A stretch of DNA of 64,000 bases from Hyphococcus sp. (GTDB taxonomy: Bacteria; Pseudomonadota; Alphaproteobacteria; Caulobacterales; Parvularculaceae): assembly GCA_028289605.1 (NCBI GenBank), contig JANQON010000009.1:186001-250000 (forward strand), written 5' to 3'. The translations under genes were made by a program, and so were the position numbers. Shown in pieces: positions 1 through 64,000 of this stretch (its first letter is position 1; each line of letters opens with the position of its first letter). The notes under the pieces are model-generated. The model worked only from the letters and a program-made list of their open reading frames with translations, had not been told where the DNA came from and did not search any database.

Positions 1-1756
1 TCGGGAAACCCTCAAAAAGGCCGCTGCCGCGAAGGCCGGCGTTTCCATCGAGGACTTGCAGACCAGGTCCGGCGCCGTCGTGCTGCCGGACGGCGATTCT
101 ATTCCGTACACCGATCTTGCCGCCGCAGCCGCGAAGGTCAAACCCGTCAAAAATGTGGAGCTTCGCGCGCCGAGCGAATGGCGTCTTATTGGCAAACCGA
201 TGCAACGCCTCGACATCGTGGGAAAATCGACCGGCACGCTGCCCTATGGCGTCGACCTTGAGATCGACGGCATGGTCCATGCCGCCGTGAAGCTCAATCC
301 CCGCCAGGGCGGCGCGCTCAACAGTTATGACGCAAGCGCTGCGGAGGCGATGCGCGGCGTTATCAAAGTGGTTCCCGTCACCGGCGGCGTCGCCGTCGTG
401 GCCGACAATACATGGCGCGCCTTTCAGGCGGCGAACGCCATTGAGTTCGATTGGGGCCCTGCGCCCTATCCTGCCGAAATGGATGCGCATTGGGAAACGC
501 TTTCGGGCGCATTCAAGGAAGATCGCCTCGACAAAGTTTGGCGCGACGACGGCGATGTCGACGCCGCTATCGCAGCGGGCGACGCCGTCGACGCCGAATA
601 TCGCGCACCCTACGTCGCGCATGCGCCGCTGGAGCCGATTTCCGCCCTCGTCCGCGTCGACGATAACGGCGCGGAATTGTGGGCGGGCACGCAGATGCCG
701 CGCTTCGTGCAAACGAATGTCGCGGCGATCGTCGGCTGCGAGCCGGAGGATGTGCAGCTACACAACCAATATGTCGGCGGCAGTTTCGGCCACCGCCTCG
801 AAGACGAGCAGATTAAATGCGCCGCCGAAGTCGCCAAAGCGATGAAGGGAACGCCGGTCAAACTCACCTATAGCCGCGAAGAAGACTTCGCGCACGATTT
901 CCCGCGCCAGATCGCCATGGGCAAGATGAAAGGCGTCGTTGAGGACGGGCGCGTTGCGGCCTACGACTTGTCGATCGCGATGCCGTCAGTCGCCGATTCC
1001 CAATTGTCGCGCCAGCCACTGGATCCGCCGCCGGGCCCCGACAGCCAGATCGCCGCCGGCGCCTGGAACCTTCCCTACGATCTGCCGCATTTTCGAATGA
1101 GCGCCTACAAGGCGCCGCCCTTGGCGCCGATTAGCTCGTGGCGGTCGGTCGGCGCCTCGTCCAACGGATTCTTTGCAGACGCCTTTCTCGACGAGTTGAT
1201 TCACGCCGCCGGCGCCGATCCGCTTGAAGAACGCCTGAGGCTCATGAACAACGATGTTGCGCGCAAGGTGCTTGAGGCCGTCGGGGAGATGTCCGGATGG
1301 GGCTCGGCCATGGAGCCCAACCGGGGCCGCGGCGTCGCCTTTATTGAATCATTCGGCGTTCCCTGCGCCGAGGTCGTTGAAGTGAGCGCAACAGACGCGG
1401 GCGTGAAAATAGACAAAGTCTTTGTCGCCGCCGATGTCGGTCGGATCGTCGATCCGATCAATTTCGACAATCACGTCAAAGGCGCCGTCGTCTGGGGTCT
1501 CGGCCACGCCATGAATTGCGAAATCACCTACTCGGACGGCAAGGCGCAACAGACGAACTATCACGCCCATGAGGGAATGCGTCTTTATCAGTGTCCGGAG
1601 ATTCTCGTCAGAGGCCTGGAAAACGCCGACCGCATTCGCGGCATCGGCGAGCCGCCCGTCCCGCCGGCGGCCCCGGCGCTGGCGAACGCCATCTTTGCGG
1701 CGACGGGCGAGCGCATTCGCGAAATGCCTTTCAACAAGCATATCGAATTCGTATGA
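1..1756 (+). CDS. Molybdopterin-binding subunit of a Mo hydroxylase (isoquinoline 1-oxidoreductase beta / aldehyde dehydrogenase type), 5' end outside window
   Basis: This is the C-terminal part of a large molybdenum hydroxylase subunit of the xanthine oxidase superfamily. Such enzymes oxidise an aromatic heterocycle or aldehyde and pass electrons to a [2Fe-2S] partner. The frame is open to base 2, upstream of the track's TTG at 56, so the start lies outside the window. Visible landmarks are the cofactor-binding run YVGGSFGHRL and the C-terminal RGIGEPPVPPAAPALANA, which carries the conserved catalytic Glu of the GEP motif. The downstream diheme cytochrome, xdhC and MocA-like gene support a periplasmic enzyme using the cytosine-dinucleotide cofactor. 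The substrate cannot be told from the sequence. Confidence 0.9.
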   Translation, partial: RETLKKAAAAKAGVSIEDLQTRSGAVVLPDGDSIPYTDLAAAAAKVKPVKNVELRAPSEWRLIGKPMQRLDIVGKSTGTLPYGVDLEIDGMVHAAVKLNPRQGGALNSYDASAAEAMRGVIKVVPVTGGVAVVADNTWRAFQAANAIEFDWGPAPYPAEMDAHWETLSGAFKEDRLDKVWRDDGDVDAAIAAGDAVDAEYRAPYVAHAPLEPISALVRVDDNGAELWAGTQMPRFVQTNVAAIVGCEPEDVQLHNQYVGGSFGHRLEDEQIKCAAEVAKAMKGTPVKLTYSREEDFAHDFPRQIAMGKMKGVVEDGRVAAYDLSIAMPSVADSQLSRQPLDPPPGPDSQIAAGAWNLPYDLPHFRMSAYKAPPLAPISSWRSVGASSNGFFADAFLDELIHAAGADPLEERLRLMNNDVARKVLEAVGEMSGWGSAMEPNRGRGVAFIESFGVPCAEVVEVSATDAGVKIDKVFVAADVGRIVDPINFDNHVKGAVVWGLGHAMNCEITYSDGKAQQTNYHAHEGMRLYQCPEILVRGLENADRIRGIGEPPVPPAAPALANAIFAATGERIREMPFNKHIEFV

Positions 1757-1764
1757 GGTCGAGC

Positions 1765-2427
1765 ATGAAAAAAACTCTGGGTCTGGCCTCTGCGTTGGGG
1801 CTCGGCGTCATCGCCGCCATGGGAGTCGCCTTGTCTCACGGATCGGGCGACGACGATGCGGCGATCGACCTTGTCGTCAATCAGCCCGAAGGCGATGTCA
1901 GCCGCGAAGAAGGCCTGGCCGCCTGGGACCGAATTTTCGCCGTCGCGTCCCACCCGCGATGCGCCAATTGCCATACGGACGAAAACAACGTTCCCATGTG
2001 GTCCGGTCCGTCCTACGGCAAGACGCGTCCTCATGGCATGAACATCAATGCCGGGATGAGCCGGATCGGTATCGAGTCCATGCCATGTACAACCTGTCAT
2101 ACGCAATCAACCAAACCCAACACGATTCCCCACGCCCCGCCTCATACGGGCCACGTCTGGATGCTGGCGCCGGTTGAGTTCGTCTGGTTCGGCAAAGACA
2201 CGCAAACGATCTGTGCGCAGATGAGAGATCCGGAACGCAATGGCGGGCGCGACGGCGCGGGTCTTGTCGAACACATTCTCCACGATGCGGAAATCAAGGC
2301 GTTCATCACCTGGGGCTTTAATCCCGGCGGCGGTCGGGAGCCGGCGCCCGGCACCATGCAGGATCATCTCAACGACATGGTGACCTGGACCGCGGCCGGC
2401 ATGCCCTGCCCTGATCCGGCGGGATAA
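1765..2427 (+). CDS. Exported diheme c-type cytochrome, probable electron acceptor of the Mo hydroxylase
   Basis: This small secreted cytochrome has two heme-attachment motifs, CANCH and CTTCH, after an N-terminal signal peptide (MKKTLGLASALGLGVIAA). Diheme cytochromes often accept electrons from periplasmic IorAB-type Mo hydroxylases, and this one follows that subunit directly. I chose ATG 1765 because GAGGTCGAG lies just upstream. ATG 1753, which overlaps the previous stop as ATGA, is in frame and equally possible, adding MRSS. Its heme iron ligands beyond the two His residues were not assigned. The link to the preceding enzyme is inferred from adjacency. Confidence 0.82.
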   Translation: MKKTLGLASALGLGVIAAMGVALSHGSGDDDAAIDLVVNQPEGDVSREEGLAAWDRIFAVASHPRCANCHTDENNVPMWSGPSYGKTRPHGMNINAGMSRIGIESMPCTTCHTQSTKPNTIPHAPPHTGHVWMLAPVEFVWFGKDTQTICAQMRDPERNGGRDGAGLVEHILHDAEIKAFITWGFNPGGGREPAPGTMQDHLNDMVTWTAAGMPCPDPAG

Positions 2428-2517
2428 AATTGAGACGCGATCGACTGCCGCACCCGGCCGGCGAAACCGCGTATCACGACTTTTCGGTCCGCCGTCGCAC
2501 GGCTAGTATGAGTTCCC

Positions 2518-3447
2518 ATGCAGTTTGTTGAAAACGTAATGCCGTTTCTCTCTCAGCGCCTGAGAGAAGGTCAGCGGATCGCGCTCGTTACGCTCTATAA
2601 CGTCGAAGGCTCGTCGCCGAGACCGGTTGGGAGCCAGATTGGCGTATCCGAAACGGGTGACGCCGTCGGCATGATCACCGGCGGCTGCGCGGAGCAAGCG
2701 ATTATCGAAGAAGCGCGGCAATGCATCGCCGCGCAGACCGGCAAAACCGTCCGGTACGGCGCCGGCTCGCCTTATCTCGACGTTGTCCTGCCTTGCGGTT
2801 CCGGCATCGATCTTCATTTCGGCGCCGCGGGCGCCGACCGGGTGGTGCGCGCCGCGGCGGCGCTGCAGGATGAACGCACGCCGTATTGGCTGTCGATCGA
2901 TCGCGGCACGCTGGACATGGCCGTGACGGCGACGGCGACAACGGATGACAACGACAGCCTGTTTGTCCGGCGATACGATCCGGACTATCGCATTATTGTC
3001 TTCGGCGAGGGCGCGAACTTGGTGACCTTCGCCAGCCTCGCCAAAACGGCGGGATATGACGTTATCGCCTACACGCCCGATGAAGCCGCGTCAGGCCATC
3101 TGCAGGCGATGGGCGTCGATTCGCGGCACGTTTTCAAGGACTATGGTTTTGAGACTATTCCTTATGATCCGTATACGGCGGTCGTGACGCTGTTTCATGA
3201 GCATGACTGGGAACAGAATATTTTCCATGCGGCGCTCAATTCAGAGGCTGATTACATCGGCGCGCTTGGCAGCAGAAACACGCATCAAGCTAGACTGGAA
3301 GCGCTGGCGGCGCTCGCGCCGACGAAACAGCCGCCTTCGGTCATTCACGGGCCGGTGGGCCTCAATATCGGCGCGCAGAATCCTGCCGAAATCAGTATCT
3401 CCATCCTCGCCGAAATTACCGCGCGCCGGCGCGCAAAAGAAAAATGA
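2518..3447 (+). CDS. xdhC: XdhC/CoxI family Mo-hydroxylase maturation factor
   Basis: XdhC-family proteins bind the molybdenum cofactor, promote its sulfuration and deliver it to the apoenzyme. The 309-residue protein has an N-terminal XdhC_CoxI domain (about 10-75) with YNVEGSSPRPVGSQIGV and MITGGCAEQAI. Its C-terminal Rossmann-like XdhC_C domain (about 155-300) contains YRIIVFGEGANLV and YIGALGSRNTHQARL. It lies 90 bases after the cytochrome and its stop overlaps the next start by ATGA, so it is probably co-translated with the MocA-like gene. The usual GxGH of the Rossmann loop reads GEGA here, a variation of uncertain effect. Confidence 0.92.
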   Translation: MQFVENVMPFLSQRLREGQRIALVTLYNVEGSSPRPVGSQIGVSETGDAVGMITGGCAEQAIIEEARQCIAAQTGKTVRYGAGSPYLDVVLPCGSGIDLHFGAAGADRVVRAAAALQDERTPYWLSIDRGTLDMAVTATATTDDNDSLFVRRYDPDYRIIVFGEGANLVTFASLAKTAGYDVIAYTPDEAASGHLQAMGVDSRHVFKDYGFETIPYDPYTAVVTLFHEHDWEQNIFHAALNSEADYIGALGSRNTHQARLEALAALAPTKQPPSVIHGPVGLNIGAQNPAEISISILAEITARRRAKEK

Positions 3448-4031
3448 CCGGGCTGTCGCTGATCGTGCTCGGCGCCGGTTTTTCGCGCCGTTTCGGTGAC
3501 GATGACAAACTGGTCGCTCCGTTCAGAGGCTCGACAGTGCTGCAAGAAACGCTGAACGCCTATTCGGCGCTGCAATTTGATGCGCGGATCTTGATTGTAA
3601 ATGAAAGCGACGGCCCGGTCAGCGATATCGGCCGCAAAAGCGGATTCAACATCTCGCTAAACGCCGACGCGGACTCCGGGGTCGGAACGTCAATCGCCGC
3701 AGGCGTTCGAGATGCGCCCCAGTCGCACGGCGTGATGATCGCACTCGGCGACATGCCGTTCTTGGCGAGCGACACCGTCGCCGCCCTGATCGACGCTTTC
3801 GATGCTTCTGATCGAACAAAGATCACTGCGCCGGCGATGTCCGGGCGCCGTGGTCATCCGGTGATCTTTCCCGCGGTCTGTTGCGATGCGCTTACGGCGC
3901 TGCGCGGCGACGAAGGCGCGCGCGCCGTGATTTCGGCCCATGCGGCGTTGCTTCAACTCATATCGGTTAAGGATCCCGGCATTTTCGAAGACATCGATAC
4001 GCCGGAAAACCTGCCATGCGAGTCAGGCTGA
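3444..4031 (+). CDS. mocA: MocA-like molybdenum cofactor cytidylyltransferase
   Basis: MobA/MocA-type nucleotidyltransferases attach CMP or GMP to molybdopterin. MocA makes the cytosine dinucleotide form used by xanthine-oxidase-family hydroxylases. The 195-residue protein has the N-terminal nucleotide-binding signature LGAGFSRRFGDDDKL (about 8-22), the metal-binding ALGDMPFL near 100 and GRRGHPVIF near 135. The start overlaps the xdhC stop. Placement directly after xdhC and a Mo hydroxylase favours MocA over MobA, but cytidylyl specificity is inferred from context, not seen. Confidence 0.87.
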   Translation: MTGLSLIVLGAGFSRRFGDDDKLVAPFRGSTVLQETLNAYSALQFDARILIVNESDGPVSDIGRKSGFNISLNADADSGVGTSIAAGVRDAPQSHGVMIALGDMPFLASDTVAALIDAFDASDRTKITAPAMSGRRGHPVIFPAVCCDALTALRGDEGARAVISAHAALLQLISVKDPGIFEDIDTPENLPCESG

Positions 4032-4046
4032 CATGAGCGCCGCCGC

Positions 4047-4817
4047 ATGATCGTTCTCGTCCTGCTGTTCGCCGTCACAGCCCTGCTCTATGCATCTATC
4101 GGTTTCGGGGGCGGCTCAACCTACAACGCCCTCCTCGTCCTGAACGACGTCGACTTTCGCGTGCTGCCTGCGATCGCCCTTGTCTGCAACATTGTCGTCG
4201 TCACCGGCGGCGTTTGGCGTTTCGGCGCGGCGGGGCAAATTCGCCTGGGGCGGATCGCCCCTTTCGCCGCCGCGTCCATCCCCCTCGCCTGGATCGGCGG
4301 GCGGCTTCCCGTGTCGGAGGCGGTGTTCGTGGGACTGCTCGGCGCCGCACTGATCGCCGCCGGCGCGCAGATGATGGCCTCCCCCCGCGCCGCACCGGAA
4401 GGGCCTGACGAACACACTCAGGCGAATCCGCCGCTGGCGCTGTCTTTGGTCATCGGCGGCGTCCTCGGCTTTCTCGCCGGCGTGGTCGGCATCGGCGGCG
4501 GCATTTTCCTCGCGCCTGCGCTCTATCTTTTGCGCTGGGGGTCGCCGCGCGAAATTGCCGGCGCCTGCAGCCTCTTCATTCTGGTCAACTCCGTCAGCGG
4601 CCTCGCCGGTCAGCTGACCAAGCTCGGCGACGCCGATCTCACAAGCGCGCTATTCGCCTACTGGCCGCTATTTGTCGCAGTCCTCGTCGGCGGCCAGATC
4701 GGGTCGCGCCTGGGCGCGTTGAACCTGCCTGAATCCGTCATCAAGAGGCTCACCGCCGTCCTTATGATTTATGTAGCGATCCGCCTCCTCTTGCGGTGGC
4801 GAGGTCTTGTGTTTTGA
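4047..4817 (+). CDS. TauE/SafE family membrane permease
   Basis: This 256-residue integral membrane protein has seven or eight hydrophobic segments. It carries the duplicated glycine-rich signatures of the TauE/SafE (DUF81) family: GFGGGSTYN near residue 18 and GIGGGIFLAPALY near 150. Family members move sulfite, sulfoacetate or other anions. The gene sits inside the Mo cofactor cluster, 15 bases after mocA and with moaA close behind. A role in sulfur-compound or oxyanion traffic is therefore plausible but unproven. No modABC transporter is present in the window. Confidence 0.9.
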   Translation: MIVLVLLFAVTALLYASIGFGGGSTYNALLVLNDVDFRVLPAIALVCNIVVVTGGVWRFGAAGQIRLGRIAPFAAASIPLAWIGGRLPVSEAVFVGLLGAALIAAGAQMMASPRAAPEGPDEHTQANPPLALSLVIGGVLGFLAGVVGIGGGIFLAPALYLLRWGSPREIAGACSLFILVNSVSGLAGQLTKLGDADLTSALFAYWPLFVAVLVGGQIGSRLGALNLPESVIKRLTAVLMIYVAIRLLLRWRGLVF

Positions 4818-4842
4818 GGGCGTCCCGATCCAAAATCAGGGT

Positions 4843-5868
4843 ATGAGCGATTTGACCAAGCCGTCTTCTCACAACGCGCTAATTGATCCGTTCGGAAGAA
4901 CGATTTCCTATCTCCGCCTTTCGGTGACCGATCGGTGCGACCTGCGCTGCGCCTACTGCATGCCGGAACGCATGCAGTTTTTGCCAAAACGCGATGTCTT
5001 ATCATTCGAAGAATTGGAGCGCATGGTCGCTCTCTTTGTTCGCCGCGGCGTCAAAAAGCTGCGCCTCACCGGGGGCGAGCCGCTGGTGCGAAAGGACATC
5101 GGCGCCCTCATTGAACGCCTCGGCGCGTTTGTCGCCGACCGGTCGCTTTCCGAACTGACGCTGACAACCAACGGCGTGCGCCTCGCCGACTTTGCAGAAG
5201 CGCTGGCGGCGGCCGGCGTAAAGCGGGTCAATGTCTCGCTCGACTCCCTCGACCCCGCTACGTTCCATCGGATTACGAGGCGAGAGAAAATCCAGTCCGT
5301 CATCAAGGGTCTTGATGCGGCCCAGGCGGCCGGTTTGCGGGTTAAGATCAACACCGTCGCGCTGAAACACGACAATGCCGAGGAAATTCCGTCGATCATC
5401 GAATGGGCCCATGACCGCGACATGGATGTTTCGCTGATCGAGGTGATGCCCATGGGCGATGTCGACGGCGACCGCATCGATCAGTATCTGCCGCTGACAT
5501 TCGTGCGCGACGCGCTGGAGCGCCAATGGACGCTTGAGCGGGACGACTACCGCACGGGCGGACCGTCGCGTTATTACCGGGTGGTTCAGACCGGCGGCCG
5601 CGTCGGGTTTATTTCGCCGTTGACAAATAACTTCTGCGACGGCTGCAACCGGGTGCGCATGACCTGCACCGGGAAACTCTACATGTGTCTCGGACAAAAC
5701 GATCAAACAGACTTTCGCGCGCTGCTGCGCGCGGGCGCCAGCGACGCTGACCTCGATGCTGCGCTTGTGGAGGCCATCACGCGCAAACCCTACGGACACG
5801 ACTTCGAAATCCGCCGTCGCAACGCCGCTCCGGCGGTCGATCGCGCCATGTCAGTGACCGGCGGCTAA
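4843..5868 (+). CDS. moaA: GTP 3',8-cyclase MoaA
   Basis: This radical-SAM enzyme performs the first step of molybdopterin synthesis, converting GTP to 3',8-cyclo-7,8-dihydro-GTP. The SAM cluster motif C32-DLR-C36-AY-C39 is present. The second cluster, CDGC followed by 13 residues and Cys, lies near the C-terminus, and the required terminal Gly-Gly (SVTGG) is intact. The track's TTG at 4807 overlaps the permease gene. ATG 4843 gives MSDLTKPSS and a 341-residue protein of normal length, so I use it. It begins a tight moaA-moaD-moaE-moaB-moaC-moeA run. Confidence 0.95.
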   Translation: MSDLTKPSSHNALIDPFGRTISYLRLSVTDRCDLRCAYCMPERMQFLPKRDVLSFEELERMVALFVRRGVKKLRLTGGEPLVRKDIGALIERLGAFVADRSLSELTLTTNGVRLADFAEALAAAGVKRVNVSLDSLDPATFHRITRREKIQSVIKGLDAAQAAGLRVKINTVALKHDNAEEIPSIIEWAHDRDMDVSLIEVMPMGDVDGDRIDQYLPLTFVRDALERQWTLERDDYRTGGPSRYYRVVQTGGRVGFISPLTNNFCDGCNRVRMTCTGKLYMCLGQNDQTDFRALLRAGASDADLDAALVEAITRKPYGHDFEIRRRNAAPAVDRAMSVTGG

Positions 5869-5870
5869 CG

Positions 5871-6125
5871 ATGACGACGCGCATTCTCTTCTTCGGTCAG
5901 CTGCGCGAAACGGCGGGGCGCGCAGAAACAGCCGTCGACTTGCCGCCGTCGGTCGCAACGCGATCAGCGCTGATCGACTGGCTGGCCAAAGACGACCCGG
6001 CGCTCCACGCCGCGCTCAACCAAGACTCAGTCCGGCTCTGTATCGACAAAAAGGTCGTGCTTGCCGAAGCGACCTTCAGCGCGCCGAACGAGATCGCATT
6101 TCTCCCGCCATTCAGCGGAGGCTGA
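5871..6125 (+). CDS. moaD: Molybdopterin synthase sulfur carrier subunit MoaD
   Basis: This is an 84-residue beta-grasp protein ending in FSGG. The C-terminal Gly-Gly is thiocarboxylated and donates sulfur to cyclic pyranopterin monophosphate in the MoaD-MoaE synthase. It starts two bases after the moaA stop and is followed at once by moaE, so the subunits should be made together. No MoeB-type activating enzyme is encoded in the window and must come from elsewhere. Confidence 0.93.
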   Translation: MTTRILFFGQLRETAGRAETAVDLPPSVATRSALIDWLAKDDPALHAALNQDSVRLCIDKKVVLAEATFSAPNEIAFLPPFSGG

Positions 6126-6129
6126 CGCC

Positions 6130-6609
6130 GTGACCGCGACAACAACCGTTTTGATTTCGGATCGACCGATTGATCCTGATCGCCTCGCCGCGGATTTTCG
6201 CAAACAGACCGCCGGCTCCGGCGCGATCGCTGCCTTTGTCGGCCAGACTCGCGCCGAGGCCGGCGCCGTCAAAGCGCTCGCGCTCGAACACTATGCCGGT
6301 TTTACCGAAGATGCGATTGCCGCCATCGTCGACGAGGCGGTTTCACGCTGGCCCCTGCACGCGGTATCAATCGCGCACCGGATCGGCCGGATGGCGCCGG
6401 GCGATCCTATCGTATTTGTCGCCGCCGCCGCCGATCACCGGCGCGCCGCGTTTGAGGCGGTCGATTTCCTGATGGACTATTTGAAATCGGAAGCGCCGTT
6501 CTGGAAACAAGAGGTCAGCGACGCCGGATCCCGCTGGATCGAACCTACGGACCGCGACCGGCAAGACATCCGGCGCTGGCGATCAGCCCCGCATTCAGGA
6601 GAACAATAG
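6130..6609 (+). CDS. moaE: Molybdopterin synthase catalytic subunit MoaE
   Basis: MoaE inserts the two dithiolene sulfurs into the pterin, using MoaD thiocarboxylate. The 159-residue protein shows the family blocks ALALEHYAGFTEDAI, SIAHRIGRM and the lysine-containing LKSEAPFWKQEV of the active site. The track extends to 6061, but that region lies inside moaD. GTG 6130, preceded by the purine-rich AGCGGAGG, is the sensible start and gives MTATTTVLIS. Confidence 0.94.
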   Translation: MTATTTVLISDRPIDPDRLAADFRKQTAGSGAIAAFVGQTRAEAGAVKALALEHYAGFTEDAIAAIVDEAVSRWPLHAVSIAHRIGRMAPGDPIVFVAAAADHRRAAFEAVDFLMDYLKSEAPFWKQEVSDAGSRWIEPTDRDRQDIRRWRSAPHSGEQ

Positions 6610-6612
6610 ACT

Positions 6613-7143
6613 ATGCCAGGCGTCAAAAAAGAGATGGAATTTGTTCCTGTACGGATTGCAGTTCTCACCGTCAGCGACACCCGCACGCGCGAAACCGATA
6701 CGTCGGGCGATACGCTGACCAAACGCCTCGAAGACGCCGGCCATGCGCTAGCCGACCGCAACATCATCAAGGACGATCCCGTGCAAATTCGCGCTTGCGT
6801 CGAAGCGTGGATCGCCGATCCGGATGTGGATGTCGTCATCACCACCGGCGGGACCGGACTCACCGGCCGCGACATTACCGTTGAAGCCCTGCGCCCGCTG
6901 TTTGACAAAGAGATCGAAGGGTTTTCCGTCATCTTCCATCAGGTAAGCTATAAGAGCGTCGGGCTTTCCACACTACAGTCGCGGGCCTGCGCCGGACTTG
7001 CTGGCGGGACGTTTGTTTTTCTGCTGCCGGGTTCAACAGGCGCCGTGAAGGACGGCTGGGACGAGCTTATTCGCCATCAGCTCGATTCCCGATACCGTCC
7101 CTGCAATCTCGTGGAACTGATGCCGCGATTGATGGAACGCTAG
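6613..7143 (+). CDS. moaB: Molybdopterin adenylyltransferase-type protein MoaB
   Basis: This MoaB/MogA-fold protein of 176 residues adenylylates molybdopterin before metal insertion by MoeA. It contains the substrate-binding block TTGGTGLTGRDIT (about 78-90) and the PGSTGAVKDGW motif near 138. It starts three bases after moaE. No separate mogA was seen, so MoaB probably supplies the adenylylation step, as in many bacteria. Confidence 0.93.
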   Translation: MPGVKKEMEFVPVRIAVLTVSDTRTRETDTSGDTLTKRLEDAGHALADRNIIKDDPVQIRACVEAWIADPDVDVVITTGGTGLTGRDITVEALRPLFDKEIEGFSVIFHQVSYKSVGLSTLQSRACAGLAGGTFVFLLPGSTGAVKDGWDELIRHQLDSRYRPCNLVELMPRLMER

Positions 7144-7145
7144 CC

Positions 7146-7649
7146 ATGAACGATCGACCCTCGGAGCTGACCCATTTCGACGAAGCCGGCCGGCCGCGCA
7201 TGGTCGATGTCTCGGACAAGGATGCGACCGCCCGGCGCGCCACGGCGTCAGGCGACGTCTTCATGTCGGAGGCGGCCCTGAACGCGGCTAAGGACCGCGA
7301 TACGAAAAAGGGCGATCCGATCGCTGTCGCTGAACTGGCGGGCGTGATGGCGGCGAAACGCACCGCCGATCTGATCCCGCTATGTCATCCCTTGCCGATC
7401 AGCGCCGTCCAGGTCACAACGCAAATCGATGACAACCGGCGCTGTGCGACGTTCACCGCAACAGTCAAAACAACAGGCAAGACCGGCGTCGAAATGGAAG
7501 CCTTGACCGCCGTGTCGGGCGCGTGTCTGGCCCTCTACGACATGCTGAAAGCCGTCGACAAGACGATGTCCATCTCGAACATTACGCTACTCGAGAAAAC
7601 GGGCGGCGCGTCTGGCGACTATGTCAGCGCCCGCACGGGCGATCCATGA
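7146..7649 (+). CDS. moaC: Cyclic pyranopterin monophosphate synthase MoaC
   Basis: MoaC rearranges the MoaA product to cyclic pyranopterin monophosphate. The 167-residue sequence has all family blocks: LIPLCHPLPIS, KTTGKTGVEMEALTAVSGA and YDMLKAVDK. It lies two bases after moaB, and its stop overlaps the moeA start as ATGA, so translational coupling is likely. Confidence 0.95.
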   Translation: MNDRPSELTHFDEAGRPRMVDVSDKDATARRATASGDVFMSEAALNAAKDRDTKKGDPIAVAELAGVMAAKRTADLIPLCHPLPISAVQVTTQIDDNRRCATFTATVKTTGKTGVEMEALTAVSGACLALYDMLKAVDKTMSISNITLLEKTGGASGDYVSARTGDP

Positions 7650-8839
7650 TTTCCGTTGACGAAGCGCAATCGACGATCGCGCGCGCTATCACGCCGACGC
7701 AGACGGAGACTGTCGGGCTTGAGACGGCGGCTGGCCGGCGCCTGGCGGCGCCGCTCTTGGCCAATTTGACTCAGCCCCCTTTCGATGCGTCGGCAATGGA
7801 CGGATATGCCTGTCGCGCGGTCGACGCGCGAAACGGCGGCCCCCTCTCTGTTATCGGCGTTTCCGCTGCGGGCGACAGGTTTAATGGCGCATTGCGCGCC
7901 GGCCAGGCGGTCCGGATATTCACCGGCGCGCCTTTGCCCGACGGCGCTGACTGTGTCGTGATCCAGGAAAACGCAACACGCAATGGCGATGAGATCACCG
8001 CCGACGCGCCCTCGGCGGCGCCCGGCGATCATATTCGCAAGGCCGGTATCGACTTCAACAAGGGTGAAGAACTGCTGGCGCCCGGAACGCAGCTCACCGG
8101 GCCCGCGCTCGCTCTGGCCGCCGCCGCCAACGCAGACAACGTCACCGTGCGCCGGGCCCCGCGCGTGGCGCTGATCGCCAATGGCGACGAACTTGTCATG
8201 CCTGGAAGCACGCCGTCTCAGGATCAAATCATCTGTTCCGTGCCCTTCGCCCTTGAGCCGATGTTTCGCGACTGGGGCGCCGATCCCCGATTTCTCGGCG
8301 TCGCGCCGGACGAGCCCGCTGCGATCCGCCGCGTCGCTGAGCAGGCGCTAGACTACGATCTCATCGTCCCCATCGGCGGCGCATCGGTGGGCGAAAAGGA
8401 CTTCATGCGGCGCGTCTTCGCCGAGCTCAAATTCGAAACGCTATTCGAAAAGGTCGCCGTCAAACCGGGCAAGCCCACCTGGTTCGCCGCCGGAACCAAG
8501 GCGCATGTCCTTGGCTTGCCGGGCAATCCCGCATCCGCGCTTGTTACATCGATTTTGTTCGGACGAACCGCCATCGATGCATTTCTGGGCGCGCCGACAT
8601 CAATACAATCGCGGCTGGGCGAGGCCACGCTCACGGAACCGCTGGCGCAAAACGGCCCCAGAGAAACCTTTCTGCGCGGCGCTGTCGCCGCAAGACATGG
8701 CGAAACGGTCGCCGCGCCGCTCAAAGCGCAGGACAGCTCGCTGCTGTCGGTGTTCGCACGGTCAAACGCGCTGTTGCGACGAAAAGCGCACGCGCCTTCC
8801 GCCGCCGCGGGCGATCGCATCGAATATCTTGCGATGTGA
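7646..8839 (+). CDS. moeA: Molybdopterin molybdenumtransferase MoeA
   Basis: MoeA inserts molybdate into adenylylated molybdopterin. The 397-residue protein has the N-terminal FDASAMDGYA, the MPT-binding-domain block GGASVGEKDFM and GLPGNPASA. The track's start at 7523 is inside moaC. ATG 7646 overlaps the moaC stop and gives MISVDEAQST, which matches the family N-terminus. It is the last gene of the cofactor operon, and a GC-rich hairpin follows. Confidence 0.95.
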   Translation: MISVDEAQSTIARAITPTQTETVGLETAAGRRLAAPLLANLTQPPFDASAMDGYACRAVDARNGGPLSVIGVSAAGDRFNGALRAGQAVRIFTGAPLPDGADCVVIQENATRNGDEITADAPSAAPGDHIRKAGIDFNKGEELLAPGTQLTGPALALAAAANADNVTVRRAPRVALIANGDELVMPGSTPSQDQIICSVPFALEPMFRDWGADPRFLGVAPDEPAAIRRVAEQALDYDLIVPIGGASVGEKDFMRRVFAELKFETLFEKVAVKPGKPTWFAAGTKAHVLGLPGNPASALVTSILFGRTAIDAFLGAPTSIQSRLGEATLTEPLAQNGPRETFLRGAVAARHGETVAAPLKAQDSSLLSVFARSNALLRRKAHAPSAAAGDRIEYLAM

Positions 8840-9478
8840 GACGGCCCGGACATCGCAGAGACCCAGCGCAGAGACCCAGCTTTGACGCTGACCGTCATGG
8901 TCCGGGTATTGCGCGGCGCCGTCCCGGTCCAAAATGCCGGCGGGGGCTTGCGTTAGAAAACCGGCCGCGGAGCGCCTGGAAAAAATCAGACCGTTCAGAA
9001 CAAGTCAGGTGCAAGGGGGCGGCGCTAGGTTCGCCGCCCCCAAGCCTGCGCCAACGACGTGGTTTTGGGGGGAGAGAGAGGTCGCCGGCACAAAACTGAA
9101 TGAAAGGCGCAACTTTTCTGGAAAGCTGTCGAAGAGACAGGCCGTTTGATTAAAGTCTCGGGTTCCTTTCCCCCTTTATCCAGGCAACCGTGTCGAAACG
9201 AAAAAGAGCACGTCCCTGTTGCTTGTAAGACCGACCAGCGGCGTTTTTCTTCCAGACAAGGACGGTTTTTTTTCAAACGAAGGATTTTTGTTCTCTTTTT
9301 CGCTTGTCGCCGGAGGTCCGGCGTCTGGTCGTGCAATGTCTCAATCGCGCAAACATTTGCGCATGTCGGCTAGTCCGGCGCAGACTTTTGGCTGCATGCC
9401 TTTAAGTTCGGTTCGCGGGTTGCACCCGCCCGGCGCGCCGACGTTGCGGCGATTGCCGTTTCCGGGCAGTCGTTGGTG
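8840..9478. other. Intergenic region between moeA and the winged-helix gene
   Basis: These 639 bases lie between two convergent genes. They contain a duplicated AGAGACCCAGC near 8857-8880, a perfect 10-bp GC hairpin at 9015-9041, several T-runs around 9245-9300 and a short CGCCGGA/TCCGGCG hairpin near 9310. None of the short ORFs on the track here looks like a protein. No RNA gene was recognised. Confidence 0.5.
9015..9041 (+). terminator. GC-rich hairpin, possible terminator of the Mo cofactor operon
   Basis: GGGGGCGGCG and CGCCGCCCCC form a perfect 10-bp stem with a 7-base loop, 175 bases after moeA. No T-tract follows, so it is not a standard intrinsic terminator. It could block exonucleases or act with Rho. 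Confidence 0.4.
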
Positions 9479-10051
9479 TTAAGTCGGGTTGACCGTCCAC
9501 CACCATATCAATCCGAGAATGATAGTGGCGAATGCGGCGCCGGCGAGCGCGCCAGCCAGACGGCCTTTCCATAAGCCGCCGTGTTGCGCGCCGTCGGCCA
9601 GGCCTGCGGCCCCCGACGCGGCGTAAACGCCAACGCTCGCGCCCATCGATCCGGTCGGACCGTCGCCGATTGCTCCGTTGCCGCCCGCCGCGGTTGCAGC
9701 CGCCGACGTGTCAGGTTTTCCCGCGCCGTTTTCGGAATCGGACCAGACGTCGCCGATAAAACGAAACCCCCGCTTGTGAATAGTCTTAATCAGGCGCTGG
9801 CTCCGCCCATCGTCATCGACCGACTGGCGCAACGTTCGAATGCGGCTGTTAACCACGGCGTCGGAAACAATCCTTCCGCCCCAAATTTCCCGATTGATCT
9901 CGTCTTTGGTCACCACGCGGTCGCGGTTACGCACCAACAGGTGGAGTAAATCAAACACTTGCGGCTCCGTTTTGCGGAGTTCGCCGTCTTTTCTGAGCTG
10001 AAGCTTTTCGGTGTCCAGCTCAAATGCTTCAAAATGAAAAATGTCAGTCAT
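9479..10051 (-). CDS. Tail-anchored winged-helix transcriptional regulator (ToxR/CadC-like)
   Basis: Residues 5-102 form an OmpR/ToxR-type winged-helix DNA-binding domain, with TKDEINREIWGGRIVSDAVVNS and IKTIHKRGFRFIGDV. A Gly/Ala-rich linker follows (about 105-160), then one membrane segment (LAGALAGAAFATIILGLIWWW), after which the chain ends within five residues. ToxR and CadC normally carry a periplasmic sensory domain after this helix, and none is encoded here. The track extends to 10279, but MTDIFHFEAF at 10051 is the family-like N-terminus. It is probably a membrane-bound regulator; its target is unknown. Confidence 0.8.
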   Translation of the reverse strand: MTDIFHFEAFELDTEKLQLRKDGELRKTEPQVFDLLHLLVRNRDRVVTKDEINREIWGGRIVSDAVVNSRIRTLRQSVDDDGRSQRLIKTIHKRGFRFIGDVWSDSENGAGKPDTSAAATAAGGNGAIGDGPTGSMGASVGVYAASGAAGLADGAQHGGLWKGRLAGALAGAAFATIILGLIWWWTVNPT

Positions 10052-10309
10052 ACGCGGCCCTTCTGACGCACTGGATTCGCAAATCTGCAAGCAGACTTCA
10101 CTGATAAGACCGCCTAGCAGGATAAATTTTCCAGGCCCGCGCAATATTTTTTTCGACCGTCGCAACGGCCTCGCAATTTCTCTGTCGCGGCGACCGCCCA
10201 CGCAAAACCGACTGATAATAAGGAACAGGGCATACGCATAGTGTAACGGGCGACGCCTCGCCGCTCGCGGCTGACGCACGCCGACGCGACAAAACGCGGC
10301 GCGCGCGCT

Positions 10310-10780
10310 TCAAAGAACCGACGACGGCAAAATAACCGTAGAAAACCAATAGGATTCGATTTCGTTTATAACTCGAACATAGGCGTCAAACGAGTTTGGC
10401 TTGGGGATGTAACAGTTCGCGCCGAGCCGATAACATTGAACGATATCGTGCGGATAGCGCGAGGTTGAGAAAACGACAACAGGCACGAGCTTCGCTTCGT
10501 CGATGTTGCGAATAGCAGTCAGCGTCGCAAACCCGTCCATATCAGGCATGTCGAGGTCCAGCAGGATTAGCCCTGGCCGGCGTCCGCCTGCAAGCGCGCC
10601 GCCGCGATAGGCGGTCTTGAGCATGTCGATCGCCTCGGCGCCGCTGGACACGATCATTAGTTCCGCACCGTGATCTTTCTGCTCATAAGCTCTGCGAAAA
10701 ATCTCCTGATCCGCATTGTCGTTGTCTATCAGCAATACGAGATTGTCGTATTGCACGTTGCGGAATTCAGCTGCGCTCAT
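10310..10780 (-). CDS. Single-domain response regulator (receiver only)
   Basis: This 156-residue protein is a stand-alone receiver domain with no output domain. The phosphoacceptor is D75 in LILLDLDMPDMDG, the acidic pocket is DNDNAD near 19-24, the conserved Ser/Thr is in VFSTS (about 105) and the Lys is in YIPKPNSFD (about 127). The spacing resembles Rcp1-like receivers that take phosphate from phytochrome-type or hybrid kinases. It sits upstream of, and on the same strand as, the winged-helix gene, 258 bases apart. Its kinase is unknown; a histidine kinase lies about 39 kb away in this window. Confidence 0.87.
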   Translation of the reverse strand: MSAAEFRNVQYDNLVLLIDNDNADQEIFRRAYEQKDHGAELMIVSSGAEAIDMLKTAYRGGALAGGRRPGLILLDLDMPDMDGFATLTAIRNIDEAKLVPVVVFSTSRYPHDIVQCYRLGANCYIPKPNSFDAYVRVINEIESYWFSTVILPSSVL

Positions 10781-11490
10781 CTGTCGGCCGCCTCATTGGA
10801 ATGCGATAATCATGCAGAACGCGATCGCGACTGTGCGGCGATGCGAACGCCCGCTTGTTGACATTCCCCACCCCTATTGGCTCCCCGAATCCCTTCCGAA
10901 TTCGCCTCTTTTGATATCCCCCCCTGTCATTGGCCTGGCGCATCTCTGTCTTGTTTCACAGCCTTTGCGCCTGAGGCATCCCCTTGTATTAGGCATGCTT
11001 CAACCACAGCCCGGCGATTTAACCAGTCATTTAGCATACTGTATCGGCTAAACGGGTGAATTGCTTGCACGGCTCATGAATTTATTCTGGAGTAATTATT
11101 GCCCCCGTAATCGCATTCGCGCGCGAATAAACTGCAGGGCGCCGCGCGATGATCGACGACGACGGGACTCCGCCGCTTTTTGCGCCGCCTTCGCTCGCTC
11201 AACGCTCATACACGAAATTTGGGCGAAAAATGCACGCGCATGACACGTTGGTTGCGCCAGACCGCTTCAACCGCGCAGCAACCGTGGCGACTGTGCGATA
11301 AGTCTATGAATAGTATTCTCCTTTTGTAGACCAGCATGTTTCAGTCAACGTTCGCACGAACTCCTGAATGTGTTGTTTTGCTGACCTTTTTTCTTTTGCC
11401 GTCAGCGGGCGACACCTCCCCCCTAATGCTTGGATATTTTGGCTAAGCTTTCGCCTCTAGCCTGACATCGTAGTTTTGCGGAGTACAAGA
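10781..11490. other. Long divergent intergenic region
   Basis: About 700 bases separate the receiver gene (minus strand) from the first PilZ gene (plus strand). The track ORFs here (60-111 residues) overlap each other in different frames and show no recognisable domain. No tRNA, and no terminator with a T-tract, was found. The length leaves room for a small RNA or a long leader, but nothing in the sequence proves one. Confidence 0.4.
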
Positions 11491-12099
11491 GTGTATATCA
11501 GGTCCGAACGGCGGCGATACTGGAGACGCCCCATCAGTGCAAACATACGATTCACGAATACGCTCAATACAGAACATTCGGGCAAGCTCCTGAATATTTC
11601 CGAATGCGGATTATACATGACGACCGATGCGAAGCTCGACATCGGCGATCAGATTGTTGCTTACCCGGAGGGCCTCGGCCGGGTGGCGGGCGACGTCGTG
11701 CGCGTCTCCGGCGACGGGGTCGCGCTGGAATTCACGATGTCGGAACATGACCGCATCCTCTTGGAGCGGCGCATGGAGGCCGTTTTGCTGGGGATTCCAT
11801 ATTTCCGTATCGCTGACAGGCGCGCGCACACGCGTATTCCCCTCAGCGTCGAGGCGACGGCGCGGACAATACCCAGCGGTCAACAATTCAAGTGTCGGAT
11901 AACGGAAATCTCTCGGGGCGGCGCCTTCATTCAGGCTGTTAATCGCCCGACCCTGGGCTCCGAGATAAAAATCGGCGCCATTCGCGGACGCGTATGCCGC
12001 CTCACTCATAGCGGATTCGCCATTACCCTGGAGCGGACGTACAGCCGTCCGATTACGACTGCATCCGCTGACGTTGAGACAATGGTGTTGACCGCCTAG
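11491..12099 (+). CDS. Tandem PilZ-domain protein 1 (probable c-di-GMP receptor)
   Basis: The protein has two PilZ-like halves. The first (about 1-95) keeps both c-di-GMP-binding signatures: an RxxxR in RRYWRR and the NxSxxG box NISECG. The second (about 105-195) has RRAHTR, but its second box reads EISRGG, with Glu in place of Asp/Asn. GTG 11491 is preferred over the track's TTG at 11476 because GGAG lies seven bases upstream of it. A paralogue of the same design follows. PilZ proteins commonly link c-di-GMP to flagellar function, and the island starts 3 kb away, so a motility role is inferred. Confidence 0.85.
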   Translation: MYIRSERRRYWRRPISANIRFTNTLNTEHSGKLLNISECGLYMTTDAKLDIGDQIVAYPEGLGRVAGDVVRVSGDGVALEFTMSEHDRILLERRMEAVLLGIPYFRIADRRAHTRIPLSVEATARTIPSGQQFKCRITEISRGGAFIQAVNRPTLGSEIKIGAIRGRVCRLTHSGFAITLERTYSRPITTASADVETMVLTA

Positions 12100-12343
12100 C
12101 AAGCGCCGGCGCTGCGCAGGCCTTGATTGACGGAAACCGGGTTTTCGCCTTGCGGTTGACGCCAAGCTACGGCCTATTGAAGCGCCCGCCCTAACCTGCA
12201 CGAAATTATCTATTATTCTGTACACAAATTGCATAATTCAGTCATGAGGCGGCCTCTTGCCTTCAAGCGAAATTAACGACCGCCGGGCGAGCCTTTCCGT
12301 CAACTGCAATGCGCCCTGATTACCCGGGCGGCGGGAGGTTTCG

Positions 12344-13006
12344 TTGGCGGCGACACTCAACAAGCGGCAATATATGCGCCGATCGCTCAATATTCGCGTT
12401 CGGTACGCCGTTCGGACTCTTCCCGAGACGTCCGGCCGCATCATTAATATCAGCGAAGGCGGCTTTTTTATCGCGCCAAGCACAAACGCCAAAGTCGGCG
12501 ACATCGTCATTGCGTATGCGGATGGGTTGGGAAGGCTGAAGGGGCGGGTTGTTCGAACGGACCGGCGCGGCTTTGCGGTAGCGCTTGATGTGTCGGAGAA
12601 ACAGAAACGATATCTGGCGACGCGCATTGCTGCGTTACTGAATGGCGTTCCTTACATGCGTATTCTGGACAGGCGGGTTAACCGCCGACTTGATTTGGAT
12701 CTGGAGGTAACGTCTCAGATCCTGCCCAATGGCCCATTTTTCGATTGCGTCGTCGTAGAAATGGACGCCGATACGCTCGTTGTGCGGACTGATCAGCAAA
12801 AACCGGCGATCGGCGCGCCGTTGCGGATCGGCGGGCTCGTCGGTCGCGTCGCCAGCCGTCGTCGCAACGGTTTTGTCTTCAACATCAGCCGACTCGCGCG
12901 CGGCGCCCGCAACAGACCGGGGCTTTTGGAACGCATTTGGCTGAATTCGACCCATGATTGCGGTCAAGACCGGCCAAAAGCGAGCAACCTCATGTCGCGG
13001 TTGTAA
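12344..13006 (+). CDS. Tandem PilZ-domain protein 2 (probable c-di-GMP receptor)
   Basis: This 220-residue paralogue of the preceding gene shares the same layout and phrases, such as VGDIVIAYADGLGR against IGDQIVAYPEGLGR. Domain 1 has RQYMRR and the NxSxxG box NISEGG, so it should bind c-di-GMP. Domain 2 has RRVNRR, but the second box is degraded to EMDADT, so it probably does not bind. The start is TTG 12344, supported by GGGAGG five bases upstream. ATG 12374 is an alternative that would remove ten residues. Confidence 0.84.
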   Translation: MAATLNKRQYMRRSLNIRVRYAVRTLPETSGRIINISEGGFFIAPSTNAKVGDIVIAYADGLGRLKGRVVRTDRRGFAVALDVSEKQKRYLATRIAALLNGVPYMRILDRRVNRRLDLDLEVTSQILPNGPFFDCVVVEMDADTLVVRTDQQKPAIGAPLRIGGLVGRVASRRRNGFVFNISRLARGARNRPGLLERIWLNSTHDCGQDRPKASNLMSRL

Positions 13007-13108
13007 ACGCCCTGGCGCAGACGACGCGGGGTCACGCACAAGCGGCGGAATTGGCGGTGGACGTTCTGATTTCTTGCGCGCATGAGCACATGCCCGCGCA
13101 AAGGAGTG

Positions 13109-13164
13109 GGCCGGCAAGCCTTGTTCTCGCTATAGCGAATTATTGTTTTTGGGGCTTGCCGGCC
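13109..13164. repeat. Nested inverted repeat (12-bp arms, palindromic loop)
   Basis: The arms GGCCGGCAAGCC and GGCTTGCCGGCC are exact reverse complements separated by 32 bases. TCGCTATAGCGA at 13127-13138 is a perfect palindrome inside the loop. It may be a two-way terminator, a small palindromic repeat element or part of an RNA. There is no terminal T-tract. Confidence 0.55.
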
Positions 13165-13236
13165 GCTGGGTAAGTGGAGTCTCACGATACCCGAGTTAAG
13201 GCTCTAAGTTGGTGGAGGGGAAAGCCTTAATCTCCA

Positions 13237-13245
13237 AACACCAAT
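13237..13245 (+). promoter_or_regulatory. AACACCAAT motif copy
   Basis: One of seven intergenic copies of ACACCAAT in this window. This copy lies about 110 bases beyond the 3' end of the XRE gene and may be incidental. Confidence 0.2.
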
Positions 13246-13353
13246 ACCGCGATTAACCTTGATTTTCCGTTAACGCGGCCGAAAAAAGCACGGCGCCCCG
13301 GCAACACGTTCCCGGGCGCGATCCGCTATAGCTTATTTGTCTTTATACAGAAC

Positions 13354-13761
13354 TTATGAGTGTTCCGACGTATCGTGAATGAAGTGTTCCAGAAAATGGA
13401 CCAAGCTTGCGACGTCTTGTTCTTCAGCGCTCGCAATAATCTTAATGCACGAGCTTCGTACGTCGCTGAACCCCGACAGGTCGATAAATTGACGATCCAA
13501 CAATTTCTCGGCGTGACTATGGGGCTCGATGCCGTCGAAGAAGAAGCCAATGGGTATGTTCAACGCCTGCGCGAATGCGAGAAGCCGGCCAGCGCTAATC
13601 CGCACGGATCCGTTTTCGTGTTTTTGGACTTGTTGAAATGTGAGACCAACTTCACGACCTAGGGCGGATTGCGACAGTCCCGAGCTCTGGCGAGCCAGGC
13701 GAAGTCTTTTCCCTATATAATCGTCATACGCCTCAGTTGTTTCTTTCTTTGAACCGCTCAT
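13354..13761 (-). CDS. XRE-family helix-turn-helix regulator (PhrR-like)
   Basis: This cytoplasmic DNA-binding protein has an HTH_3 domain: IGKRLRLARQSSGLSQ, then the recognition region VGLTFQQVQKHENGSVRI, followed by a short effector-like tail (DRQFIDLSGF). The HTH phrase closely resembles the second XRE protein of the window. ATG 13761 gives MSGSKKETTEAYDDYIG, a normal N-terminus for the family. The track's GTG 13866 would add 35 residues and remains possible. A perfect palindrome at 13885-13901 in its upstream region suggests autoregulation. The target genes are unknown. Confidence 0.85.
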   Translation of the reverse strand: MSGSKKETTEAYDDYIGKRLRLARQSSGLSQSALGREVGLTFQQVQKHENGSVRISAGRLLAFAQALNIPIGFFFDGIEPHSHAEKLLDRQFIDLSGFSDVRSSCIKIIASAEEQDVASLVHFLEHFIHDTSEHS

Positions 13762-13884
13762 TTGCCCAAGAAATGCCGTACCGCTGATCTGCGCCGCCGA
13801 TGGAGGCGTTTGCTTGGTCGGTAGTTCCGACGGCTTGTTTTGATCTGCGGTAATAGGCCAACCCACCCCAACTAACCATAATTA

Positions 13885-13901
13885 GTACGTATTGTACGTA
13901 C
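13885..13901. promoter_or_regulatory. 17-base perfect palindrome, candidate operator
   Basis: GTACGTA-TTG-TACGTAC is an exact inverted repeat with a 3-base centre. It lies between the divergent XRE gene and the ribbon-helix-helix-like gene. Either protein could bind it, since both families use short dyads near their own promoters. Confidence 0.55.
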
Positions 13902-13957
13902 AAGCATCGGTTAAAGCAATTCTTGATTTTCGTCAATCTCGTTTGTAAATCCGGTAT

Positions 13958-14347
13958 ATGACCCAAAACAGGCGCTTCAATTTTCGCTGCGACGAAGCAT
14001 TCTTGGACTCAATTGACAATTGGCGTCGCAATCAGACCCCAATCCCGTCTCAGTCCGAAGCTATTCGCATTCTTGCGTCGCGCGGCGCCGCGCTGGACAG
14101 ACACTTTGCAACGATCTTACGAAGCGCGCTCGGAGAACTCATTCCGGCGGGTTTTTTTTCCGACGCCGAGGACCAGGAAATATATGAACGTTTGCATTCT
14201 GTTCTGACGCTGACCCTTGATAAGGTGTCTGCTCTTGAAGAAACCGCTCGTCAGCGCCCCTCCCCGGACCGCGCCGGCGCTCACGAAGTTCAGGAAAAGC
14301 CTTCTCAAGATAAATTCGCACCCAGGTTGCGACAATGTTCTCGTTAG
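13958..14347 (+). CDS. Ribbon-helix-helix-like small protein
   Basis: The first 45 residues resemble a ribbon-helix-helix DNA-binding domain: a short strand (NRRFNFRCDE), then a helix with DNWRRNQTPIPSQSEAIRILASRG, the PSQSEAIR phrase being typical of such proteins. The remaining 80 residues are hydrophilic and helical, with no recognised domain. The gene is divergent from the XRE regulator and shares the palindrome-bearing promoter region. It ends before a 9-bp hairpin. No toxin-like partner is next to it. The DNA-binding assignment is by pattern only. Confidence 0.6.
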   Translation: MTQNRRFNFRCDEAFLDSIDNWRRNQTPIPSQSEAIRILASRGAALDRHFATILRSALGELIPAGFFSDAEDQEIYERLHSVLTLTLDKVSALEETARQRPSPDRAGAHEVQEKPSQDKFAPRLRQCSR

Positions 14348-14439
14348 GGTTTTCTTCGTCGTTCATGGAAAAGTCTTATTAAGCTAAATCAACTCACGCA
14401 AGCAGTTTTATTGTACGCCATCCACAATTTAATGAATGA

Positions 14440-14463
14440 GACTGCGCACTTATATGCGCAGTC
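14440..14463. terminator. 9-bp hairpin between convergent genes
   Basis: GACTGCGCA-cttata-TGCGCAGTC is a perfect stem with a 6-base loop. It lies between the 3' ends of the RHH-like gene and the unknown gene at 14585. There is no T-tract on either side, so termination is only suggested by position. Confidence 0.45.
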
Positions 14464-14584
14464 ACCCCAATAACGACGCGCTTTTTCGACGCTTTGTCCA
14501 TGTCAGCGCAACCGTCATTAATATCCTGACGCAACCACCTGTCGCCACCTTAAAATTCAGTATGCGCAGACTCTTCGCCATCGG

Positions 14585-14941
14585 TTAGCCGTCAATTCTC
14601 TGAATATCGGCCACCAGCGAATGAGCAAGCCTCTCGTCAACGGAAAGATCGTCGAAATCGGACCCGTATTCCGGAGCGAGGGCTTGGTACAGAAGCGCTT
14701 TCAGTTGCACGTCAGCATAAGTCGACGATGTCTTGACGGCGACGGCGCATGCAATTCTTGAGAGCTCGCTCAGCACCGCTTCACTTTCCGTCTCGCTGTC
14801 AAATCCGCCCTGTGCATGCAACGCCTCAAGCCGCGCAATAAGCGACTTCACCTCACCATAGTGAGCGGCGAACAGCGACGGCTCTTTTTCCCTGACCATT
14901 GCGGTCGGGGACTCTGGCGTGATCTTAATCGATTCAGACAT
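14585..14941 (-). CDS. Uncharacterised acidic protein
   Basis: I do not recognise this 118-residue protein. It is acidic, soluble and mostly helical (GEVKSLIARLEALHAQ, ESEAVLSELSRIACAVA), with no signal peptide or membrane segment. It lies 214 bases downstream of the fliM-like gene on the same strand and so could be transcribed with it, which would make a flagellar or regulatory role possible. Codon use looks like its neighbours. The ORF is clean, and no competing ORF on the other strand looks better. Confidence 0.55.
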   Translation of the reverse strand: MSESIKITPESPTAMVREKEPSLFAAHYGEVKSLIARLEALHAQGGFDSETESEAVLSELSRIACAVAVKTSSTYADVQLKALLYQALAPEYGSDFDDLSVDERLAHSLVADIQRIDG

Positions 14942-15155
14942 GGCGGCTCGCTTCTACGGCGCGCAAGATCCCACGCTTACCGATCGCACCGGACCGGCCG
15001 ACACAAACTGACGCGCAATGATAGACCCAACTACTTGCACCCCTATATTTAGTATTTTCGGCGTTCTCAGGAAATTGCAACCTCAAAGTTATAATTTTTT
15101 TTGCAGTTGCCGCGCGCCGCGCCGCCGTTTTCCGGGTTAGCATTATCGCCCTCCC

Positions 15156-16094
15156 CTAAGCTTTCGGCGTTGGTTTCGGATTGAGAGGCGATGTTATTTT
15201 GATCGCTTTCGCCTCACGGCACGCGCCCAATCGCCCCGCGCCGATAACGCACCGGCCGTTGGTTGTTTTGAGAACGATATCTATCGCCCGTTCCGGATTG
15301 TCAGATAACGGAATAACTTGACCGACCTCGAGGTTTGACAACTCTGACAATTGCGTCTTGTAGGTGTCCAGTATGAAATCCAGTTCAATCTCCGACCTGT
15401 GAATGTTGGATGTCATGTCGGTGCGCCAACGGGAATTCTCTCCCGCGTCAGCGTTTCGCTTGCGCCCGGTCGCCAAAAGTCCTCGCTCTTCCAAGAATTC
15501 AATGGGAAGATGAAAACTCAGCGCCGATTTCGCGGTTGCAGGCTCAATCGCGATATCAAGCGACAGCGTACAGAAAGCATCAGCGCGCAGTCCTTTAACC
15601 TCGTTGTCCGACGCTGATATCCTTTTCGCCGGCGCCGGCCTCGCTATCTCACCCGACCAGTTGTTTGGGTATTCATAACCGCCGAAAAAGGTCATAAGCC
15701 TGTTCACAACGGACAGAAGCACGGCGACGTCGACAGACGTTGCTTTTTCGTCTTCATCGGGAATTTTGAATTCACCGCCCAGCATCGCTTCACTTAGCGC
15801 TGCCGCGACATGCGAAGCCAAGCTTGCGAAACAAGCGTAATTGGTATTCTTCAGCTCACAGAAATATAGCGCGCGCCCCTCTTCTTCGGCCTCCTGAAGC
15901 AGGCGCTCGCATTCCTTGGCGCTGGCGGAAACGCTTTCCAATTGAATTGCGGCCCCGCCGGAGACATCGCTCAGGATCCCCAGGCATTCCTTTGCGAGGT
16001 TTTCCGACAAGTCTTCAAGGCACGGATACGCCGTGAGTTCGAAGCATGCGCTCTCGATTTTCTTGAGAAGAATCGCGGACTGATTGTCTTCCAT
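15156..16094 (-). CDS. fliM: FliM-like flagellar motor switch protein, divergent
   Basis: The C-terminal part (about 235-305, EVGQVIPLSDNPERAIDIVLK followed by GRCVIGAGRLG) is a SpoA domain of the FliM/FliN family. The length (312) suits FliM rather than FliN, and a separate FliN is encoded at 24354. The standard FliM N-terminal peptide that binds phosphorylated CheY (LSQxEIDALL) is missing; the chain starts MEDNQSAILLKKIES. The middle domain is weakly conserved. The gene is divergent from motB. It is the only FliM candidate in the island, so it probably forms the C-ring middle, but chemotactic input may differ. Confidence 0.72.
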   Translation of the reverse strand: MEDNQSAILLKKIESACFELTAYPCLEDLSENLAKECLGILSDVSGGAAIQLESVSASAKECERLLQEAEEEGRALYFCELKNTNYACFASLASHVAAALSEAMLGGEFKIPDEDEKATSVDVAVLLSVVNRLMTFFGGYEYPNNWSGEIARPAPAKRISASDNEVKGLRADAFCTLSLDIAIEPATAKSALSFHLPIEFLEERGLLATGRKRNADAGENSRWRTDMTSNIHRSEIELDFILDTYKTQLSELSNLEVGQVIPLSDNPERAIDIVLKTTNGRCVIGAGRLGACREAKAIKITSPLNPKPTPKA

Positions 16095-16176
16095 GCCTGA
16101 TCACCAGTGACAGTGTTAACCTTCCAATAGAAAGTAATTCCTTTAGATATCGCTAAGATTAACAGCGTTTCCCGCA

Positions 16177-16185
16177 ATTGGTGTT
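16177..16185 (-). promoter_or_regulatory. AACACCAAT motif between fliM-like gene and motB
   Basis: The motif reads AACACCAATTGCG on the minus strand, 83 bases upstream of the fliM-like start and 70 bases before motB. The copy in front of motA shares ACACCAATTGCG. Confidence 0.35.
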
Positions 16186-16254
16186 AGCGTGAAATTAAGG
16201 CGGCAACCGTATTTCTCAGCGCAGTGCAGAATAGTTGTGTAGTGACGCTTCACC

Positions 16255-17103
16255 GTGAGCAGCCCAGATCAGCCAATCATCAAGAAGGTCAAAAAGGTCT
16301 CGGGCGAAGGTCACCACGGCGGCGCCTGGAAAGTCGCGTATGCTGACTTTGTGACAGCAATGATGGCCTTCTTTCTTCTCATGTGGCTGTTGAACGCCAC
16401 CACGGAAGACCAGCGCAAGGGCATCGCCGACTATTTCAATCCGACAATTCCCGTTAGCCAGATTTCAGGCGGCGGCACCGACCTCCTCAACGGATCAACG
16501 ATTTTCGCCGAAAAGACGCTGGCGAAAGACGGCTCCGGCGGCGAAAAAACGACCCAGTCGTCGTCAAACGCCGACAAAAATGAGGAAACCGCTCAATCGG
16601 ACAGCGACCAGACAGACAATGACAGCGCAAAAAAGTCCGGAGAAGAGGATCTCAATTCTCTGGAGGAAAGACTGCGCGGACAGATCGACAACATCGAAAC
16701 AGAGGGTCTGGCGCGCCATATTCAAACCCGCGTCACGCCTGAAGGGCTCGTCATCGAACTGGTGGACATCGACGGCAGTCCATTGTTTGACGTGGGGTCC
16801 ACAAACGCTTCGCCGACCATGCGCATTCTCTTGGAAGCGGTGACGTCCAGTTTAAGCCTTGTACAGAATGAAATTTCCATTGTCGGGCACACTGACAGCC
16901 TCGCCTATTCCGGCGCACGCGGCTATTCCAACTGGGAGCTTTCAACCGACCGCGCCCATATTGCGCGGAAAATTATGGTTGAAAAAGGGTTTCCACAGAG
17001 CATGATCGACGAAGTCGCCGGCAAAGCGGACACTGAACCTCTCGTCGAAGATCGGTATGCGCCGCAAAATCGCAGAATCTCGATCACGATCCTAAGATCC
17101 TGA
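16255..17103 (+). CDS. motB: Flagellar stator protein MotB
   Basis: MotB forms the ion channel of the stator with MotA and anchors it to peptidoglycan. The 282-residue protein has a cytoplasmic start, one membrane helix (YADFVTAMMAFFLLMWLL) with the ion-binding Asp at about 31, an acidic linker (about 90-140) and a C-terminal OmpA-like domain with the VGHTDS and NRRISI motifs. The start is GTG 16255. motA is separate, 12 kb downstream, which is usual in alphaproteobacteria. Proton or sodium specificity cannot be decided from the sequence alone. Confidence 0.94.
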   Translation: MSSPDQPIIKKVKKVSGEGHHGGAWKVAYADFVTAMMAFFLLMWLLNATTEDQRKGIADYFNPTIPVSQISGGGTDLLNGSTIFAEKTLAKDGSGGEKTTQSSSNADKNEETAQSDSDQTDNDSAKKSGEEDLNSLEERLRGQIDNIETEGLARHIQTRVTPEGLVIELVDIDGSPLFDVGSTNASPTMRILLEAVTSSLSLVQNEISIVGHTDSLAYSGARGYSNWELSTDRAHIARKIMVEKGFPQSMIDEVAGKADTEPLVEDRYAPQNRRISITILRS

Positions 17104-17106
17104 CGC

Positions 17107-17115
17107 GACACCAAT
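17107..17115 (+). promoter_or_regulatory. GACACCAAT motif upstream of flgE
   Basis: GACACCAATAAAGT lies 84 bases before the flgE start and four bases after motB. It matches the copies near fliI/flgB and near the second XRE gene over ACACCAATNAAG. Confidence 0.35.
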
Positions 17116-17198
17116 AAAGTTATAAAAATTTTAAGAATGCGCCGCCATAGTCGCGCATGCGTTTGGTTAAAACAATACAAAAAGTGTGAGCTGCAGTC

Positions 17199-18503
17199 AT
17201 GGGTCTTTCTTCTTCTCTCAACGCCGGCGTTATGGGGCTGGCGGTCAACGCCACTAAACTGGCGACGATTTCCGATAACATCGCGAACTCCGAGACGTTC
17301 GGGTACAAGCGGGTCGATACGGATTTTACAAACATGGTCCTGCAACAGGGCAACGGCGCCTATACTGCGGGCGGCGTGCGTGTCGCCACATTCAAGGACG
17401 TGGCGGCTCAGGGCGCGCTGATTTCAACGAACAACAGCACCGACATTTCGGTCGCAGGGCGCGGGATGCTGCCGGTTACCAACGCCGCCGGCGTTACCGC
17501 GCAGTCGGGCGATCGGCCGTTGTTCTTTACCACAACGGGTTCGTTTGCTCCGGATCAGGATGGCTTCCTGCGCACGCTCAGCGGATCGTTCCTGCTCGGC
17601 TGGCCGGCCAATGCCGACGGATCGGTCACCGTTCCCGGACGGAACAGTTCAGCCGGACTTGAACCGGTGCAGGTGACGGCGAACCAATTCATCGCTTCCC
17701 CGACGACGCAGATCGACCTTGGTCTTAATATTCCGGCGTCCGCGACGCAGGCCGGCGCCAGCGGCGCCGCGTATGACCTGCCTGTTGAGTATTTTGATAC
17801 GCTGGGCAGTTCGCAAACCCTGGCGTTCACCTTTACGCCGCAGGTCCCGGCGACCGGCTCGAGCAACACCTGGACCGTCTCCATCATCGACCAGGCGGGC
17901 GATCCGACAACGCCGATCGCCACCCTCGACATCGTCTTTGACGACGCCGCGGCGACGGCGGGTTCCATTCTGTCCGTTACGCCGACCAGCGGCGCGACGT
18001 ATGACTCAACAACCGGAATCATCAATGTGACGACCGCAACCGGCCCGATTGACCTGGTGGTCGGCGCGCCCGGCGCGGGCGGTCCGTTGACCCAGCTGTC
18101 GTCGAACTTCTCGCCGATCGGCGTTCGCGCCGACGGGGCCCCTATCGGCAACCTCAATTCCGTTGAAGTTACCGAAGGCGGCCTGGTTGAAGCGATCTAT
18201 GACAACGGCTTCCGCCGCACGATTTACCAGGTGCCCCTCGGTGATGTTCCAAACCTAAATGGCTTGACGGCGTTCGACAACCAGACATTCGGCGTTTCGC
18301 AGTCGAGCGGCGACTTCTTTTTGTGGGACGCGGGAACCGGCCCGGTGGGTACAACCGTGGGCTTTGCGCTGACGGAGTCGACCACCGACATCGCCGAGGA
18401 GCTGACGGATCTCATCCAAACTCAGCGCGCCTATTCGTCAAATGCGAAGATCATTCAGACGGTAGACGAAATGCTGCAGGAGACAACGAACCTGATCCGC
18501 TAG
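17199..18503 (+). CDS. flgE: Flagellar hook protein FlgE
   Basis: FlgE polymerises into the hook joining rod and filament. The 434-residue protein has the N-terminal rod/hook signature (SSLNAGVMGLAVNATKLATISDNIANSETFGYKR), the large outer-surface domains in the middle, and the C-terminal helix NAKIIQTVDEMLQETTNLI. It heads a plus-strand run flgE-flgK-flgL-flgI. There is no signal peptide, as expected for a type III export substrate. Length and both ends look intact. Confidence 0.95.
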   Translation: MGLSSSLNAGVMGLAVNATKLATISDNIANSETFGYKRVDTDFTNMVLQQGNGAYTAGGVRVATFKDVAAQGALISTNNSTDISVAGRGMLPVTNAAGVTAQSGDRPLFFTTTGSFAPDQDGFLRTLSGSFLLGWPANADGSVTVPGRNSSAGLEPVQVTANQFIASPTTQIDLGLNIPASATQAGASGAAYDLPVEYFDTLGSSQTLAFTFTPQVPATGSSNTWTVSIIDQAGDPTTPIATLDIVFDDAAATAGSILSVTPTSGATYDSTTGIINVTTATGPIDLVVGAPGAGGPLTQLSSNFSPIGVRADGAPIGNLNSVEVTEGGLVEAIYDNGFRRTIYQVPLGDVPNLNGLTAFDNQTFGVSQSSGDFFLWDAGTGPVGTTVGFALTESTTDIAEELTDLIQTQRAYSSNAKIIQTVDEMLQETTNLIR

Positions 18504-18536
18504 GCGAGACGCCCGGCGCATGACGCACGGTAAACC

Positions 18537-19994
18537 ATGAGCATATCTTCAGCATTATCGAACGCAACGTCCGGCCTTTCCGTCGCCTCGCGGCGCGCGG
18601 ACGTTGTGTCGAACAACATTGCGAATGCGCTCACGCCCGGCTTCGCCAAACGTAATGTGCATGTCAGCGCGAAAGTGCTGGCGGGCAACGGGGCCGGCGT
18701 TCAGTTCGACGGCGTCACGCGCGCCGTCGACCAGGCGCTGACGGGCGACCGACGCCTCGCGGAAAGCGCGTCAAGCCGCGACCAGATCGTCGCATCCTCC
18801 TACGCTTCCTTTAACAGCGCGCTTGGCGAACCGGATGATTCCTTCAGTCTCTTCGCCCAGTATCAGAATCTTGAATCCTCCTTGCGGTCGCTGTCGCAGA
18901 CGCCGGAGTCGCAGTCCCTGCAGGCGCAAACGCTGGACGCCGCCAAGGCGCTGACAAACAAGTTTCATGATCTCTCCACCCAGGCTCAGTCCGCGCGTTT
19001 GAACGCAGACGGACAAATCGCTCAGGAAGTCTCGGTCATCAACAACACGTTGAAAGAAATCGAGAAGCTGAACACGGCAATCAGCGCCGCCAGCGCCGGC
19101 GGTCGCGACGCAACAGCGCTCGAAGACCAGCGCAAGGTGCTCATCGACCAGATCTCGCAGAGCATTCCCGTTCGCGAAGTGCAGCGTGATCGCGGCAAAC
19201 TCGATCTCATCACGGACGAAGGCGTTTTCTTGATCGCAGGAACAGCGCGGGAAATCTCCTTTACTCCCGCTAATACGATCAGCGCCAATGAGACGCTTGC
19301 CGGCGGCGATCTTTCCGGCCTGTCGGTTGACGGCGCGGATATAACGCCCGGCGTCGGCGGAAGCTTTTCACTTAAACAAGGGAATCTCGCCGGCCTGTTC
19401 GCCGTTCGCGATCAGGTCGCGCCCGATTTTCAAGCCAAACTGGACGGTCTCGCCCGCGACATGATCGAGCGTTTCGAGGGCATCGATCCGACGCTTGCGG
19501 CAGGCGCGCCCGGCCTTTTCACGGACGCCGGCGCCGCATTCGATCCAACCGCCGAGACGGGCGTTGCGGCGCGCATCGCCGTCAACGCCGCTGTCGATCC
19601 CGATCAGGGCGGCGCCGTCTGGCGCCTTCGCGACGGACTGGGCGCAGCGACGCAGGGACCCGCCGGCGCCGCCGGCATTATCGCGTCTTCTCTTGACGCC
19701 TTAACGGCGTTGAAGGCGCCGCCGGCAGGAACTGGACAAAGCGGGTTCTTATCCGCTGCGAATGTCGCCGCCAACGTCACGTCGTCCATCGGCCAGGCGC
19801 GCATCACAGCGGAAACGCAGCTTGCCGCGTCCAGCGCCCGGACACAGTCCCTGATCGATGCGGAGCAGAACGCCACCGCCGTCGATTCCGATCAGGAATT
19901 GCAGAAGCTGTTGCTGATTGAACAGGCTTTCGCCGCCAACGCCCGCGTCATCCAAACCGCCGATGAGATGATGCGCAGACTAATAGAGCTGTAG
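18537..19994 (+). CDS. flgK: Hook-filament junction protein FlgK
   Basis: FlgK (HAP1) is the first junction protein between hook and filament. The 485-residue chain has the N-terminal SSALSNATSGLSVASRRADVVSNNIANALTPGF and the C-terminal FAANARVIQTADEMMRRLIEL, both typical of the family. It follows flgE by 33 bases and abuts flgL with no spacing. It is shorter than enteric FlgK (about 550) but normal for alphaproteobacteria. Confidence 0.95.
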   Translation: MSISSALSNATSGLSVASRRADVVSNNIANALTPGFAKRNVHVSAKVLAGNGAGVQFDGVTRAVDQALTGDRRLAESASSRDQIVASSYASFNSALGEPDDSFSLFAQYQNLESSLRSLSQTPESQSLQAQTLDAAKALTNKFHDLSTQAQSARLNADGQIAQEVSVINNTLKEIEKLNTAISAASAGGRDATALEDQRKVLIDQISQSIPVREVQRDRGKLDLITDEGVFLIAGTAREISFTPANTISANETLAGGDLSGLSVDGADITPGVGGSFSLKQGNLAGLFAVRDQVAPDFQAKLDGLARDMIERFEGIDPTLAAGAPGLFTDAGAAFDPTAETGVAARIAVNAAVDPDQGGAVWRLRDGLGAATQGPAGAAGIIASSLDALTALKAPPAGTGQSGFLSAANVAANVTSSIGQARITAETQLAASSARTQSLIDAEQNATAVDSDQELQKLLLIEQAFAANARVIQTADEMMRRLIEL

Positions 19995-20993
19995 ATGCCG
20001 AGTACCACCGCCCCTGACCTCGTATCGTTTTCCCGCCTGTCGCGCGCTATCACTGACATCAAGGGCCGCGCCGACACGGCGCGCATCGAGTCCGTCACCG
20101 GACGCGTGGAAGACGTAACCGCGGAAAACAACGGCGATGTGGGCGGCGCGCATTTGCTGAAGAAGGCTGTTGACGACGTCAACGCCTATCAGGGCTTGCT
20201 CAAGCTCGCCCAGAACCGCGCCACCCGAACCCAAACGGCATTGGACGCTTTGGGCGAAGAAGCTGTTCGTATCGGCACGGAAACCCTGTCGGCGACGGGA
20301 CGCGGAGACGACGGCGTCCTCAACTCGCTTGCGACGGACGCCCAGGCGGCGATATTCAACGTCTTCAGCGTTCTGAACGTAACGGAAGGAGGGCGCGCCC
20401 TCTTCAGCGGCGACGCATCCGATCGGCCGCCGCTCGGCGATCCGGCGCAGTTGCTTGCCGATGTCGAAGCCATATTCGCCGGCGCAACCGATGCGGCGGA
20501 TGCGCAAGCCCAGCTCGACATCTATTTCAATGATCCCACAGGCGGTTTCGCCACGACCATCTATCAGGGCGGCGTCAACAAGGCGGCGCCGGTGGAAATC
20601 GCCCCCGGCGTGCGCATCGACGTCTCCGCCACCGCAGCCGACCAGCCCATCAAAGACCTCATCAGGGGCCTGGCGACGGTCGCGGCCCAAAATGCGGCGA
20701 CGTTCGCAGATACGACGACGCTTATCGAGAGCGGCGCCACAACGGCGCTCGCCGCCGACGTCGCCGTGACGGATCTGCGCGGCGAGATTGGCGTCGGCGA
20801 AGCCAGAATTGGCGCAGCGATTTCACGCTATGAAGCAGAGGAAACCGTGTTGACGACCCTGTTCAACGAGAAAACGGCGCGCGATCAGTATGAAGCCGCC
20901 TCAGAGCTCCAGCTCCTGGAGAACCAGCTTGAGGCGTCCTACCTCCTCACAGCGCGCCTCGCCCGGCTGACCATCGCTGATTACATAAGGTAG
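19995..20993 (+). CDS. flgL: Hook-filament junction protein FlgL
   Basis: FlgL (HAP3) is the second junction protein and is structurally related to flagellin. The 332 residues include an N-terminal coiled region (FSRLSRAITDIKGRADTARIES) and a C-terminal flagellin-like helix (QYEAASELQLLENQLEASYLLTARL). The start ATG directly follows the flgK stop, so the two are surely cotranscribed. The sequence is divergent from enteric FlgL, but context and both helices agree. Confidence 0.9.
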   Translation: MPSTTAPDLVSFSRLSRAITDIKGRADTARIESVTGRVEDVTAENNGDVGGAHLLKKAVDDVNAYQGLLKLAQNRATRTQTALDALGEEAVRIGTETLSATGRGDDGVLNSLATDAQAAIFNVFSVLNVTEGGRALFSGDASDRPPLGDPAQLLADVEAIFAGATDAADAQAQLDIYFNDPTGGFATTIYQGGVNKAAPVEIAPGVRIDVSATAADQPIKDLIRGLATVAAQNAATFADTTTLIESGATTALAADVAVTDLRGEIGVGEARIGAAISRYEAEETVLTTLFNEKTARDQYEAASELQLLENQLEASYLLTARLARLTIADYIR

Positions 20994-20999
20994 TCCGGC

Positions 21000-22106
21000 A
21001 TGCGCATTATCTTTTTCACACTCTCAATCATTTCATCACTGTTCTTGAGCAGCACAGCGCAGGCGGGCGTAAAGTTGAAAGATCTTGTCGAGGTCGAGGG
21101 CGTGCGCGGCAACGACCTGGTCGGTTACGGACTGGTTGTCGGACTAAACGGAACGGGCGACGGCTTGCGCAACATCCCTTATACTGAAGAAGCGCTGTCG
21201 AGCCTGTTGGAACGTCTCGGCGTCAATGTGCAGGGCGAGGAGTTTCGTCCCAAAAACGTCGCTGCGGTGCTGGTAACCGCCACGTTGCCGCCATTCGCCC
21301 GCGCCGGTTCACGAATTGACGTCACGGTCTCCGCGATCGGCGACGCAGGGGACCTCAACGGCGGCATGTTGATCATGACGCCGCTCAATGCAGCCGACGG
21401 CATGATTTACGCTGTGGCCCAGGGGCCGGTGCTCGTCAGCGGATTTTCGGCCGAAGGCGCCGCCGCGTCGGCGACGGAAGGCGTATCGACAGCCGGAACG
21501 ATCCCAAACGGGGCTCGCATTGAGCGCGAACTCGCCTTCGACTTTACCGAGATGACAAAACTGCGCCTCGCCCTGCGTGCGCCTGATTTCACGACCGCCG
21601 CCAGAATTGAAACGGCGATCAACGCGCAGTTTCAGACGCCCATCGCACTGATGCTCGATTCGGCGTCCGTTGACGTTGCGATCGATCAACGCTTTCGCTC
21701 GCCGGCGCACATGATGAGCGAGATTGAAAATGTCGAGATCAATCCTGCGCAAAAGGCGCGCATTGTCGTCGACCAGCGCTCCGGCACGATTGTGCTTGGA
21801 TCGGAAGTGCGAATCTCCAGCGTTGCGGTCGCGCAGGGCAACCTCTCGATCCGCATACGGGAAATACCGGTCGTATCGCAGCCAAATCCCTTTTCGCGCA
21901 ACGGCGATACGATTGTGGTGCCCCGGACCGACATCAATATCGACGACGCCGCCGATCAAAAGGTGGCCGTCATCGAAGAGAATATGACGCTGGCGGACCT
22001 TGTTGACGGACTGAACGCGCTGGGCGTCAGCCCCAGGGAAATGATCGACATCCTGAAATCGATCAAGGCCGCCGGCGCCCTGCACGCAGAGCTGGTTATT
22101 CAGTAG
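21000..22106 (+). CDS. flgI: Flagellar P-ring protein FlgI
   Basis: FlgI forms the periplasmic P-ring around the rod. A Sec signal peptide (MRIIFFTLSIISSLFLSSTAQA) precedes the family start VKLKDLVEVEGVRGNDLVGYGLVVGLNGTGD. The C-terminal LADLVDGLNALGVSPREMIDILKSIKAAGALHAELVI is also typical. The length of 368 is standard. It is the last gene of the flgE-K-L-I run and is followed by a repeat-rich intergenic region. Confidence 0.96.
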   Translation: MRIIFFTLSIISSLFLSSTAQAGVKLKDLVEVEGVRGNDLVGYGLVVGLNGTGDGLRNIPYTEEALSSLLERLGVNVQGEEFRPKNVAAVLVTATLPPFARAGSRIDVTVSAIGDAGDLNGGMLIMTPLNAADGMIYAVAQGPVLVSGFSAEGAAASATEGVSTAGTIPNGARIERELAFDFTEMTKLRLALRAPDFTTAARIETAINAQFQTPIALMLDSASVDVAIDQRFRSPAHMMSEIENVEINPAQKARIVVDQRSGTIVLGSEVRISSVAVAQGNLSIRIREIPVVSQPNPFSRNGDTIVVPRTDINIDDAADQKVAVIEENMTLADLVDGLNALGVSPREMIDILKSIKAAGALHAELVIQ

Positions 22107-22217
22107 CGGGTACGGCGGCGGGTCGGCGCCTTGTAGACCCGGCCCCGACCGAGACGCATTCAATCAACAATCGGCGCGCCTTTGCGTGGATCGAGATGAG
22201 CGTGAGGAAAGGCTGTC

Positions 22218-22290
22218 ATCATCGGACTTGTTCCGATGATCTCTAGCGAATGTGCGTGTCGCCTGAGGTCCTCGGAACAAGTCCGAGGAC
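22218..22290. repeat. Inverted pair of TCGGACTTGTTCCGA hairpins
   Basis: The first hairpin is ATCATCGGA-cttgt-TCCGATGAT. The second is GTCCTCGGA-acaag-TCCGAGGAC. Each is a perfect 9-bp stem, and the second is the reverse complement of the first except at two paired positions, so the pair can also form one larger cruciform. This is a palindromic intergenic repeat rather than a gene. Confidence 0.7.
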
Positions 22291-22330
22291 GACATTGGTG
22301 GTTTTTACGTGCTCATCGCCATCCTCGACT

Positions 22331-22365
22331 CCGCTCACCCTGGCGAAAGCCGGGGCCTCATGAAA
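22331..22365 (+). repeat. Partial copy of GC-rich palindromic intergenic repeat
   Basis: The 34 bases CCGCTCACCCTGGCG...CTCATGAAA match 61120-61153 with one mismatch. The right-hand arm of the full element is absent or diverged here. Confidence 0.7.
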
Positions 22366-22505
22366 TCAGGTCCGGAGCATGCCTTCGGCGTCTCCGGCCC
22401 GACGGCGACGGAGTCAGTTGATAGTCAGCGCGCCCTTACGCGCGAGCCGGAGCAAGCGAATGAAAGTGAACAGCGATTTCAAAAAAAATCGAACCAGGCA
22501 AGTGT

Positions 22506-23612
22506 CTAAGCCGTCTCTTCTTCCTCGTCCTCTTCCGACGCGATTTCGATAAGCGTAATCTCGCCGGTGGACGCAAGCTTGCGGATGACGGTCATGAACG
22601 CCGCCTGCGCCGCTTCGGCGTCCTTGACGGGAACATTGGTCAGTTCTTCCATCTGCTCTTCATACTGCGCCGCCATGCGTTGCGAAATGTTCTTGAAGAT
22701 AAACTCAACCGAAGACGGCGCGTTCTGTCGACCGAACTTCATCGCCTGCAGGAAGTCCTGAACCTCAACTTCCTTGATCGCCATCGTGATGGCGTTGGGC
22801 GGCACGCGCGCAGCGATGTCCTGAAACGTCAGCATCGATTTTCGGACGTCCCGCATAATGTCAGGTGCGGATGTCTCAATGAGCCCCAACAGCTCTGCGC
22901 GCTTTTCAGACATGATATTGTTCATCATTGCGCCGATCATCTCGCCGGGGTTCCGCGTCTTTGAGGACGTGCGCATGGGCGCCAGGAATTCTTGTTCGAT
23001 TGTTTCAGTGAGAACGTCCAGCGCTTCACGATTGATCTGCAGCGGTTTGGACAGACGCAAGATCACCTCGCCGGCGATTTTTGAATCAAGCAGGTTCAAC
23101 AGGTTGGACGCTTTCTCCGTGTTGACTTTGGACAAGACGACGGCGATGGCTTGCGGGCGCTGTTTCGACAGATACTCGGCTAGCTGATCATCGCTGATGC
23201 GCTCAAGCTTCACCCAGATGCTGTCGCCGCCGGGCACGTTCACGTCGTCCATCAGACGAACAATTTCGTCCGCCGTCTTGAATTGGCCCAGCAACTCGCG
23301 GGTTTCTTCAAATCCGCCTTTGATCTCGTTCTCATCGTGGGTGAGTTCGCCCACAAACTCTTCGACGACGGCCTTCAGCGAGGCGCGCGGCACCGTCTCC
23401 AGATGCGCGAAGGCGCGCGTGAAGGCCCTTAAATGCTTGTCGCCGATCCGTTCAATGATCGGCCCCGCCGCTTCCGGACCGAGCGCGGCGATCACCAGCG
23501 CCGCTTTTTGCGGCGCGGTGAGCTTCAAAGGTCCGCCGGCTGCGCCGGCCGGAACAATCTGTCCGCCTGTGGGCGCCGCCGCCGGTAATCGATTTAAGGC
23601 GTCTGCAGCCAT
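22506..23612 (-). CDS. fliG: Flagellar motor switch protein FliG
   Basis: FliG is the rotor protein that contacts the MS ring and the MotA stator. The 368-residue protein begins with a short low-complexity segment, then an FliG-N domain (LTAPQKAALVIAALGPEAAG), a middle domain, and an FliG-C domain (IAARVPPNAITMAIKEVEVQDFLQAMKFG). The track extends to 23687, but MAADALN at 23612, just after the fliP stop, is the likely start. It is the last gene of fliF-fliH-fliN-fliP-fliG, not next to fliF as usual. Confidence 0.92.
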   Translation of the reverse strand: MAADALNRLPAAAPTGGQIVPAGAAGGPLKLTAPQKAALVIAALGPEAAGPIIERIGDKHLRAFTRAFAHLETVPRASLKAVVEEFVGELTHDENEIKGGFEETRELLGQFKTADEIVRLMDDVNVPGGDSIWVKLERISDDQLAEYLSKQRPQAIAVVLSKVNTEKASNLLNLLDSKIAGEVILRLSKPLQINREALDVLTETIEQEFLAPMRTSSKTRNPGEMIGAMMNNIMSEKRAELLGLIETSAPDIMRDVRKSMLTFQDIAARVPPNAITMAIKEVEVQDFLQAMKFGRQNAPSSVEFIFKNISQRMAAQYEEQMEELTNVPVKDAEAAQAAFMTVIRKLASTGEITLIEIASEEDEEEETA

Positions 23613-23616
23613 CGCT

Positions 23617-24357
23617 CTACGTCCCATATCCTTTAACAACCGCGCCGGCGATCTCGACCCAACCATTGGCGAGAACGAAGAACGCAAGCTTAAACGGCAG
23701 CGCCACCAACGCCGGCGGCACCATCATCATGCCCATCGCCATCAATACCGAGGCGACAATCAAATCAATCACGAGAAACGGCAGGAAGATGACAAAGCCG
23801 ATCTGAAAAGCGTGCTGAATTTCCGACAGCATGAACGCCGGCACGAGGATCGATAAAGGGATCTCGTCGCCGTCGACAGGCCGCGCCGTCGCTTCGCTGA
23901 GCCGCTCGATCGCGATGGGGGACACGCGCCCCTCCATGAAAATGCGAAAAGGATCAACTGTCCGTTCAAACGCCTGCCCCTCGGTTATGTTTCCGTCCAG
24001 CAAGGGCTGAATGCCGTTTCCCCATGCTTCGACAAAGACAGGCTCCATCACGAAATAGGTAAGAAACAGCGCAAGGCTCATGATCAACATATTGGGGGGA
24101 GACTGCTGCAAACCGATCGCCTGGCGCAGAATTGAGAACACGATGATCATGAACGGCAGGCATGTGACCATCATCGCAATGCCGGGCGCGAGGCTGAGCA
24201 CCGTCACCAGCATAAACAGCTGTATAACACGCGCACTCAGGGCGCCGTCCGCAAACACGTCCGCCGTTTCGGCCTGCGCCGCCGCGGGCCCGGCCGTCAA
24301 CGCCAACAGAACGCCGAGAAAGCAAACAATCGCGAATTTCATCGCCGGTCTCGTCAT
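23617..24357 (-). CDS. fliP: Flagellar type III export protein FliP
   Basis: FliP is a core membrane subunit of the flagellar export gate. The 246-residue protein has a cleavable signal peptide (AIVCFLGVLLALTAGPAAAQ) and the family block LAPGIAMMVTCLPFMIIVFSILRQAIGLQQSPPNMLI near 58-95, followed by further membrane helices. The start overlaps the fliN stop as ATGA. No fliO is found upstream, where it would often lie. Confidence 0.95.
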   Translation of the reverse strand: MTRPAMKFAIVCFLGVLLALTAGPAAAQAETADVFADGALSARVIQLFMLVTVLSLAPGIAMMVTCLPFMIIVFSILRQAIGLQQSPPNMLIMSLALFLTYFVMEPVFVEAWGNGIQPLLDGNITEGQAFERTVDPFRIFMEGRVSPIAIERLSEATARPVDGDEIPLSILVPAFMLSEIQHAFQIGFVIFLPFLVIDLIVASVLMAMGMMMVPPALVALPFKLAFFVLANGWVEIAGAVVKGYGT

Positions 24358-24752
24358 TTAGCGAGGGAGGTGATGTTGATGACTTCCGTAAGTCGAATGC
24401 CGAGTTGGCCTTCAGAGTCGGGAATCTGCGTCAACTCGCCTTTGGCGATGACGCGATCCTTGACCAGCAATTCGACTGGGTCTTCAAGGCGTGAATCCAA
24501 TGGCAGCAGATGGTTGCGGCCCATGGTCAGCAAATCGCCGATCAACGGGCGCGCCTTGCCGACGGAAACCACGACTTCGATCGGAACCTCAAAGATCGCG
24601 CGTTTCAGGCCATTGCTTGTAGACGCCTCCCGACGTTCAAGGATCGGCGCTTCAGCTTGCTCTTGCTGTTGTTCGTCTTCGTCGTCAGCCCCCAGAATAA
24701 TGTCTTCCGCTTTTTCCGGCGAGTCCTGATTTTTATCGTTCTCGTCAGTCAT
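24354..24752 (-). CDS. fliN: Flagellar motor switch protein FliN
   Basis: The C-terminal two thirds (about 55-130, FEVPIEVVVSVGKARPLIGDLLTMGRN...) form the SpoA domain of FliN, which builds the base of the C-ring and docks FliH for export. The N-terminal 50 residues are acidic and low in complexity (DEDEQQQEQAEA). It overlaps fliH by eight bases and fliP by four, showing a tightly packed operon. Confidence 0.93.
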   Translation of the reverse strand: MTDENDKNQDSPEKAEDIILGADDEDEQQQEQAEAPILERREASTSNGLKRAIFEVPIEVVVSVGKARPLIGDLLTMGRNHLLPLDSRLEDPVELLVKDRVIAKGELTQIPDSEGQLGIRLTEVINITSLAK

Positions 24753-25329
24753 GTTGCACCCCGTTCTTCATTTCACTAATCGTTTTTTCGAGCGACGCCA
24801 GAAAGTGTGCGACCGCCTGTTCGGTATCAAATGAAAGGCCGCCGTTTTGCCATTCGACCGCCATTTGCAGGCCGACCAGAGCAGCGTCCGGTTCAATGGT
24901 GATGCGCTCCTCAAGCCCGACCTCCGCCAGAACTTTCCGAACGAACGCGTCTTTGCCCTCCGCTGTCTTCAGGACTAGCGACGCGTTGTCTTTTTTGGCG
25001 ACCATCTCGGCCAGCGCGGGCGCGGCTTCATGCGCAAAACCCTTTTCTGCAAGACTTGGCAAAACCGCCGCCGCCGCCGAGGCCAGCGCTTCGCCCAGTG
25101 CGGCTGCGGCTTCGCGATCGAAGTCTTCCAGCTTGCGCGCTAAGACGGAGGCGACCTCTTGCAGCTGCCCGTTTTGCTCTGTGGCCCGGGAAAGAGCGGC
25201 CGCCTCTCCCGCGGCGTATCCCTCAGCATAGGCGGCCGCCTGTTGCTGTTGTGCGCGAACGCCGTCGGGATCGTTCACTCCGCCGGCGCCGTCGTCGAAG
25301 CGCTCGAGGATAAGCAGATTGGCGGTCAT
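24745..25329 (-). CDS. fliH: FliH-like flagellar assembly protein
   Basis: This 194-residue, helix-rich protein sits between fliF and fliN, the normal place for fliH, the stator of the FliI ATPase. It has a Gln/Ala-rich helical N-terminal part (RAQQQQAAAYAEGYAAGEAAAL, with AxxxGxxxG-type spacing as in FliH) and a compact C-terminal domain (ITIEPDAALVGLQMAVEWQNGGLSFD). The similarity to FliH is structural rather than strong in sequence, so position supports much of the call. Its start overlaps the fliF stop. Confidence 0.78.
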   Translation of the reverse strand: MTANLLILERFDDGAGGVNDPDGVRAQQQQAAAYAEGYAAGEAAALSRATEQNGQLQEVASVLARKLEDFDREAAAALGEALASAAAAVLPSLAEKGFAHEAAPALAEMVAKKDNASLVLKTAEGKDAFVRKVLAEVGLEERITIEPDAALVGLQMAVEWQNGGLSFDTEQAVAHFLASLEKTISEMKNGVQHD

Positions 25330-26855
25330 CTCGCCGTCTCCGGTTCTTCGAGCCAGGACTGAATCAAGCCGGCGGTTTCATCGGTTTTATCGGTGGCGAG
25401 GCTTTTCAGCGCGTCAAGCGCATCAGGCGGCGCCGGCGCGGGAGACGGTTCGGCCGCCGCTAGCTGCTCCACTGCCAGCTGCGGTTCGGCGGCAGGCTCA
25501 ACCGTCAATAACGGTTTGACGACAAACAGGCCGAGCACAAGCGTGACAATGGAAAGCACAATGATCTGAACAAGCGTCATCAGATGGCGTTCGGAAAACT
25601 GCGACAGCATATCACGCTCTGCGGTCACGCCGGTGTTTTCAATCGGCTTGAACGGCAGACTGCGGATCGTCAGCGTGTCGCCCCGTTGCTCATTGATACC
25701 GGCCGCCATCGCGACCAGGTCGCGAAGGGCCGTCAGCTCTTCTTCCGGCCGCGGCGCAGTGGTGATGTTTCCTTCGTCGTCTTGTTCTTCTAATTCGTTC
25801 ACAAGCACCGCAACGCTCAGCCGTTTAATAGAGCCGGGCATTTTTTCTCTTTCCCGGCGCACTTCGGAAAGATCGTAGCTCAGCGTTTCATCCGTTTGCG
25901 TTCTTTCTGTGCTGGACTGCGAGCCGGCGCCGTTGGTGTCCCCTTCCGGCAAATTGCTCGCGACGGTGACGGCGCCGTTTTGCGCCCCGCTCGACCGTTC
26001 CGTGACCTCCGTCGTCTCCCGGCCTGAGACGACGCGGCCCGCCGGGTCAATCACGCGCTCGGTTATCGCTTCGCGTTCGACGTCAACTTCCAGCGCCACC
26101 TGAACGCGTGCGTTCCCCGGCCCGACTCGCGCCTCGAGCAGGTCGAGAATGTCCATTTCTATTCTTTGTTCGCGCTCTGTCGCATCGGACTGATTGAGCG
26201 CGCCGCGACCCATTTTTCCAGGGCTCAGAATGACGCCGCGATCGGAATCGAGGACCGCCACCTGATCAGCTGTCAATCCGGGCACCGATGATGACAAAAG
26301 ATAGCGTACTGCATTGGCCTGCGCCGTGTTCAACTCTCCGCGCGCCATGGTGATCGTCACAACTGCTTTCGGTTGCGGCCGATTGCGGGAGAAAGCGCCG
26401 CTGCGTTCCTGCGCGATATGCACGCGTGCGGACTTCACGCCAGGCGTCGACAAAATCGTGCGCGCAAGCTCGCCTTCCATAGCGCGCCAATAGGTGACGT
26501 CGAACATGTCCGACGTCGTCGAAAAGCCGTTCAGACCCTCAAACAATTCATATCCGGCCTGTCCCTGTTGCGGCAGGCCTTCACGGGCCAGTTTCATGCG
26601 CACACTGTCGCGCCGGTTGACCGGCACATAGATCGACCCCCCGCGCACATCTGTGGGAACATCCATGCGCTCCAGCGCGTCGATCACTTCCCCGGCGGCG
26701 CTGGCGTCTAGCCCGCTGTAAAGAAGCGACATACTCGGCGTCGAGGCAGTGCGCGCCAACATCGAAAATGCGAAAATCGTCGCGCCAAGCACGCCGGCGA
26801 GCACAAGCTGTTTTGAGGCCGGCAGGCTCGTCCAAACTTTTACAATTCCAAGCAT
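25326..26855 (-). CDS. fliF: Flagellar MS-ring protein FliF
   Basis: FliF forms the MS ring in the inner membrane. The 509-residue protein has an N-terminal membrane helix (about 18-36), the YscJ/FliF ring-building motif region (MSLLYSGLDASAAGEVIDALE), and a second helix near 430-455 (LMTLVQIIVLSIVTLVLGLF). The cytoplasmic tail (DALDALKSLATDKTDETAGLIQSW) would hold FliG. It is first in a minus-strand operon, divergent from fliL, with 136 bases between. Confidence 0.95.
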   Translation of the reverse strand: MLGIVKVWTSLPASKQLVLAGVLGATIFAFSMLARTASTPSMSLLYSGLDASAAGEVIDALERMDVPTDVRGGSIYVPVNRRDSVRMKLAREGLPQQGQAGYELFEGLNGFSTTSDMFDVTYWRAMEGELARTILSTPGVKSARVHIAQERSGAFSRNRPQPKAVVTITMARGELNTAQANAVRYLLSSSVPGLTADQVAVLDSDRGVILSPGKMGRGALNQSDATEREQRIEMDILDLLEARVGPGNARVQVALEVDVEREAITERVIDPAGRVVSGRETTEVTERSSGAQNGAVTVASNLPEGDTNGAGSQSSTERTQTDETLSYDLSEVRREREKMPGSIKRLSVAVLVNELEEQDDEGNITTAPRPEEELTALRDLVAMAAGINEQRGDTLTIRSLPFKPIENTGVTAERDMLSQFSERHLMTLVQIIVLSIVTLVLGLFVVKPLLTVEPAAEPQLAVEQLAAAEPSPAPAPPDALDALKSLATDKTDETAGLIQSWLEEPETAR

Positions 26856-26991
26856 TTCTCACAAACCATTAACGGGAACATCAATGCGACGCTCTCAATA
26901 CGTGCATTCGCGTTTACCATTTGATCATTAAGAGGAGGTTACAAAGCACCAAATCGGAACAGTCGCATTCAGCGAAAGACAGACGTCGACA

Positions 26992-27498
26992 ATGGCTGAC
27001 CAAGATAAGAAAGAAGACGCCGAGGAAGCGCCGCCGAAACCGTCGGCGGCGAAAATGCTTATTTCATCGGCGCTTTCGGCAATTGTGCTGGGCGGCGTCG
27101 CCGCCGGTGTTGCCTTTGTGATTCCGGGCAGCGACAAAAAATGCGCAGTTGAGACCGTCGCTGCGGACGCGCCCAAGGAAAAAGAAAAGAACTACGAAGA
27201 TGTCGCATTCGTTAATCTGGAGCCCCTCGTCATCTCCCTGGGGCCGAATGCAAATTCACAATATCTTAAGATTTCGATCACGCTGGAAACGTCGCAATCC
27301 CAATTAAAGACGATTGAACATCTGCGACCGAAGTTTCGAGACGTCTTAAACGTGTATCTACGCGCCGTTGACGAAAGCGATCTGACAGAACCTGCGGCGA
27401 TGACCCGGCTGCGGGCCCAGATGCTCCGGCGCATGCAACTCATCGCACCGGCCGGCGCGATTGATAACGTCCTCATCACCGATTTTGTTCTCAATTAG
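26992..27498 (+). CDS. fliL: Flagellar basal body-associated protein FliL
   Basis: FliL is an inner-membrane protein that surrounds and supports the stator. It has 168 residues: a charged N-terminal cytoplasmic part, one membrane helix (ALSAIVLGGVAAGVAFVI) and a periplasmic FliL domain ending in the family phrase GAIDNVLITDFVLN. It begins a short run with the DUF6468-like and MotE-like genes. A second FliL-related gene is at 34649. Confidence 0.93.
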   Translation: MADQDKKEDAEEAPPKPSAAKMLISSALSAIVLGGVAAGVAFVIPGSDKKCAVETVAADAPKEKEKNYEDVAFVNLEPLVISLGPNANSQYLKISITLETSQSQLKTIEHLRPKFRDVLNVYLRAVDESDLTEPAAMTRLRAQMLRRMQLIAPAGAIDNVLITDFVLN

Positions 27499-27509
27499 GA
27501 GCGCGGAAC

Positions 27510-28064
27510 ATGGCCCTCATCATTGATTTCCTTCTGCTCGCAGCTTCCGGCGCCGCCTGCTTTTATTGCTGGATCTTGAGTGCGCGCATTAAATCGCTCA
27601 CCAGCAGCGAAAACGGCATTCAATCCGGAATCGCCGCGCTCTCGCAGTCTGCTGAAGATATCCAGTCCGCAATGTCCACCGCCAAAGACGACGCCACGCA
27701 GAAATCAGAGACGCTCGAAGCACTGATCGGTGAAGCGGACAAGAAAATTCCGGAGATTCGCGATCTTCTCGAGCAAATCAACGAGCTAACGCAACGCTCC
27801 GTAAGCGAAGTGGAAACTGCTACCACCAATCTTGTCGGCACGCTTGCGCCGCATATTGAGGAAGCACGGACAGTTTCGCACGAACTGCTCGACTCCCTTG
27901 AAACCGCCTCGGAAAACAACGACCGGGCGTCGGGCCCCGCAACACGGGCCCGACGGTCTGAAGACGCACCGAATTCAAGTGACAACGAAGAAGAGAGTTT
28001 TGAAATCGAACTCTCAGCCGTTGTCGACGAAGACTCGCATCTCAAAGAGGGAGAAGCGGCGTGA
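27510..28064 (+). CDS. DUF6468-like flagellar membrane protein
   Basis: One N-terminal membrane helix (IDFLLLAASGAACFYCWIL) is followed by a long coiled-coil-like helix with a regular Ala/Ser/Glu pattern (about 25-140) and an acidic C-terminal tail. This layout, between fliL and a MotE-like gene, matches the DUF6468 proteins of alphaproteobacterial flagellar loci, which have no firm function. Its stop overlaps the next gene's GTG start by four bases. The family name is recalled by pattern, not by a search. Confidence 0.7.
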   Translation: MALIIDFLLLAASGAACFYCWILSARIKSLTSSENGIQSGIAALSQSAEDIQSAMSTAKDDATQKSETLEALIGEADKKIPEIRDLLEQINELTQRSVSEVETATTNLVGTLAPHIEEARTVSHELLDSLETASENNDRASGPATRARRSEDAPNSSDNEEESFEIELSAVVDEDSHLKEGEAA

Positions 28065-28705
28065 AGCCGACGCCTTTGACAATCATCGCGGTCATTTTCG
28101 CCTGCTCTTTTGCAGGCCGAATGATCACCGTCGCCGATGCATCGCTCAACACCCTGAAGGATCCGCTGAAACCCGACAATACGGCCGCGGAAAACGCAAC
28201 GCCTGCAGCCCCACTGCAAAAAATGGCCGCAGCGGCGACCGCGGACAAGGCCTCGCCGAAAACAGCGCAACGGGCTTTGCCCTCGGCGACAAACCCGGCG
28301 GAGAAAAACAAGCTGATTGCATCCATAAAAGAACGATCCCACGCGCTCGACGCCAAAGAGACCGCGCTGGAAGACCGCATTCGCTTCCTTGAGACCATTG
28401 AAAAACGCGTGGATCAGAAGCTGCTGCAACTCAAAAAGGAAAACGACGCGCTTTCCGAGCTTGTCGCTTTTGCGGACGAAGCCTCAAAGAACGATATCAA
28501 TTTGCTGTCGAAAATGTATGAGCAGATGAAGCCGCAGAAAGCCGGCGAAATATTTAATAAGATGGATCCCGCTTTCGCCGCTGGCTTCCTGACGGAAATG
28601 AACAGCGAAAATGCTGCTTTGATCTTAATGAATATGAACACTGACAAAGCATATGAAGCCAGCATGATCATCGCGAGTCGCAACGCCGCTGTTCATCAGC
28701 AGTGA
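28061..28705 (+). CDS. motE: MotE-like periplasmic motility protein
   Basis: This 214-residue exported protein has an N-terminal hydrophobic segment (IIAVIFACSFAG), a Pro/Ala-rich stretch, a coiled coil (about 85-135, LDAKETALEDRIRFLETIEKRVDQKL) and a C-terminal MgtE-N-like fold (YEQMKPQKAGEIFNKMDPAFAAGFLTEMNSE). In Sinorhizobium meliloti MotE is a chaperone for the periplasmic protein MotC. Here it lies just upstream of motA and a large exported protein that could be its partner. The start is GTG 28061, coupled to the preceding stop. Confidence 0.78.
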   Translation: MKPTPLTIIAVIFACSFAGRMITVADASLNTLKDPLKPDNTAAENATPAAPLQKMAAAATADKASPKTAQRALPSATNPAEKNKLIASIKERSHALDAKETALEDRIRFLETIEKRVDQKLLQLKKENDALSELVAFADEASKNDINLLSKMYEQMKPQKAGEIFNKMDPAFAAGFLTEMNSENAALILMNMNTDKAYEASMIIASRNAAVHQQ

Positions 28706-28745
28706 TTTTCTAAGCATTTTACTGCCTGTTAATGATGAATCTTTA

Positions 28746-28754
28746 CACACCAAT
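28746..28754 (+). promoter_or_regulatory. ACACACCAAT motif upstream of motA
   Basis: ACACACCAATTGCG lies 36 bases before the motA start. The 10-mer ACACACCAAT recurs before fliI/flgB and near the second XRE gene. Confidence 0.4.
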
Positions 28755-28789
28755 TGCGCGTATTCGCGCAAAAAAACGGGTGTGTATCA

Positions 28790-29656
28790 ATGGGAGCCAT
28801 TATTGGCATTGTCATTACGCTGAGCATGGTGTTCGGCGGCTACGTGATTGCTGGCGGCAAGTTCAGCATCATTCTGTATTCTCTTCCCTATGAGATGATG
28901 ATGATCGGCGGCGCGGCGATCGGCGCGTTCGTTGTTGGCAATAGTTTCGGGGTGATCAAGCACACAGGCGGCGATATCGTCAAAGTGTTCACTGGTCCTC
29001 GCTGGAAAAAACAGGACTACCAGGATCTTCTTTGCCTGATGTTTTCGCTTGTGAAAGTCGCGAAGGAAAGTCCCGTCGATATTGAACAACACATCGAGAA
29101 CCCGGAAGAGTCTTCGATATTTAATCAGTACCCGAAAATTGCAAAAGACAGCGCAGCCATGGAGATGATCTGCGACACCATTCGCTCCATGATTATGAAC
29201 TTTGACAACCCTCATCAGGTTGAAGAGCTGTTGGAAAAGCAGCTTGAGTCGCTGCATCATGACAGCCTTCACGGCGCCCATGCGCTGCAGAAAATGGCAG
29301 ACGGCCTTCCTGCGCTCGGCATCGTCGCGGCCGTTCTCGGCGTTATCAAGACGATGGCGTCCATCGACAAGCCGCCGGAAGTCCTTGGGCAGATGATTGG
29401 CGGCGCCCTGGTTGGCACATTTCTCGGCGTCTTTCTGTCTTATGGACTGGTCGGCCCCTTCGCCGACAAAGTGAAATCCATCCACGACGAAGAACAGCTT
29501 TTCTACGCCCTGATACGTGAAGCGCTTGTCGCGAGCTTGAACAAGCACACCCCGCAGCTCTGTGTCGAAGTGGCGCGCCGCAACGCGCCGAAAAAGCTTC
29601 GTCCGAGTTTCGCCGAAGTCGAAGAAGCGTTGAAAGAGACGCAAAAGGCGGCATGA
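28790..29656 (+). CDS. motA: Flagellar stator protein MotA
   Basis: MotA makes the torque-generating ring of the stator around MotB. The 288-residue protein has four membrane helices: IIGIVITLSMVFGGYVIAGG, MMMIGGAAIGAFVVGNS, LPALGIVAAVLGVIKTM and GTFLGVFLSYGLVGP. A cytoplasmic loop with charged residues for FliG contact lies between helices two and three. ATG 28790 gives MGAIIGIVI, a family-like start; the track's 28754 adds 12 unsupported residues. The stop overlaps the next gene by ATGA. Confidence 0.95.
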   Translation: MGAIIGIVITLSMVFGGYVIAGGKFSIILYSLPYEMMMIGGAAIGAFVVGNSFGVIKHTGGDIVKVFTGPRWKKQDYQDLLCLMFSLVKVAKESPVDIEQHIENPEESSIFNQYPKIAKDSAAMEMICDTIRSMIMNFDNPHQVEELLEKQLESLHHDSLHGAHALQKMADGLPALGIVAAVLGVIKTMASIDKPPEVLGQMIGGALVGTFLGVFLSYGLVGPFADKVKSIHDEEQLFYALIREALVASLNKHTPQLCVEVARRNAPKKLRPSFAEVEEALKETQKAA

Positions 29657-31932
29657 TCCGAGCATTCGTCATATCAACGGTTTCCGCTCTGTCGGTATCG
29701 GCCGCCGTCGCTGCCGACGCGTCGATTGTCATCTCAGCCGGCGAACACGGAGATTTCTCCCGCATCGTTGTCGCCGGCGGCGGGCTGGGCGTTGTCACCG
29801 AAAAATCCGGAAATGTCATCCGTTTGAGCAATATCGGCGCGGCCGGGATCGACCTCGGCGATATCAATGTCCGGCAAAAGGCGTTTCGCATCAACAGAGC
29901 CAGACAGACGGAAAGCGGCGTTGTTGAATTCGAGATGAACTGCGACTGCTCCGTTCGCACGTCGCGCCTTGCGAACGGAAAGCTGATTATCGACATCGCC
30001 GGCGCTTCGACGCCGCCGTCTTCAGGTCAAAAAAGCGCGGCGTCGAAGCCTGCAAATCCGCCGAAAACCCCTGCGCCTGCGGCGAAAACCGAAGACACCC
30101 TGTCGGTGGACCAGGCGCGCGACCGTATGGTGGCGCTGCTCGAACAGGCCGCCCAGGAAGGGCTGATCACACTCAGAGACGAGACGAAACCGGCACCGAA
30201 GGAGCAACCCTCGCCCACCGCGGCGCAACCTGTCGCGCAGGCGCAAACGCCGACAACCGCGCCGAAAAACGACCAGTCCGCGCAACAGCCGGGCGCGCCC
30301 GTCAATCTCGTGCCGGAGGCGCAGACGGTCGCAGCAACGACAAACGCGACGGCGCAAACAAAACCGGCCGCGGCGGCCGCGAAGCAACGTTGTCTTTCCG
30401 ATGCTGTTTTCGCCATTGACGGCGCGCCGTTTGAGAAGGACCCGTTGGTCGCCATCGATGGATTGCAAACGCAGCTCGCCGAAGCGTCACAGGGCGAGAA
30501 GCGCGCGCTGATGCTGCAGCTTGTCAACGGATTCTTGTCGATCGGCTTCGGCGACGAAGCGCTCGCGCTTCTCAACGGCAAGGGCGACGGCGCATCGATC
30601 CTCGCCGACATGGCGCGAGCGGTTGCGGAACGCCCGGTCGCCGGCGACGGCGTATTGATGGGCGCGAAGAACTGCGCCGGCGCGCATGCGCTTTGGCAGG
30701 CCGTCGCAAGCGACGGCGAGGATGCGATCGCCAGTTATGCGCGGTCGGAAGGCGCCATCGCCCAGCTTCCAAACCGCCTTAGAACGCTGATCGCGACCCG
30801 TCTCGCCGTCAAAATGGTCGATCTCAGCAATTGGGCCGCAGCGCAACAGCTCTTCGACGTCGCCGTTGGCGAGGATGAAGTGCTATCGCCGGATCTCAAA
30901 TACGTACAGACCCGCCTCGCCGACCACGACGCTGAGGCGGACAAAACCCGCGACACGCTGCTTGAGATTGCCACCCAAAACTCCTCAGCGTCCGATGACG
31001 CTTTACTCGCCCTTGCCGAATCATACGCGTCCCATGGGGCAGAACCTCATGAAGGCTTTACAGAAGACATCGGCGCGCTCGCCAAAATCGCCGGCTCTTC
31101 CAGAGCGGCGTTTTCAGAAGCGTTTTCTTGGGCCGCCATGGGCAATCTCGATGCGGCGATGACCCTGTTGAAGAACGAGGCGCGCAAGGATGCGACGACC
31201 TCTGACGCCGCCGGCGTCTCCGCCGCCGCCATGATTGAACGGGCGCTGGCGAGCGACGATCCGCTGTTGAAAGTGTCGGCCCTCGACGCCTATCTCGCCC
31301 ACCAACCATGGATCGACCCTCAGCGTTCCAAACTTGAATTGCGCGACGGCGTCGCCGCCTATTCTTACGACGCCGGACTGCCCAACCTGGCTTTCGCCCT
31401 GTTGCGAACGCGGCCCGCACCGACAAAGGAAACGAACCGGCGTATCGCCGAAGCGGCGATCGCCGCGGACCGGCCCGGCGACGCGCTTCGCGCCGCGGCG
31501 CCGTTCGCAACGGATCCGCTATTCGGCGCCCTCGTCGCCAACGCCAACATCGCCAAGAAAGACTATCATGCGGCGCTCGCATCTGCAGCGACGATTAACG
31601 ACGAAACAATCCGTCCACGTATGAAAGCGCGCGCCGGCTGGCTGTCGCGGACGTGGTCGGCCGCCGCCGAAGGATTTCGGGGCATTGACCCGAACGAGCT
31701 TGACCGCGCGTCGGCGACTCGCTTCGCGTTCAGCGCCTATATGAACGGCGACAAGACCGCGCCAAGCGCTGTTGAGGCCGTACTTTCTCAGGACGCGCCG
31801 ATCCTGTCGGCAGGCCTGAGAGCGCTGTTCGCCGAAAGCGCTGCGCGGTCAACGCTGCAGCGCGCGAAACTGCTTGCTGAATCGACGGCTGATGAAATCG
31901 CGGCTTTTGAGGAGATCATGAGCGATGGATAA
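29653..31932 (+). CDS. Large exported protein with AMIN-like N-terminus and helical repeats, cotranscribed with motA
   Basis: I do not recognise this 759-residue protein as a named family. A Sec signal peptide (MIRAFVISTVSALSVSAAVAA) leads into a beta-rich region (about 25-120, GDFSRIVVAGGG ... NGKLIIDIAG) that resembles an AMIN-type envelope-binding domain. An Ala/Pro/Gln-rich linker (about 125-240) and a long all-helical part that looks like TPR-type repeats (about 250-755) follow. It overlaps motA by four bases and flgF by eight. Position and export suggest a periplasmic stator or ring helper, comparable in role to MotC of rhizobia, but no sequence match to MotC is claimed. Confidence 0.75.
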   Translation: MIRAFVISTVSALSVSAAVAADASIVISAGEHGDFSRIVVAGGGLGVVTEKSGNVIRLSNIGAAGIDLGDINVRQKAFRINRARQTESGVVEFEMNCDCSVRTSRLANGKLIIDIAGASTPPSSGQKSAASKPANPPKTPAPAAKTEDTLSVDQARDRMVALLEQAAQEGLITLRDETKPAPKEQPSPTAAQPVAQAQTPTTAPKNDQSAQQPGAPVNLVPEAQTVAATTNATAQTKPAAAAAKQRCLSDAVFAIDGAPFEKDPLVAIDGLQTQLAEASQGEKRALMLQLVNGFLSIGFGDEALALLNGKGDGASILADMARAVAERPVAGDGVLMGAKNCAGAHALWQAVASDGEDAIASYARSEGAIAQLPNRLRTLIATRLAVKMVDLSNWAAAQQLFDVAVGEDEVLSPDLKYVQTRLADHDAEADKTRDTLLEIATQNSSASDDALLALAESYASHGAEPHEGFTEDIGALAKIAGSSRAAFSEAFSWAAMGNLDAAMTLLKNEARKDATTSDAAGVSAAAMIERALASDDPLLKVSALDAYLAHQPWIDPQRSKLELRDGVAAYSYDAGLPNLAFALLRTRPAPTKETNRRIAEAAIAADRPGDALRAAAPFATDPLFGALVANANIAKKDYHAALASAATINDETIRPRMKARAGWLSRTWSAAAEGFRGIDPNELDRASATRFAFSAYMNGDKTAPSAVEAVLSQDAPILSAGLRALFAESAARSTLQRAKLLAESTADEIAAFEEIMSDG

Positions 31933-32644
31933 TGCTGGATATGTCGGATTGTCGCGGCAGGCCGGGTTGATGCGAGAGCTGAACATCGTCGCCAACAATC
32001 TCGCCAACATGAACACCAACGGCTTTCGGCGCGAAAGTGCTATCTTTGCAGAACATGTCGCGGCGCTGGAAAACGGCGACCCCAGTCTGTCCATCTCCAC
32101 GCAAAGCCGTCGCTTTGTCGACACCAGCGCCGGCGAGGCCGCGGTGACCGATCAGCCTTTCGATATGGCCATCAGCGGCGACGGGTTTTTCCTTGTCGAA
32201 GCGCCTGGCGGCGAGCGTCTCACCCGCGACGGCGCGTTTTCCCTGAACGACAACCGCGAGCTCGTGAACGCGCAAGGATTTCGCGTGCTCGATGAGGGCG
32301 GCAGCGCCATTGTGATCCCGCCGGGACAGAACGACGTTTCTGTTTCCGTGGACGGCTCCATTGTCGCAAACGGACAGCCGGTCGCCCGGCTCGGCGTTGT
32401 TACCGCCGACCCTGCCTTCATGGTGCGCGAAGGCAACAACATGTTTCGCGCCGAGAACGGATTTGACGCCGTCCTCGATCCGCAGGTCCGGCAAGGCGCG
32501 TTGGAAGGCTCCAACGTAAACGCCGTTGAAGAAATGGCGCGGCTAATCGTGGTCCAGCGCGCATATGAAGCCAGCAAGAGATTCGTCGACGATGAGAATG
32601 AGCGGATCACCAGGACGATCCGCACGCTGGGACGATCGCAATGA
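31925..32644 (+). CDS. flgF: Flagellar basal-body rod protein FlgF
   Basis: FlgF is a proximal rod component. The 239-residue protein has the rod signature near its N-terminus (LSRQAGLMRELNIVANNLANMNTNGFRRE) and the C-terminal block EGSNVNAVEEMARLIVVQRAYEASKRFVDDENE. It overlaps the preceding gene by eight bases and is followed by flgG, flgA and flgH. Confidence 0.95.
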   Translation: MDNAGYVGLSRQAGLMRELNIVANNLANMNTNGFRRESAIFAEHVAALENGDPSLSISTQSRRFVDTSAGEAAVTDQPFDMAISGDGFFLVEAPGGERLTRDGAFSLNDNRELVNAQGFRVLDEGGSAIVIPPGQNDVSVSVDGSIVANGQPVARLGVVTADPAFMVREGNNMFRAENGFDAVLDPQVRQGALEGSNVNAVEEMARLIVVQRAYEASKRFVDDENERITRTIRTLGRSQ

Positions 32645-32675
32645 TTACGCTCCGTAAGAAAAACAGGAGGCCGCT

Positions 32676-33461
32676 ATGCGTGCACTGAGTATCGCAGCGA
32701 CAGGCATGGATGCGCAACAAAAGCGCGTCGAGGTCATTTCCAACAACCTCGCCAATATGAACACGACTGCTTATGGCGCCAGGCGAACGGAATTTGCCGA
32801 TCTTCACTATCAGATTGCGCGGGCGGCGGGCGCGTCATCATCGGCCACTGGCGACGTTGTGCCGGAAGGCGTGCAACTGGGGCTCGGCGTCAAGACCGCA
32901 TCGGTTTCCGTCGACATGTCGCAAGGCACGCTGAAGTCAACCGGCGGCGATCTCGACGTCGCGATTGAGGGGCGCGGATTTCTTGAGATCACCCTGCCCT
33001 CGGGTGAGTCCGCTTATACGCGCGACGGCGCCCTGAAGCGCTCCGCTGACGGCGTTGTCGTTAACGCCGACGGCTTTCCGATCGCCGGCAACATCACCAT
33101 TCCGACGGACACGCGGCGCATCACCATCAATCCCGAAGGAGAGGTTTTTGTCCTGTTGGCGGGACAAACCGTCGATCAGTCGGTCGGCGTCCTGAACCTC
33201 ATCACCTTCGCCAACGAAAAAGGACTGGAGCCCCTGGGCGGCAATCTCTATCGCGAAACCGCCGCTTCCGGCACGCCCTTGCTGGGTACGCCGGGACAGG
33301 ACGGCCGCGGTACGCTGCGCCAGGGCCACCTCGAAGAGTCCAATGTCGATGTTGTGCAACAGATCGCGGAGCTGATCGAGGCCCAGCGCGGCTATGAGCT
33401 CAACTCCAAAGTTATTTCCGCCGCGGACCAGATGATGGGCGCGACAACGCAAATAAGGTGA
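32676..33461 (+). CDS. flgG: Distal rod protein FlgG
   Basis: FlgG forms the distal rod. The 261 residues contain MRALSIAATGMDAQQKRVEVISNNLANMNTTAYGARR at the start and EESNVDVVQQIAELIEAQRGYELNSKVISAADQMM at the end, both diagnostic. A strong AGGAGG site lies nine bases upstream of ATG. The length is exactly that expected. Confidence 0.97.
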   Translation: MRALSIAATGMDAQQKRVEVISNNLANMNTTAYGARRTEFADLHYQIARAAGASSSATGDVVPEGVQLGLGVKTASVSVDMSQGTLKSTGGDLDVAIEGRGFLEITLPSGESAYTRDGALKRSADGVVVNADGFPIAGNITIPTDTRRITINPEGEVFVLLAGQTVDQSVGVLNLITFANEKGLEPLGGNLYRETAASGTPLLGTPGQDGRGTLRQGHLEESNVDVVQQIAELIEAQRGYELNSKVISAADQMMGATTQIR

Positions 33462-33465
33462 CGTC

Positions 33466-33891
33466 ATGAAGAGATTTACAGGACTAATCGCCACGTCGAT
33501 CCTCGCCACCGGCTACGAGGCCGCGCTCGCGGAGGACATCGTCGCCGCCAAGAACATCCGCGCAGGATCGATCATCGTCGCGACGGACATCATCTCGCCG
33601 CAAGATCGCGACGCCCTGCGCCGCGCCATCGACATTGTCGGCATGGAAGCGGGCAAGACGTTTTATCAGGGACAGCCCATCGATGAAGCCGATCTGCGCA
33701 TGCCAACGCTGATTAAACGCAACGCCATTGTTCATATGGAATACGCGAAAGGGCCGATGACGATCTCGGCGGAAGGGCGCGCTCTTGATCAGGGCGGCCT
33801 GGGCGATCGTATCCGAGTGATGAATCTTGGATCGAAACGCATCGTCACCGTCGTGATTACCGGCGCAGATTCGGTGAGGGCGAACATATGA
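33466..33891 (+). CDS. flgA: FlgA-type P-ring chaperone, short form
   Basis: FlgA is a periplasmic chaperone for P-ring assembly. This 141-residue version has a signal peptide ending near YEAALA and the core domain with ITSPQDRDALRRAIDIVGMEAGK and VRVMNLGSKRIVTVVITGA-like phrases (here IRVMNLGSKRIVTVVITGAD). Many FlgA proteins are about 220 residues; alphaproteobacterial ones are often short like this. It lies between flgG and flgH and overlaps flgH by ATGA. Confidence 0.88.
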   Translation: MKRFTGLIATSILATGYEAALAEDIVAAKNIRAGSIIVATDIISPQDRDALRRAIDIVGMEAGKTFYQGQPIDEADLRMPTLIKRNAIVHMEYAKGPMTISAEGRALDQGGLGDRIRVMNLGSKRIVTVVITGADSVRANI

Positions 33892-34643
33892 AAACGTCTC
33901 GCGCAATCCTGGCGCTCGTCGCCGCCGGCCTCGCCGCACAAGGGTGCGTAGGCAGGCTCGATCACGCTTTTTCCGCGCCACGCATGAGCCCGCCCGGCGC
34001 GCCGAAGCATGAGGTGCCGCCGACATCGGCCGAGCGCCTGTCTCTCGCAAGCCTGACGCCGCCGGACAACCGCGACCCGGCGTCGGCGGGATCGCTCTGG
34101 CATTCCGGACCGACGTCCCTGTTTGGGGATCGCCGAGCCCGCACGATGGGCGATATTCTGACGGTGATCATTGAAATCGACGACGAGGCGGAAATCAAAA
34201 ACAGGACGGACCGTACGCGAGACGCAACTGAAGGCCTTTCCGTTCCGAATTTCTTCGGACTGCAGAGCCTGGCGTCGGATGTGTTGCCCAATGGGGCGAC
34301 GCTGGCGCCGGCGATTGACGCGACGTCTTCTTCCACCGCGAACGGCGACGGCAATATCAAACGCGAAGAAAAGGTCACCTTGCGCGTCGCTGCGACGGTC
34401 ACCCGCATGCTGCCTAACGGACATATGGTGATTACCGGCAGCCAGGAAGTTCGCGTTAATCACGAACTGCGCGATCTTCAGGTCGCCGGCATCATACGGC
34501 CGGAGGACATCTCCCGGCGCAACACGATTACCTACGAAAAAATCGCCGACGCGCGCATCATGTATGGCGGCCGCGGCGTCATCAGCGATGTTCAGCAACC
34601 CCGATACGGCCAGAAAATACTCGACGCCGTCTTACCTTATTAG
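33888..34643 (+). CDS. flgH: Flagellar L-ring lipoprotein FlgH
   Basis: FlgH forms the outer-membrane L-ring. The 251-residue protein begins with a lipoprotein-type signal (ILALVAAGLAAQGC). The family block SLWHSGPTSLFGDRRARTMGDILTVIIEIDDEA and C-terminal VSGIIRPEDI-type phrase (here VAGIIRPEDISRRNTI) are clear. The lipobox is slightly unusual (AAQGC), but the Cys is in place. It is translationally coupled to flgA. Confidence 0.95.
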   Translation: MKTSRAILALVAAGLAAQGCVGRLDHAFSAPRMSPPGAPKHEVPPTSAERLSLASLTPPDNRDPASAGSLWHSGPTSLFGDRRARTMGDILTVIIEIDDEAEIKNRTDRTRDATEGLSVPNFFGLQSLASDVLPNGATLAPAIDATSSSTANGDGNIKREEKVTLRVAATVTRMLPNGHMVITGSQEVRVNHELRDLQVAGIIRPEDISRRNTITYEKIADARIMYGGRGVISDVQQPRYGQKILDAVLPY

Positions 34644-34648
34644 AGCTC

Positions 34649-35212
34649 ATGTTAAAGATTGTCGCCATCGTTCTCCAGGCCGCGGCTGTCGCCGGCGGCG
34701 CCTATGTGGGCCTTTCCATGAAAGGCGGCGGCGATACGGAGTCGCAAGACACTGAAGCGACGGAAGAAAAGAGCGACGGCGAAAAAAGCAACGGCGACAA
34801 GTCCAAAAAAGACAAAAAGGACAAGAAGGACAAGAAGGACAAAAAGGGAAAGAAAAAGGGCGGCAAGGGCAGCGATTATCCGGACGCCTCTTCCGGCTAT
34901 ATGAAATTCAGCCGCCAGTTTATTGTGCCGGTGGTCAGCAGGGACAACGTCAACGCCCTTGTGATTCTGGAAATCAATCTGGAGCTGGACCCTTCTGCGA
35001 CGGAGGGCGCCTACACGCGCGAACCGAAAGTGCGCGACGCATTGCTCAGCTCGCTCTTGCAACTTTCCAATGAAGGGGCGTTCAGCGACCAGCTGCTGGC
35101 GCAGGAAAACCTCGATGAAATCCGCGCCCGTCTGTTAGCGGCGGCCAGCAGCGTATTGGGGGATGACGTTGTTGGCGTCTTGATCCTCAGCGTTGCCCGC
35201 CAGGACATCTAA
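34649..35212 (+). CDS. Second FliL-related membrane protein with Lys/Asp repeat
   Basis: This 187-residue protein has an N-terminal membrane helix (IVAIVLQAAAVAGGAYVGL), a highly charged linker (about 30-75) dominated by a KDKK repeat, and a C-terminal domain resembling the FliL periplasmic domain (SRQFIVPVVSRDNVNALVILEINLEL ... GVLILSVARQDI). It lies five bases after flgH, so it is part of the motA-flgH transcription unit. Alphaproteobacteria often have such an extra FliL-like protein; how it differs in role from FliL is not clear. Confidence 0.78.
   Translation: MLKIVAIVLQAAAVAGGAYVGLSMKGGGDTESQDTEATEEKSDGEKSNGDKSKKDKKDKKDKKDKKGKKKGGKGSDYPDASSGYMKFSRQFIVPVVSRDNVNALVILEINLELDPSATEGAYTREPKVRDALLSSLLQLSNEGAFSDQLLAQENLDEIRARLLAAASSVLGDDVVGVLILSVARQDI
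34811..34846 (+). repeat. Four-copy 9-base tandem repeat in coding sequence
   Basis: The unit GACAARAAG occurs four times in a row and encodes DKK each time. It is in frame, so changes in copy number would alter linker length without frameshift. Confidence 0.75.
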
Positions 35213-35224
35213 AGACGCAAAAGC

Positions 35225-35908
35225 CTAAAGCGGATCCGCCGGCGCGGTGCGCAATGCAGAAATCGAGGCGGGATCGACAATCGCGCCGTTGGCCAAGACA
35301 AGCTGGACGCCGCCTTCCTCAAAACGCGCCTGCAAAACCGACGTCAAGGCGATCGGCTCCGAGGCGCCAATCAGTCCATCCTCATCATATCGGTTGACGG
35401 AGACGAAATAGTCGCCGTTTGGCGCAACGGCGCCGTCGTTGGTTTCGCCGTTCCACAGAAACTGCTGGCGACCGCCCTCCAGGGCTGCCTGGAAAACAGT
35501 GTTGCCCGCTAAATCTGAGACGACAATATCTGCCGACGTCCCGTCTTCACCTTCCGGAATGACGTAAGAAAGCGGTTCGCCCTCATAGCGCGCTGCGCCG
35601 CTCACGGTCTCCACATGCTGTCCAACCCATTGAGAGGCTTCTTCAAGGGCGCTGCCGGTGAGACTATCGGCAAGAGTCTCCAATCGGCTGTTTGTCTCAA
35701 TTTGCTGCTCAACCGCAGAAAAACTTGCCAGCTGTTCGACGAATTGCGTCGAATCAAGCGGGCTTAACGGATCCTGATTGCGCAGCTGCGCCGTTAACAG
35801 CATCAGGAAGCTCTGAAAATCGGACGCGGCCGTAGACGCATTGTCTTCGGCCGGCGCGGGCGCCGGCGCCGTGCTATTTGAAAACGTCAGATCATTGATC
35901 GCTTGCAT
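35225..35908 (-). CDS. flgD: Flagellar hook capping protein FlgD
   Basis: FlgD caps the growing hook. The N-terminal part has the diagnostic QSFLMLLTAQLRNQDPLSPLDSTQFVEQLASFSAVEQQ (about 30-68). The C-terminal part carries the FlgD tudor/Ig-like fold with LAGNTVFQAALEGGRQQFLWNGETNDG. The length of 227 is normal. It is the second gene of a fliK-flgD unit on the minus strand, and its 3' end is 12 bases from that of the FliL-like gene. Confidence 0.95.
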   Translation of the reverse strand: MQAINDLTFSNSTAPAPAPAEDNASTAASDFQSFLMLLTAQLRNQDPLSPLDSTQFVEQLASFSAVEQQIETNSRLETLADSLTGSALEEASQWVGQHVETVSGAARYEGEPLSYVIPEGEDGTSADIVVSDLAGNTVFQAALEGGRQQFLWNGETNDGAVAPNGDYFVSVNRYDEDGLIGASEPIALTSVLQARFEEGGVQLVLANGAIVDPASISALRTAPADPL

Positions 35909-35927
35909 ATCGTCCTTCCGTCTCTTC

Positions 35928-37142
35928 TCACACTAAGAGATTAAGCTGCGCGCCGTCGCGCATTGTCAGATAAATTTTGTCAGAACGCAGATTTTGGTCG
36001 CCGACCAGCCCGGTTTCACGATTACTGTCAGCGCGCTGCGTTTTTTCATCCGAAAACTGATCTTGCCCTCGGTCCTGAAATTCGAAACTGACCGATCCGA
36101 AACCGGCGTTTCTGAGCTGCGCTTCCAAGTCCGCAATATGGCGGCGAAGGTGATCGAGCGTTTCCCCGCGTTCCGCCGTCAGCACCGCCTTTACGGCTTC
36201 GGGACCTTCAACCGTGAAATCGATTAGGATGCGGCCAAGTTCCGGCGGATCAAGACGGATCTCGATCGTGTCGCCGCCCTGGCGCGCCTGGATCGCCGCC
36301 AAAATCTGCGGAATGACGCCGGGCATCGCCGGGTTCGCCGTCACGGGCGCCGCGATGGGAACGATAGCCCCCTGCCCCGTCGTGCGGCTTGACGTCGACA
36401 ATGCCGGATCAAGCGAGATATCGAATTCACCAGTGATTTGGGCGTCGCTATATACCGGCGAGAAGAGTTGCGGCGTCGCCGCGAAGGATGCAGTCGCAGC
36501 GGGGGACGCCAGCGCCGCGGGGGCTGAAAAAGCGGCCGCGCCGTATTTTAGCGTCGGCTTCGTTACGGGTTCGGCCCCGTCTAGGGCGGCGCGAGGCGCA
36601 TCGATACCGGACTCCGGCGGCGGCGCGCTCTGAACAAGCGCGCCCGTCCCGCCAAGCTTGATGGTTTTGACTGGTTGTCCCTGCTTTATCGGCGCCGCGT
36701 TGACGTCAATGTTAGGAAGCGCAGCTTCCCGTTCCGTGCGCACCGGCGCCGTTGGCTTGCCGACTTCCGGTTCAACGATTGGCGCGGTGAGCGGGCTGAG
36801 CGCGATCTCGCGTTCTGCGACATTGACTAATTCCGGAAACCGTTTCGTCGCCGGCTGCGGCGCGTCCGCCGAAACCGGCGTGTGGGTCGCAACTTCAAAG
36901 AGATCGATTTGGACCGGCCGCGCGTCTGCGAATATCTCTCCCCGTGCGGGATTGTCGCGCGTTTGGTCGGCGCGCGCGCCGTCGGAAAGATCAACATCCA
37001 CCGCTTCGCCGAAAATGCGGTCGAAGAACCCGCCGGTTTCGGCGTCTTTTTGACCTTCAGGATCACCCTCGCGCATTGCTGCTTTGGTCGGCGCCTTCGG
37101 GAGAAGAAGCTTCAAAAGGCCAGTTTGTTGTGACGCTTCCAT
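35928..37142 (-). CDS. fliK: Flagellar hook-length control protein FliK
   Basis: FliK measures hook length and switches export specificity through FlhB. The first 300 residues are low-complexity Ala/Pro-rich sequence. The C-terminal Flg_hook domain (about 285-375) contains GGDTIEIRLDPPELGRILIDFTVEGPEAVKAVLTAERGE. I use ATG 37142 (MEASQQTG); the track's TTG at 37178 would overlap the divergent flgJ-like gene more. It is transcribed with flgD. Confidence 0.9.
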   Translation of the reverse strand: MEASQQTGLLKLLLPKAPTKAAMREGDPEGQKDAETGGFFDRIFGEAVDVDLSDGARADQTRDNPARGEIFADARPVQIDLFEVATHTPVSADAPQPATKRFPELVNVAEREIALSPLTAPIVEPEVGKPTAPVRTEREAALPNIDVNAAPIKQGQPVKTIKLGGTGALVQSAPPPESGIDAPRAALDGAEPVTKPTLKYGAAAFSAPAALASPAATASFAATPQLFSPVYSDAQITGEFDISLDPALSTSSRTTGQGAIVPIAAPVTANPAMPGVIPQILAAIQARQGGDTIEIRLDPPELGRILIDFTVEGPEAVKAVLTAERGETLDHLRRHIADLEAQLRNAGFGSVSFEFQDRGQDQFSDEKTQRADSNRETGLVGDQNLRSDKIYLTMRDGAQLNLLV

Positions 37143-37177
37143 AAGTCGGCGGTCTCGTAAAATGTTTGTTAGGAGCA

Positions 37178-37555
37178 ATGTGTCAGAAATTGGTTACTAA
37201 CTCTTTGCGTGTATTTTTGTTAACCATTGATCAAGGTCGAAGGCAGTTGATTAAGATCGATCCTCTTGTAACGACCCCTGCCCGCGCTCCGGAGAGTCAA
37301 CCGAGCCGAAGCGAAGCAGCCATGCAGCAGGCGCGAGAGTTTGAAGCCGTCTTCATCGCGCAGATGCTGAAGCATAGCGGGTTTGAGAAAGCGCTGACCG
37401 GGAACAGCGGCTTTGGCGGTGAAAGCTACGCCTCGATGCTGCTTGAACAGTATGCGGAAAAAATTACCGAACGCGGCGGCTTTGGCCTCGCCGAAAACAT
37501 CTACAACCAGCTGATTGAGCGCGGGGACGATAATGGATCAATCAGAAGCGTTTGA
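37178..37555 (+). CDS. flgJ: FlgJ N-terminal-type rod-binding protein
   Basis: The protein (about 125 residues) matches the rod-capping half of FlgJ: AREFEAVFIAQMLKHSGFEKALTGNSGFGGESYASMLLEQYAEKITERGGFGLAENIYNQL. The muramidase half is missing, as in other alphaproteobacteria where a separate transglycosylase is used; one is encoded at 43780. The exact start is uncertain. ATG 37178 has AGGAG very close, and the first 35 residues are not conserved-looking. It overlaps flgN by 23 bases and is divergent from fliK. Confidence 0.85.
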   Translation: MCQKLVTNSLRVFLLTIDQGRRQLIKIDPLVTTPARAPESQPSRSEAAMQQAREFEAVFIAQMLKHSGFEKALTGNSGFGGESYASMLLEQYAEKITERGGFGLAENIYNQLIERGDDNGSIRSV

Positions 37556-37919
37556 ACAGGCGATCTATCGGCTGGTTGAAACGCTCAAACACGAGCGAAT
37601 CCAGCTTCTTGCCGGCGATATGAGCAATCTGGCTGCAATCGCAAACAAGAAGAAAGACGATCTTGGAATCATTGAGTCCCACCTGGTCAGGCCCGGCTCT
37701 GAAAAGATATTCAATGCGTTCCGACCAAGAATCGCCGCCATGCAGAAACTGGCGGCCGAGAATGAAGCGCTTCTCGCGAGTGCAAGGGACGGCGTTAAAT
37801 CTGCTCAGGACCGACTGGAAAAGATCAACAAAGATGAACAGAATGTCGGCGCATACAACGAATACGGAGAAAAGCTCCGTATGCATGAAGCGTCAATAAC
37901 ACGTCGCAAGATTGCATAA
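37533..37919 (+). CDS. flgN: FlgN-like export chaperone
   Basis: This 128-residue, all-helical protein has a heptad-like pattern (IYRLVETLKHERIQLLAGDMSNLAAIANKK, ENEALLASARDGVKSAQDRLEKINK), as in FlgN, the cytoplasmic chaperone for FlgK and FlgL. ATG 37533 has GGGGA upstream and is preferred to the track's 37515. It overlaps the 3' end of flgJ. The name rests on fold pattern and on its place before flagellin. Confidence 0.75.
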   Translation: MDQSEAFEQAIYRLVETLKHERIQLLAGDMSNLAAIANKKKDDLGIIESHLVRPGSEKIFNAFRPRIAAMQKLAAENEALLASARDGVKSAQDRLEKINKDEQNVGAYNEYGEKLRMHEASITRRKIA

Positions 37920-38103
37920 TCACCATTAACCAAAATTTATATCGTGGGTTGTAGCCTCGAAAATGACAACCTGAAGTGTTTGTCGTGGGATGGGCAGAAC
38001 GCGTTCCACCGCCATCAGAACGATGCGAGCTCCATGACGGCGAAGCCTAACTTGGAATTTGAATGTGCATTAGGCACGCATTTTGATGTAAAGGAACGTA
38101 TCA

Positions 38104-39252
38104 ATGTCTAGCTTGCTTACGAACGAAAGTTCGCTTGTCGCGCTTACCACCCTTCGTCAGATCAACAAGAATCTGTCGATGGTCCAACAGGAAGTTTCGA
38201 CCGGCAAAAGCATCTCCAACGCTCGCGACAACGCTGCGATCTGGGCCGTTTCGACGGTCATGCAGTCTGACGTCGACAGCTTCGAAGCCATTTCCGACTC
38301 GCTGAACCTCGGCGCGTCCACGGTTGCTGTCGCACGCGGCGCTTCGGAACAGGTCACCAGCCTGCTTCAGGAAATGAAATCCCTGATCGTCGCCGCGCAG
38401 GAAGACAACGTCGACCGCGCGAAGATCCAAACGGACGTTGCTGAACTGCGCAACCAGATCACCACGATCGTCGGCGCAGCCCAGTTCAACGGCCTGAACC
38501 TGCTGCAAGGCTCCGGCAATGTTGACATCCTCGCTTCGCTTGACCGCGCGGCGGACGGAAGCGTCACCGCGACGGACATCGCTGTGTCGCGTCAGGATAT
38601 CTCAATCGACGGCGGCACAGCCATCACGGCGACCGGCACGCTGACCTTCGGGTCGAGCGCGACGATCGCCGACGGCGCTAACGACACGCTGACTGTCGGC
38701 GGCACGGTGATCGCCGGCGAAACCTACGAGCTGAGCGACGGCACCGACACGTACTACTATGTCGCGCGCGCCGGCGACGGCGTCAACGAAGTCGCGGCCG
38801 GCCTTGCTGGCGTGATCGGCGACAACTTTGACGGCGTGACCGTCAGCGCTTCGGCCGCCGCCATCACGATCACCAACAACTCCGGTGCTTCGATCACCTT
38901 CGCTGAAGACGTCCTTGATTCTTCAACGGCCGGCCTCGCCGCTGTCGCCAATGTCGACGTGACCTCGTCGGCCGGCGCCACGTCTGCGCTGTCCGCTATC
39001 GAGGGCTTCATCCAAATCGGCATCGACGCCGCTGCGGCTTTCGGTTCGGCGCAAAAGCGTATTGATATCCAGAATGAATTCGTCACGACCCTGTCGGATT
39101 CGATGAAGCTGGGCATCGGCGCGCTGACTGACGCAGACATGGAAGAAGCGTCTGCACGCCTTCAGTCGCTGCAGGTTCAGCAACAGCTCGGCGTTCAGGC
39201 GCTGGCGATCGCGAACCAGCGTCCGCAGGTGCTGCTGGGTCTGTTCCAGTAA
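38104..39252 (+). CDS. Flagellin
   Basis: This is the filament subunit. The N-terminal domain (about 1-140, NLSMVQQEVSTGKSISNARDNAAIWAVSTVMQSD) and C-terminal domain (about 295-382, SAQKRIDIQNEFVTTLSDSMKLGIGALTDADMEEASARLQSLQVQQQLGVQALAIANQ) are well conserved. The middle (about 175-290) is a Thr/Gly/Ala-rich surface domain. A good AAGGAACG site precedes ATG. It is the only flagellin in the window, is set apart by a 184-base upstream region and a strong terminator, and is followed by flaF and flbT. Confidence 0.97.
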   Translation: MSSLLTNESSLVALTTLRQINKNLSMVQQEVSTGKSISNARDNAAIWAVSTVMQSDVDSFEAISDSLNLGASTVAVARGASEQVTSLLQEMKSLIVAAQEDNVDRAKIQTDVAELRNQITTIVGAAQFNGLNLLQGSGNVDILASLDRAADGSVTATDIAVSRQDISIDGGTAITATGTLTFGSSATIADGANDTLTVGGTVIAGETYELSDGTDTYYYVARAGDGVNEVAAGLAGVIGDNFDGVTVSASAAAITITNNSGASITFAEDVLDSSTAGLAAVANVDVTSSAGATSALSAIEGFIQIGIDAAAAFGSAQKRIDIQNEFVTTLSDSMKLGIGALTDADMEEASARLQSLQVQQQLGVQALAIANQRPQVLLGLFQ

Positions 39253-39258
39253 GACAGT

Positions 39259-39297
39259 GATCCGGGAGCGGGCGCGCCCGCTCCCGGATCTTTTTTT
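39259..39297 (+). terminator. Intrinsic terminator after flagellin gene
   Basis: A perfect 32-base palindrome beginning GATCCGGGAGCGGGC is followed by seven T residues. It starts six bases after the flagellin stop. This is the clearest Rho-independent terminator in the window and would separate abundant flagellin mRNA from flaF-flbT. Confidence 0.93.
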
Positions 39298-39317
39298 ATT
39301 CGTAGTGTAGAACGGTC

Positions 39318-39704
39318 ATGATAGAAGCGTCATTGGCAACCAGCGGATACAAATCGTCCGCACAATCGATCAGCAGCGAACGCGGCCTTGAATACCAGGT
39401 GTTTTCACAGGTTACGCGCGACCTCGCCGCCGTCCGCGTCGGAACGCATGATTATCATTCGAAGATCGCGTCGGCGCTCAACAAAAATATGAAGCTTTGG
39501 ACCATTCTTGCGTCTGAAGTGGCGGACGCCTCAAACTCCCTGCCGCCGCAATTGCGGGCCAGCATATTCTACCTCGCTGAATTCACGCGAAATCAGACAG
39601 CGAAGATATACGCTGGCGAGGCCAATCCGAGCATCCTGGTTGAAATCAACACGACGGTGATGCGCGGCTTGCGCGGTCAGGAAGCGGCGGAAGGAGCCGC
39701 CTGA
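39318..39704 (+). CDS. flaF: Flagellin synthesis regulator FlaF
   Basis: FlaF is needed for flagellin secretion or translation in alphaproteobacteria and acts opposite FlbT. The 128-residue protein has the family phrases ERGLEYQVFSQVTRDLA, NMKLWTILASEVADASNSLPPQLRASIFYLAEFTR and VEINTTVMRGLR. It starts 20 bases after the flagellin terminator, and its stop overlaps flbT by one base. Confidence 0.94.
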   Translation: MIEASLATSGYKSSAQSISSERGLEYQVFSQVTRDLAAVRVGTHDYHSKIASALNKNMKLWTILASEVADASNSLPPQLRASIFYLAEFTRNQTAKIYAGEANPSILVEINTTVMRGLRGQEAAEGAA

Positions 39705-40144
39705 TGTCAGGGGGACTGATCATCCGGCTCCGGCCGCATGAAAAGTTTCTCGTTAACGGCGTCGTCATCGAGAACGGCGACAAACGTACGAAGCTTCGCA
39801 TCAAGTCCCAGAACGCCAATATCCTGCGGCTGCGCGACGCGCTGCATCCGAGCGAGGCGACAACGCCAGTTAAGCGTCTGTATTTTGTCGCGCAACTCAT
39901 TCTCACGGGCGACCTGGCGCCGGAAGTGGGCGAAACCGAACTCAATCGCGGGCTCGATTCCCTGTCCGATGCGCTGCCGGACGCAAAACACCAAGAGATT
40001 ATCGCACGCGCGCAAAACAGTCTGAACGACAAGGAATACTATCAGGTCATGCGTGCGCTGCGCGAGCTGACCCCCGTCGAAGAACAACTTTTGCTGATCG
40101 CGCGCGCCAAACAGCTCGGCGAGCTCGGCGAAAGCGTTTCTTGA
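39704..40144 (+). CDS. flbT: Flagellin mRNA regulator FlbT
   Basis: FlbT binds flagellin mRNA and destabilises it when the hook is incomplete, a control known from Caulobacter. The 146 residues include RPHEKFLVNGVVIENGDKRTKLRIKSQNANILRLRDAL and ALPDAKHQEIIARAQNSLNDKEYYQVMRALREL, both family-typical. It is coupled to flaF (shared A of TGATG). Confidence 0.95.
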   Translation: MSGGLIIRLRPHEKFLVNGVVIENGDKRTKLRIKSQNANILRLRDALHPSEATTPVKRLYFVAQLILTGDLAPEVGETELNRGLDSLSDALPDAKHQEIIARAQNSLNDKEYYQVMRALRELTPVEEQLLLIARAKQLGELGESVS

Positions 40145-40145
40145 A

Positions 40146-40988
40146 ATGGTTTTCCAGCCGGCAATCGGGCTTGGCGGGTATTCCGGTTGGCTCATTCTCG
40201 AGCGCTCCGAAGCCCGACAGCGCGAGGTTTTCGAACGCTCGCCCATCCTGGAACGCGATGTCGCCTATTTTCGCGACAACATTTCAAGCGCGACATCGGC
40301 GAAAGATCTTGTCGCCGACAGACGCCTGCTGACCGTAGCGCTCGGCGCTTTCGGTCTGGGCGAAGAGATTGATAAGCGCGCTTTCATCCGCAAAGTTCTC
40401 GAGGAAGGCACCGAAAACGACGACGCATTCGCCAACCGTTTGAACGAACCGCGATACCGCGCCCTCGCGGAGGCGTTCGGATACGGCAATATTGACGGCG
40501 GTTCCAGCGTTCTGCTCGAGGACTTTCGCGAAGACATCATCGCACGCTACAAGGTTCGCGCGTTCGATCTCGCTGTCGGCGAGGTCGACAACGACATGCG
40601 GCTGGCGCTGAACTTTCGCCGAGAAATCAGCAGCGTCGCTAGTCAGGACAGCACCGAAACGGCGTCATGGTTTCGCATTATGGGCAACCAGCCCTTGCGC
40701 GAAGTCCTGGCGACGGCGATGAACCTGCCCCAGGAAGTCTCGCAGCTTGACATTGACCGGCAGCAGGAAATTTTCGCAGACAAGGCCAGTCAGCTCTTCG
40801 GCGATTCCGATCCGACATCCCTTTCAGATCCCGAAAAAATAGATGAAGTGTTGCGCCGTTTCTTTATCGTCCGCCAGACGCAGAACGGACCATCGGCGTT
40901 AACGCCAGGCTTTTCCGCCCTGACCCTGTTGCAGGGAACCGCCCTCGGCGCCGGAGCCAGTCAAAACCTTTTTCTGTCACAAACCTGA
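40146..40988 (+). CDS. DUF1217 flagellar protein
   Basis: This 280-residue protein belongs by pattern to DUF1217, found in alphaproteobacterial flagellar clusters. Typical phrases are YFRDNISSATSAKDLVADRRLLTVALGAFGL and KRAFIRKVLEEGTENDDAFANRLNEPRYRALAEAFGYG. The fold appears helical, with no signal peptide or membrane helix. It starts one base after flbT, and its 3' end overlaps that of the convergent fliI by 12 bases. Its function is not established; a structural or export-associated role has been assumed for the family. Confidence 0.88.
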   Translation: MVFQPAIGLGGYSGWLILERSEARQREVFERSPILERDVAYFRDNISSATSAKDLVADRRLLTVALGAFGLGEEIDKRAFIRKVLEEGTENDDAFANRLNEPRYRALAEAFGYGNIDGGSSVLLEDFREDIIARYKVRAFDLAVGEVDNDMRLALNFRREISSVASQDSTETASWFRIMGNQPLREVLATAMNLPQEVSQLDIDRQQEIFADKASQLFGDSDPTSLSDPEKIDEVLRRFFIVRQTQNGPSALTPGFSALTLLQGTALGAGASQNLFLSQT

Positions 40989-42314
40989 CGGCTCGCCCGC
41001 AGTCTCAGATTCGGCGAGCGCCGACACCAACAGACTGAAGCTTTCCTCACAGGAATTGGTCTTTACGGAGACAAATGCGTCGAGCCGCGGCCACACCCTG
41101 ATGGCTTCGTCGATTTCAACGTCTGAACCGGTCGCATAGAGACCGGTCTGGATCATGGCGGCCGCGTCGTCATACGCCCCGATCAGTCGGCGCGCTTTGC
41201 CGAGCAGCGCGTTCTCATCCGGCCCCGCCGCTTTTGGAAGGCTGCGGGAAACACTGCGGCGGATGTTGACCGCCGGAAAGCGGCCGCGCTCCGCGATCGA
41301 TCTTTCCAGAACGACATGACCGTCGAGGATAGAGCGCACCATGTCCGCCACGGGTTCATCCATATCCGAGCCGGCGACCAGTACGCTGAAGATTGCTGTA
41401 ATATCCCCTGCCTGTCCCGACCCCGGTCCGGTGCGTTCCGCCAGCGCGGCGATCGCCCGGAAGGTTGACGGCGGATAGGCCCGAAGCGACGGCGTTTCCC
41501 CCGCCGTCAGGGCGATCTCGCGATGCGCGTCCGCAAACCGGGTCAGGGAGTCGAACAGCAACAGAACATGCAGACCCTGGTCTCTGAAATATTCAGCGGT
41601 TGCGATCGCCATCAGCGCGCATCGACGCTTGGACGGCGCGGGCTCATCGCAAGTTGAGGCAAAAACAATCGACCGGTCCCGTCCCTTCGACTCCAGGATG
41701 TCGTCAACAAACTCCCGGACTTCCCGGCTGCGTTCTCCAATCAGGGCGACGATGACGACATCCGCTTCAACCCCTTTTGCAAGATCGCCCACAAGCGTCG
41801 TCTTGCCCACGCCGGCCCCGGAAAACAGGCCAATGCGTTGTCCTTTACAAATCGGGAGAAACGTATCGAAGGCTGCTAGACTGGTATTCAGTCTGTCGCC
41901 GAGCGCGCGCCGACCAATCATCGCCGCGCCTGGCGCATTAAGCGGCATCGCGCGGTCGCCTCGCGGCGTCGCCGCGCCGTTCAGATACTCGCCATTGGAG
42001 TTTAAGACTGCGCCCAGCCATTCCGGCGTCGGTCTGAAGTCCTCATCTGTGCACAGAAAAGCGCGGTCGCCCGGCGCCAGTCCCGTCACCGACGCGTCGG
42101 GCATGGCGAGCACCACGCCTTCCCGCATGGCGACAATTTCGGCGAAACTGGATTGCGCGCCCGTTATCTTAACGCGATCGCCAATCTTGGCTGCATCGCT
42201 GAGCCCGGCGATTTGCGCAACGCCGCTTTCAACAGCGTTGACGACGCCCCAGACTGCGGACGCAGTTGACGACGACAATGCGTCGTTAACGAAATGCTGG
42301 AACTTCCTTCTCAA
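40977..42314 (-). CDS. fliI: Flagellum-specific ATPase FliI
   Basis: FliI is the ATPase of the flagellar export system. The 445-residue protein contains the Walker A motif GLFSGAGVGKTTLVG, Walker B LHVLLLFDSLTRFADAHREIAL, and ERTGPGSGQAGDITAIFSVLVAGSDMDEP typical of the family. It stands alone on the minus strand, away from fliH and fliJ, divergent from flgB. It starts with MRRKFQHF, and the N-terminal region is more divergent than the ATPase core. Confidence 0.96.
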   Translation of the reverse strand: MRRKFQHFVNDALSSSTASAVWGVVNAVESGVAQIAGLSDAAKIGDRVKITGAQSSFAEIVAMREGVVLAMPDASVTGLAPGDRAFLCTDEDFRPTPEWLGAVLNSNGEYLNGAATPRGDRAMPLNAPGAAMIGRRALGDRLNTSLAAFDTFLPICKGQRIGLFSGAGVGKTTLVGDLAKGVEADVVIVALIGERSREVREFVDDILESKGRDRSIVFASTCDEPAPSKRRCALMAIATAEYFRDQGLHVLLLFDSLTRFADAHREIALTAGETPSLRAYPPSTFRAIAALAERTGPGSGQAGDITAIFSVLVAGSDMDEPVADMVRSILDGHVVLERSIAERGRFPAVNIRRSVSRSLPKAAGPDENALLGKARRLIGAYDDAAAMIQTGLYATGSDVEIDEAIRVWPRLDAFVSVKTNSCEESFSLLVSALAESETAGEPSGL

Positions 42315-42322
42315 AACCTAAA

Positions 42323-42331
42323 CACACCAAT
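42323..42331 (+). promoter_or_regulatory. ACACACCAAT motif between fliI and flgB
   Basis: TAAACACACCAATTAAG lies 65 bases upstream of flgB and directly in front of fliI. It differs at one base from the copy near 49344. Confidence 0.45.
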
Positions 42332-42395
42332 TAAGTTTATTTTCAACTTTCACGATTACTTTCATAAACCGTAATCCTTAACAGGTTGTCGGCGA

Positions 42396-42779
42396 ATGAT
42401 TGAAAACATCAACATTTTGAAGATGGCCTCTGCAATGGCGCGCTACGCCGCGCAACGCCATCAGCAGCTGTCGGAAAATGTCGCCAACGCAGACACCAGC
42501 AACTATCGCGCAAAGGACCTGGAACCTTTTGGCGACGCCTATGCGCGGCTGGACCGAAAGGCGAGCGATTCAAAAGACCCGTTTTCGTCAAATGCGGAAT
42601 CCGCGTTTGCAGCGCGCATTATCGATATCCCCGGCGTCGACTCGCCGAACGGCAACAATGTGTCGCTCGAAGACCAAATGATGCGGTCGATCGAAGCGCA
42701 GCAGGATCATCAGACGGCGACGCTTTTGTACAAGAAAACGGTCGGCATTTTGCGCATGACCTTGCAGGGCAGAGTGTAG
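42396..42779 (+). CDS. flgB: Flagellar basal-body rod protein FlgB
   Basis: FlgB is a proximal rod protein. The 127-residue sequence has the rod signature MARYAAQRHQQLSENVANADTSNYRAKDL and a C-terminal VSLEDQMMRSIEAQQDHQTATLLYKKTVGILRM. It begins the run flgB-flgC-fliE-fliQ-slt-flhA-fliR-flhB-fliJ, which continues without a large gap for 6.5 kb. Confidence 0.95.
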   Translation: MIENINILKMASAMARYAAQRHQQLSENVANADTSNYRAKDLEPFGDAYARLDRKASDSKDPFSSNAESAFAARIIDIPGVDSPNGNNVSLEDQMMRSIEAQQDHQTATLLYKKTVGILRMTLQGRV

Positions 42780-42786
42780 AATCGTC

Positions 42787-43179
42787 ATGAACTCATTTGA
42801 AAATTCTATGAACGCCGCCGCCAGCGGCATGCGCGCGCAAGGGTTTCGCATGCGCGTCGTCAGCGAGAACATCGCGAATGTCGATACGCCCGGTTACCGC
42901 CGAAAGCTGTTGTCGTTCAACACCGCCATGGACTCTGCGTCAAAGGTGAGTCTGGTTTCGGCGGGCGATATGCGTCTCGACCAGAGCGCTCTCGAGGAAC
43001 GGTACAATCCATCTCATCCGATGGCGGATGAAAACGGGAATGTTCAGATGTCGAACGTGAAGCTCATGGTTGAAATGGCGGACGGCCGCGAGGCAAGCCG
43101 CTCCTACGAAGCCAATCTCGCGACATTCCAACAGGCCAGGCAGATGTATTCCAGCCTGCTCGATATCCTGAAAAGATAG
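42787..43179 (+). CDS. flgC: Flagellar basal-body rod protein FlgC
   Basis: FlgC is a proximal rod protein. The 130 residues include NSMNAAASGMRAQGFRMRVVSENIANVDTPGYRRK and a C-terminal NVKLMVEMADGREASRSYEANLATFQQARQMYSSLLDILKR. It lies seven bases after flgB. Length and both termini are normal. Confidence 0.96.
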   Translation: MNSFENSMNAAASGMRAQGFRMRVVSENIANVDTPGYRRKLLSFNTAMDSASKVSLVSAGDMRLDQSALEERYNPSHPMADENGNVQMSNVKLMVEMADGREASRSYEANLATFQQARQMYSSLLDILKR

Positions 43180-43188
43180 GTATTTCTC

Positions 43189-43494
43189 ATGAATATCAAC
43201 GCTTTCAATGCTCTGAAGACCGGCGCCGTGGCGCAGTCGCCGCTGAACGCGAAAAAGCCTCAAATGGCCGGGCAGGAAAACGGCGAGTCGTTCAATCCCG
43301 CCGGCGTCGCCAAAGATATGGCCAACGCCGTCGCCAACAGCGAACGGGCGGCGGCCGCTTACATGGTGGGTAAGGCCGATCCGCACTCGGTCGTCGAAGC
43401 GATGGCCTCAGCCGAGCTCGCTGTCGAAACAGTCGTGACCGTACGCAACCGTGTGGTCGAAGCCTACCAAGAACTTCTGCGCATGCCGATTTAG
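43189..43494 (+). CDS. fliE: Flagellar hook-basal body protein FliE
   Basis: FliE joins the MS ring to the rod. The 101-residue protein ends with the family block VVEAMASAELAVETVVTVRNRVVEAYQELLRMPI. It lies between flgC and fliQ, its normal place in alphaproteobacteria. Confidence 0.95.
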   Translation: MNINAFNALKTGAVAQSPLNAKKPQMAGQENGESFNPAGVAKDMANAVANSERAAAAYMVGKADPHSVVEAMASAELAVETVVTVRNRVVEAYQELLRMPI

Positions 43495-43512
43495 TTGGGT
43501 GGGGTGTAATCC

Positions 43513-43776
43513 ATGACGGAAGCGGAAATCATTGACTTGCTGCGGGAGTATTTGTGGGCGGGCGTCTGGATTTCGGCGCCGCTGCTCATCACGGCGCTTG
43601 TCGTCGGCGTCGCCGTCGGTCTCTTTCAGGCGTTGACGTCTGTTCAGGAACTCACCCTGACATTCGTCCCGAAACTTGTGGCGATGCTGGTGGCATTCAC
43701 CATTTGCATCGGCTTTTCCGCAAACCTGCTGCTTGGCATTTTTGACGACAGCCTCGCCCGCTTTGTCGCGCAATAG
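43513..43776 (+). CDS. fliQ: Flagellar type III export protein FliQ
   Basis: FliQ is a small export-gate subunit with two membrane helices. The 87-residue protein shows TEAEIIDLLREYLW, LLITALVVGVAVGLFQALTSVQELTLTFVPKL and a second helix MLVAFTICIGFSANLLLGI, all family-typical. It follows fliE by 18 bases and precedes the transglycosylase gene. Confidence 0.96.
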   Translation: MTEAEIIDLLREYLWAGVWISAPLLITALVVGVAVGLFQALTSVQELTLTFVPKLVAMLVAFTICIGFSANLLLGIFDDSLARFVAQ

Positions 43777-43779
43777 ACG

Positions 43780-44487
43780 ATGCGGATCCTTTTACTCATA
43801 TGCTGCTGCTGGCTGTGGCGGCCCGTAGGCGCCGCGAGCGAAGCAACGCCGCCGACGCCTGATTGCGTTGCGGCGGCGGCCAAAGCCGAAGCGCGATACG
43901 GCATACCGGGTAGATGGCTGCAGGCGATCACGCTTGTTGAAACCGGACGCGGCGACGGAAAAGCGCGTTACGCCTGGCCCTGGACAACGAATATTGCAAG
44001 TGAAGGGCGCTATTTCGAGAACAAGTCCGATGTCGCCGGCTACATCCGCAAAAATATCCGCGCCGGCGTGAAGTCAATTGACGTGGGCTGCTTTCAGATC
44101 AACACGAAATGGCACGGGGAACACTTTTCGTCGATCGACGACATGCTCGATCCGGCGTTGGCGGCCGATTACGCAGCCAGATTTCTCGTCGACTTGAAGG
44201 GCGAATTTGGCGACTGGAACACGGCGGCGAAAACATATCATTCGCGCCAACGCAGCAAGCGTAATCGCTATGGACACAAACTGGCCGACGCAAAAAAGTT
44301 TCTTAGACACCAGAAAAACGCGACGAACAGAACACCGTTTCCGGCCTTGCGAGAAATTGAATTCACCACCGGCGCGTCAAATGGGGCTGGAGGCGTTGAC
44401 CTTTCCGTCTTCACCGATCGCACGCCACTGTTCGACCAAGACCAGTTTCAACGCTTAATCGAAGGCGGCGAGCGCAGTGACCTTTAG
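43780..44487 (+). CDS. Flagellar lytic transglycosylase (PleA/SltF type)
   Basis: This exported peptidoglycan-cleaving enzyme probably opens the cell wall for the rod. A signal peptide (ILLLICCCWLWRPVGA) precedes an SLT-like domain with ALVE-type catalytic Glu (ITLVETGRG), GCFQINTKWHG and AAKTYHSR. The 235-residue length and location between fliQ and flhA match the separate transglycosylases (PleA in Caulobacter, SltF in Rhodobacter) that replace the missing muramidase half of FlgJ. Its stop overlaps the GTG start of flhA by 11 bases. Confidence 0.88.
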   Translation: MRILLLICCCWLWRPVGAASEATPPTPDCVAAAAKAEARYGIPGRWLQAITLVETGRGDGKARYAWPWTTNIASEGRYFENKSDVAGYIRKNIRAGVKSIDVGCFQINTKWHGEHFSSIDDMLDPALAADYAARFLVDLKGEFGDWNTAAKTYHSRQRSKRNRYGHKLADAKKFLRHQKNATNRTPFPALREIEFTTGASNGAGGVDLSVFTDRTPLFDQDQFQRLIEGGERSDL

Positions 44488-46561
44488 TATCCGAACCTTC
44501 TTTCAGCCGACGGTCATGCTCGCCATCGCCTTGATGGTGGTTATCGTCATGATGGTCTTGCCGGCGCCGGCGTGGGTCGTTGATGTCGGCCTCACCGCAT
44601 CGTTCGCGCTGGCGATTTTGATTCTGACCATAACGCTCTTCATTGACCGGCCGCTTGATTTTTCGTCATTCCCGACAGTTTTGCTGGCGTCGCTCCTGTT
44701 GCGGCTGTCCCTCAACATTTCATCGACGAAACTGATCATCAGCCAGGGCCACACCGGCGTCGATGCGGCGGGCGGCGTCATCCAAGGCTTCGCCATGTTC
44801 ATCATGGGGGGGAACGTCTTTCTCGGCCTCGTTGTGTTCGTTGTCCTTCTGATCGTCAATTTCATGGTGATCACCAAGGGCGCAGGCCGCATGGCGGAAG
44901 TCGGCGCCCGTTTCGCCCTGGACGGCATGCCCGGCAAACAGCTCGCTATTGATTCCGACATCGCCGCCGGCGCCATCAGTCACGAAGAGGCGAAAGCGCG
45001 CCGCCAACTCGAACAAGAGGAAACAACATTCTTCGGTTCGCTCGACGGCGCCTCAAAGTTCGTGAAAGGCGACGCCATCGCGGGACTGCTGATCACCCTG
45101 CTCAATCTCGTGGTCGGCCTCGCCATTGGTATCGGCGCGCATCAGCTAACCTTCGGCGAAGCGATTACGACGTACTCTATTCTGACCGTCGGCGACGGTC
45201 TCGTTTCCCAGATCCCGGCGGTCATTATTTCCATCGCCGCCGCATTGCTTCTCTCAAAGGGCGGCGTGCTGGGCTCAACGGACCGGGCGCTTTTCACGCA
45301 ACTGAGCAAGTATCCCGCGGCCATCGCCACCGTTGCGGCCATGCTCTGCGTGTTCGCACTGTTTCCCGGCATGCCGTTTCTCCCGTTCATGGCTGGCGCG
45401 CTGCTGTTGGGAGGGCTTGCCTTTGTCACGCAACGCCAGAAACAGCGGGAGGAATCGCAGCAAGCCGAAGTCGAAGCCAGAACCGCACCGGAACCGCAAA
45501 AAGAACAGTCGCTAGGCGATATTCTCGATCTCGACGAAATCCATATCGAGTTTTCACCGAACATCATTCCGCTATGCATGGATTCAGCAAGCGGCCTTGA
45601 TAAGCGCATCTCAAAGATCCGCCGCTACGTCGCCGCCGAGTTTGGCTTTATCGTTCCGGCGACGCGCCTCACCGACAACACGACGCTTCGTGAAAACGAG
45701 TACGCTATTCGCATTCACGGCGTTGAAGTGGCGCGAAGCTGGCTCGATCCAAACGGCGTAATGGTCCTTACGCGCGAAGACACGCCCCTCAACATTCCAG
45801 GAAAAGACGTCACCGAGCCCGTTTACAACGCGCCGGCCCGCTGGATCGCGTCGGCCCGGACCGAAGAAGCCGTCGTGCTCGGCCTGCCTGTTATCGAACC
45901 GGTCGAAGTTGTCGCGACTCACTTATTGGAAGTGATCAAAGGCAACTTTGGCAGACTGATGACACGGCGCGCCTTGCAGCGCATTCTTGATGAGTTCGTT
46001 TCTACATCCGATCCGAAAAAAGCCGAAGCCAATCAAAAGATTCTCGACGAGTTCATTACGGACAAAACGCCGTTCGATCTTGTCCAGGCTGTATTACGGC
46101 TTCTGCTGGACGAATGCGTTTCCATCCGGAACCTGCCCGTCATTCTGGAGGCCATCGCCGAGGGGCGTTCGGCGCTCTCCACGCCGGAACAGATTGCCGA
46201 ATATGTCCGCCAACGGATCGGGTTCCAGTTCACGTCGAAGCTTAGAAATAGCGAAGGATATCTGCCGCTCATTCAGCTTGCCCCCGAATGGGAAGAGCTG
46301 TTCATGCAGCAGGAGACAAAGCAGGAGAACGGCGTCAGCGACATCGCCCTGTCGCCGGTAGACTTCAACAGGCTTGCCGCGTCGATACGCGAGAAAGTTG
46401 CGCAAGCGGTATCGAAGGGCGCGTTTCCCGCCATTGTCACGAGTTCCAAGCGGCGCCGCTTCATCACCACCGTTCTCTCCGCCAAGGGCATTCGCAATCC
46501 TGTCATTTCCTATGAGGAAATCGATCCGACGGAGCGGCCGTCCATTCTCGGCGTTGCGTAG
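44477..46561 (+). CDS. flhA: Flagellar type III export protein FlhA
   Basis: FlhA is the large export-gate subunit. The 694-residue protein has about eight membrane helices in the first 320 residues, the conserved SSTKLIISQGH and GDAIAGLLITLLNLVVGLAIG blocks, and a cytoplasmic domain from about 345 onward. The start is GTG 44477 (MTFSIRTFFQPT), inside the end of the transglycosylase gene. No truncation is seen. Confidence 0.97.
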   Translation: MTFSIRTFFQPTVMLAIALMVVIVMMVLPAPAWVVDVGLTASFALAILILTITLFIDRPLDFSSFPTVLLASLLLRLSLNISSTKLIISQGHTGVDAAGGVIQGFAMFIMGGNVFLGLVVFVVLLIVNFMVITKGAGRMAEVGARFALDGMPGKQLAIDSDIAAGAISHEEAKARRQLEQEETTFFGSLDGASKFVKGDAIAGLLITLLNLVVGLAIGIGAHQLTFGEAITTYSILTVGDGLVSQIPAVIISIAAALLLSKGGVLGSTDRALFTQLSKYPAAIATVAAMLCVFALFPGMPFLPFMAGALLLGGLAFVTQRQKQREESQQAEVEARTAPEPQKEQSLGDILDLDEIHIEFSPNIIPLCMDSASGLDKRISKIRRYVAAEFGFIVPATRLTDNTTLRENEYAIRIHGVEVARSWLDPNGVMVLTREDTPLNIPGKDVTEPVYNAPARWIASARTEEAVVLGLPVIEPVEVVATHLLEVIKGNFGRLMTRRALQRILDEFVSTSDPKKAEANQKILDEFITDKTPFDLVQAVLRLLLDECVSIRNLPVILEAIAEGRSALSTPEQIAEYVRQRIGFQFTSKLRNSEGYLPLIQLAPEWEELFMQQETKQENGVSDIALSPVDFNRLAASIREKVAQAVSKGAFPAIVTSSKRRRFITTVLSAKGIRNPVISYEEIDPTERPSILGVA

Positions 46562-46572
46562 GAGAGGCGCCA

Positions 46573-47364
46573 ATGGACGCCGCGATTTTCCTGAAACTGG
46601 CGCCGCTTCATGATTTGGCCAACGGCCATCTCATCACCGCCGCAGCGATTTTCGCCCGGCTGTCGGCGCTGTTCATGTTCCTGCCCGGCCTTGGCGAACG
46701 CGTCATGCCTGTCCGGGTGCGGCTGGTCGTAGCGTTGGGGCTGATGGCGGTATTGCTGCCCGCGGTTTCCGGCGGCGTTGAGGCGCCGACTCAACCGTCA
46801 AAGATCGCCGCCATGATTGCAGCGGAAGCGGTGTCGGGCGCGCTCATCGGGTTCAGCATTCGCATCGCCATCTTCGCCATTCAGATCGCCGGCGTCATCG
46901 CCAGCCAAAGCTTGTCGCTGGCGCAGCTTTTCGGCTCGAACATGTCTTTTGAGCCGGAAACGCCCATCTCAACTATGCTGATGTTTGCAGCGATCGTCGT
47001 CGCGGTAACCGCCGGCGTTCATTTTGAAGCCGTCAGTGTGTTGATCATGTCTTATGACATCATCCCGCTCGGACGGTTCCCCGGCGCAAGCGCAACCGGC
47101 GAATGGGCGGCCGGACGCGCAGCCTTCGCTTTCAGCGCAGGCCTGTCTCTCGCCTTCCCGTTCGTGGTGCTGGGTTTCATTTACAACCTCGCGATCGGCG
47201 CCGCGAACCGCGCCATGCCGCAGCTCATGGTCGCGTTTGTCGGCATACCCGCTGTCACGTTCGCCGGTTTGGTGCTGCTCGCCGCCGGCGCGCCCGCCCT
47301 GTTGGGCGTGTGGCTTGACCTCATGCGCGACGTGATCCTCGAGCTGATGGCGCGACAGCTATGA
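46573..47364 (+). CDS. fliR: Flagellar type III export protein FliR
   Basis: FliR is a membrane subunit of the export gate. The 263-residue protein has six hydrophobic segments and the family blocks FARLSALFMFLPGLGERVMPVRVRLVVAL and FGSNMSFEPETPISTMLMFAAIVV. GGAGAGG upstream supports ATG 46573. Its stop overlaps flhB by ATGA. Confidence 0.96.
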   Translation: MDAAIFLKLAPLHDLANGHLITAAAIFARLSALFMFLPGLGERVMPVRVRLVVALGLMAVLLPAVSGGVEAPTQPSKIAAMIAAEAVSGALIGFSIRIAIFAIQIAGVIASQSLSLAQLFGSNMSFEPETPISTMLMFAAIVVAVTAGVHFEAVSVLIMSYDIIPLGRFPGASATGEWAAGRAAFAFSAGLSLAFPFVVLGFIYNLAIGAANRAMPQLMVAFVGIPAVTFAGLVLLAAGAPALLGVWLDLMRDVILELMARQL

Positions 47365-48458
47365 GCGATAACGAACAGTCCAGCAACGAGAACAAGACCC
47401 AGGAACCGACGCAGCAGAAGCTGCGCAAATCGCGGGAACAGGGGGACGTTCCCTACTCCAACGAAACGACGGCGGCCGCGACCTATGCGGTTCTCTTCAT
47501 TGTCATTGTGACCATGTCCGGCTGGCTCAGCGCAAACATTTATGCGGGGCTGGCGCCGTTCTTCTCCAAACCGGAGACAATCGCCGCGGCGTTGTTTTCG
47601 GCGCCGCAGCCCAGCGAAACGGCCAGCCTCGTCTTTAAGCTGACAAAGGCGACCCTTGCATTAATGGCGATCCTGACCATTGGCGTTTTCCTGTCCGTCT
47701 TCGCACAGCGAGCCTTCGCCTTTGCGCCGTCAAAGCTAAAACCGAAATGGTCGCGGATCTCTTTCGTCGAGAACGCCAAGCAGAAATACGGACCGGACGG
47801 CATATCTGAGTTTCTGAAAAAAGCGGTGAAACTGTGCGCCATCATGGCGATCGTCCTCTTTGCGGTGAAAGACAGGTTTTTCGAACTCCACACGCTGGCT
47901 GGACTGCCGGCGAACGCGCTGCTTGAGCATCTGGCGCAGGAAGCGATCTTCTTTATTGGACTCATTACAGCTGCGGCGGTGCTGATCGCCGCGGTCGACC
48001 TGCCATGGCGCTATTTCCAACACCGCCGTCGCCTTCGCATGACCCACGAAGAAGTGAAACGTGAAAACAAAGAGAGCGAAGGCGATCCCATGCTGAAAAG
48101 CGCACGGCGGCAAAAGGCCGAAGCGATCGCCGCCAACCGCATGATGGCCGACGTGCCGAAAGCCGACATCGTGATTGTAAACCCGACCCATTATGCGACG
48201 GCGTTGAAGTGGAACCGCAAAAACGGATCGGCGCCGATCTGCGTTGCAAAAGGCGTCGACGAGATCGCCGCGCGCATCCGGCAAACGGCCGCCGAGGCCG
48301 GCGTTCCGATCAAGCGCGATCCGCCGACGGCGCGCTCGATCTATGCGCTTGTCGACATTGGACAGGAAATTAAGCGCGAACACTTCGCCGCTGTCGCCGC
48401 CGCCATTCATTACGCAGATCAAATGCGCAAAAAGTGGCGCGGGAGGAAACGACCGTGA
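47361..48458 (+). CDS. flhB: Flagellar type III export switch protein FlhB
   Basis: FlhB sets export specificity after self-cleavage at an NPTH motif. The 365-residue protein has four membrane helices, a cytoplasmic linker (about 215-265, MTHEEVKRENKESEGDPMLKSARRQKAEAIAANRMM) and the intact NPTH in IVIVNPTHYATALKW. It overlaps fliR and the following coiled-coil gene, confirming a single operon. Confidence 0.97.
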   Translation: MSDNEQSSNENKTQEPTQQKLRKSREQGDVPYSNETTAAATYAVLFIVIVTMSGWLSANIYAGLAPFFSKPETIAAALFSAPQPSETASLVFKLTKATLALMAILTIGVFLSVFAQRAFAFAPSKLKPKWSRISFVENAKQKYGPDGISEFLKKAVKLCAIMAIVLFAVKDRFFELHTLAGLPANALLEHLAQEAIFFIGLITAAAVLIAAVDLPWRYFQHRRRLRMTHEEVKRENKESEGDPMLKSARRQKAEAIAANRMMADVPKADIVIVNPTHYATALKWNRKNGSAPICVAKGVDEIAARIRQTAAEAGVPIKRDPPTARSIYALVDIGQEIKREHFAAVAAAIHYADQMRKKWRGRKRP

Positions 48459-48868
48459 ACCGCGACGACATCAGGACCCTGCAACGGTTGTTGGAACTCA
48501 AACGCCAAGTTGACGAGAGCGCCTTTAAAAAACGCGCTGAAGCGCAAAAGGCGCTAATGCATGAAGCTGAACGCATGCAACACGAAGCATTCAGGACCAG
48601 CACGCCGGGAACGGAGCAGCCCACAAACGTCGAATTTTTGGCGCTGGAACGATTCCGCGAAAAAATGCTGCAGGAAGCATCACGTCTAAGGAAAAGCGCG
48701 CAAGAGATGTCCGCAGAGTTAGACGCAGCGCGGTCGACCACGCAACATGCGCTGCGCCGCGAGCAAGCGCTTCAGACGATTTCAACGCAGGTTCAAAGGG
48801 CTGTTCGAGCCGAGGCCAACAATCGGGATGAGGACTTGCGCGAGCAAAACACGCTGCTGAACTACTGA
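48455..48868 (+). CDS. fliJ: FliJ-like coiled-coil protein
   Basis: This is a 137-residue protein that is nearly all charged helix (LLELKRQVDESAFKKRAEAQKALMHEAERMQ ... ALRREQALQTISTQVQRAV). Size, coiled-coil nature and place at the end of a flhB operon fit FliJ, the rotor-like partner of FliI, but sequence similarity is weak, as always for this family. GTG 48455 overlaps the flhB stop and has GGGAGG nine bases upstream. Its 3' end overlaps the convergent XRE gene by seven bases. Confidence 0.65.
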   Translation: MNRDDIRTLQRLLELKRQVDESAFKKRAEAQKALMHEAERMQHEAFRTSTPGTEQPTNVEFLALERFREKMLQEASRLRKSAQEMSAELDAARSTTQHALRREQALQTISTQVQRAVRAEANNRDEDLREQNTLLNY

Positions 48869-49239
48869 CGCGCCAACGTGCCGACAATCTGACGGACCTG
48901 GCTTTTCAGCGGCGGCGCCAGCTGGCGAAGCATCTCGATGATTTCAATTTCCTGCTCAGAATACTCAAAGACTTCCTTTGGCGGGAACTCTTTCGTTAAC
49001 AGATCCTTGAACAAGTCATTGGGCGTGATGTCCAGGGCGAAACAGATTGCGAGCATTCGACTTGCAGGCAGCCGGTTGAGTCCCTTTTCATACTTTTGAA
49101 TTTGCTGAAACGTGATACCGAGACGATCGGCCAGATCTTTCTGGGAAACATGTTTTTGATTCCGCAGCAGCCGCAGACGCCGACCGACATATGAATCAAC
49201 AATGTTTTGCTGAAGCGCTTTTGAATTTTTGTTCGCCAT
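48862..49239 (-). CDS. XRE-family regulator at the edge of the flagellar island (PhrR-like)
   Basis: This 125-residue DNA-binding protein has HTH_3 spanning about 15-75: VGRRLRLLRNQKHVSQKDLADRLGITFQQIQKYEKGLNRLPASRM. The C-terminal tail is acidic and helical. It is a paralogue of the XRE gene at 13354. The ACACACCAAT motif that recurs before flagellar units lies 105 bases upstream of its start, so it is a candidate for a protein that binds this motif and controls both itself and the flagellar genes. That link is inference. Confidence 0.87.
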   Translation of the reverse strand: MANKNSKALQQNIVDSYVGRRLRLLRNQKHVSQKDLADRLGITFQQIQKYEKGLNRLPASRMLAICFALDITPNDLFKDLLTKEFPPKEVFEYSEQEIEIIEMLRQLAPPLKSQVRQIVGTLARQ

Positions 49240-49343
49240 TGCAACCTACCCAACTCACCAAGGCCTCCAATCCAACGATGGAGACGTCAGTAATTAGGTA
49301 GGTTTAAATCGTTAATCGCTTATTAACACGCCAAGGGCGTAAA

Positions 49344-49352
49344 CACACCAAT
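49344..49352 (+). promoter_or_regulatory. ACACACCAAT motif upstream of the second XRE gene
   Basis: TAAACACACCAATAAAG is the second long copy of the motif. It lies between the 3' end of the kinase gene and the 5' end of the XRE gene, both on the minus strand. Confidence 0.45.
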
Positions 49353-49361
49353 AAAGCGAGA

Positions 49362-50522
49362 TTAGGTTACCAATTCCCTAATTTCTTGTCGTTTAGCAAC
49401 ATTATTTTGCGGTTTTTTCATCATTCGACACGGAACCGAACACCTAATAATTGTACCGCTCCCGGGGTTGCTTTTCACCGTTAGGTCGCCGCGCATCAGG
49501 GCCAGCAATTTTCTCGACAACGCGACGCCAACCCCCAAACCGCTGGAATGTTCGCCGCCCGCTTCGGCCGCCGGTGAGTCTGAGTCAGCGTAAAATACCG
49601 TTTGAACCCGTTCCGGCGTCATGCCGACGCCGGAATCGCGGATTATGAAAGACAAACGGCGGTTGTGATAAACGGTCAACGTTACATCACCGCAATCGGT
49701 GTAGCGAATGGCGTTACCGATCAGATTGACAAGAACCTGACGCAACCTCTTGCGGTCACCAACAACGCTTGCGCTTTTGTCAAATTTTGGTTTGAGCTTA
49801 AGCGCTATGCCCTTGATGTTGGCGTGCGGCCAAAGCAAATCCATGACTTCTTCCACCAACGCGCGCAGCGTGAATTCTTCCTCACACACTTTTGGAACGC
49901 CCTGCTCAAAGCGGGCCGCTTCGATGAAATTCGACACATATTCGCAAAGATAGGACACAGTGCGTTCGCAGTTTAATGCTATGCGACGATACTCATCATT
50001 GAGATTCGCCGCCAGCAACGACTTCTGTGCAAACCTGAGCGTTTCCAACGGTACGCGGATTTCATGCGCTATCAATCCAAGCAGACGAGTCTGGATCGCT
50101 GCATTCGCGGCGCTTTTCCGCGCGCGCCGCTGTAAGTCGTACGCCCTGATTGACGACAGTACGGCTTTTTCGAAATACCCCGACGCAATAACCGACGGGG
50201 GATGAACATCCACGGCGCCGAATTCTTTGTCGGCCCATAACCGCACGTCTTGTGCATCGGATGAAAAGATCAGCACCGGACAGGCAAAATCTGATTCAGA
50301 AATTTCGCGGCGCAGGCGTGACGCCAACGCCTCGTCTTCGTCAAAATCGACAATGGCGCAGGCGACGGATCCGGACCGCGCTTGATTAACAAAGGATGAA
50401 TCACTGTCGCTGCGGCGCACTGCGAAGCCGCCGTCTGCGCAGCGCAACGCCATCGCTGCGGCGGCGGCGTTTAGCGTCGCGCCGGTCTTGGCGAGCAACA
50501 GTATGTTTTCCGGTCTATCCAT
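49362..50522 (-). CDS. Soluble histidine kinase with degenerate receiver domain
   Basis: The 386-residue protein lacks membrane helices. Residues 1-120 look like a receiver fold (ACAIVDFDEDEAL, CPVLIFSSDAQ), but the conserved Lys position is not evident, so it is probably not a normal phosphorylated receiver. HisKA follows with the H-box LLGLIAHEIRVPLETL (about 148-163). HATPase has the N-box NLIGNAIRYT, G1 DSGVGM and G2 SSGLGVGVALS. No cognate full response regulator is adjacent; a lone receiver is at 10310. Its place beside the XRE and GGDEF genes suggests motility control. Confidence 0.86.
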   Translation of the reverse strand: MDRPENILLLAKTGATLNAAAAAMALRCADGGFAVRRSDSDSSFVNQARSGSVACAIVDFDEDEALASRLRREISESDFACPVLIFSSDAQDVRLWADKEFGAVDVHPPSVIASGYFEKAVLSSIRAYDLQRRARKSAANAAIQTRLLGLIAHEIRVPLETLRFAQKSLLAANLNDEYRRIALNCERTVSYLCEYVSNFIEAARFEQGVPKVCEEEFTLRALVEEVMDLLWPHANIKGIALKLKPKFDKSASVVGDRKRLRQVLVNLIGNAIRYTDCGDVTLTVYHNRRLSFIIRDSGVGMTPERVQTVFYADSDSPAAEAGGEHSSGLGVGVALSRKLLALMRGDLTVKSNPGSGTIIRCSVPCRMMKKPQNNVAKRQEIRELVT

Positions 50523-50863
50523 GGATTCGCGCCGCCGCGGATGTGATACCCGGTATTGATGTATTCGCTTTAAGTTTTGATTTCTTTAATCAACCTGAAT
50601 GTACGCCTGCCTGGAGCCGAAAATGCGAGCGCGTTCAAAACGCGCCGTAACGACAGCGCCAAAGACCCGCCCATTATTATAGAAGCTGCACCCAAAAACC
50701 TCCATATCGACACCTTCATTGCACGGATCACCATGGTCGCGGTTTGCGCTGATCGCGTCGAGCGCCCACCCCGCTCCAAAACTCGGTTAATCATAAATCA
50801 ACCTAGTGGTGCTTTCTTGGCCATGAAGCATTTCGCCGCTGTTCCAGGGGACCGGGATAAAAA
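50523..50863. other. Divergent intergenic region between kinase and diguanylate cyclase genes
   Basis: This 341-base region holds the promoters for two divergent genes and one possible small minus-strand membrane ORF (50570-50719), listed separately. The plus-strand 96-residue track ORF has no plausible domain and is treated as chance. Confidence 0.4.
50570..50719 (-). CDS. Possible small membrane protein upstream of the kinase gene
   Basis: A minus-strand frame encodes about 49 residues, starting MKVSIWRFLGAASIIMGGSL and continuing through one hydrophobic segment to a basic tail (RRTFRLIKEIKT). It ends 47 bases before the kinase start on the same strand and could share its promoter. The track shows a longer version from 50794. 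One hydrophobic helix flanked by positive charges is the only support, so this is a weak call. Confidence 0.3.
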   Translation of the reverse strand: MKVSIWRFLGAASIIMGGSLALSLRRVLNALAFSAPGRRTFRLIKEIKT

Positions 50864-51913
50864 ATGAGCGAGCAATCCTTGCAACATACGGAGCCGAAAG
50901 AAATCGGAGCTGAGGCTATCCGTGCACTGACCAGCATGAATATTCCGCCCAAACCCGAATACTATGAGGTTTGGTTTTCTCATCTTGAAAAGAACAATGA
51001 AGACCTTTCTTCGGAGATCGAAAAAAAGATCGAGTGCGACGAGCGTGTCGATGAGTTCTTTTTGAAGGCGATCCATGAAAGGTATTTTGAAATCGCGCAC
51101 CCGGCCAAGGTCGTCGAAAAAATCGCCGTCGACGCCCTGACGGAAACCAACTCTCTGAAGGAGTTGTCGGACACGTTCAGCTCGAACACGCAGAAATTCG
51201 GCGCTGACCTGGCGCAAGCCTCGCAACAGGCGGTTGAGGACGAAGACGCGCCCGGGTCGGCGACACGCCTCATGGCAGCGCTGGTCGACGCCGCACAGGA
51301 AGCGATTACGAGAAATCAAAGACTCGAAAAAGACCTCTCCACCGCGACCATCAAGATCCAAAAACTACAGTCTTCGATTGAAGTCATCGCAAAAGACGCA
51401 TCAACCGACTTTCTCACCGGTCTCAACAATCGCCGTCACTTTGACTCCATGGCGCCGAAACTGGTGGACGCGGCGCATAGTGAAGAAGCGCCTTTGTGCC
51501 TTATTGTCGCTGATATCGATCTCTTCAAACAGTTTAATGACAAGTGGGGGCACCCTGTCGGCGACCAGGTTTTGAAACTTGTCGCTGATGTCCTCAGAGA
51601 GAACATCAAGGGCCAGGATCTATTGTCGCGATATGGCGGCGAGGAATTCGTAATCGCATTGCCGAATACGTCGATTGAGGACGCAACAAAGCTCGCCGAG
51701 AACATTAGGATCGCTGTTTCCCGGCGAAAACTGGTCAACAGAGCGAACAACAAGAATCTCGGGCGCGTGACGATGTCTTTCGGCGTTTCGCAATTGAGAT
51801 CAGATGAAACGGCTACGAGCCTTTATAAATCGGCGGACGGCGCACTCTACGAAGCCAAGGAAACAGGGCGCAACAAAGTTGTCTGCCACTCGCGCGTCGG
51901 GGCGTTCGCCTGA
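50864..51913 (+). CDS. Diguanylate cyclase (GGDEF)
   Basis: The protein makes cyclic di-GMP from GTP. Its C-terminal GGDEF domain (about 180-345) has an intact active site, RYGGEEFVIALP, and the metal-binding LIVADIDLFKQFNDKWGHPVGDQVL. The N-terminal 170 residues are helical with a coiled-coil-like end (NQRLEKDLSTATIKIQKLQSSIEVI) and no membrane segment, so it is cytoplasmic. The RxxD product-inhibition site is not obvious. Together with the two PilZ proteins it points to c-di-GMP control of the flagellum in this region. Confidence 0.93.
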   Translation: MSEQSLQHTEPKEIGAEAIRALTSMNIPPKPEYYEVWFSHLEKNNEDLSSEIEKKIECDERVDEFFLKAIHERYFEIAHPAKVVEKIAVDALTETNSLKELSDTFSSNTQKFGADLAQASQQAVEDEDAPGSATRLMAALVDAAQEAITRNQRLEKDLSTATIKIQKLQSSIEVIAKDASTDFLTGLNNRRHFDSMAPKLVDAAHSEEAPLCLIVADIDLFKQFNDKWGHPVGDQVLKLVADVLRENIKGQDLLSRYGGEEFVIALPNTSIEDATKLAENIRIAVSRRKLVNRANNKNLGRVTMSFGVSQLRSDETATSLYKSADGALYEAKETGRNKVVCHSRVGAFA

Positions 51914-51949
51914 CCGGAACCGCGCAACGCGCTCGAAAGGAATGGACCT

Positions 51950-53377
51950 ATGAACATCCAGCACGCGGCGGCGACCGAACCGGGCTTTCGAGACAGCGTC
52001 AATCTGATGGTCGAACGGGCGATCGACTTACTCGATCTCCCGGAAGGGCTCTCTGAGAACATCCACACGTGCAACTCAACCTATTGCGTTCGCTTCGGCG
52101 TGCGCTTGCGGGGGAAGGTTCACACCTTCACTGGCTATCGTGCAGTGCATTCAGACCATATGGAGCCCGTGAAGGGCGGCATTCGATACGCCATGAATGT
52201 GGACCAGGACGAAGTCGAGGCGCTCGCTGCGCTGATGACCTACAAATGCGCGCTTGTCGAGGCGCCCTTCGGCGGTTCCAAAGGCGGCCTGGCGATCGAC
52301 CCGACTGAATGGTCAGAAGACGAACTAGAGAAGATTACGCGCCGCTTCGCATACGAACTCACGAAGAGAGACCTCATCAATCCGTCGCAGAATGTGCCGG
52401 CGCCCGACATGGGCACGGGCGAGCGCGAAATGGCTTGGATTGCAGACGAATTCCGGCGCATGAACACGACGGATATCAACGCGAGAGCCTGCGTCACGGG
52501 CAAACCGCTCTACGCCGGCGGCATCGCCGGCCGGGTGGAGGCGACCGGCCGCGGCGTTCAGTATGCGATTCGTGAATTCTTCCGGCACAAGGAAGACGTT
52601 CAATCCGCGAATCTGGACGGCGAGCTCGAAGGCAAGCGCATTATCGTCCAGGGGCTGGGCAATGTCGGATACCACGCCGCCAAGTTTCTCTCACAAGAAG
52701 ACGGCGCAAAAATCATCGCCGTTATCGAGCGCGGCGGCGCCGTCTCGAATCCGGACGGCGTCGACATTGACGCGCTGAAGGCGCACCTGACCGAAACCGG
52801 CGATGTCCGCGGATTTAAAGGCGGCAAGTTCCAAAGCAAGGGGGCGGCGCTGCTGACGGCGGAATGCGATATTCTTATTCCCGCAGCGATGGAAAGCGCC
52901 ATCACGCTGAAAAACGCCGACGACGTTCAAGCCAAGCTTATTGTCGAGGCCGCCAACGGCCCCGTCACGGCGAAGGCGAACGAAATTCTCAACGACCGCG
53001 GCTGCGTGATTATTCCGGACCTCTACGCCAATGCGGGCGGCGTTACGGTTTCTTACTTTGAGTGGGTGAAGAACATATCTCACATCCGCTTCGGACGAAT
53101 GCAACGCCGTCAGGAAGAGACCCGTCAATCAGAACTCATGGCTGAAATCGAGGCCATGACCAACCGCAAATTCGGGGACATGTTCCGTCAGAACTACAAG
53201 AACGGATCAAAGGAAATCGACCTCGTGCGGTCGGGTCTTGATGATACGATGCGGTGCTCTTACGAGTGTATGCGCACTGTCTGGCGCGAAAACGAACAGT
53301 GTCCGGATCTTCGCACAGCCGCTTATATCGTCGCCTTGCAACGCGTTGCACAGACCTATTCAAGCTTAAATCTCTAG
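51950..53377 (+). CDS. Glutamate dehydrogenase family protein (Glu/Leu/Phe/Val dehydrogenase)
   Basis: This enzyme catalyses reversible oxidative deamination of glutamate or a related amino acid. The 475-residue protein has the substrate-binding PVKGGIRYAMNVDQDEVEALAALMTYKCALVEAPFGGSKGG, with the catalytic Lys region, the downstream Asp in PAPDMGTGEREMAWIAD, and a C-terminal NAD(P) fold (IVQGLGNVGYHAAKFL). AAAGGA lies upstream of ATG 51950. Two GC hairpins follow the gene. Glutamate is the most likely substrate, and coenzyme choice is not decided here. Confidence 0.93.
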   Translation: MNIQHAAATEPGFRDSVNLMVERAIDLLDLPEGLSENIHTCNSTYCVRFGVRLRGKVHTFTGYRAVHSDHMEPVKGGIRYAMNVDQDEVEALAALMTYKCALVEAPFGGSKGGLAIDPTEWSEDELEKITRRFAYELTKRDLINPSQNVPAPDMGTGEREMAWIADEFRRMNTTDINARACVTGKPLYAGGIAGRVEATGRGVQYAIREFFRHKEDVQSANLDGELEGKRIIVQGLGNVGYHAAKFLSQEDGAKIIAVIERGGAVSNPDGVDIDALKAHLTETGDVRGFKGGKFQSKGAALLTAECDILIPAAMESAITLKNADDVQAKLIVEAANGPVTAKANEILNDRGCVIIPDLYANAGGVTVSYFEWVKNISHIRFGRMQRRQEETRQSELMAEIEAMTNRKFGDMFRQNYKNGSKEIDLVRSGLDDTMRCSYECMRTVWRENEQCPDLRTAAYIVALQRVAQTYSSLNL

Positions 53378-53393
53378 GCGGACATTCTCCGCA

Positions 53394-53451
53394 GGCGCCG
53401 TGAACGGCGCCGACTAACCGCCTGACCGAATCGATAACGCAATCGATTCGG
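53394..53451 (+). terminator. Pair of hairpins downstream of glutamate dehydrogenase gene
   Basis: GGCGCC-gtgaac-GGCGCC (53394-53411) is followed by CCGAATCGAT-aacgca-ATCGATTCGG (53426-53451), a perfect 10-bp stem. There is no T-tract. They probably protect or end the upstream transcript. Confidence 0.5.
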
Positions 53452-53460
53452 GCAAGTGCG

Positions 53461-53546
53461 CAATAAGTACACTTTAAATAATCCGCGAACAGGGTTCCAC
53501 TTATTGGTGTAGGGCACTCCCGCTCTACCCAATAAGGAGACTCACA
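53461..53546 (+). promoter_or_regulatory. Leader with mutually exclusive pairings over the ribosome binding site
   Basis: Arm 1 (CAATAAGT, 53461-53468) and arm 3 (CAATAAGG, 53530-53537) can each pair with arm 2 (ACTTATTG, 53499-53506). The arm 2-arm 3 hairpin extends to about 11 bp with one bulge and a 12-base loop, and takes in AAGG of the AAGGAG ribosome binding site of the gene at 53547. The pattern fits a translational switch. If transcription starts downstream of arm 1, the first dyad is instead a DNA element. Confidence 0.5.
53503..53511 (-). promoter_or_regulatory. ACACCAAT motif in the leader at 53.5 kb
   Basis: TACACCAATAAGTGG on the minus strand overlaps arm 2 of the leader, 36 bases before the gene at 53547. 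It may be part of the RNA structure rather than a protein site. Confidence 0.25.
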
Positions 53547-53933
53547 ATGTTGGATAAATCTTTGATTGACGAGCAAAAACGCCTTCTCGTTGCAGAAAAT
53601 ACACTTAAAAATCAGGCGAAGAGAATTGCGTCGGGACGCGGTGTCAGTCCTGCAATCGTCAATGGTGCGGTTGCCGCAGCGATCGCGGCCGGAACCGCCG
53701 CGGCGATAAAGCTTGGCGATGCGACCCCCTTCGCCTATGCTGAGAAGCTGGCCGAGGCAAATCGGTCTCTCGAAGGTAAAGAGCTTATCGTGGCGCTGGC
53801 GGATATTATGTCCGCGGGTCACGCCGCCATTGAGCAGCTTGCCGTGAACGGCGGCTTTCTGATCGCTGAAGCGAGCGGCGGCACGCCAAAGGAACTGGTT
53901 TCGGAGGTTGTTCGGTTATCGCTGAATATCTGA
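53547..53933 (+). CDS. Uncharacterised soluble helical protein behind structured leader
   Basis: I do not recognise this 128-residue protein. It has a charged helical N-terminus (DEQKRLLVAENTLKNQAKRIASGRG), an Ala-rich middle (NGAVAAAIAAGTAAAIKLG, possibly a membrane-active or buried helix) and no signal peptide. The ribosome binding site AAGGAG lies at the base of a predicted hairpin, so expression may be controlled at translation. Its stop (TGA 53931) overlaps a possible in-frame extension of the next gene, a membrane protein, suggesting the two form a pair. Confidence 0.7.
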   Translation: MLDKSLIDEQKRLLVAENTLKNQAKRIASGRGVSPAIVNGAVAAAIAAGTAAAIKLGDATPFAYAEKLAEANRSLEGKELIVALADIMSAGHAAIEQLAVNGGFLIAEASGGTPKELVSEVVRLSLNI

Positions 53934-53977
53934 CAGTCCTAGGAAACTCCGGCTGGGCGGCGATCGTCATTGGCGTA

Positions 53978-54625
53978 TTGTTGCTGGCGCTCGCCTCCCG
54001 GTCGAACCACATCATCAGGGCGACGTTGATTGTCGTAGCGCTGTGGCTGAGTTCGGTCGCCGCCTATTCATTCTTCTACCCTGATTACCTGTTGCGGCTG
54101 GGCCTCGACGCCGCCGCAACCGGGCTGTTCGTGTTTTTATGGCGCCGGACCTCCGGCGCCATCGCCAACCTGTATCGCGATCTTGGCTTTCTGCACGGAA
54201 TCTATGTTGCGGTGATGCTGTTTACGCCCATCGCACGATATGTCAGCGGCGCGCCGCCCATAAAAGATACAGAATCACAAAGCGAATTCTATCTTGTGGC
54301 GGCTGTTTCAGACGCTGTCTTCGTCCTGGTGCTGGCCTATGTTTCGGTTTACGCCGTAGGCAAGACCTTCCTTGATCTGCGCTCAGGCTGGGGCAACATG
54401 AAAAACGCCGCGGAAGCCTTTCAGCGAACCGTCGCCAGCGAAAGCGCCAAGGAACAGGGCTTCGCACCGCGCGCCGGTTACGACGCCGTGGAAGACCACG
54501 AAGCGACCCACCGTGTGCGGGCCGTATTCGGCCGCTTGTTTCCGCCGCCCAAAGTGCTCGCAAAGGCCCTGCGCCGGGCTCGAACCGAGTTCGAGAAGCC
54601 GCCAGGGGATAAGACGAGCCGCTGA
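53978..54625 (+). CDS. Uncharacterised membrane protein with three or four helices
   Basis: Hydrophobic segments are IIRATLIVVALWLSSVAAYSFF, LGLDAAATGLFVFLW, GIYVAVMLFTPIA and FYLVAAVSDAVFVLVLAYVSVYAV, followed by a charged cytoplasmic tail of about 80 residues. No known family was recognised. The track start is TTG 53978 and lacks a good ribosome site. The frame is open upstream and reads ...TVLGNSGWAAIVIGVLLLALASRSN, which would complete a first membrane helix; a non-standard CTG at 53930 overlapping the previous stop is one way to start there. The true start is unresolved. Confidence 0.65.
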   Translation: MLLALASRSNHIIRATLIVVALWLSSVAAYSFFYPDYLLRLGLDAAATGLFVFLWRRTSGAIANLYRDLGFLHGIYVAVMLFTPIARYVSGAPPIKDTESQSEFYLVAAVSDAVFVLVLAYVSVYAVGKTFLDLRSGWGNMKNAAEAFQRTVASESAKEQGFAPRAGYDAVEDHEATHRVRAVFGRLFPPPKVLAKALRRARTEFEKPPGDKTSR

Positions 54626-54749
54626 CCGACTCCTGCGGTTCAACGCTCGCCCTGTAGCGCCGCCGCCGCATCGGACTAGCGTCTTGACCTCTGCCGAAAG
54701 CATGGCCATGTAACGCGCCTTTGCTTTCCGGCGGCTGGGCCCCAAGACA

Positions 54750-56324
54750 ATGACCGACGCATATCTCAATCGCCGTACGTTCGCGATTATTTCGCACCCG
54801 GACGCCGGCAAGACGACGCTGACGGAAAAACTCCTGTTGGCTTCAGGCGCCATTCGGCTCGCGGGAGAGGTCAAGGCTAAGGGCGAGCGGCGCCGAGCCC
54901 GGTCGGATTGGCTCGCCATCGAACAAAAACGCGGCATTTCCGTCACCACGTCCGCCATGACTTTTGAATTCAACGGAAACGTTTTCAATCTGTTGGACAC
55001 GCCGGGCCACGAAGATTTTTCCGAAGACACCTATCGCACCCTGACGGCCGTCGATTCCGCGGTCATGGTGATCGACGCCGCCAAAGGCATCGAGGCGCAA
55101 ACCCGTAAGCTGTTCGAAGTCTGTCGCCTGCGGGACATCCCCATCATCACCTTCGTCAACAAAGTCGACAGGGAGGGTCGCGACCCCTTTGAAATCATAG
55201 ACGAGGTCGCCGACCAGCTCGCGCTCGACGTCACGCCGAAAGTCTGGCCGATCGGAACAGGCGGCCTGTTCAAAGGCTGCTACGATATGGACCACGACCG
55301 GATTTTGACACCGGCCGATGATGACGCCGGACACTACGCCAGGACCTTGAACGCGGACGGTCCGGACGCCAAGCAGCTCGATGAGATCGCGGGCGCCGAC
55401 ATGGCCAATGACGTCAGGGAGCAAATGGAGTTGGCGCGAGAGGGATACGCGCCGTTTGATCTTGACGCATTCCGGGACGGCACGCTGACGCCGGTCTATT
55501 TCGGGTCGGCGTTGAAGGAGTTTTCCGTCGCAGAACTCTTGCGCGATATCGGCGAATTCTCCCCACCCCCGCGCGAGCAAGACGCCGGCGACGACAAGAT
55601 CATGCCGAACGCCAAGGACGTGTCCGGCTTCGTCTTTAAGGTGCAGGCGAATATGGACCCGAACCACCGCGACCGCATTGCCTTCGTGCGCATGTGTTCA
55701 GGCACGTTCAAGCGCGGCATGAAGCTGAAAGTCACGCGCACCGGCAAAGCGCTCGCCGTCAACAACCCGATCTTCTTTCTGGCGCAGGACCGTCAGCTTG
55801 CAGAGGAAGCCGTTGCGGGAGACATTGTCGGCATCCCAAATCACGGCGCGCTCGGCGTCGGCGACACGATGAGCGAAAAGGATGGTCTGCAGTTCTCCGG
55901 ATTGCCGGACTTCGCACCGGAAATCATCCGCCGGGTTCGCCTCGACGATCCGATGAAGTCAAAGCAGATGAAACGCGCCATGATTGCGCTCGCCGAAGAA
56001 GGGGCGAGCCAGGTATTCACGCCGGCTCTCGGCGCGGACTTCTATGTCGGCGTCGTCGGCGCGCTGCAGCTCGACGTCATCCAGGAGAGATTAAAAGCGG
56101 AATACGGCGTCGCTGCGACGCTGGAAGCATGCGGCTACGACACCGTTCGCTGGATCGGCGGAGACGAGGATGATGTGAAATCCTTCGTCGCCAAAAACCA
56201 GGGCGCGGTCGCCCATGACCGCTACGGAACCCCGGTGTTTCTTGCGCGATCCCAGTGGGAAGCCGGATACGCCGAGGAGAAAAATCCCGACGTGAAATTC
56301 CTGAAAACGCGCGAGCGCGTCTAA
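54750..56324 (+). CDS. prfC: Peptide chain release factor 3
   Basis: RF3 is a GTPase that recycles release factors RF1 and RF2 from the ribosome. The 524-residue protein has G1 SHPDAGKTTLTEKLLL, the switch region QKRGISVTTSAMTF, G3 DTPGHEDFSEDTYRTLTAVDSAVMVIDAAKG and G4 FVNKVDREG, then the domain-II block VFKVQANMDPNHRDRIAFVRMCSG. The length is normal. It is monocistronic, judging by its neighbours. Confidence 0.96.
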   Translation: MTDAYLNRRTFAIISHPDAGKTTLTEKLLLASGAIRLAGEVKAKGERRRARSDWLAIEQKRGISVTTSAMTFEFNGNVFNLLDTPGHEDFSEDTYRTLTAVDSAVMVIDAAKGIEAQTRKLFEVCRLRDIPIITFVNKVDREGRDPFEIIDEVADQLALDVTPKVWPIGTGGLFKGCYDMDHDRILTPADDDAGHYARTLNADGPDAKQLDEIAGADMANDVREQMELAREGYAPFDLDAFRDGTLTPVYFGSALKEFSVAELLRDIGEFSPPPREQDAGDDKIMPNAKDVSGFVFKVQANMDPNHRDRIAFVRMCSGTFKRGMKLKVTRTGKALAVNNPIFFLAQDRQLAEEAVAGDIVGIPNHGALGVGDTMSEKDGLQFSGLPDFAPEIIRRVRLDDPMKSKQMKRAMIALAEEGASQVFTPALGADFYVGVVGALQLDVIQERLKAEYGVAATLEACGYDTVRWIGGDEDDVKSFVAKNQGAVAHDRYGTPVFLARSQWEAGYAEEKNPDVKFLKTRERV

Positions 56325-56401
56325 CGCATCGTCGCAAAAGCGCATCACAACGTCCGGTCTTCGTGCTAGCCTGTTCCCAGCAAGATCAGGGAGACGCATT
56401 G

Positions 56402-57883
56402 ATGACCCGACACGACCCCGACGGCGCCCGCCTGCCCATCAAAATTGACACCACGTCGAACGGCGAGTTTGCGCCCGTCGCCCTCGACAAGCGCAATGAG
56501 GTCGCCAACGCCCTCGCCCATGACTGGGCCGGCGCCAATGCGCGGCGCAAGGGCGCCTCTCGTCGCGACTTCATGGTTTCCGCCTGCGGCGCCGCGACGA
56601 CGCTGCTTGCGGTCAATCACGCCAACGCCGCTGCGGACAAGCCCAAAAAAGGCGCGTCTTTCGACGTCCCCGTTGACGCCGCTCTCGACGAAGCCGCGGC
56701 CCTTGAGGCGCTCGGCGGCAACGAGTTCATTTTCGACGTTCAGGGTCACTATGTGAATCCGGCCGGCGCATGGCTGCAGGATTTGCCCGACAGCGCGCGC
56801 CCGTTATCTGGCGTCTCTAACCCGTGCGTGCAGGACATAGGAACGGACGACCGCGAGTATTTGAAGTGTCTCGGCGCCGACGCATTTATCAAGGACATCT
56901 TTCTCGACTCCGACACGGACATGATGGTGCTGTCCTTCGTCCCCTCGGCGCGCGATGCGGAGCCGTTGACGATTGAAGAAGCCGATGAAACGCGCCGCAT
57001 TGTCGACGCTATGGACGGCGACCACCGGCTGATGCTGCACGGCCGGGTTAACCCGAACCAACCGGGCGATCTGGAGGACATGGATCGTCTTGCTACGGAT
57101 TTTCCCATCGCGGCGTGGAAAACCTACACGCAATGGGGGCCCGACGGTCAGGGCTTCTTCATGACAGACGATGCAGGCGAGCGCATGATCGAAAAGGCGC
57201 GCGCGCTGAACGTCAAGAACATCGCAATCCACAAGGGGTTGGCGTTCGGACCGAAATCTTACGAACATTCGCTTTGTTCCGATATCGGCGAAGCCGCCAA
57301 GCGCCACCCGGATATCAACTTTATTCTCTACCACTCTGGGTTCGACACGCAGGTGAGCGAAGAGGCCTTCACGCCCGGCGCCGGGAAAAGCGCGGGCATG
57401 GACGTCTTGTGCCAATCGCTGATCGATGCAGGCGTCAAACCGGGCGCCAATGTCTACGCCGAACTCGGCAGCACCTGGCGCTTCCTGATGCGCGATCCGG
57501 ACATGGCGGCGCACGCGCTTGGCAAACTCATCAAGTACTGCGGCGAAGACAATGTGCTGTGGGGCACGGACTCCATCTGGTACGGCTCGCCCCAGGATCA
57601 GATCCAGGCCTTCCGGGCGTTTCAGATCTCAGATGAATTCCAGGAGCGGTTCAGCTATGCCAAAATGACCAAAGCGGTCAAAGCGAAGATCTTTGGGCTC
57701 AACGCGATGAAGCCTTACGGCATATCGCTTGAAGAGGCCAAAAAGCGCGCCGCCGTCGACGGACTGTCGAAACGCAAACATGCGTATCTGGAAGATCCCG
57801 ATCCCTCATTCGCCACCTACGGCCCCAAAACCCGCCGTCAGTTCCTCAATTTCAGGGCGCGCCATGGCGCTGGACCGTCTTAG
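56402..57883 (+). CDS. Tat-exported amidohydrolase-family metal-dependent hydrolase
   Basis: The 493-residue protein has a twin-arginine signal (SRRDFMVSACGAATTLLAVNHANA, about 53-77, after an unusual 50-residue N-terminal extension). A TIM-barrel amidohydrolase (PF04909-like) domain follows, with FDVQGHYVNP, IAIHKGLAFG, FILYHSGFDT and LWGTDSIWYGSP as the likely metal and catalytic positions. The substrate is unknown; relatives act on hydroxylated or decarboxylated aromatic acids. ATG 56402 with GGGAG upstream is preferred to the track's 56255, which lies in prfC. Confidence 0.86.
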   Translation: MTRHDPDGARLPIKIDTTSNGEFAPVALDKRNEVANALAHDWAGANARRKGASRRDFMVSACGAATTLLAVNHANAAADKPKKGASFDVPVDAALDEAAALEALGGNEFIFDVQGHYVNPAGAWLQDLPDSARPLSGVSNPCVQDIGTDDREYLKCLGADAFIKDIFLDSDTDMMVLSFVPSARDAEPLTIEEADETRRIVDAMDGDHRLMLHGRVNPNQPGDLEDMDRLATDFPIAAWKTYTQWGPDGQGFFMTDDAGERMIEKARALNVKNIAIHKGLAFGPKSYEHSLCSDIGEAAKRHPDINFILYHSGFDTQVSEEAFTPGAGKSAGMDVLCQSLIDAGVKPGANVYAELGSTWRFLMRDPDMAAHALGKLIKYCGEDNVLWGTDSIWYGSPQDQIQAFRAFQISDEFQERFSYAKMTKAVKAKIFGLNAMKPYGISLEEAKKRAAVDGLSKRKHAYLEDPDPSFATYGPKTRRQFLNFRARHGAGPS

Positions 57884-57961
57884 GAGACAACAGACGATTA
57901 AGCATTTGGCGTCAGCCTGCGTTTCCGGTTAAACCGGCTGGAAAACATCAGCAGGCCACCT

Positions 57962-58801
57962 ATGACGGCGTATAAGAGAGGCGATCCGATTGCGGTGCTC
58001 GGCATGTCCGGGGTCGGCAAAACGCGCGTCGCGGCGATGATGCGCCGCGACGCCGACTGGTTCCACTACTCGGTCGATTACCGGATCGCCACCCGTTATA
58101 TGGGCGAAGCCATTGTCGACAATTTCAAACGCGAGGCGATGAAAACGCCGTTCTTGCGCGAACTGTTGAAGTCAGATTCCATCTACATTTCTTCAAATGT
58201 GACTTTTGACAATCTGGCGCCGCTTTCGACCTATCTCGGCAAGCCCGGCGATCCCAATAAGGGCGGCATTCCGTTTGCTGAATATATTCGCCGACAACGC
58301 GAGCACCACGAAGCCGAACAAGCCGCCCTGCTCGACACGCCAAAATTCGCAGAGAAAGCCAAAACGATTTACGGCTACGACCATTTCATTTGCGACACGG
58401 GCGGTTCCATATGCGAAATCGTTGACGCTGACGATCCAAGCGATCCCATCCTGACCGAGCTGCGAAACTGCTGTCTCATCGTCTATGTCGCCGACGACGA
58501 AGCGCATCGGGACGCGCTGAAGGCGCGGTTCGATAAGAATCCCAAGCCAATGTACTACAACGAGGCCTTCCTCAGACAGTGCTGGACCGACTACCTGGCT
58601 CAAACAGGCGAGGATGAATCCGCGGTCGACCCGGACGCGTTTATCCGCTGGGGGTTCGCGCGTCTGATCGACTGGCGCGCGCCGCGCTACCAGGCGATCG
58701 CCGATAATTGGGGCGTGACCATTTCAGCGTCCGCCCTCGAAAACGCGCAAACCCCGGAAGACTTTCTTGATCTCGTGGAAAAATCCTCTATCAACCGTTG
58801 A
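57962..58801 (+). CDS. P-loop ATPase of unknown function
   Basis: The N-terminus carries a Walker A motif in AVLGMSGVGKTRVAAMM, followed by WFHYSVDYRIATRYMGEAIVDNFK. That phrase is typical of a family of 270-280-residue alphaproteobacterial proteins annotated only as ATPases. A likely Walker B-like strand is HFICDTGGSICEI, and another hydrophobic strand is CCLIVYVADDE. The fold is kinase-like and cytoplasmic. Separation from its neighbours by about 80-130 bases suggests its own unit. The substrate is not known. Confidence 0.78.
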   Translation: MTAYKRGDPIAVLGMSGVGKTRVAAMMRRDADWFHYSVDYRIATRYMGEAIVDNFKREAMKTPFLRELLKSDSIYISSNVTFDNLAPLSTYLGKPGDPNKGGIPFAEYIRRQREHHEAEQAALLDTPKFAEKAKTIYGYDHFICDTGGSICEIVDADDPSDPILTELRNCCLIVYVADDEAHRDALKARFDKNPKPMYYNEAFLRQCWTDYLAQTGEDESAVDPDAFIRWGFARLIDWRAPRYQAIADNWGVTISASALENAQTPEDFLDLVEKSSINR

Positions 58802-58890
58802 ATTTTCAACGATTTTTAAGTCACAGCGCGAAGCTGTTCAGCACCTCTTTTCTGCAGCCACTCTAGGTCTTGACCCGTTGATGATTTTAG

Positions 58891-58906
58891 TTAGTTTATA
58901 AACTAA
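58891..58906. promoter_or_regulatory. Perfect 16-base palindrome, likely MarR operator
   Basis: TTAGTTTATAAACTAA is fully self-complementary and lies 21 bases before the nitroreductase start. TTGACC (58870-58875), a possible -35 box, lies 15 bases upstream, so a bound repressor would cover the -10 region. Sequences of this type are common MarR-family operators, and a marR gene is the next gene but one. Confidence 0.7.
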
Positions 58907-58927
58907 TTTGTTTAGGGAGACGGCGTC

Positions 58928-60082
58928 ATGACCACGCGGCGAATGATCCTGACCACCGGCGCGGCCGCTGCGGCGGTCCTCATCGGCGGCGCAACCTATC
59001 GAGCATGGTCGCCCGGGACCGGCCCCGCCACGGCGCCCTGGCGCGCGGCGGAAGACGGGTTCGGCGATCCGCGACTTAACGCCCTCGCCTATGCAATCCT
59101 CGCCCCCAATCCGCATAACAGACAGCCCTGGTTGTTCGAACTGGTCGGCGATAATCAAATCGACATCCGATGCCAGCTCGATCGACGCCTGCCCGAGACG
59201 GACCCATTCGACCGGCAAATCATCATCGGCTTCGGCTGTATGCTCGAGTTGCTGCGGCAAGCGGCGGCGGAAATGGGATACGCCGTCGCGATTACGCCAT
59301 TTCCCGACGGCGCGCCCGAGCCGCGCCTTGATAAGCGGCGGATTGCGTCTGCAATCTTCACGGCTGACGCAGCTCAACGGGATCCCCTGTTTCAGGATGT
59401 TTTGTTGCGACGAACCAACCGCGAGACTTTTGACCCTGCAGCGCACGTGGCCGCCGATACGCTTGCGACGGTTCTTGCGGCGGCAGTCGATGAGTCCTCA
59501 GCAGGCGGTACGGTTGACGCAGACCAAGTCGCGCGTCTTGTTGATATCGCCGCGCGCGGCTGGCGCATCGAACACGAAACAGACGCAACGAGACGCGAGA
59601 GCATTGAGCTCATGCGCATCGGCAATCGCGCCGTCGCCGATTACCCCGACGGCATCGCTATCGACGGCGTCGCTATGGGCCTATTGAGTATGGCCGGCGT
59701 TATCACGCCGGAGACGCTCGATACGCCGGGATCAAGCGCATACGAACAAGGCTTCAGCATGTATCTCGGGCTGGTCGAAAGCGCGCGCGGATTCGTCTGG
59801 ATCAAAACGACGGACAATGCGCGCGAAACGCAGATCGCCGCTGGCCGGGACTGGGTGCGCATGAACCTCGCGGCGCAGGCGCTGGGCCTTGGTATTCATC
59901 CGTTGAGCCAGGTCCTTCAGGAATTTCCGGAAATGGCGGCGCTCTACAGCGAAGCGCGACAGGAGCTAAACGCCGCCGAGGGCGGCGTTGTACAAATGCT
60001 GGCCCGCATCGGATACGGGAAGACTCCGCCCCCCTCGCCGCGCTGGCCGCTGTCTTCGCGCCTCGTCGACGCCGGCGCATGA
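58928..60082 (+). CDS. Acg-type nitroreductase-family FMN protein with Tat-like signal
   Basis: This 384-residue protein has a TTRRMILTTGAAAAAVLIGG leader resembling a Tat signal. The nitroreductase-like Acg domain has LAYAILAPNPHNRQPWLFEL near 55-74, DRQIIIGFGCMLELLRQAAAEMGY and VYLGLVES-type phrases (here MYLGLVESARGFVWI). The Acg family is thought to bind FMN, but the reaction is not defined. It starts after GGGAGA, is preceded by a MarR-type palindrome, and overlaps the marR gene by ATGA. Confidence 0.88.
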   Translation: MTTRRMILTTGAAAAAVLIGGATYRAWSPGTGPATAPWRAAEDGFGDPRLNALAYAILAPNPHNRQPWLFELVGDNQIDIRCQLDRRLPETDPFDRQIIIGFGCMLELLRQAAAEMGYAVAITPFPDGAPEPRLDKRRIASAIFTADAAQRDPLFQDVLLRRTNRETFDPAAHVAADTLATVLAAAVDESSAGGTVDADQVARLVDIAARGWRIEHETDATRRESIELMRIGNRAVADYPDGIAIDGVAMGLLSMAGVITPETLDTPGSSAYEQGFSMYLGLVESARGFVWIKTTDNARETQIAAGRDWVRMNLAAQALGLGIHPLSQVLQEFPEMAALYSEARQELNAAEGGVVQMLARIGYGKTPPPSPRWPLSSRLVDAGA

Positions 60083-60552
60083 CGAAGGTTTCGGACGGCG
60101 CCGTCCGCCCTGTTTTCGCATTCTTCACTGAGATTGGCATTCTCGACCAGCTCGCGTCCGCCGAACTCGCGCGCGCGCTTGGCAGTCAAATGAACAAGTC
60201 AGAGTTCGGCGTGTTGACGCACTTCGTTCGCCGTGACGATCCGGTGACGCCGACGCATCTCGCAAAGGCGTTTCAGATGGCGAAACCATCGATGACGGTA
60301 ACGCTTTCCAAGCTCGAAGCGAAAGGGCTGGTTTCCATCGAGGCCAGCCCCCAGGACAGGCGTCAGAAGTTTGTGCGCATCACCCGGAAGGGCCGCATCG
60401 CCCACCAAGAGGCGCTTTCGCGGATTGCGCCGCTCATGGCCGAACGCCTTGCCGGCTTCGACACGGCGAAGATTGCTGCGATCCTGCCCGTACTGGGCGA
60501 ACTGCGGGCACATATGGACGCCGCCCGAAATCGCGCAGACCGCATCGGATGA
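60079..60552 (+). CDS. MarR-family transcriptional regulator
   Basis: This 157-residue winged-helix regulator has the MarR core: LGSQMNKSEFGVLTHFVRRDDPVTPTHLAKAFQMAKPSMTVTLSKLEAKGLVSIEASPQDRRQKFVRITRKGR. The DxRxK-type wing (PQDRRQK) is intact. It is coupled to the nitroreductase gene and probably represses both through the palindrome at 58891. Its ligand is unknown. Confidence 0.92.
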   Translation: MTKVSDGAVRPVFAFFTEIGILDQLASAELARALGSQMNKSEFGVLTHFVRRDDPVTPTHLAKAFQMAKPSMTVTLSKLEAKGLVSIEASPQDRRQKFVRITRKGRIAHQEALSRIAPLMAERLAGFDTAKIAAILPVLGELRAHMDAARNRADRIG

Positions 60553-60560
60553 GGCGAAGG

Positions 60561-61016
60561 TCAGCGCGCCGGCGTCATCTGCTTCCGAATTTCCAGCGCG
60601 CGCCGATGACGATGGCGGCGTCGATACACAAACGCAGCGAACCGCGCCGCGAACGGCGTTCGCCAGCCGGCGTCTACGACGATACTATCCGTCCACCGCA
60701 CGCGGTCTCCGTCTGGTTGCACTGACAGATTGTGATCCCAACGGCGAACTGATGCGTTGTGCTCGCGGCTTTGGATAACCCGATTGGCGCGGTCGACTTT
60801 TTCAACATGGATGACGTGTCCTTTGTTCTTGAAAACCCCCCAAAAGGTGACGTCGATTGAATAGGCATCGCCCTCCTTCACCTCTCCGGTCGGCCCGCCC
60901 TCATACGCAGCGAGCCCCCGCATCGCTTCTTCGAGTTCCTCGAAGCGGAGCGCTTCAGCGAAAACGGCGTCTGCGTCACCGGGATAAAAAGCGGAAATTT
61001 TGACGACGGCGGCCAT
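60561..61016 (-). CDS. SRPBCC-family protein
   Basis: This 151-residue START/Bet v1-like protein begins KISAFYPGDADAVFAEALRFEELEEAMRGL and has the internal strands YSIDVTFWGVFKNKGHVIHVEKVDRANRVIQSRE and RWDHNLSVQPDGDRVRWTDSIVVDAG. Such proteins bind hydrophobic ligands or act in polyketide or stress pathways; no ligand is suggested here. The C-terminal end is Arg-rich. It converges with marR, nine bases apart. Confidence 0.85.
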   Translation of the reverse strand: MAAVVKISAFYPGDADAVFAEALRFEELEEAMRGLAAYEGGPTGEVKEGDAYSIDVTFWGVFKNKGHVIHVEKVDRANRVIQSREHNASVRRWDHNLSVQPDGDRVRWTDSIVVDAGWRTPFAARFAAFVYRRRHRHRRALEIRKQMTPAR

Positions 61017-61117
61017 GATGTTCCCAACAATGATGCGCCGAGATGCTTAGACTATGCCGCGACGCGGACAAAGCAGTCTTTCCCTCTCACTTCCGCAGCA
61101 AGAGGAAACTTTTTTGC

Positions 61118-61207
61118 ATCCGCTCACCCCGGCGAAAGCCGGGGCCTCATGAAACTTGCTCCAGAGTACGCGCATTGAGATCCCGGCCTACGCCGGGATG
61201 AGCGGAT
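61118..61207. repeat. Full copy of a palindromic intergenic element (nested hairpins)
   Basis: The outer arms ATCCGCTCACCCCGGCG (61118-61134) and CGCCGGGATGAGCGGAT (61191-61207) pair at 16 of 17 positions. Within lie CCCCGGC-gaaa-GCCGGGG and TCCCGGC-ctac-GCCGGGA. A partial copy is at 22331. This is a REP-like element of the kind scattered between genes in alphaproteobacterial genomes. Confidence 0.8.
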
Positions 61208-61262
61208 TGGGGACACAGGCTGAGTCCATTTCTTCACCGAAGGTCGAGGCTTTTGGAATGAC

Positions 61263-61298
61263 AAAAAAACGGGCCGCCTCGTTACCCGAAACGGCCCG
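61263..61298 (-). terminator. Intrinsic terminator of katG
   Basis: Read on the minus strand, CGGGCCG and CGGCCCG form a 7-bp stem followed by seven T residues, 22 bases after the katG stop. Confidence 0.85.
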
Positions 61299-61320
61299 CA
61301 TATTCCTGACGGACAAATGA

Positions 61321-63877
<2,557 letters not shown>

Positions 63878-64000
63878 ATGCTCAGGATCGACCAGATCGA
63901 TAAAGCGATCGGTTGGACAGCGCGCCGCGCTGCACATTCGCGGTTTGGACAAGCCGCTGCTGTATTCGGCGCCGATTCAGGCGGTTTTCAAACCGAGATG
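63878..64000 (+). CDS. Possible start of a gene running off the window
   Basis: ATG 63878 opens a frame of 41 codons that stays open to the last base (MLRIDQIDKAIGWTARRAAH...). It is divergent from katG. No family is recognisable in so short a piece, and no strong ribosome binding site precedes it. The call is tentative. Confidence 0.3.
   Translation, partial: MLRIDQIDKAIGWTARRAAHSRFGQAAAVFGADSGGFQTEM

Follow-up and report, generated by a model that had tools for sequence, protein, structure and literature searches.

A probable translation brake in Parvularculaceae leaders that keep a ribosome-binding-site hairpin without keeping its sequence

Hairpins that sequester the Shine-Dalgarno (SD) sequence of the gene behind them are known in several settings. 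In leaders of the MS2 coat type, which are static brakes, a stable stem at the ribosome binding site (RBS) must open for initiation. In the leaders of the IS10 and IS50 transposase genes and of T4 gene e, the anti-SD arm lies just 5' of the SD and the hairpin insulates the gene from read-through transcription. In ROSE and fourU thermometers, the SD is base-paired next to the start codon. Here we describe a leader from a Hyphococcus sp. that resembles each of these: its RBS stem would have to open for initiation, its anti-SD arm lies just 5' of the SD, with a transcription start between the arms possible, and the paired SD adjoins the start codon. It differs from the MS2 coat-type brakes in that the pairing recurs in homologues whose sequences are unrelated and whose registers are shifted, and in that the genes belong to an uncharacterised family with CtrA-type promoters. 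Unlike at the IS10, IS50 and T4 loci, no mobile element or phage gene was recognised, and upstream promoter-like elements suggest that the hairpin is part of the normal transcript. Unlike the thermometers, it is predicted to be stable to 60 °C, matches no family and has no weak melting helix. On the promoter side, it resembles the CtrA promoters of Caulobacter (PMC4287350), with TTAA-N7-TTAA at promoter-like distances and CtrA encoded in the genome; the window's own site, a putative one, differs in matching 7 of 8 positions.

The leader precedes a 128-aa gene (53547-53933, forward strand) in the window, the whole stretch of 64,000 nucleotides that was analysed. The preliminary description of this DNA had pointed to the heptamer CAATAAG at 53461 (arm 1) and 53530 (arm 3), with its complement CTTATTG at 53500 (arm 2), and all three are exact and at these positions. 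It had also proposed that arms 2 and 3 form a helix of about 11 bp with one bulge; we observed that the bulge is present but that the helix, with 15 bp, is stronger than in that proposal. This RBS hairpin (53500-53536, forward strand) consists of an outer helix of 8 bp (53500-53507 with 53529-53536), the bulge U53508, an inner helix of 7 bp (53509-53515 with 53522-53528) and the loop ACUCCC (53516-53521), and reads CUUAUUGG-(U)-GUAGGGC-ACUCCC-GCUCUAC-CCAAUAAG. Its minimum free energy is -23.2 kcal/mol (z = -5.42), with outer pair probabilities of 0.97-1.0, and 0 of 200 dinucleotide shuffles were equally stable. Ordered triples of a 7-mer, its complement and the 7-mer again within 90 nt occur 22 times in the window against 4.4 times in dinucleotide-Markov sequence, so the three-arm pattern alone is unremarkable: the hairpin of arms 2 and 3 exceeds chance and the third arm does not. 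When the genome was searched for dispersed copies of the leader, it proved to be single-copy.

The SD, AAGGAG (53534-53539, forward strand), lies 7 nt upstream of the ATG at 53547; in sequence and fold, AAG is within the stem and GAG adjoins it. The proposed burial of AAGG is thus only roughly right, since G53537 is unpaired with a probability of 60%. A53538 is unpaired at 97%, and weak outer pairs with the upstream GGGUU engage G53539. The SD of the window is half covered, not fully buried. Compared with shuffles in which the SD was fixed, the leader is among the more unusual ones by hairpin energy (z = -4.4) and not by occlusion of the SD core, which is 42% unpaired and no better covered than in its own shuffles. 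With its GGAG core covered only in part, this leader may be a weaker brake than the leaders of relatives. The broader proposal, an RBS-occluding hairpin 5' of a gene without known family, was borne out.

The 128-aa protein is predicted with confidence to adopt an all-helical fold (AlphaFold2, pLDDT 90.7). We found no match of note in Pfam, PHROG, NCBIfam or PADLOC, no significant sequence relative in the PDB, and no fold match among PDB or viral models at E <= 0.001. Of 299 genomes sampled from across the order, 34 had family relatives in homologue searches, and all 34 are Parvularculaceae; named records come from Marinicaulis, Parvularcula and unclassified relatives. A long form of about 130 aa, to which the window protein belongs, is present in 11 genomes, all of the window's genus, and a short paralogue of about 105 aa in the same genus and neighbouring genera. 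A prophage or plasmid origin was also considered and rejected, there being no match in IMG/VR, in phages (short-form consensus as query) or in plasmids.

The typical order around the long-form gene is symporter, HTH protein, family gene, small membrane protein, ffh and rpsP; the short form likewise has an HTH gene upstream and a small membrane protein downstream. Most relatives whose loci could be read have a small membrane protein 3' of the gene, with the long form as with the short. The window gene has glutamate dehydrogenase upstream, and a membrane-protein ORF of 215 aa (53978-54625, forward strand; true start uncertain) and RF3 lie downstream. From locus comparison this ORF is the probable downstream partner; it did not cluster with the relatives' small membrane proteins by BLAST. 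The three-gene module (HTH, small helical and small membrane protein) is conserved in Parvularculaceae (L018, L022, L061-L066 and window 53547-54625), and some genomes have two copies, one close to ffh-rpsP and one close to an ABC-F-like gene; the window copy (53547-54625) is without the HTH gene.

The homologous leaders do not align (mean column identity 37%, with 3 rows from the wrong strand), and classical covariation was therefore replaced by accessibility statistics and arm-swapping. We observed that an RBS hairpin is nevertheless kept: most long-form leaders fold the SD into a stem right 5' of the ATG. Among the occluding stems are GGUCUUCU/AGAAGACC in L003, CUUCUCC/GGAGAAG in L004 and GUCUCCU/AGGAGAC in L006, and L008 has a long stem running from CCUCUUCUUGUUGC to GCAAGGAGAGG. 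The 92 control genes, identified by the length of their ORF and by their SD, belong to the same genus and family. The mean unpaired probability of the SD core is 0.11 in the 11 long-form leaders against 0.42 in the 92 controls (Mann-Whitney p = 4e-5; the p-values of these leader comparisons are optimistic because the leaders share ancestry). The core is less than 5% unpaired in 8 of 11 long-form leaders and in 10 of 92 controls (Fisher p = 2e-5), and opening the region -20..+12 costs 19.2 kcal/mol against 12.8 in controls (p = 4e-4). The ffh, rpsP, symporter and HTH leaders of the same loci show no such occlusion (p = 1e-4 and 2e-4). When the upstream part of each leader was shuffled with the SD fixed, the combined p was 5e-4 for occlusion and 1e-6 for energy. 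In arm-swapping, cognate arms pair better than exchanged ones (p = 2e-4); control genes show part of this effect through base composition, and against the control sets the excess is borderline (p = 0.053).

Divergent paralogues are partly alike, with the SD in or against stems (UCCUCCGU/ACGGAGGA in L112, UUCUCCG/CGGAGAA in L120), and in the short-form paralogues the occlusion is mostly absent. No conserved loop, single-stranded motif or aptamer-like sequence was found across the homologous leaders, and the short upstream ORFs seen by inspection in some of them, looked at for translational coupling, are not conserved. In the family, then, an SD stem occurs beyond chance and is conserved in homologues, as in SD-sequestering leaders; in the window only AAG is in the stem. 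Judging from these comparisons, SD occlusion appears to be maintained by selection in the long-form leaders.

We also considered the promoter side. A CtrA-type site matching at least 7 of 8 positions lies at -70 to -105 in 11 of 11 long-form leaders against 5 of 92 controls. In 5 of the 11 the box is perfect and starts at -72, -76, -70, -75 or -79; the window has a CtrA-like motif match, ATAA-N7-TTAA (7/8; 53463-53477, forward strand). The CtrA encoded in the genome has 89% identity to its Caulobacter counterpart (an approximate percentage). With CtrA present and such a site upstream, the gene is a candidate member of the CtrA regulon. In Caulobacter, full CtrA sites begin near -35 of activated promoters (first base about -35 to -39), and sites overlapping the -10 repress (PMC4287350). 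An additional TTAA is found at -102..-88 in 8 of 11 long-form leaders against 4% of controls, mostly 21-22 bp upstream of a second TTWA-type element. Applying the Caulobacter rule, two start sites are possible, near -60 or near -37. The first, favoured by the TTAA elements at -102..-88, would keep the hairpin in the mRNA. An EcfG-type promoter (GGAAC-N16/17-CGTT) was dropped because the -35 and the spacing are wrong in the four homologues concerned (L006, L007, L010 and L011), which have TGAAC or CTAAC, N15 and CGTT. Short-form leaders (e.g. L037, L040, L041 and L050) have another upstream motif in common, about AAGTTGT...GAGTACC, which suggests that the promoter of the short form differs from that of the long form.

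Taken together, the window leader is probably a brake on translation, selected and independent of sequence, that goes with a CtrA-type promoter. Computation supports the hairpin itself, shows it to exceed both shuffles and control genes, and finds it again in homologous leaders of unrelated sequence. Weighing against the brake are the partly exposed GGAG of the window, a window SD that stays partly paired even in folds of transcripts cut short of the anti-SD arm, the short-form paralogues that mostly do without such a stem, and the borderline outcome of arm-swapping against control sets. Once transcribed, 53500-53536 would fold into a stable hairpin engaging the 5' half of the SD, and its stiff stem would sit in the 30S landing zone; with the SD partly in the stem and the landing zone so obstructed, initiation on the 128-aa gene should drop strongly. 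We infer the transcription of the hairpin from the homologues' promoter-like elements at about -95 and -74, which would place the start near -60. Translation in cells would be lowered, selection would keep the hairpin for that reason, and a gene with a CtrA-type promoter would be kept at a low output until something opens or bypasses the hairpin. The hairpin is a further case of a known type of control, and its interest seems to come mainly from a function conserved without sequence. It offers testable evidence that selection can preserve RBS occlusion even as the sequence and the register of pairing are free to drift, a conservation that would escape covariance-model searches. Its position is of further interest, on an uncharacterised module (HTH, small helical and membrane protein) with CtrA-type sites that turned up in just one family of Caulobacterales-type bacteria.

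Since occlusion is so strong, some opening step seems needed, and on a signal a small RNA or an RNA-binding protein could open or lock the hairpin; such a protein might be the gene's own product or the HTH protein encoded next to it. The apparent selection on occlusion and the conservation of the module agree with such a factor acting in trans, but the homologues share neither a loop nor a single-stranded motif, which a shared factor would usually need, and Rfam gave no match at the gathering threshold (for the window leader none even at E <= 1). We regard this possibility as rather unlikely.

Somewhat more doubtful is a hairpin that silences read-through. A CtrA-activated start near -37, just 3' of the anti-SD arm, would give a translatable mRNA, and transcripts from upstream would carry the full hairpin and be silent. 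Applying the Caulobacter rule (PMC4287350) to the perfect CtrA boxes places 4 of 5 predicted starts at or just past the anti-SD arm; moreover, the gene upstream points in the same direction, and terminator prediction gave no intrinsic terminator ahead of the leader in the window. Against this, the anti-SD arms are pyrimidine-rich and hold no -10-like sequence, the TTAA that 8 of 11 leaders have at -102..-88 agrees with a start near -60 and a retained hairpin, and folding of 5'-truncated transcripts without the anti-SD arm did not free the window SD, which is still partly paired (0.26-0.36 unpaired). A variant of this, in which CtrA itself would select the type of mRNA, silent with the anti-SD arm from an upstream start and translated without it from a start between the arms, is in our opinion improbable. 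If it were true, a single CtrA box would link cell-cycle transcription with the translational licensing of a Parvularculaceae-specific module.

The preliminary description had further proposed a thermometer, a riboswitch or a three-way switch, and none of these was upheld. An SD-occluding stem next to the start codon does recall fourU and ROSE elements, and heat could in principle melt it and free the SD. However, heating from 20 to 60 °C leaves the predicted SD exposure of the window and long-form leaders almost unchanged, the stems are long and often GC-rich, and no Rfam thermometer matches, which makes thermal control very unlikely. The absence of an Rfam match and of a conserved loop or aptamer-like sequence also argues against a known riboswitch, and the two mutually exclusive folds of comparable energy that a three-arm riboswitch-type leader would have are not found, the competing structures being 11.7 kcal/mol apart. 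A switch in which arms 1 and 3 compete for arm 2 is hardly credible, since, with all three 7-mers present and 8 bp possible between arms 1 and 2, the best structure with that helix is 11.7 kcal/mol worse (probability 2.6e-9), no equivalent of arm 1 was found in any homologous leader, and arm 1 (53461-53467) overlaps the CtrA-like motif at 53463-53477, in a part of the leader where every homologue has such a motif. For these three reasons arm 1 is probably promoter DNA rather than an RNA arm.

Two further elements were observed beside the brake and its homologues. Between the glutamate dehydrogenase stop and the leader, sequence and fold show a palindrome, CCGAATCGAT-N6-ATCGATTCGG (53426-53451, forward strand), with a perfect 10-bp stem and two GANTC (CcrM-type) sites at 53428 and 53445; it is not an intrinsic terminator because no U-run follows, and none was called there. 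Among the control leaders, four relatives surfaced with an alignable, strongly structured CATGGGACCTCTCCGCAAGA...TTTGCGAGGTTCCATG beside an ORF of about 400 aa (L056 ~6008, L057 ~5051 and L058 ~6722 on the forward strand, L059 ~6541 on the reverse strand; coordinates on the named strand), and this may be a separate conserved RNA element.
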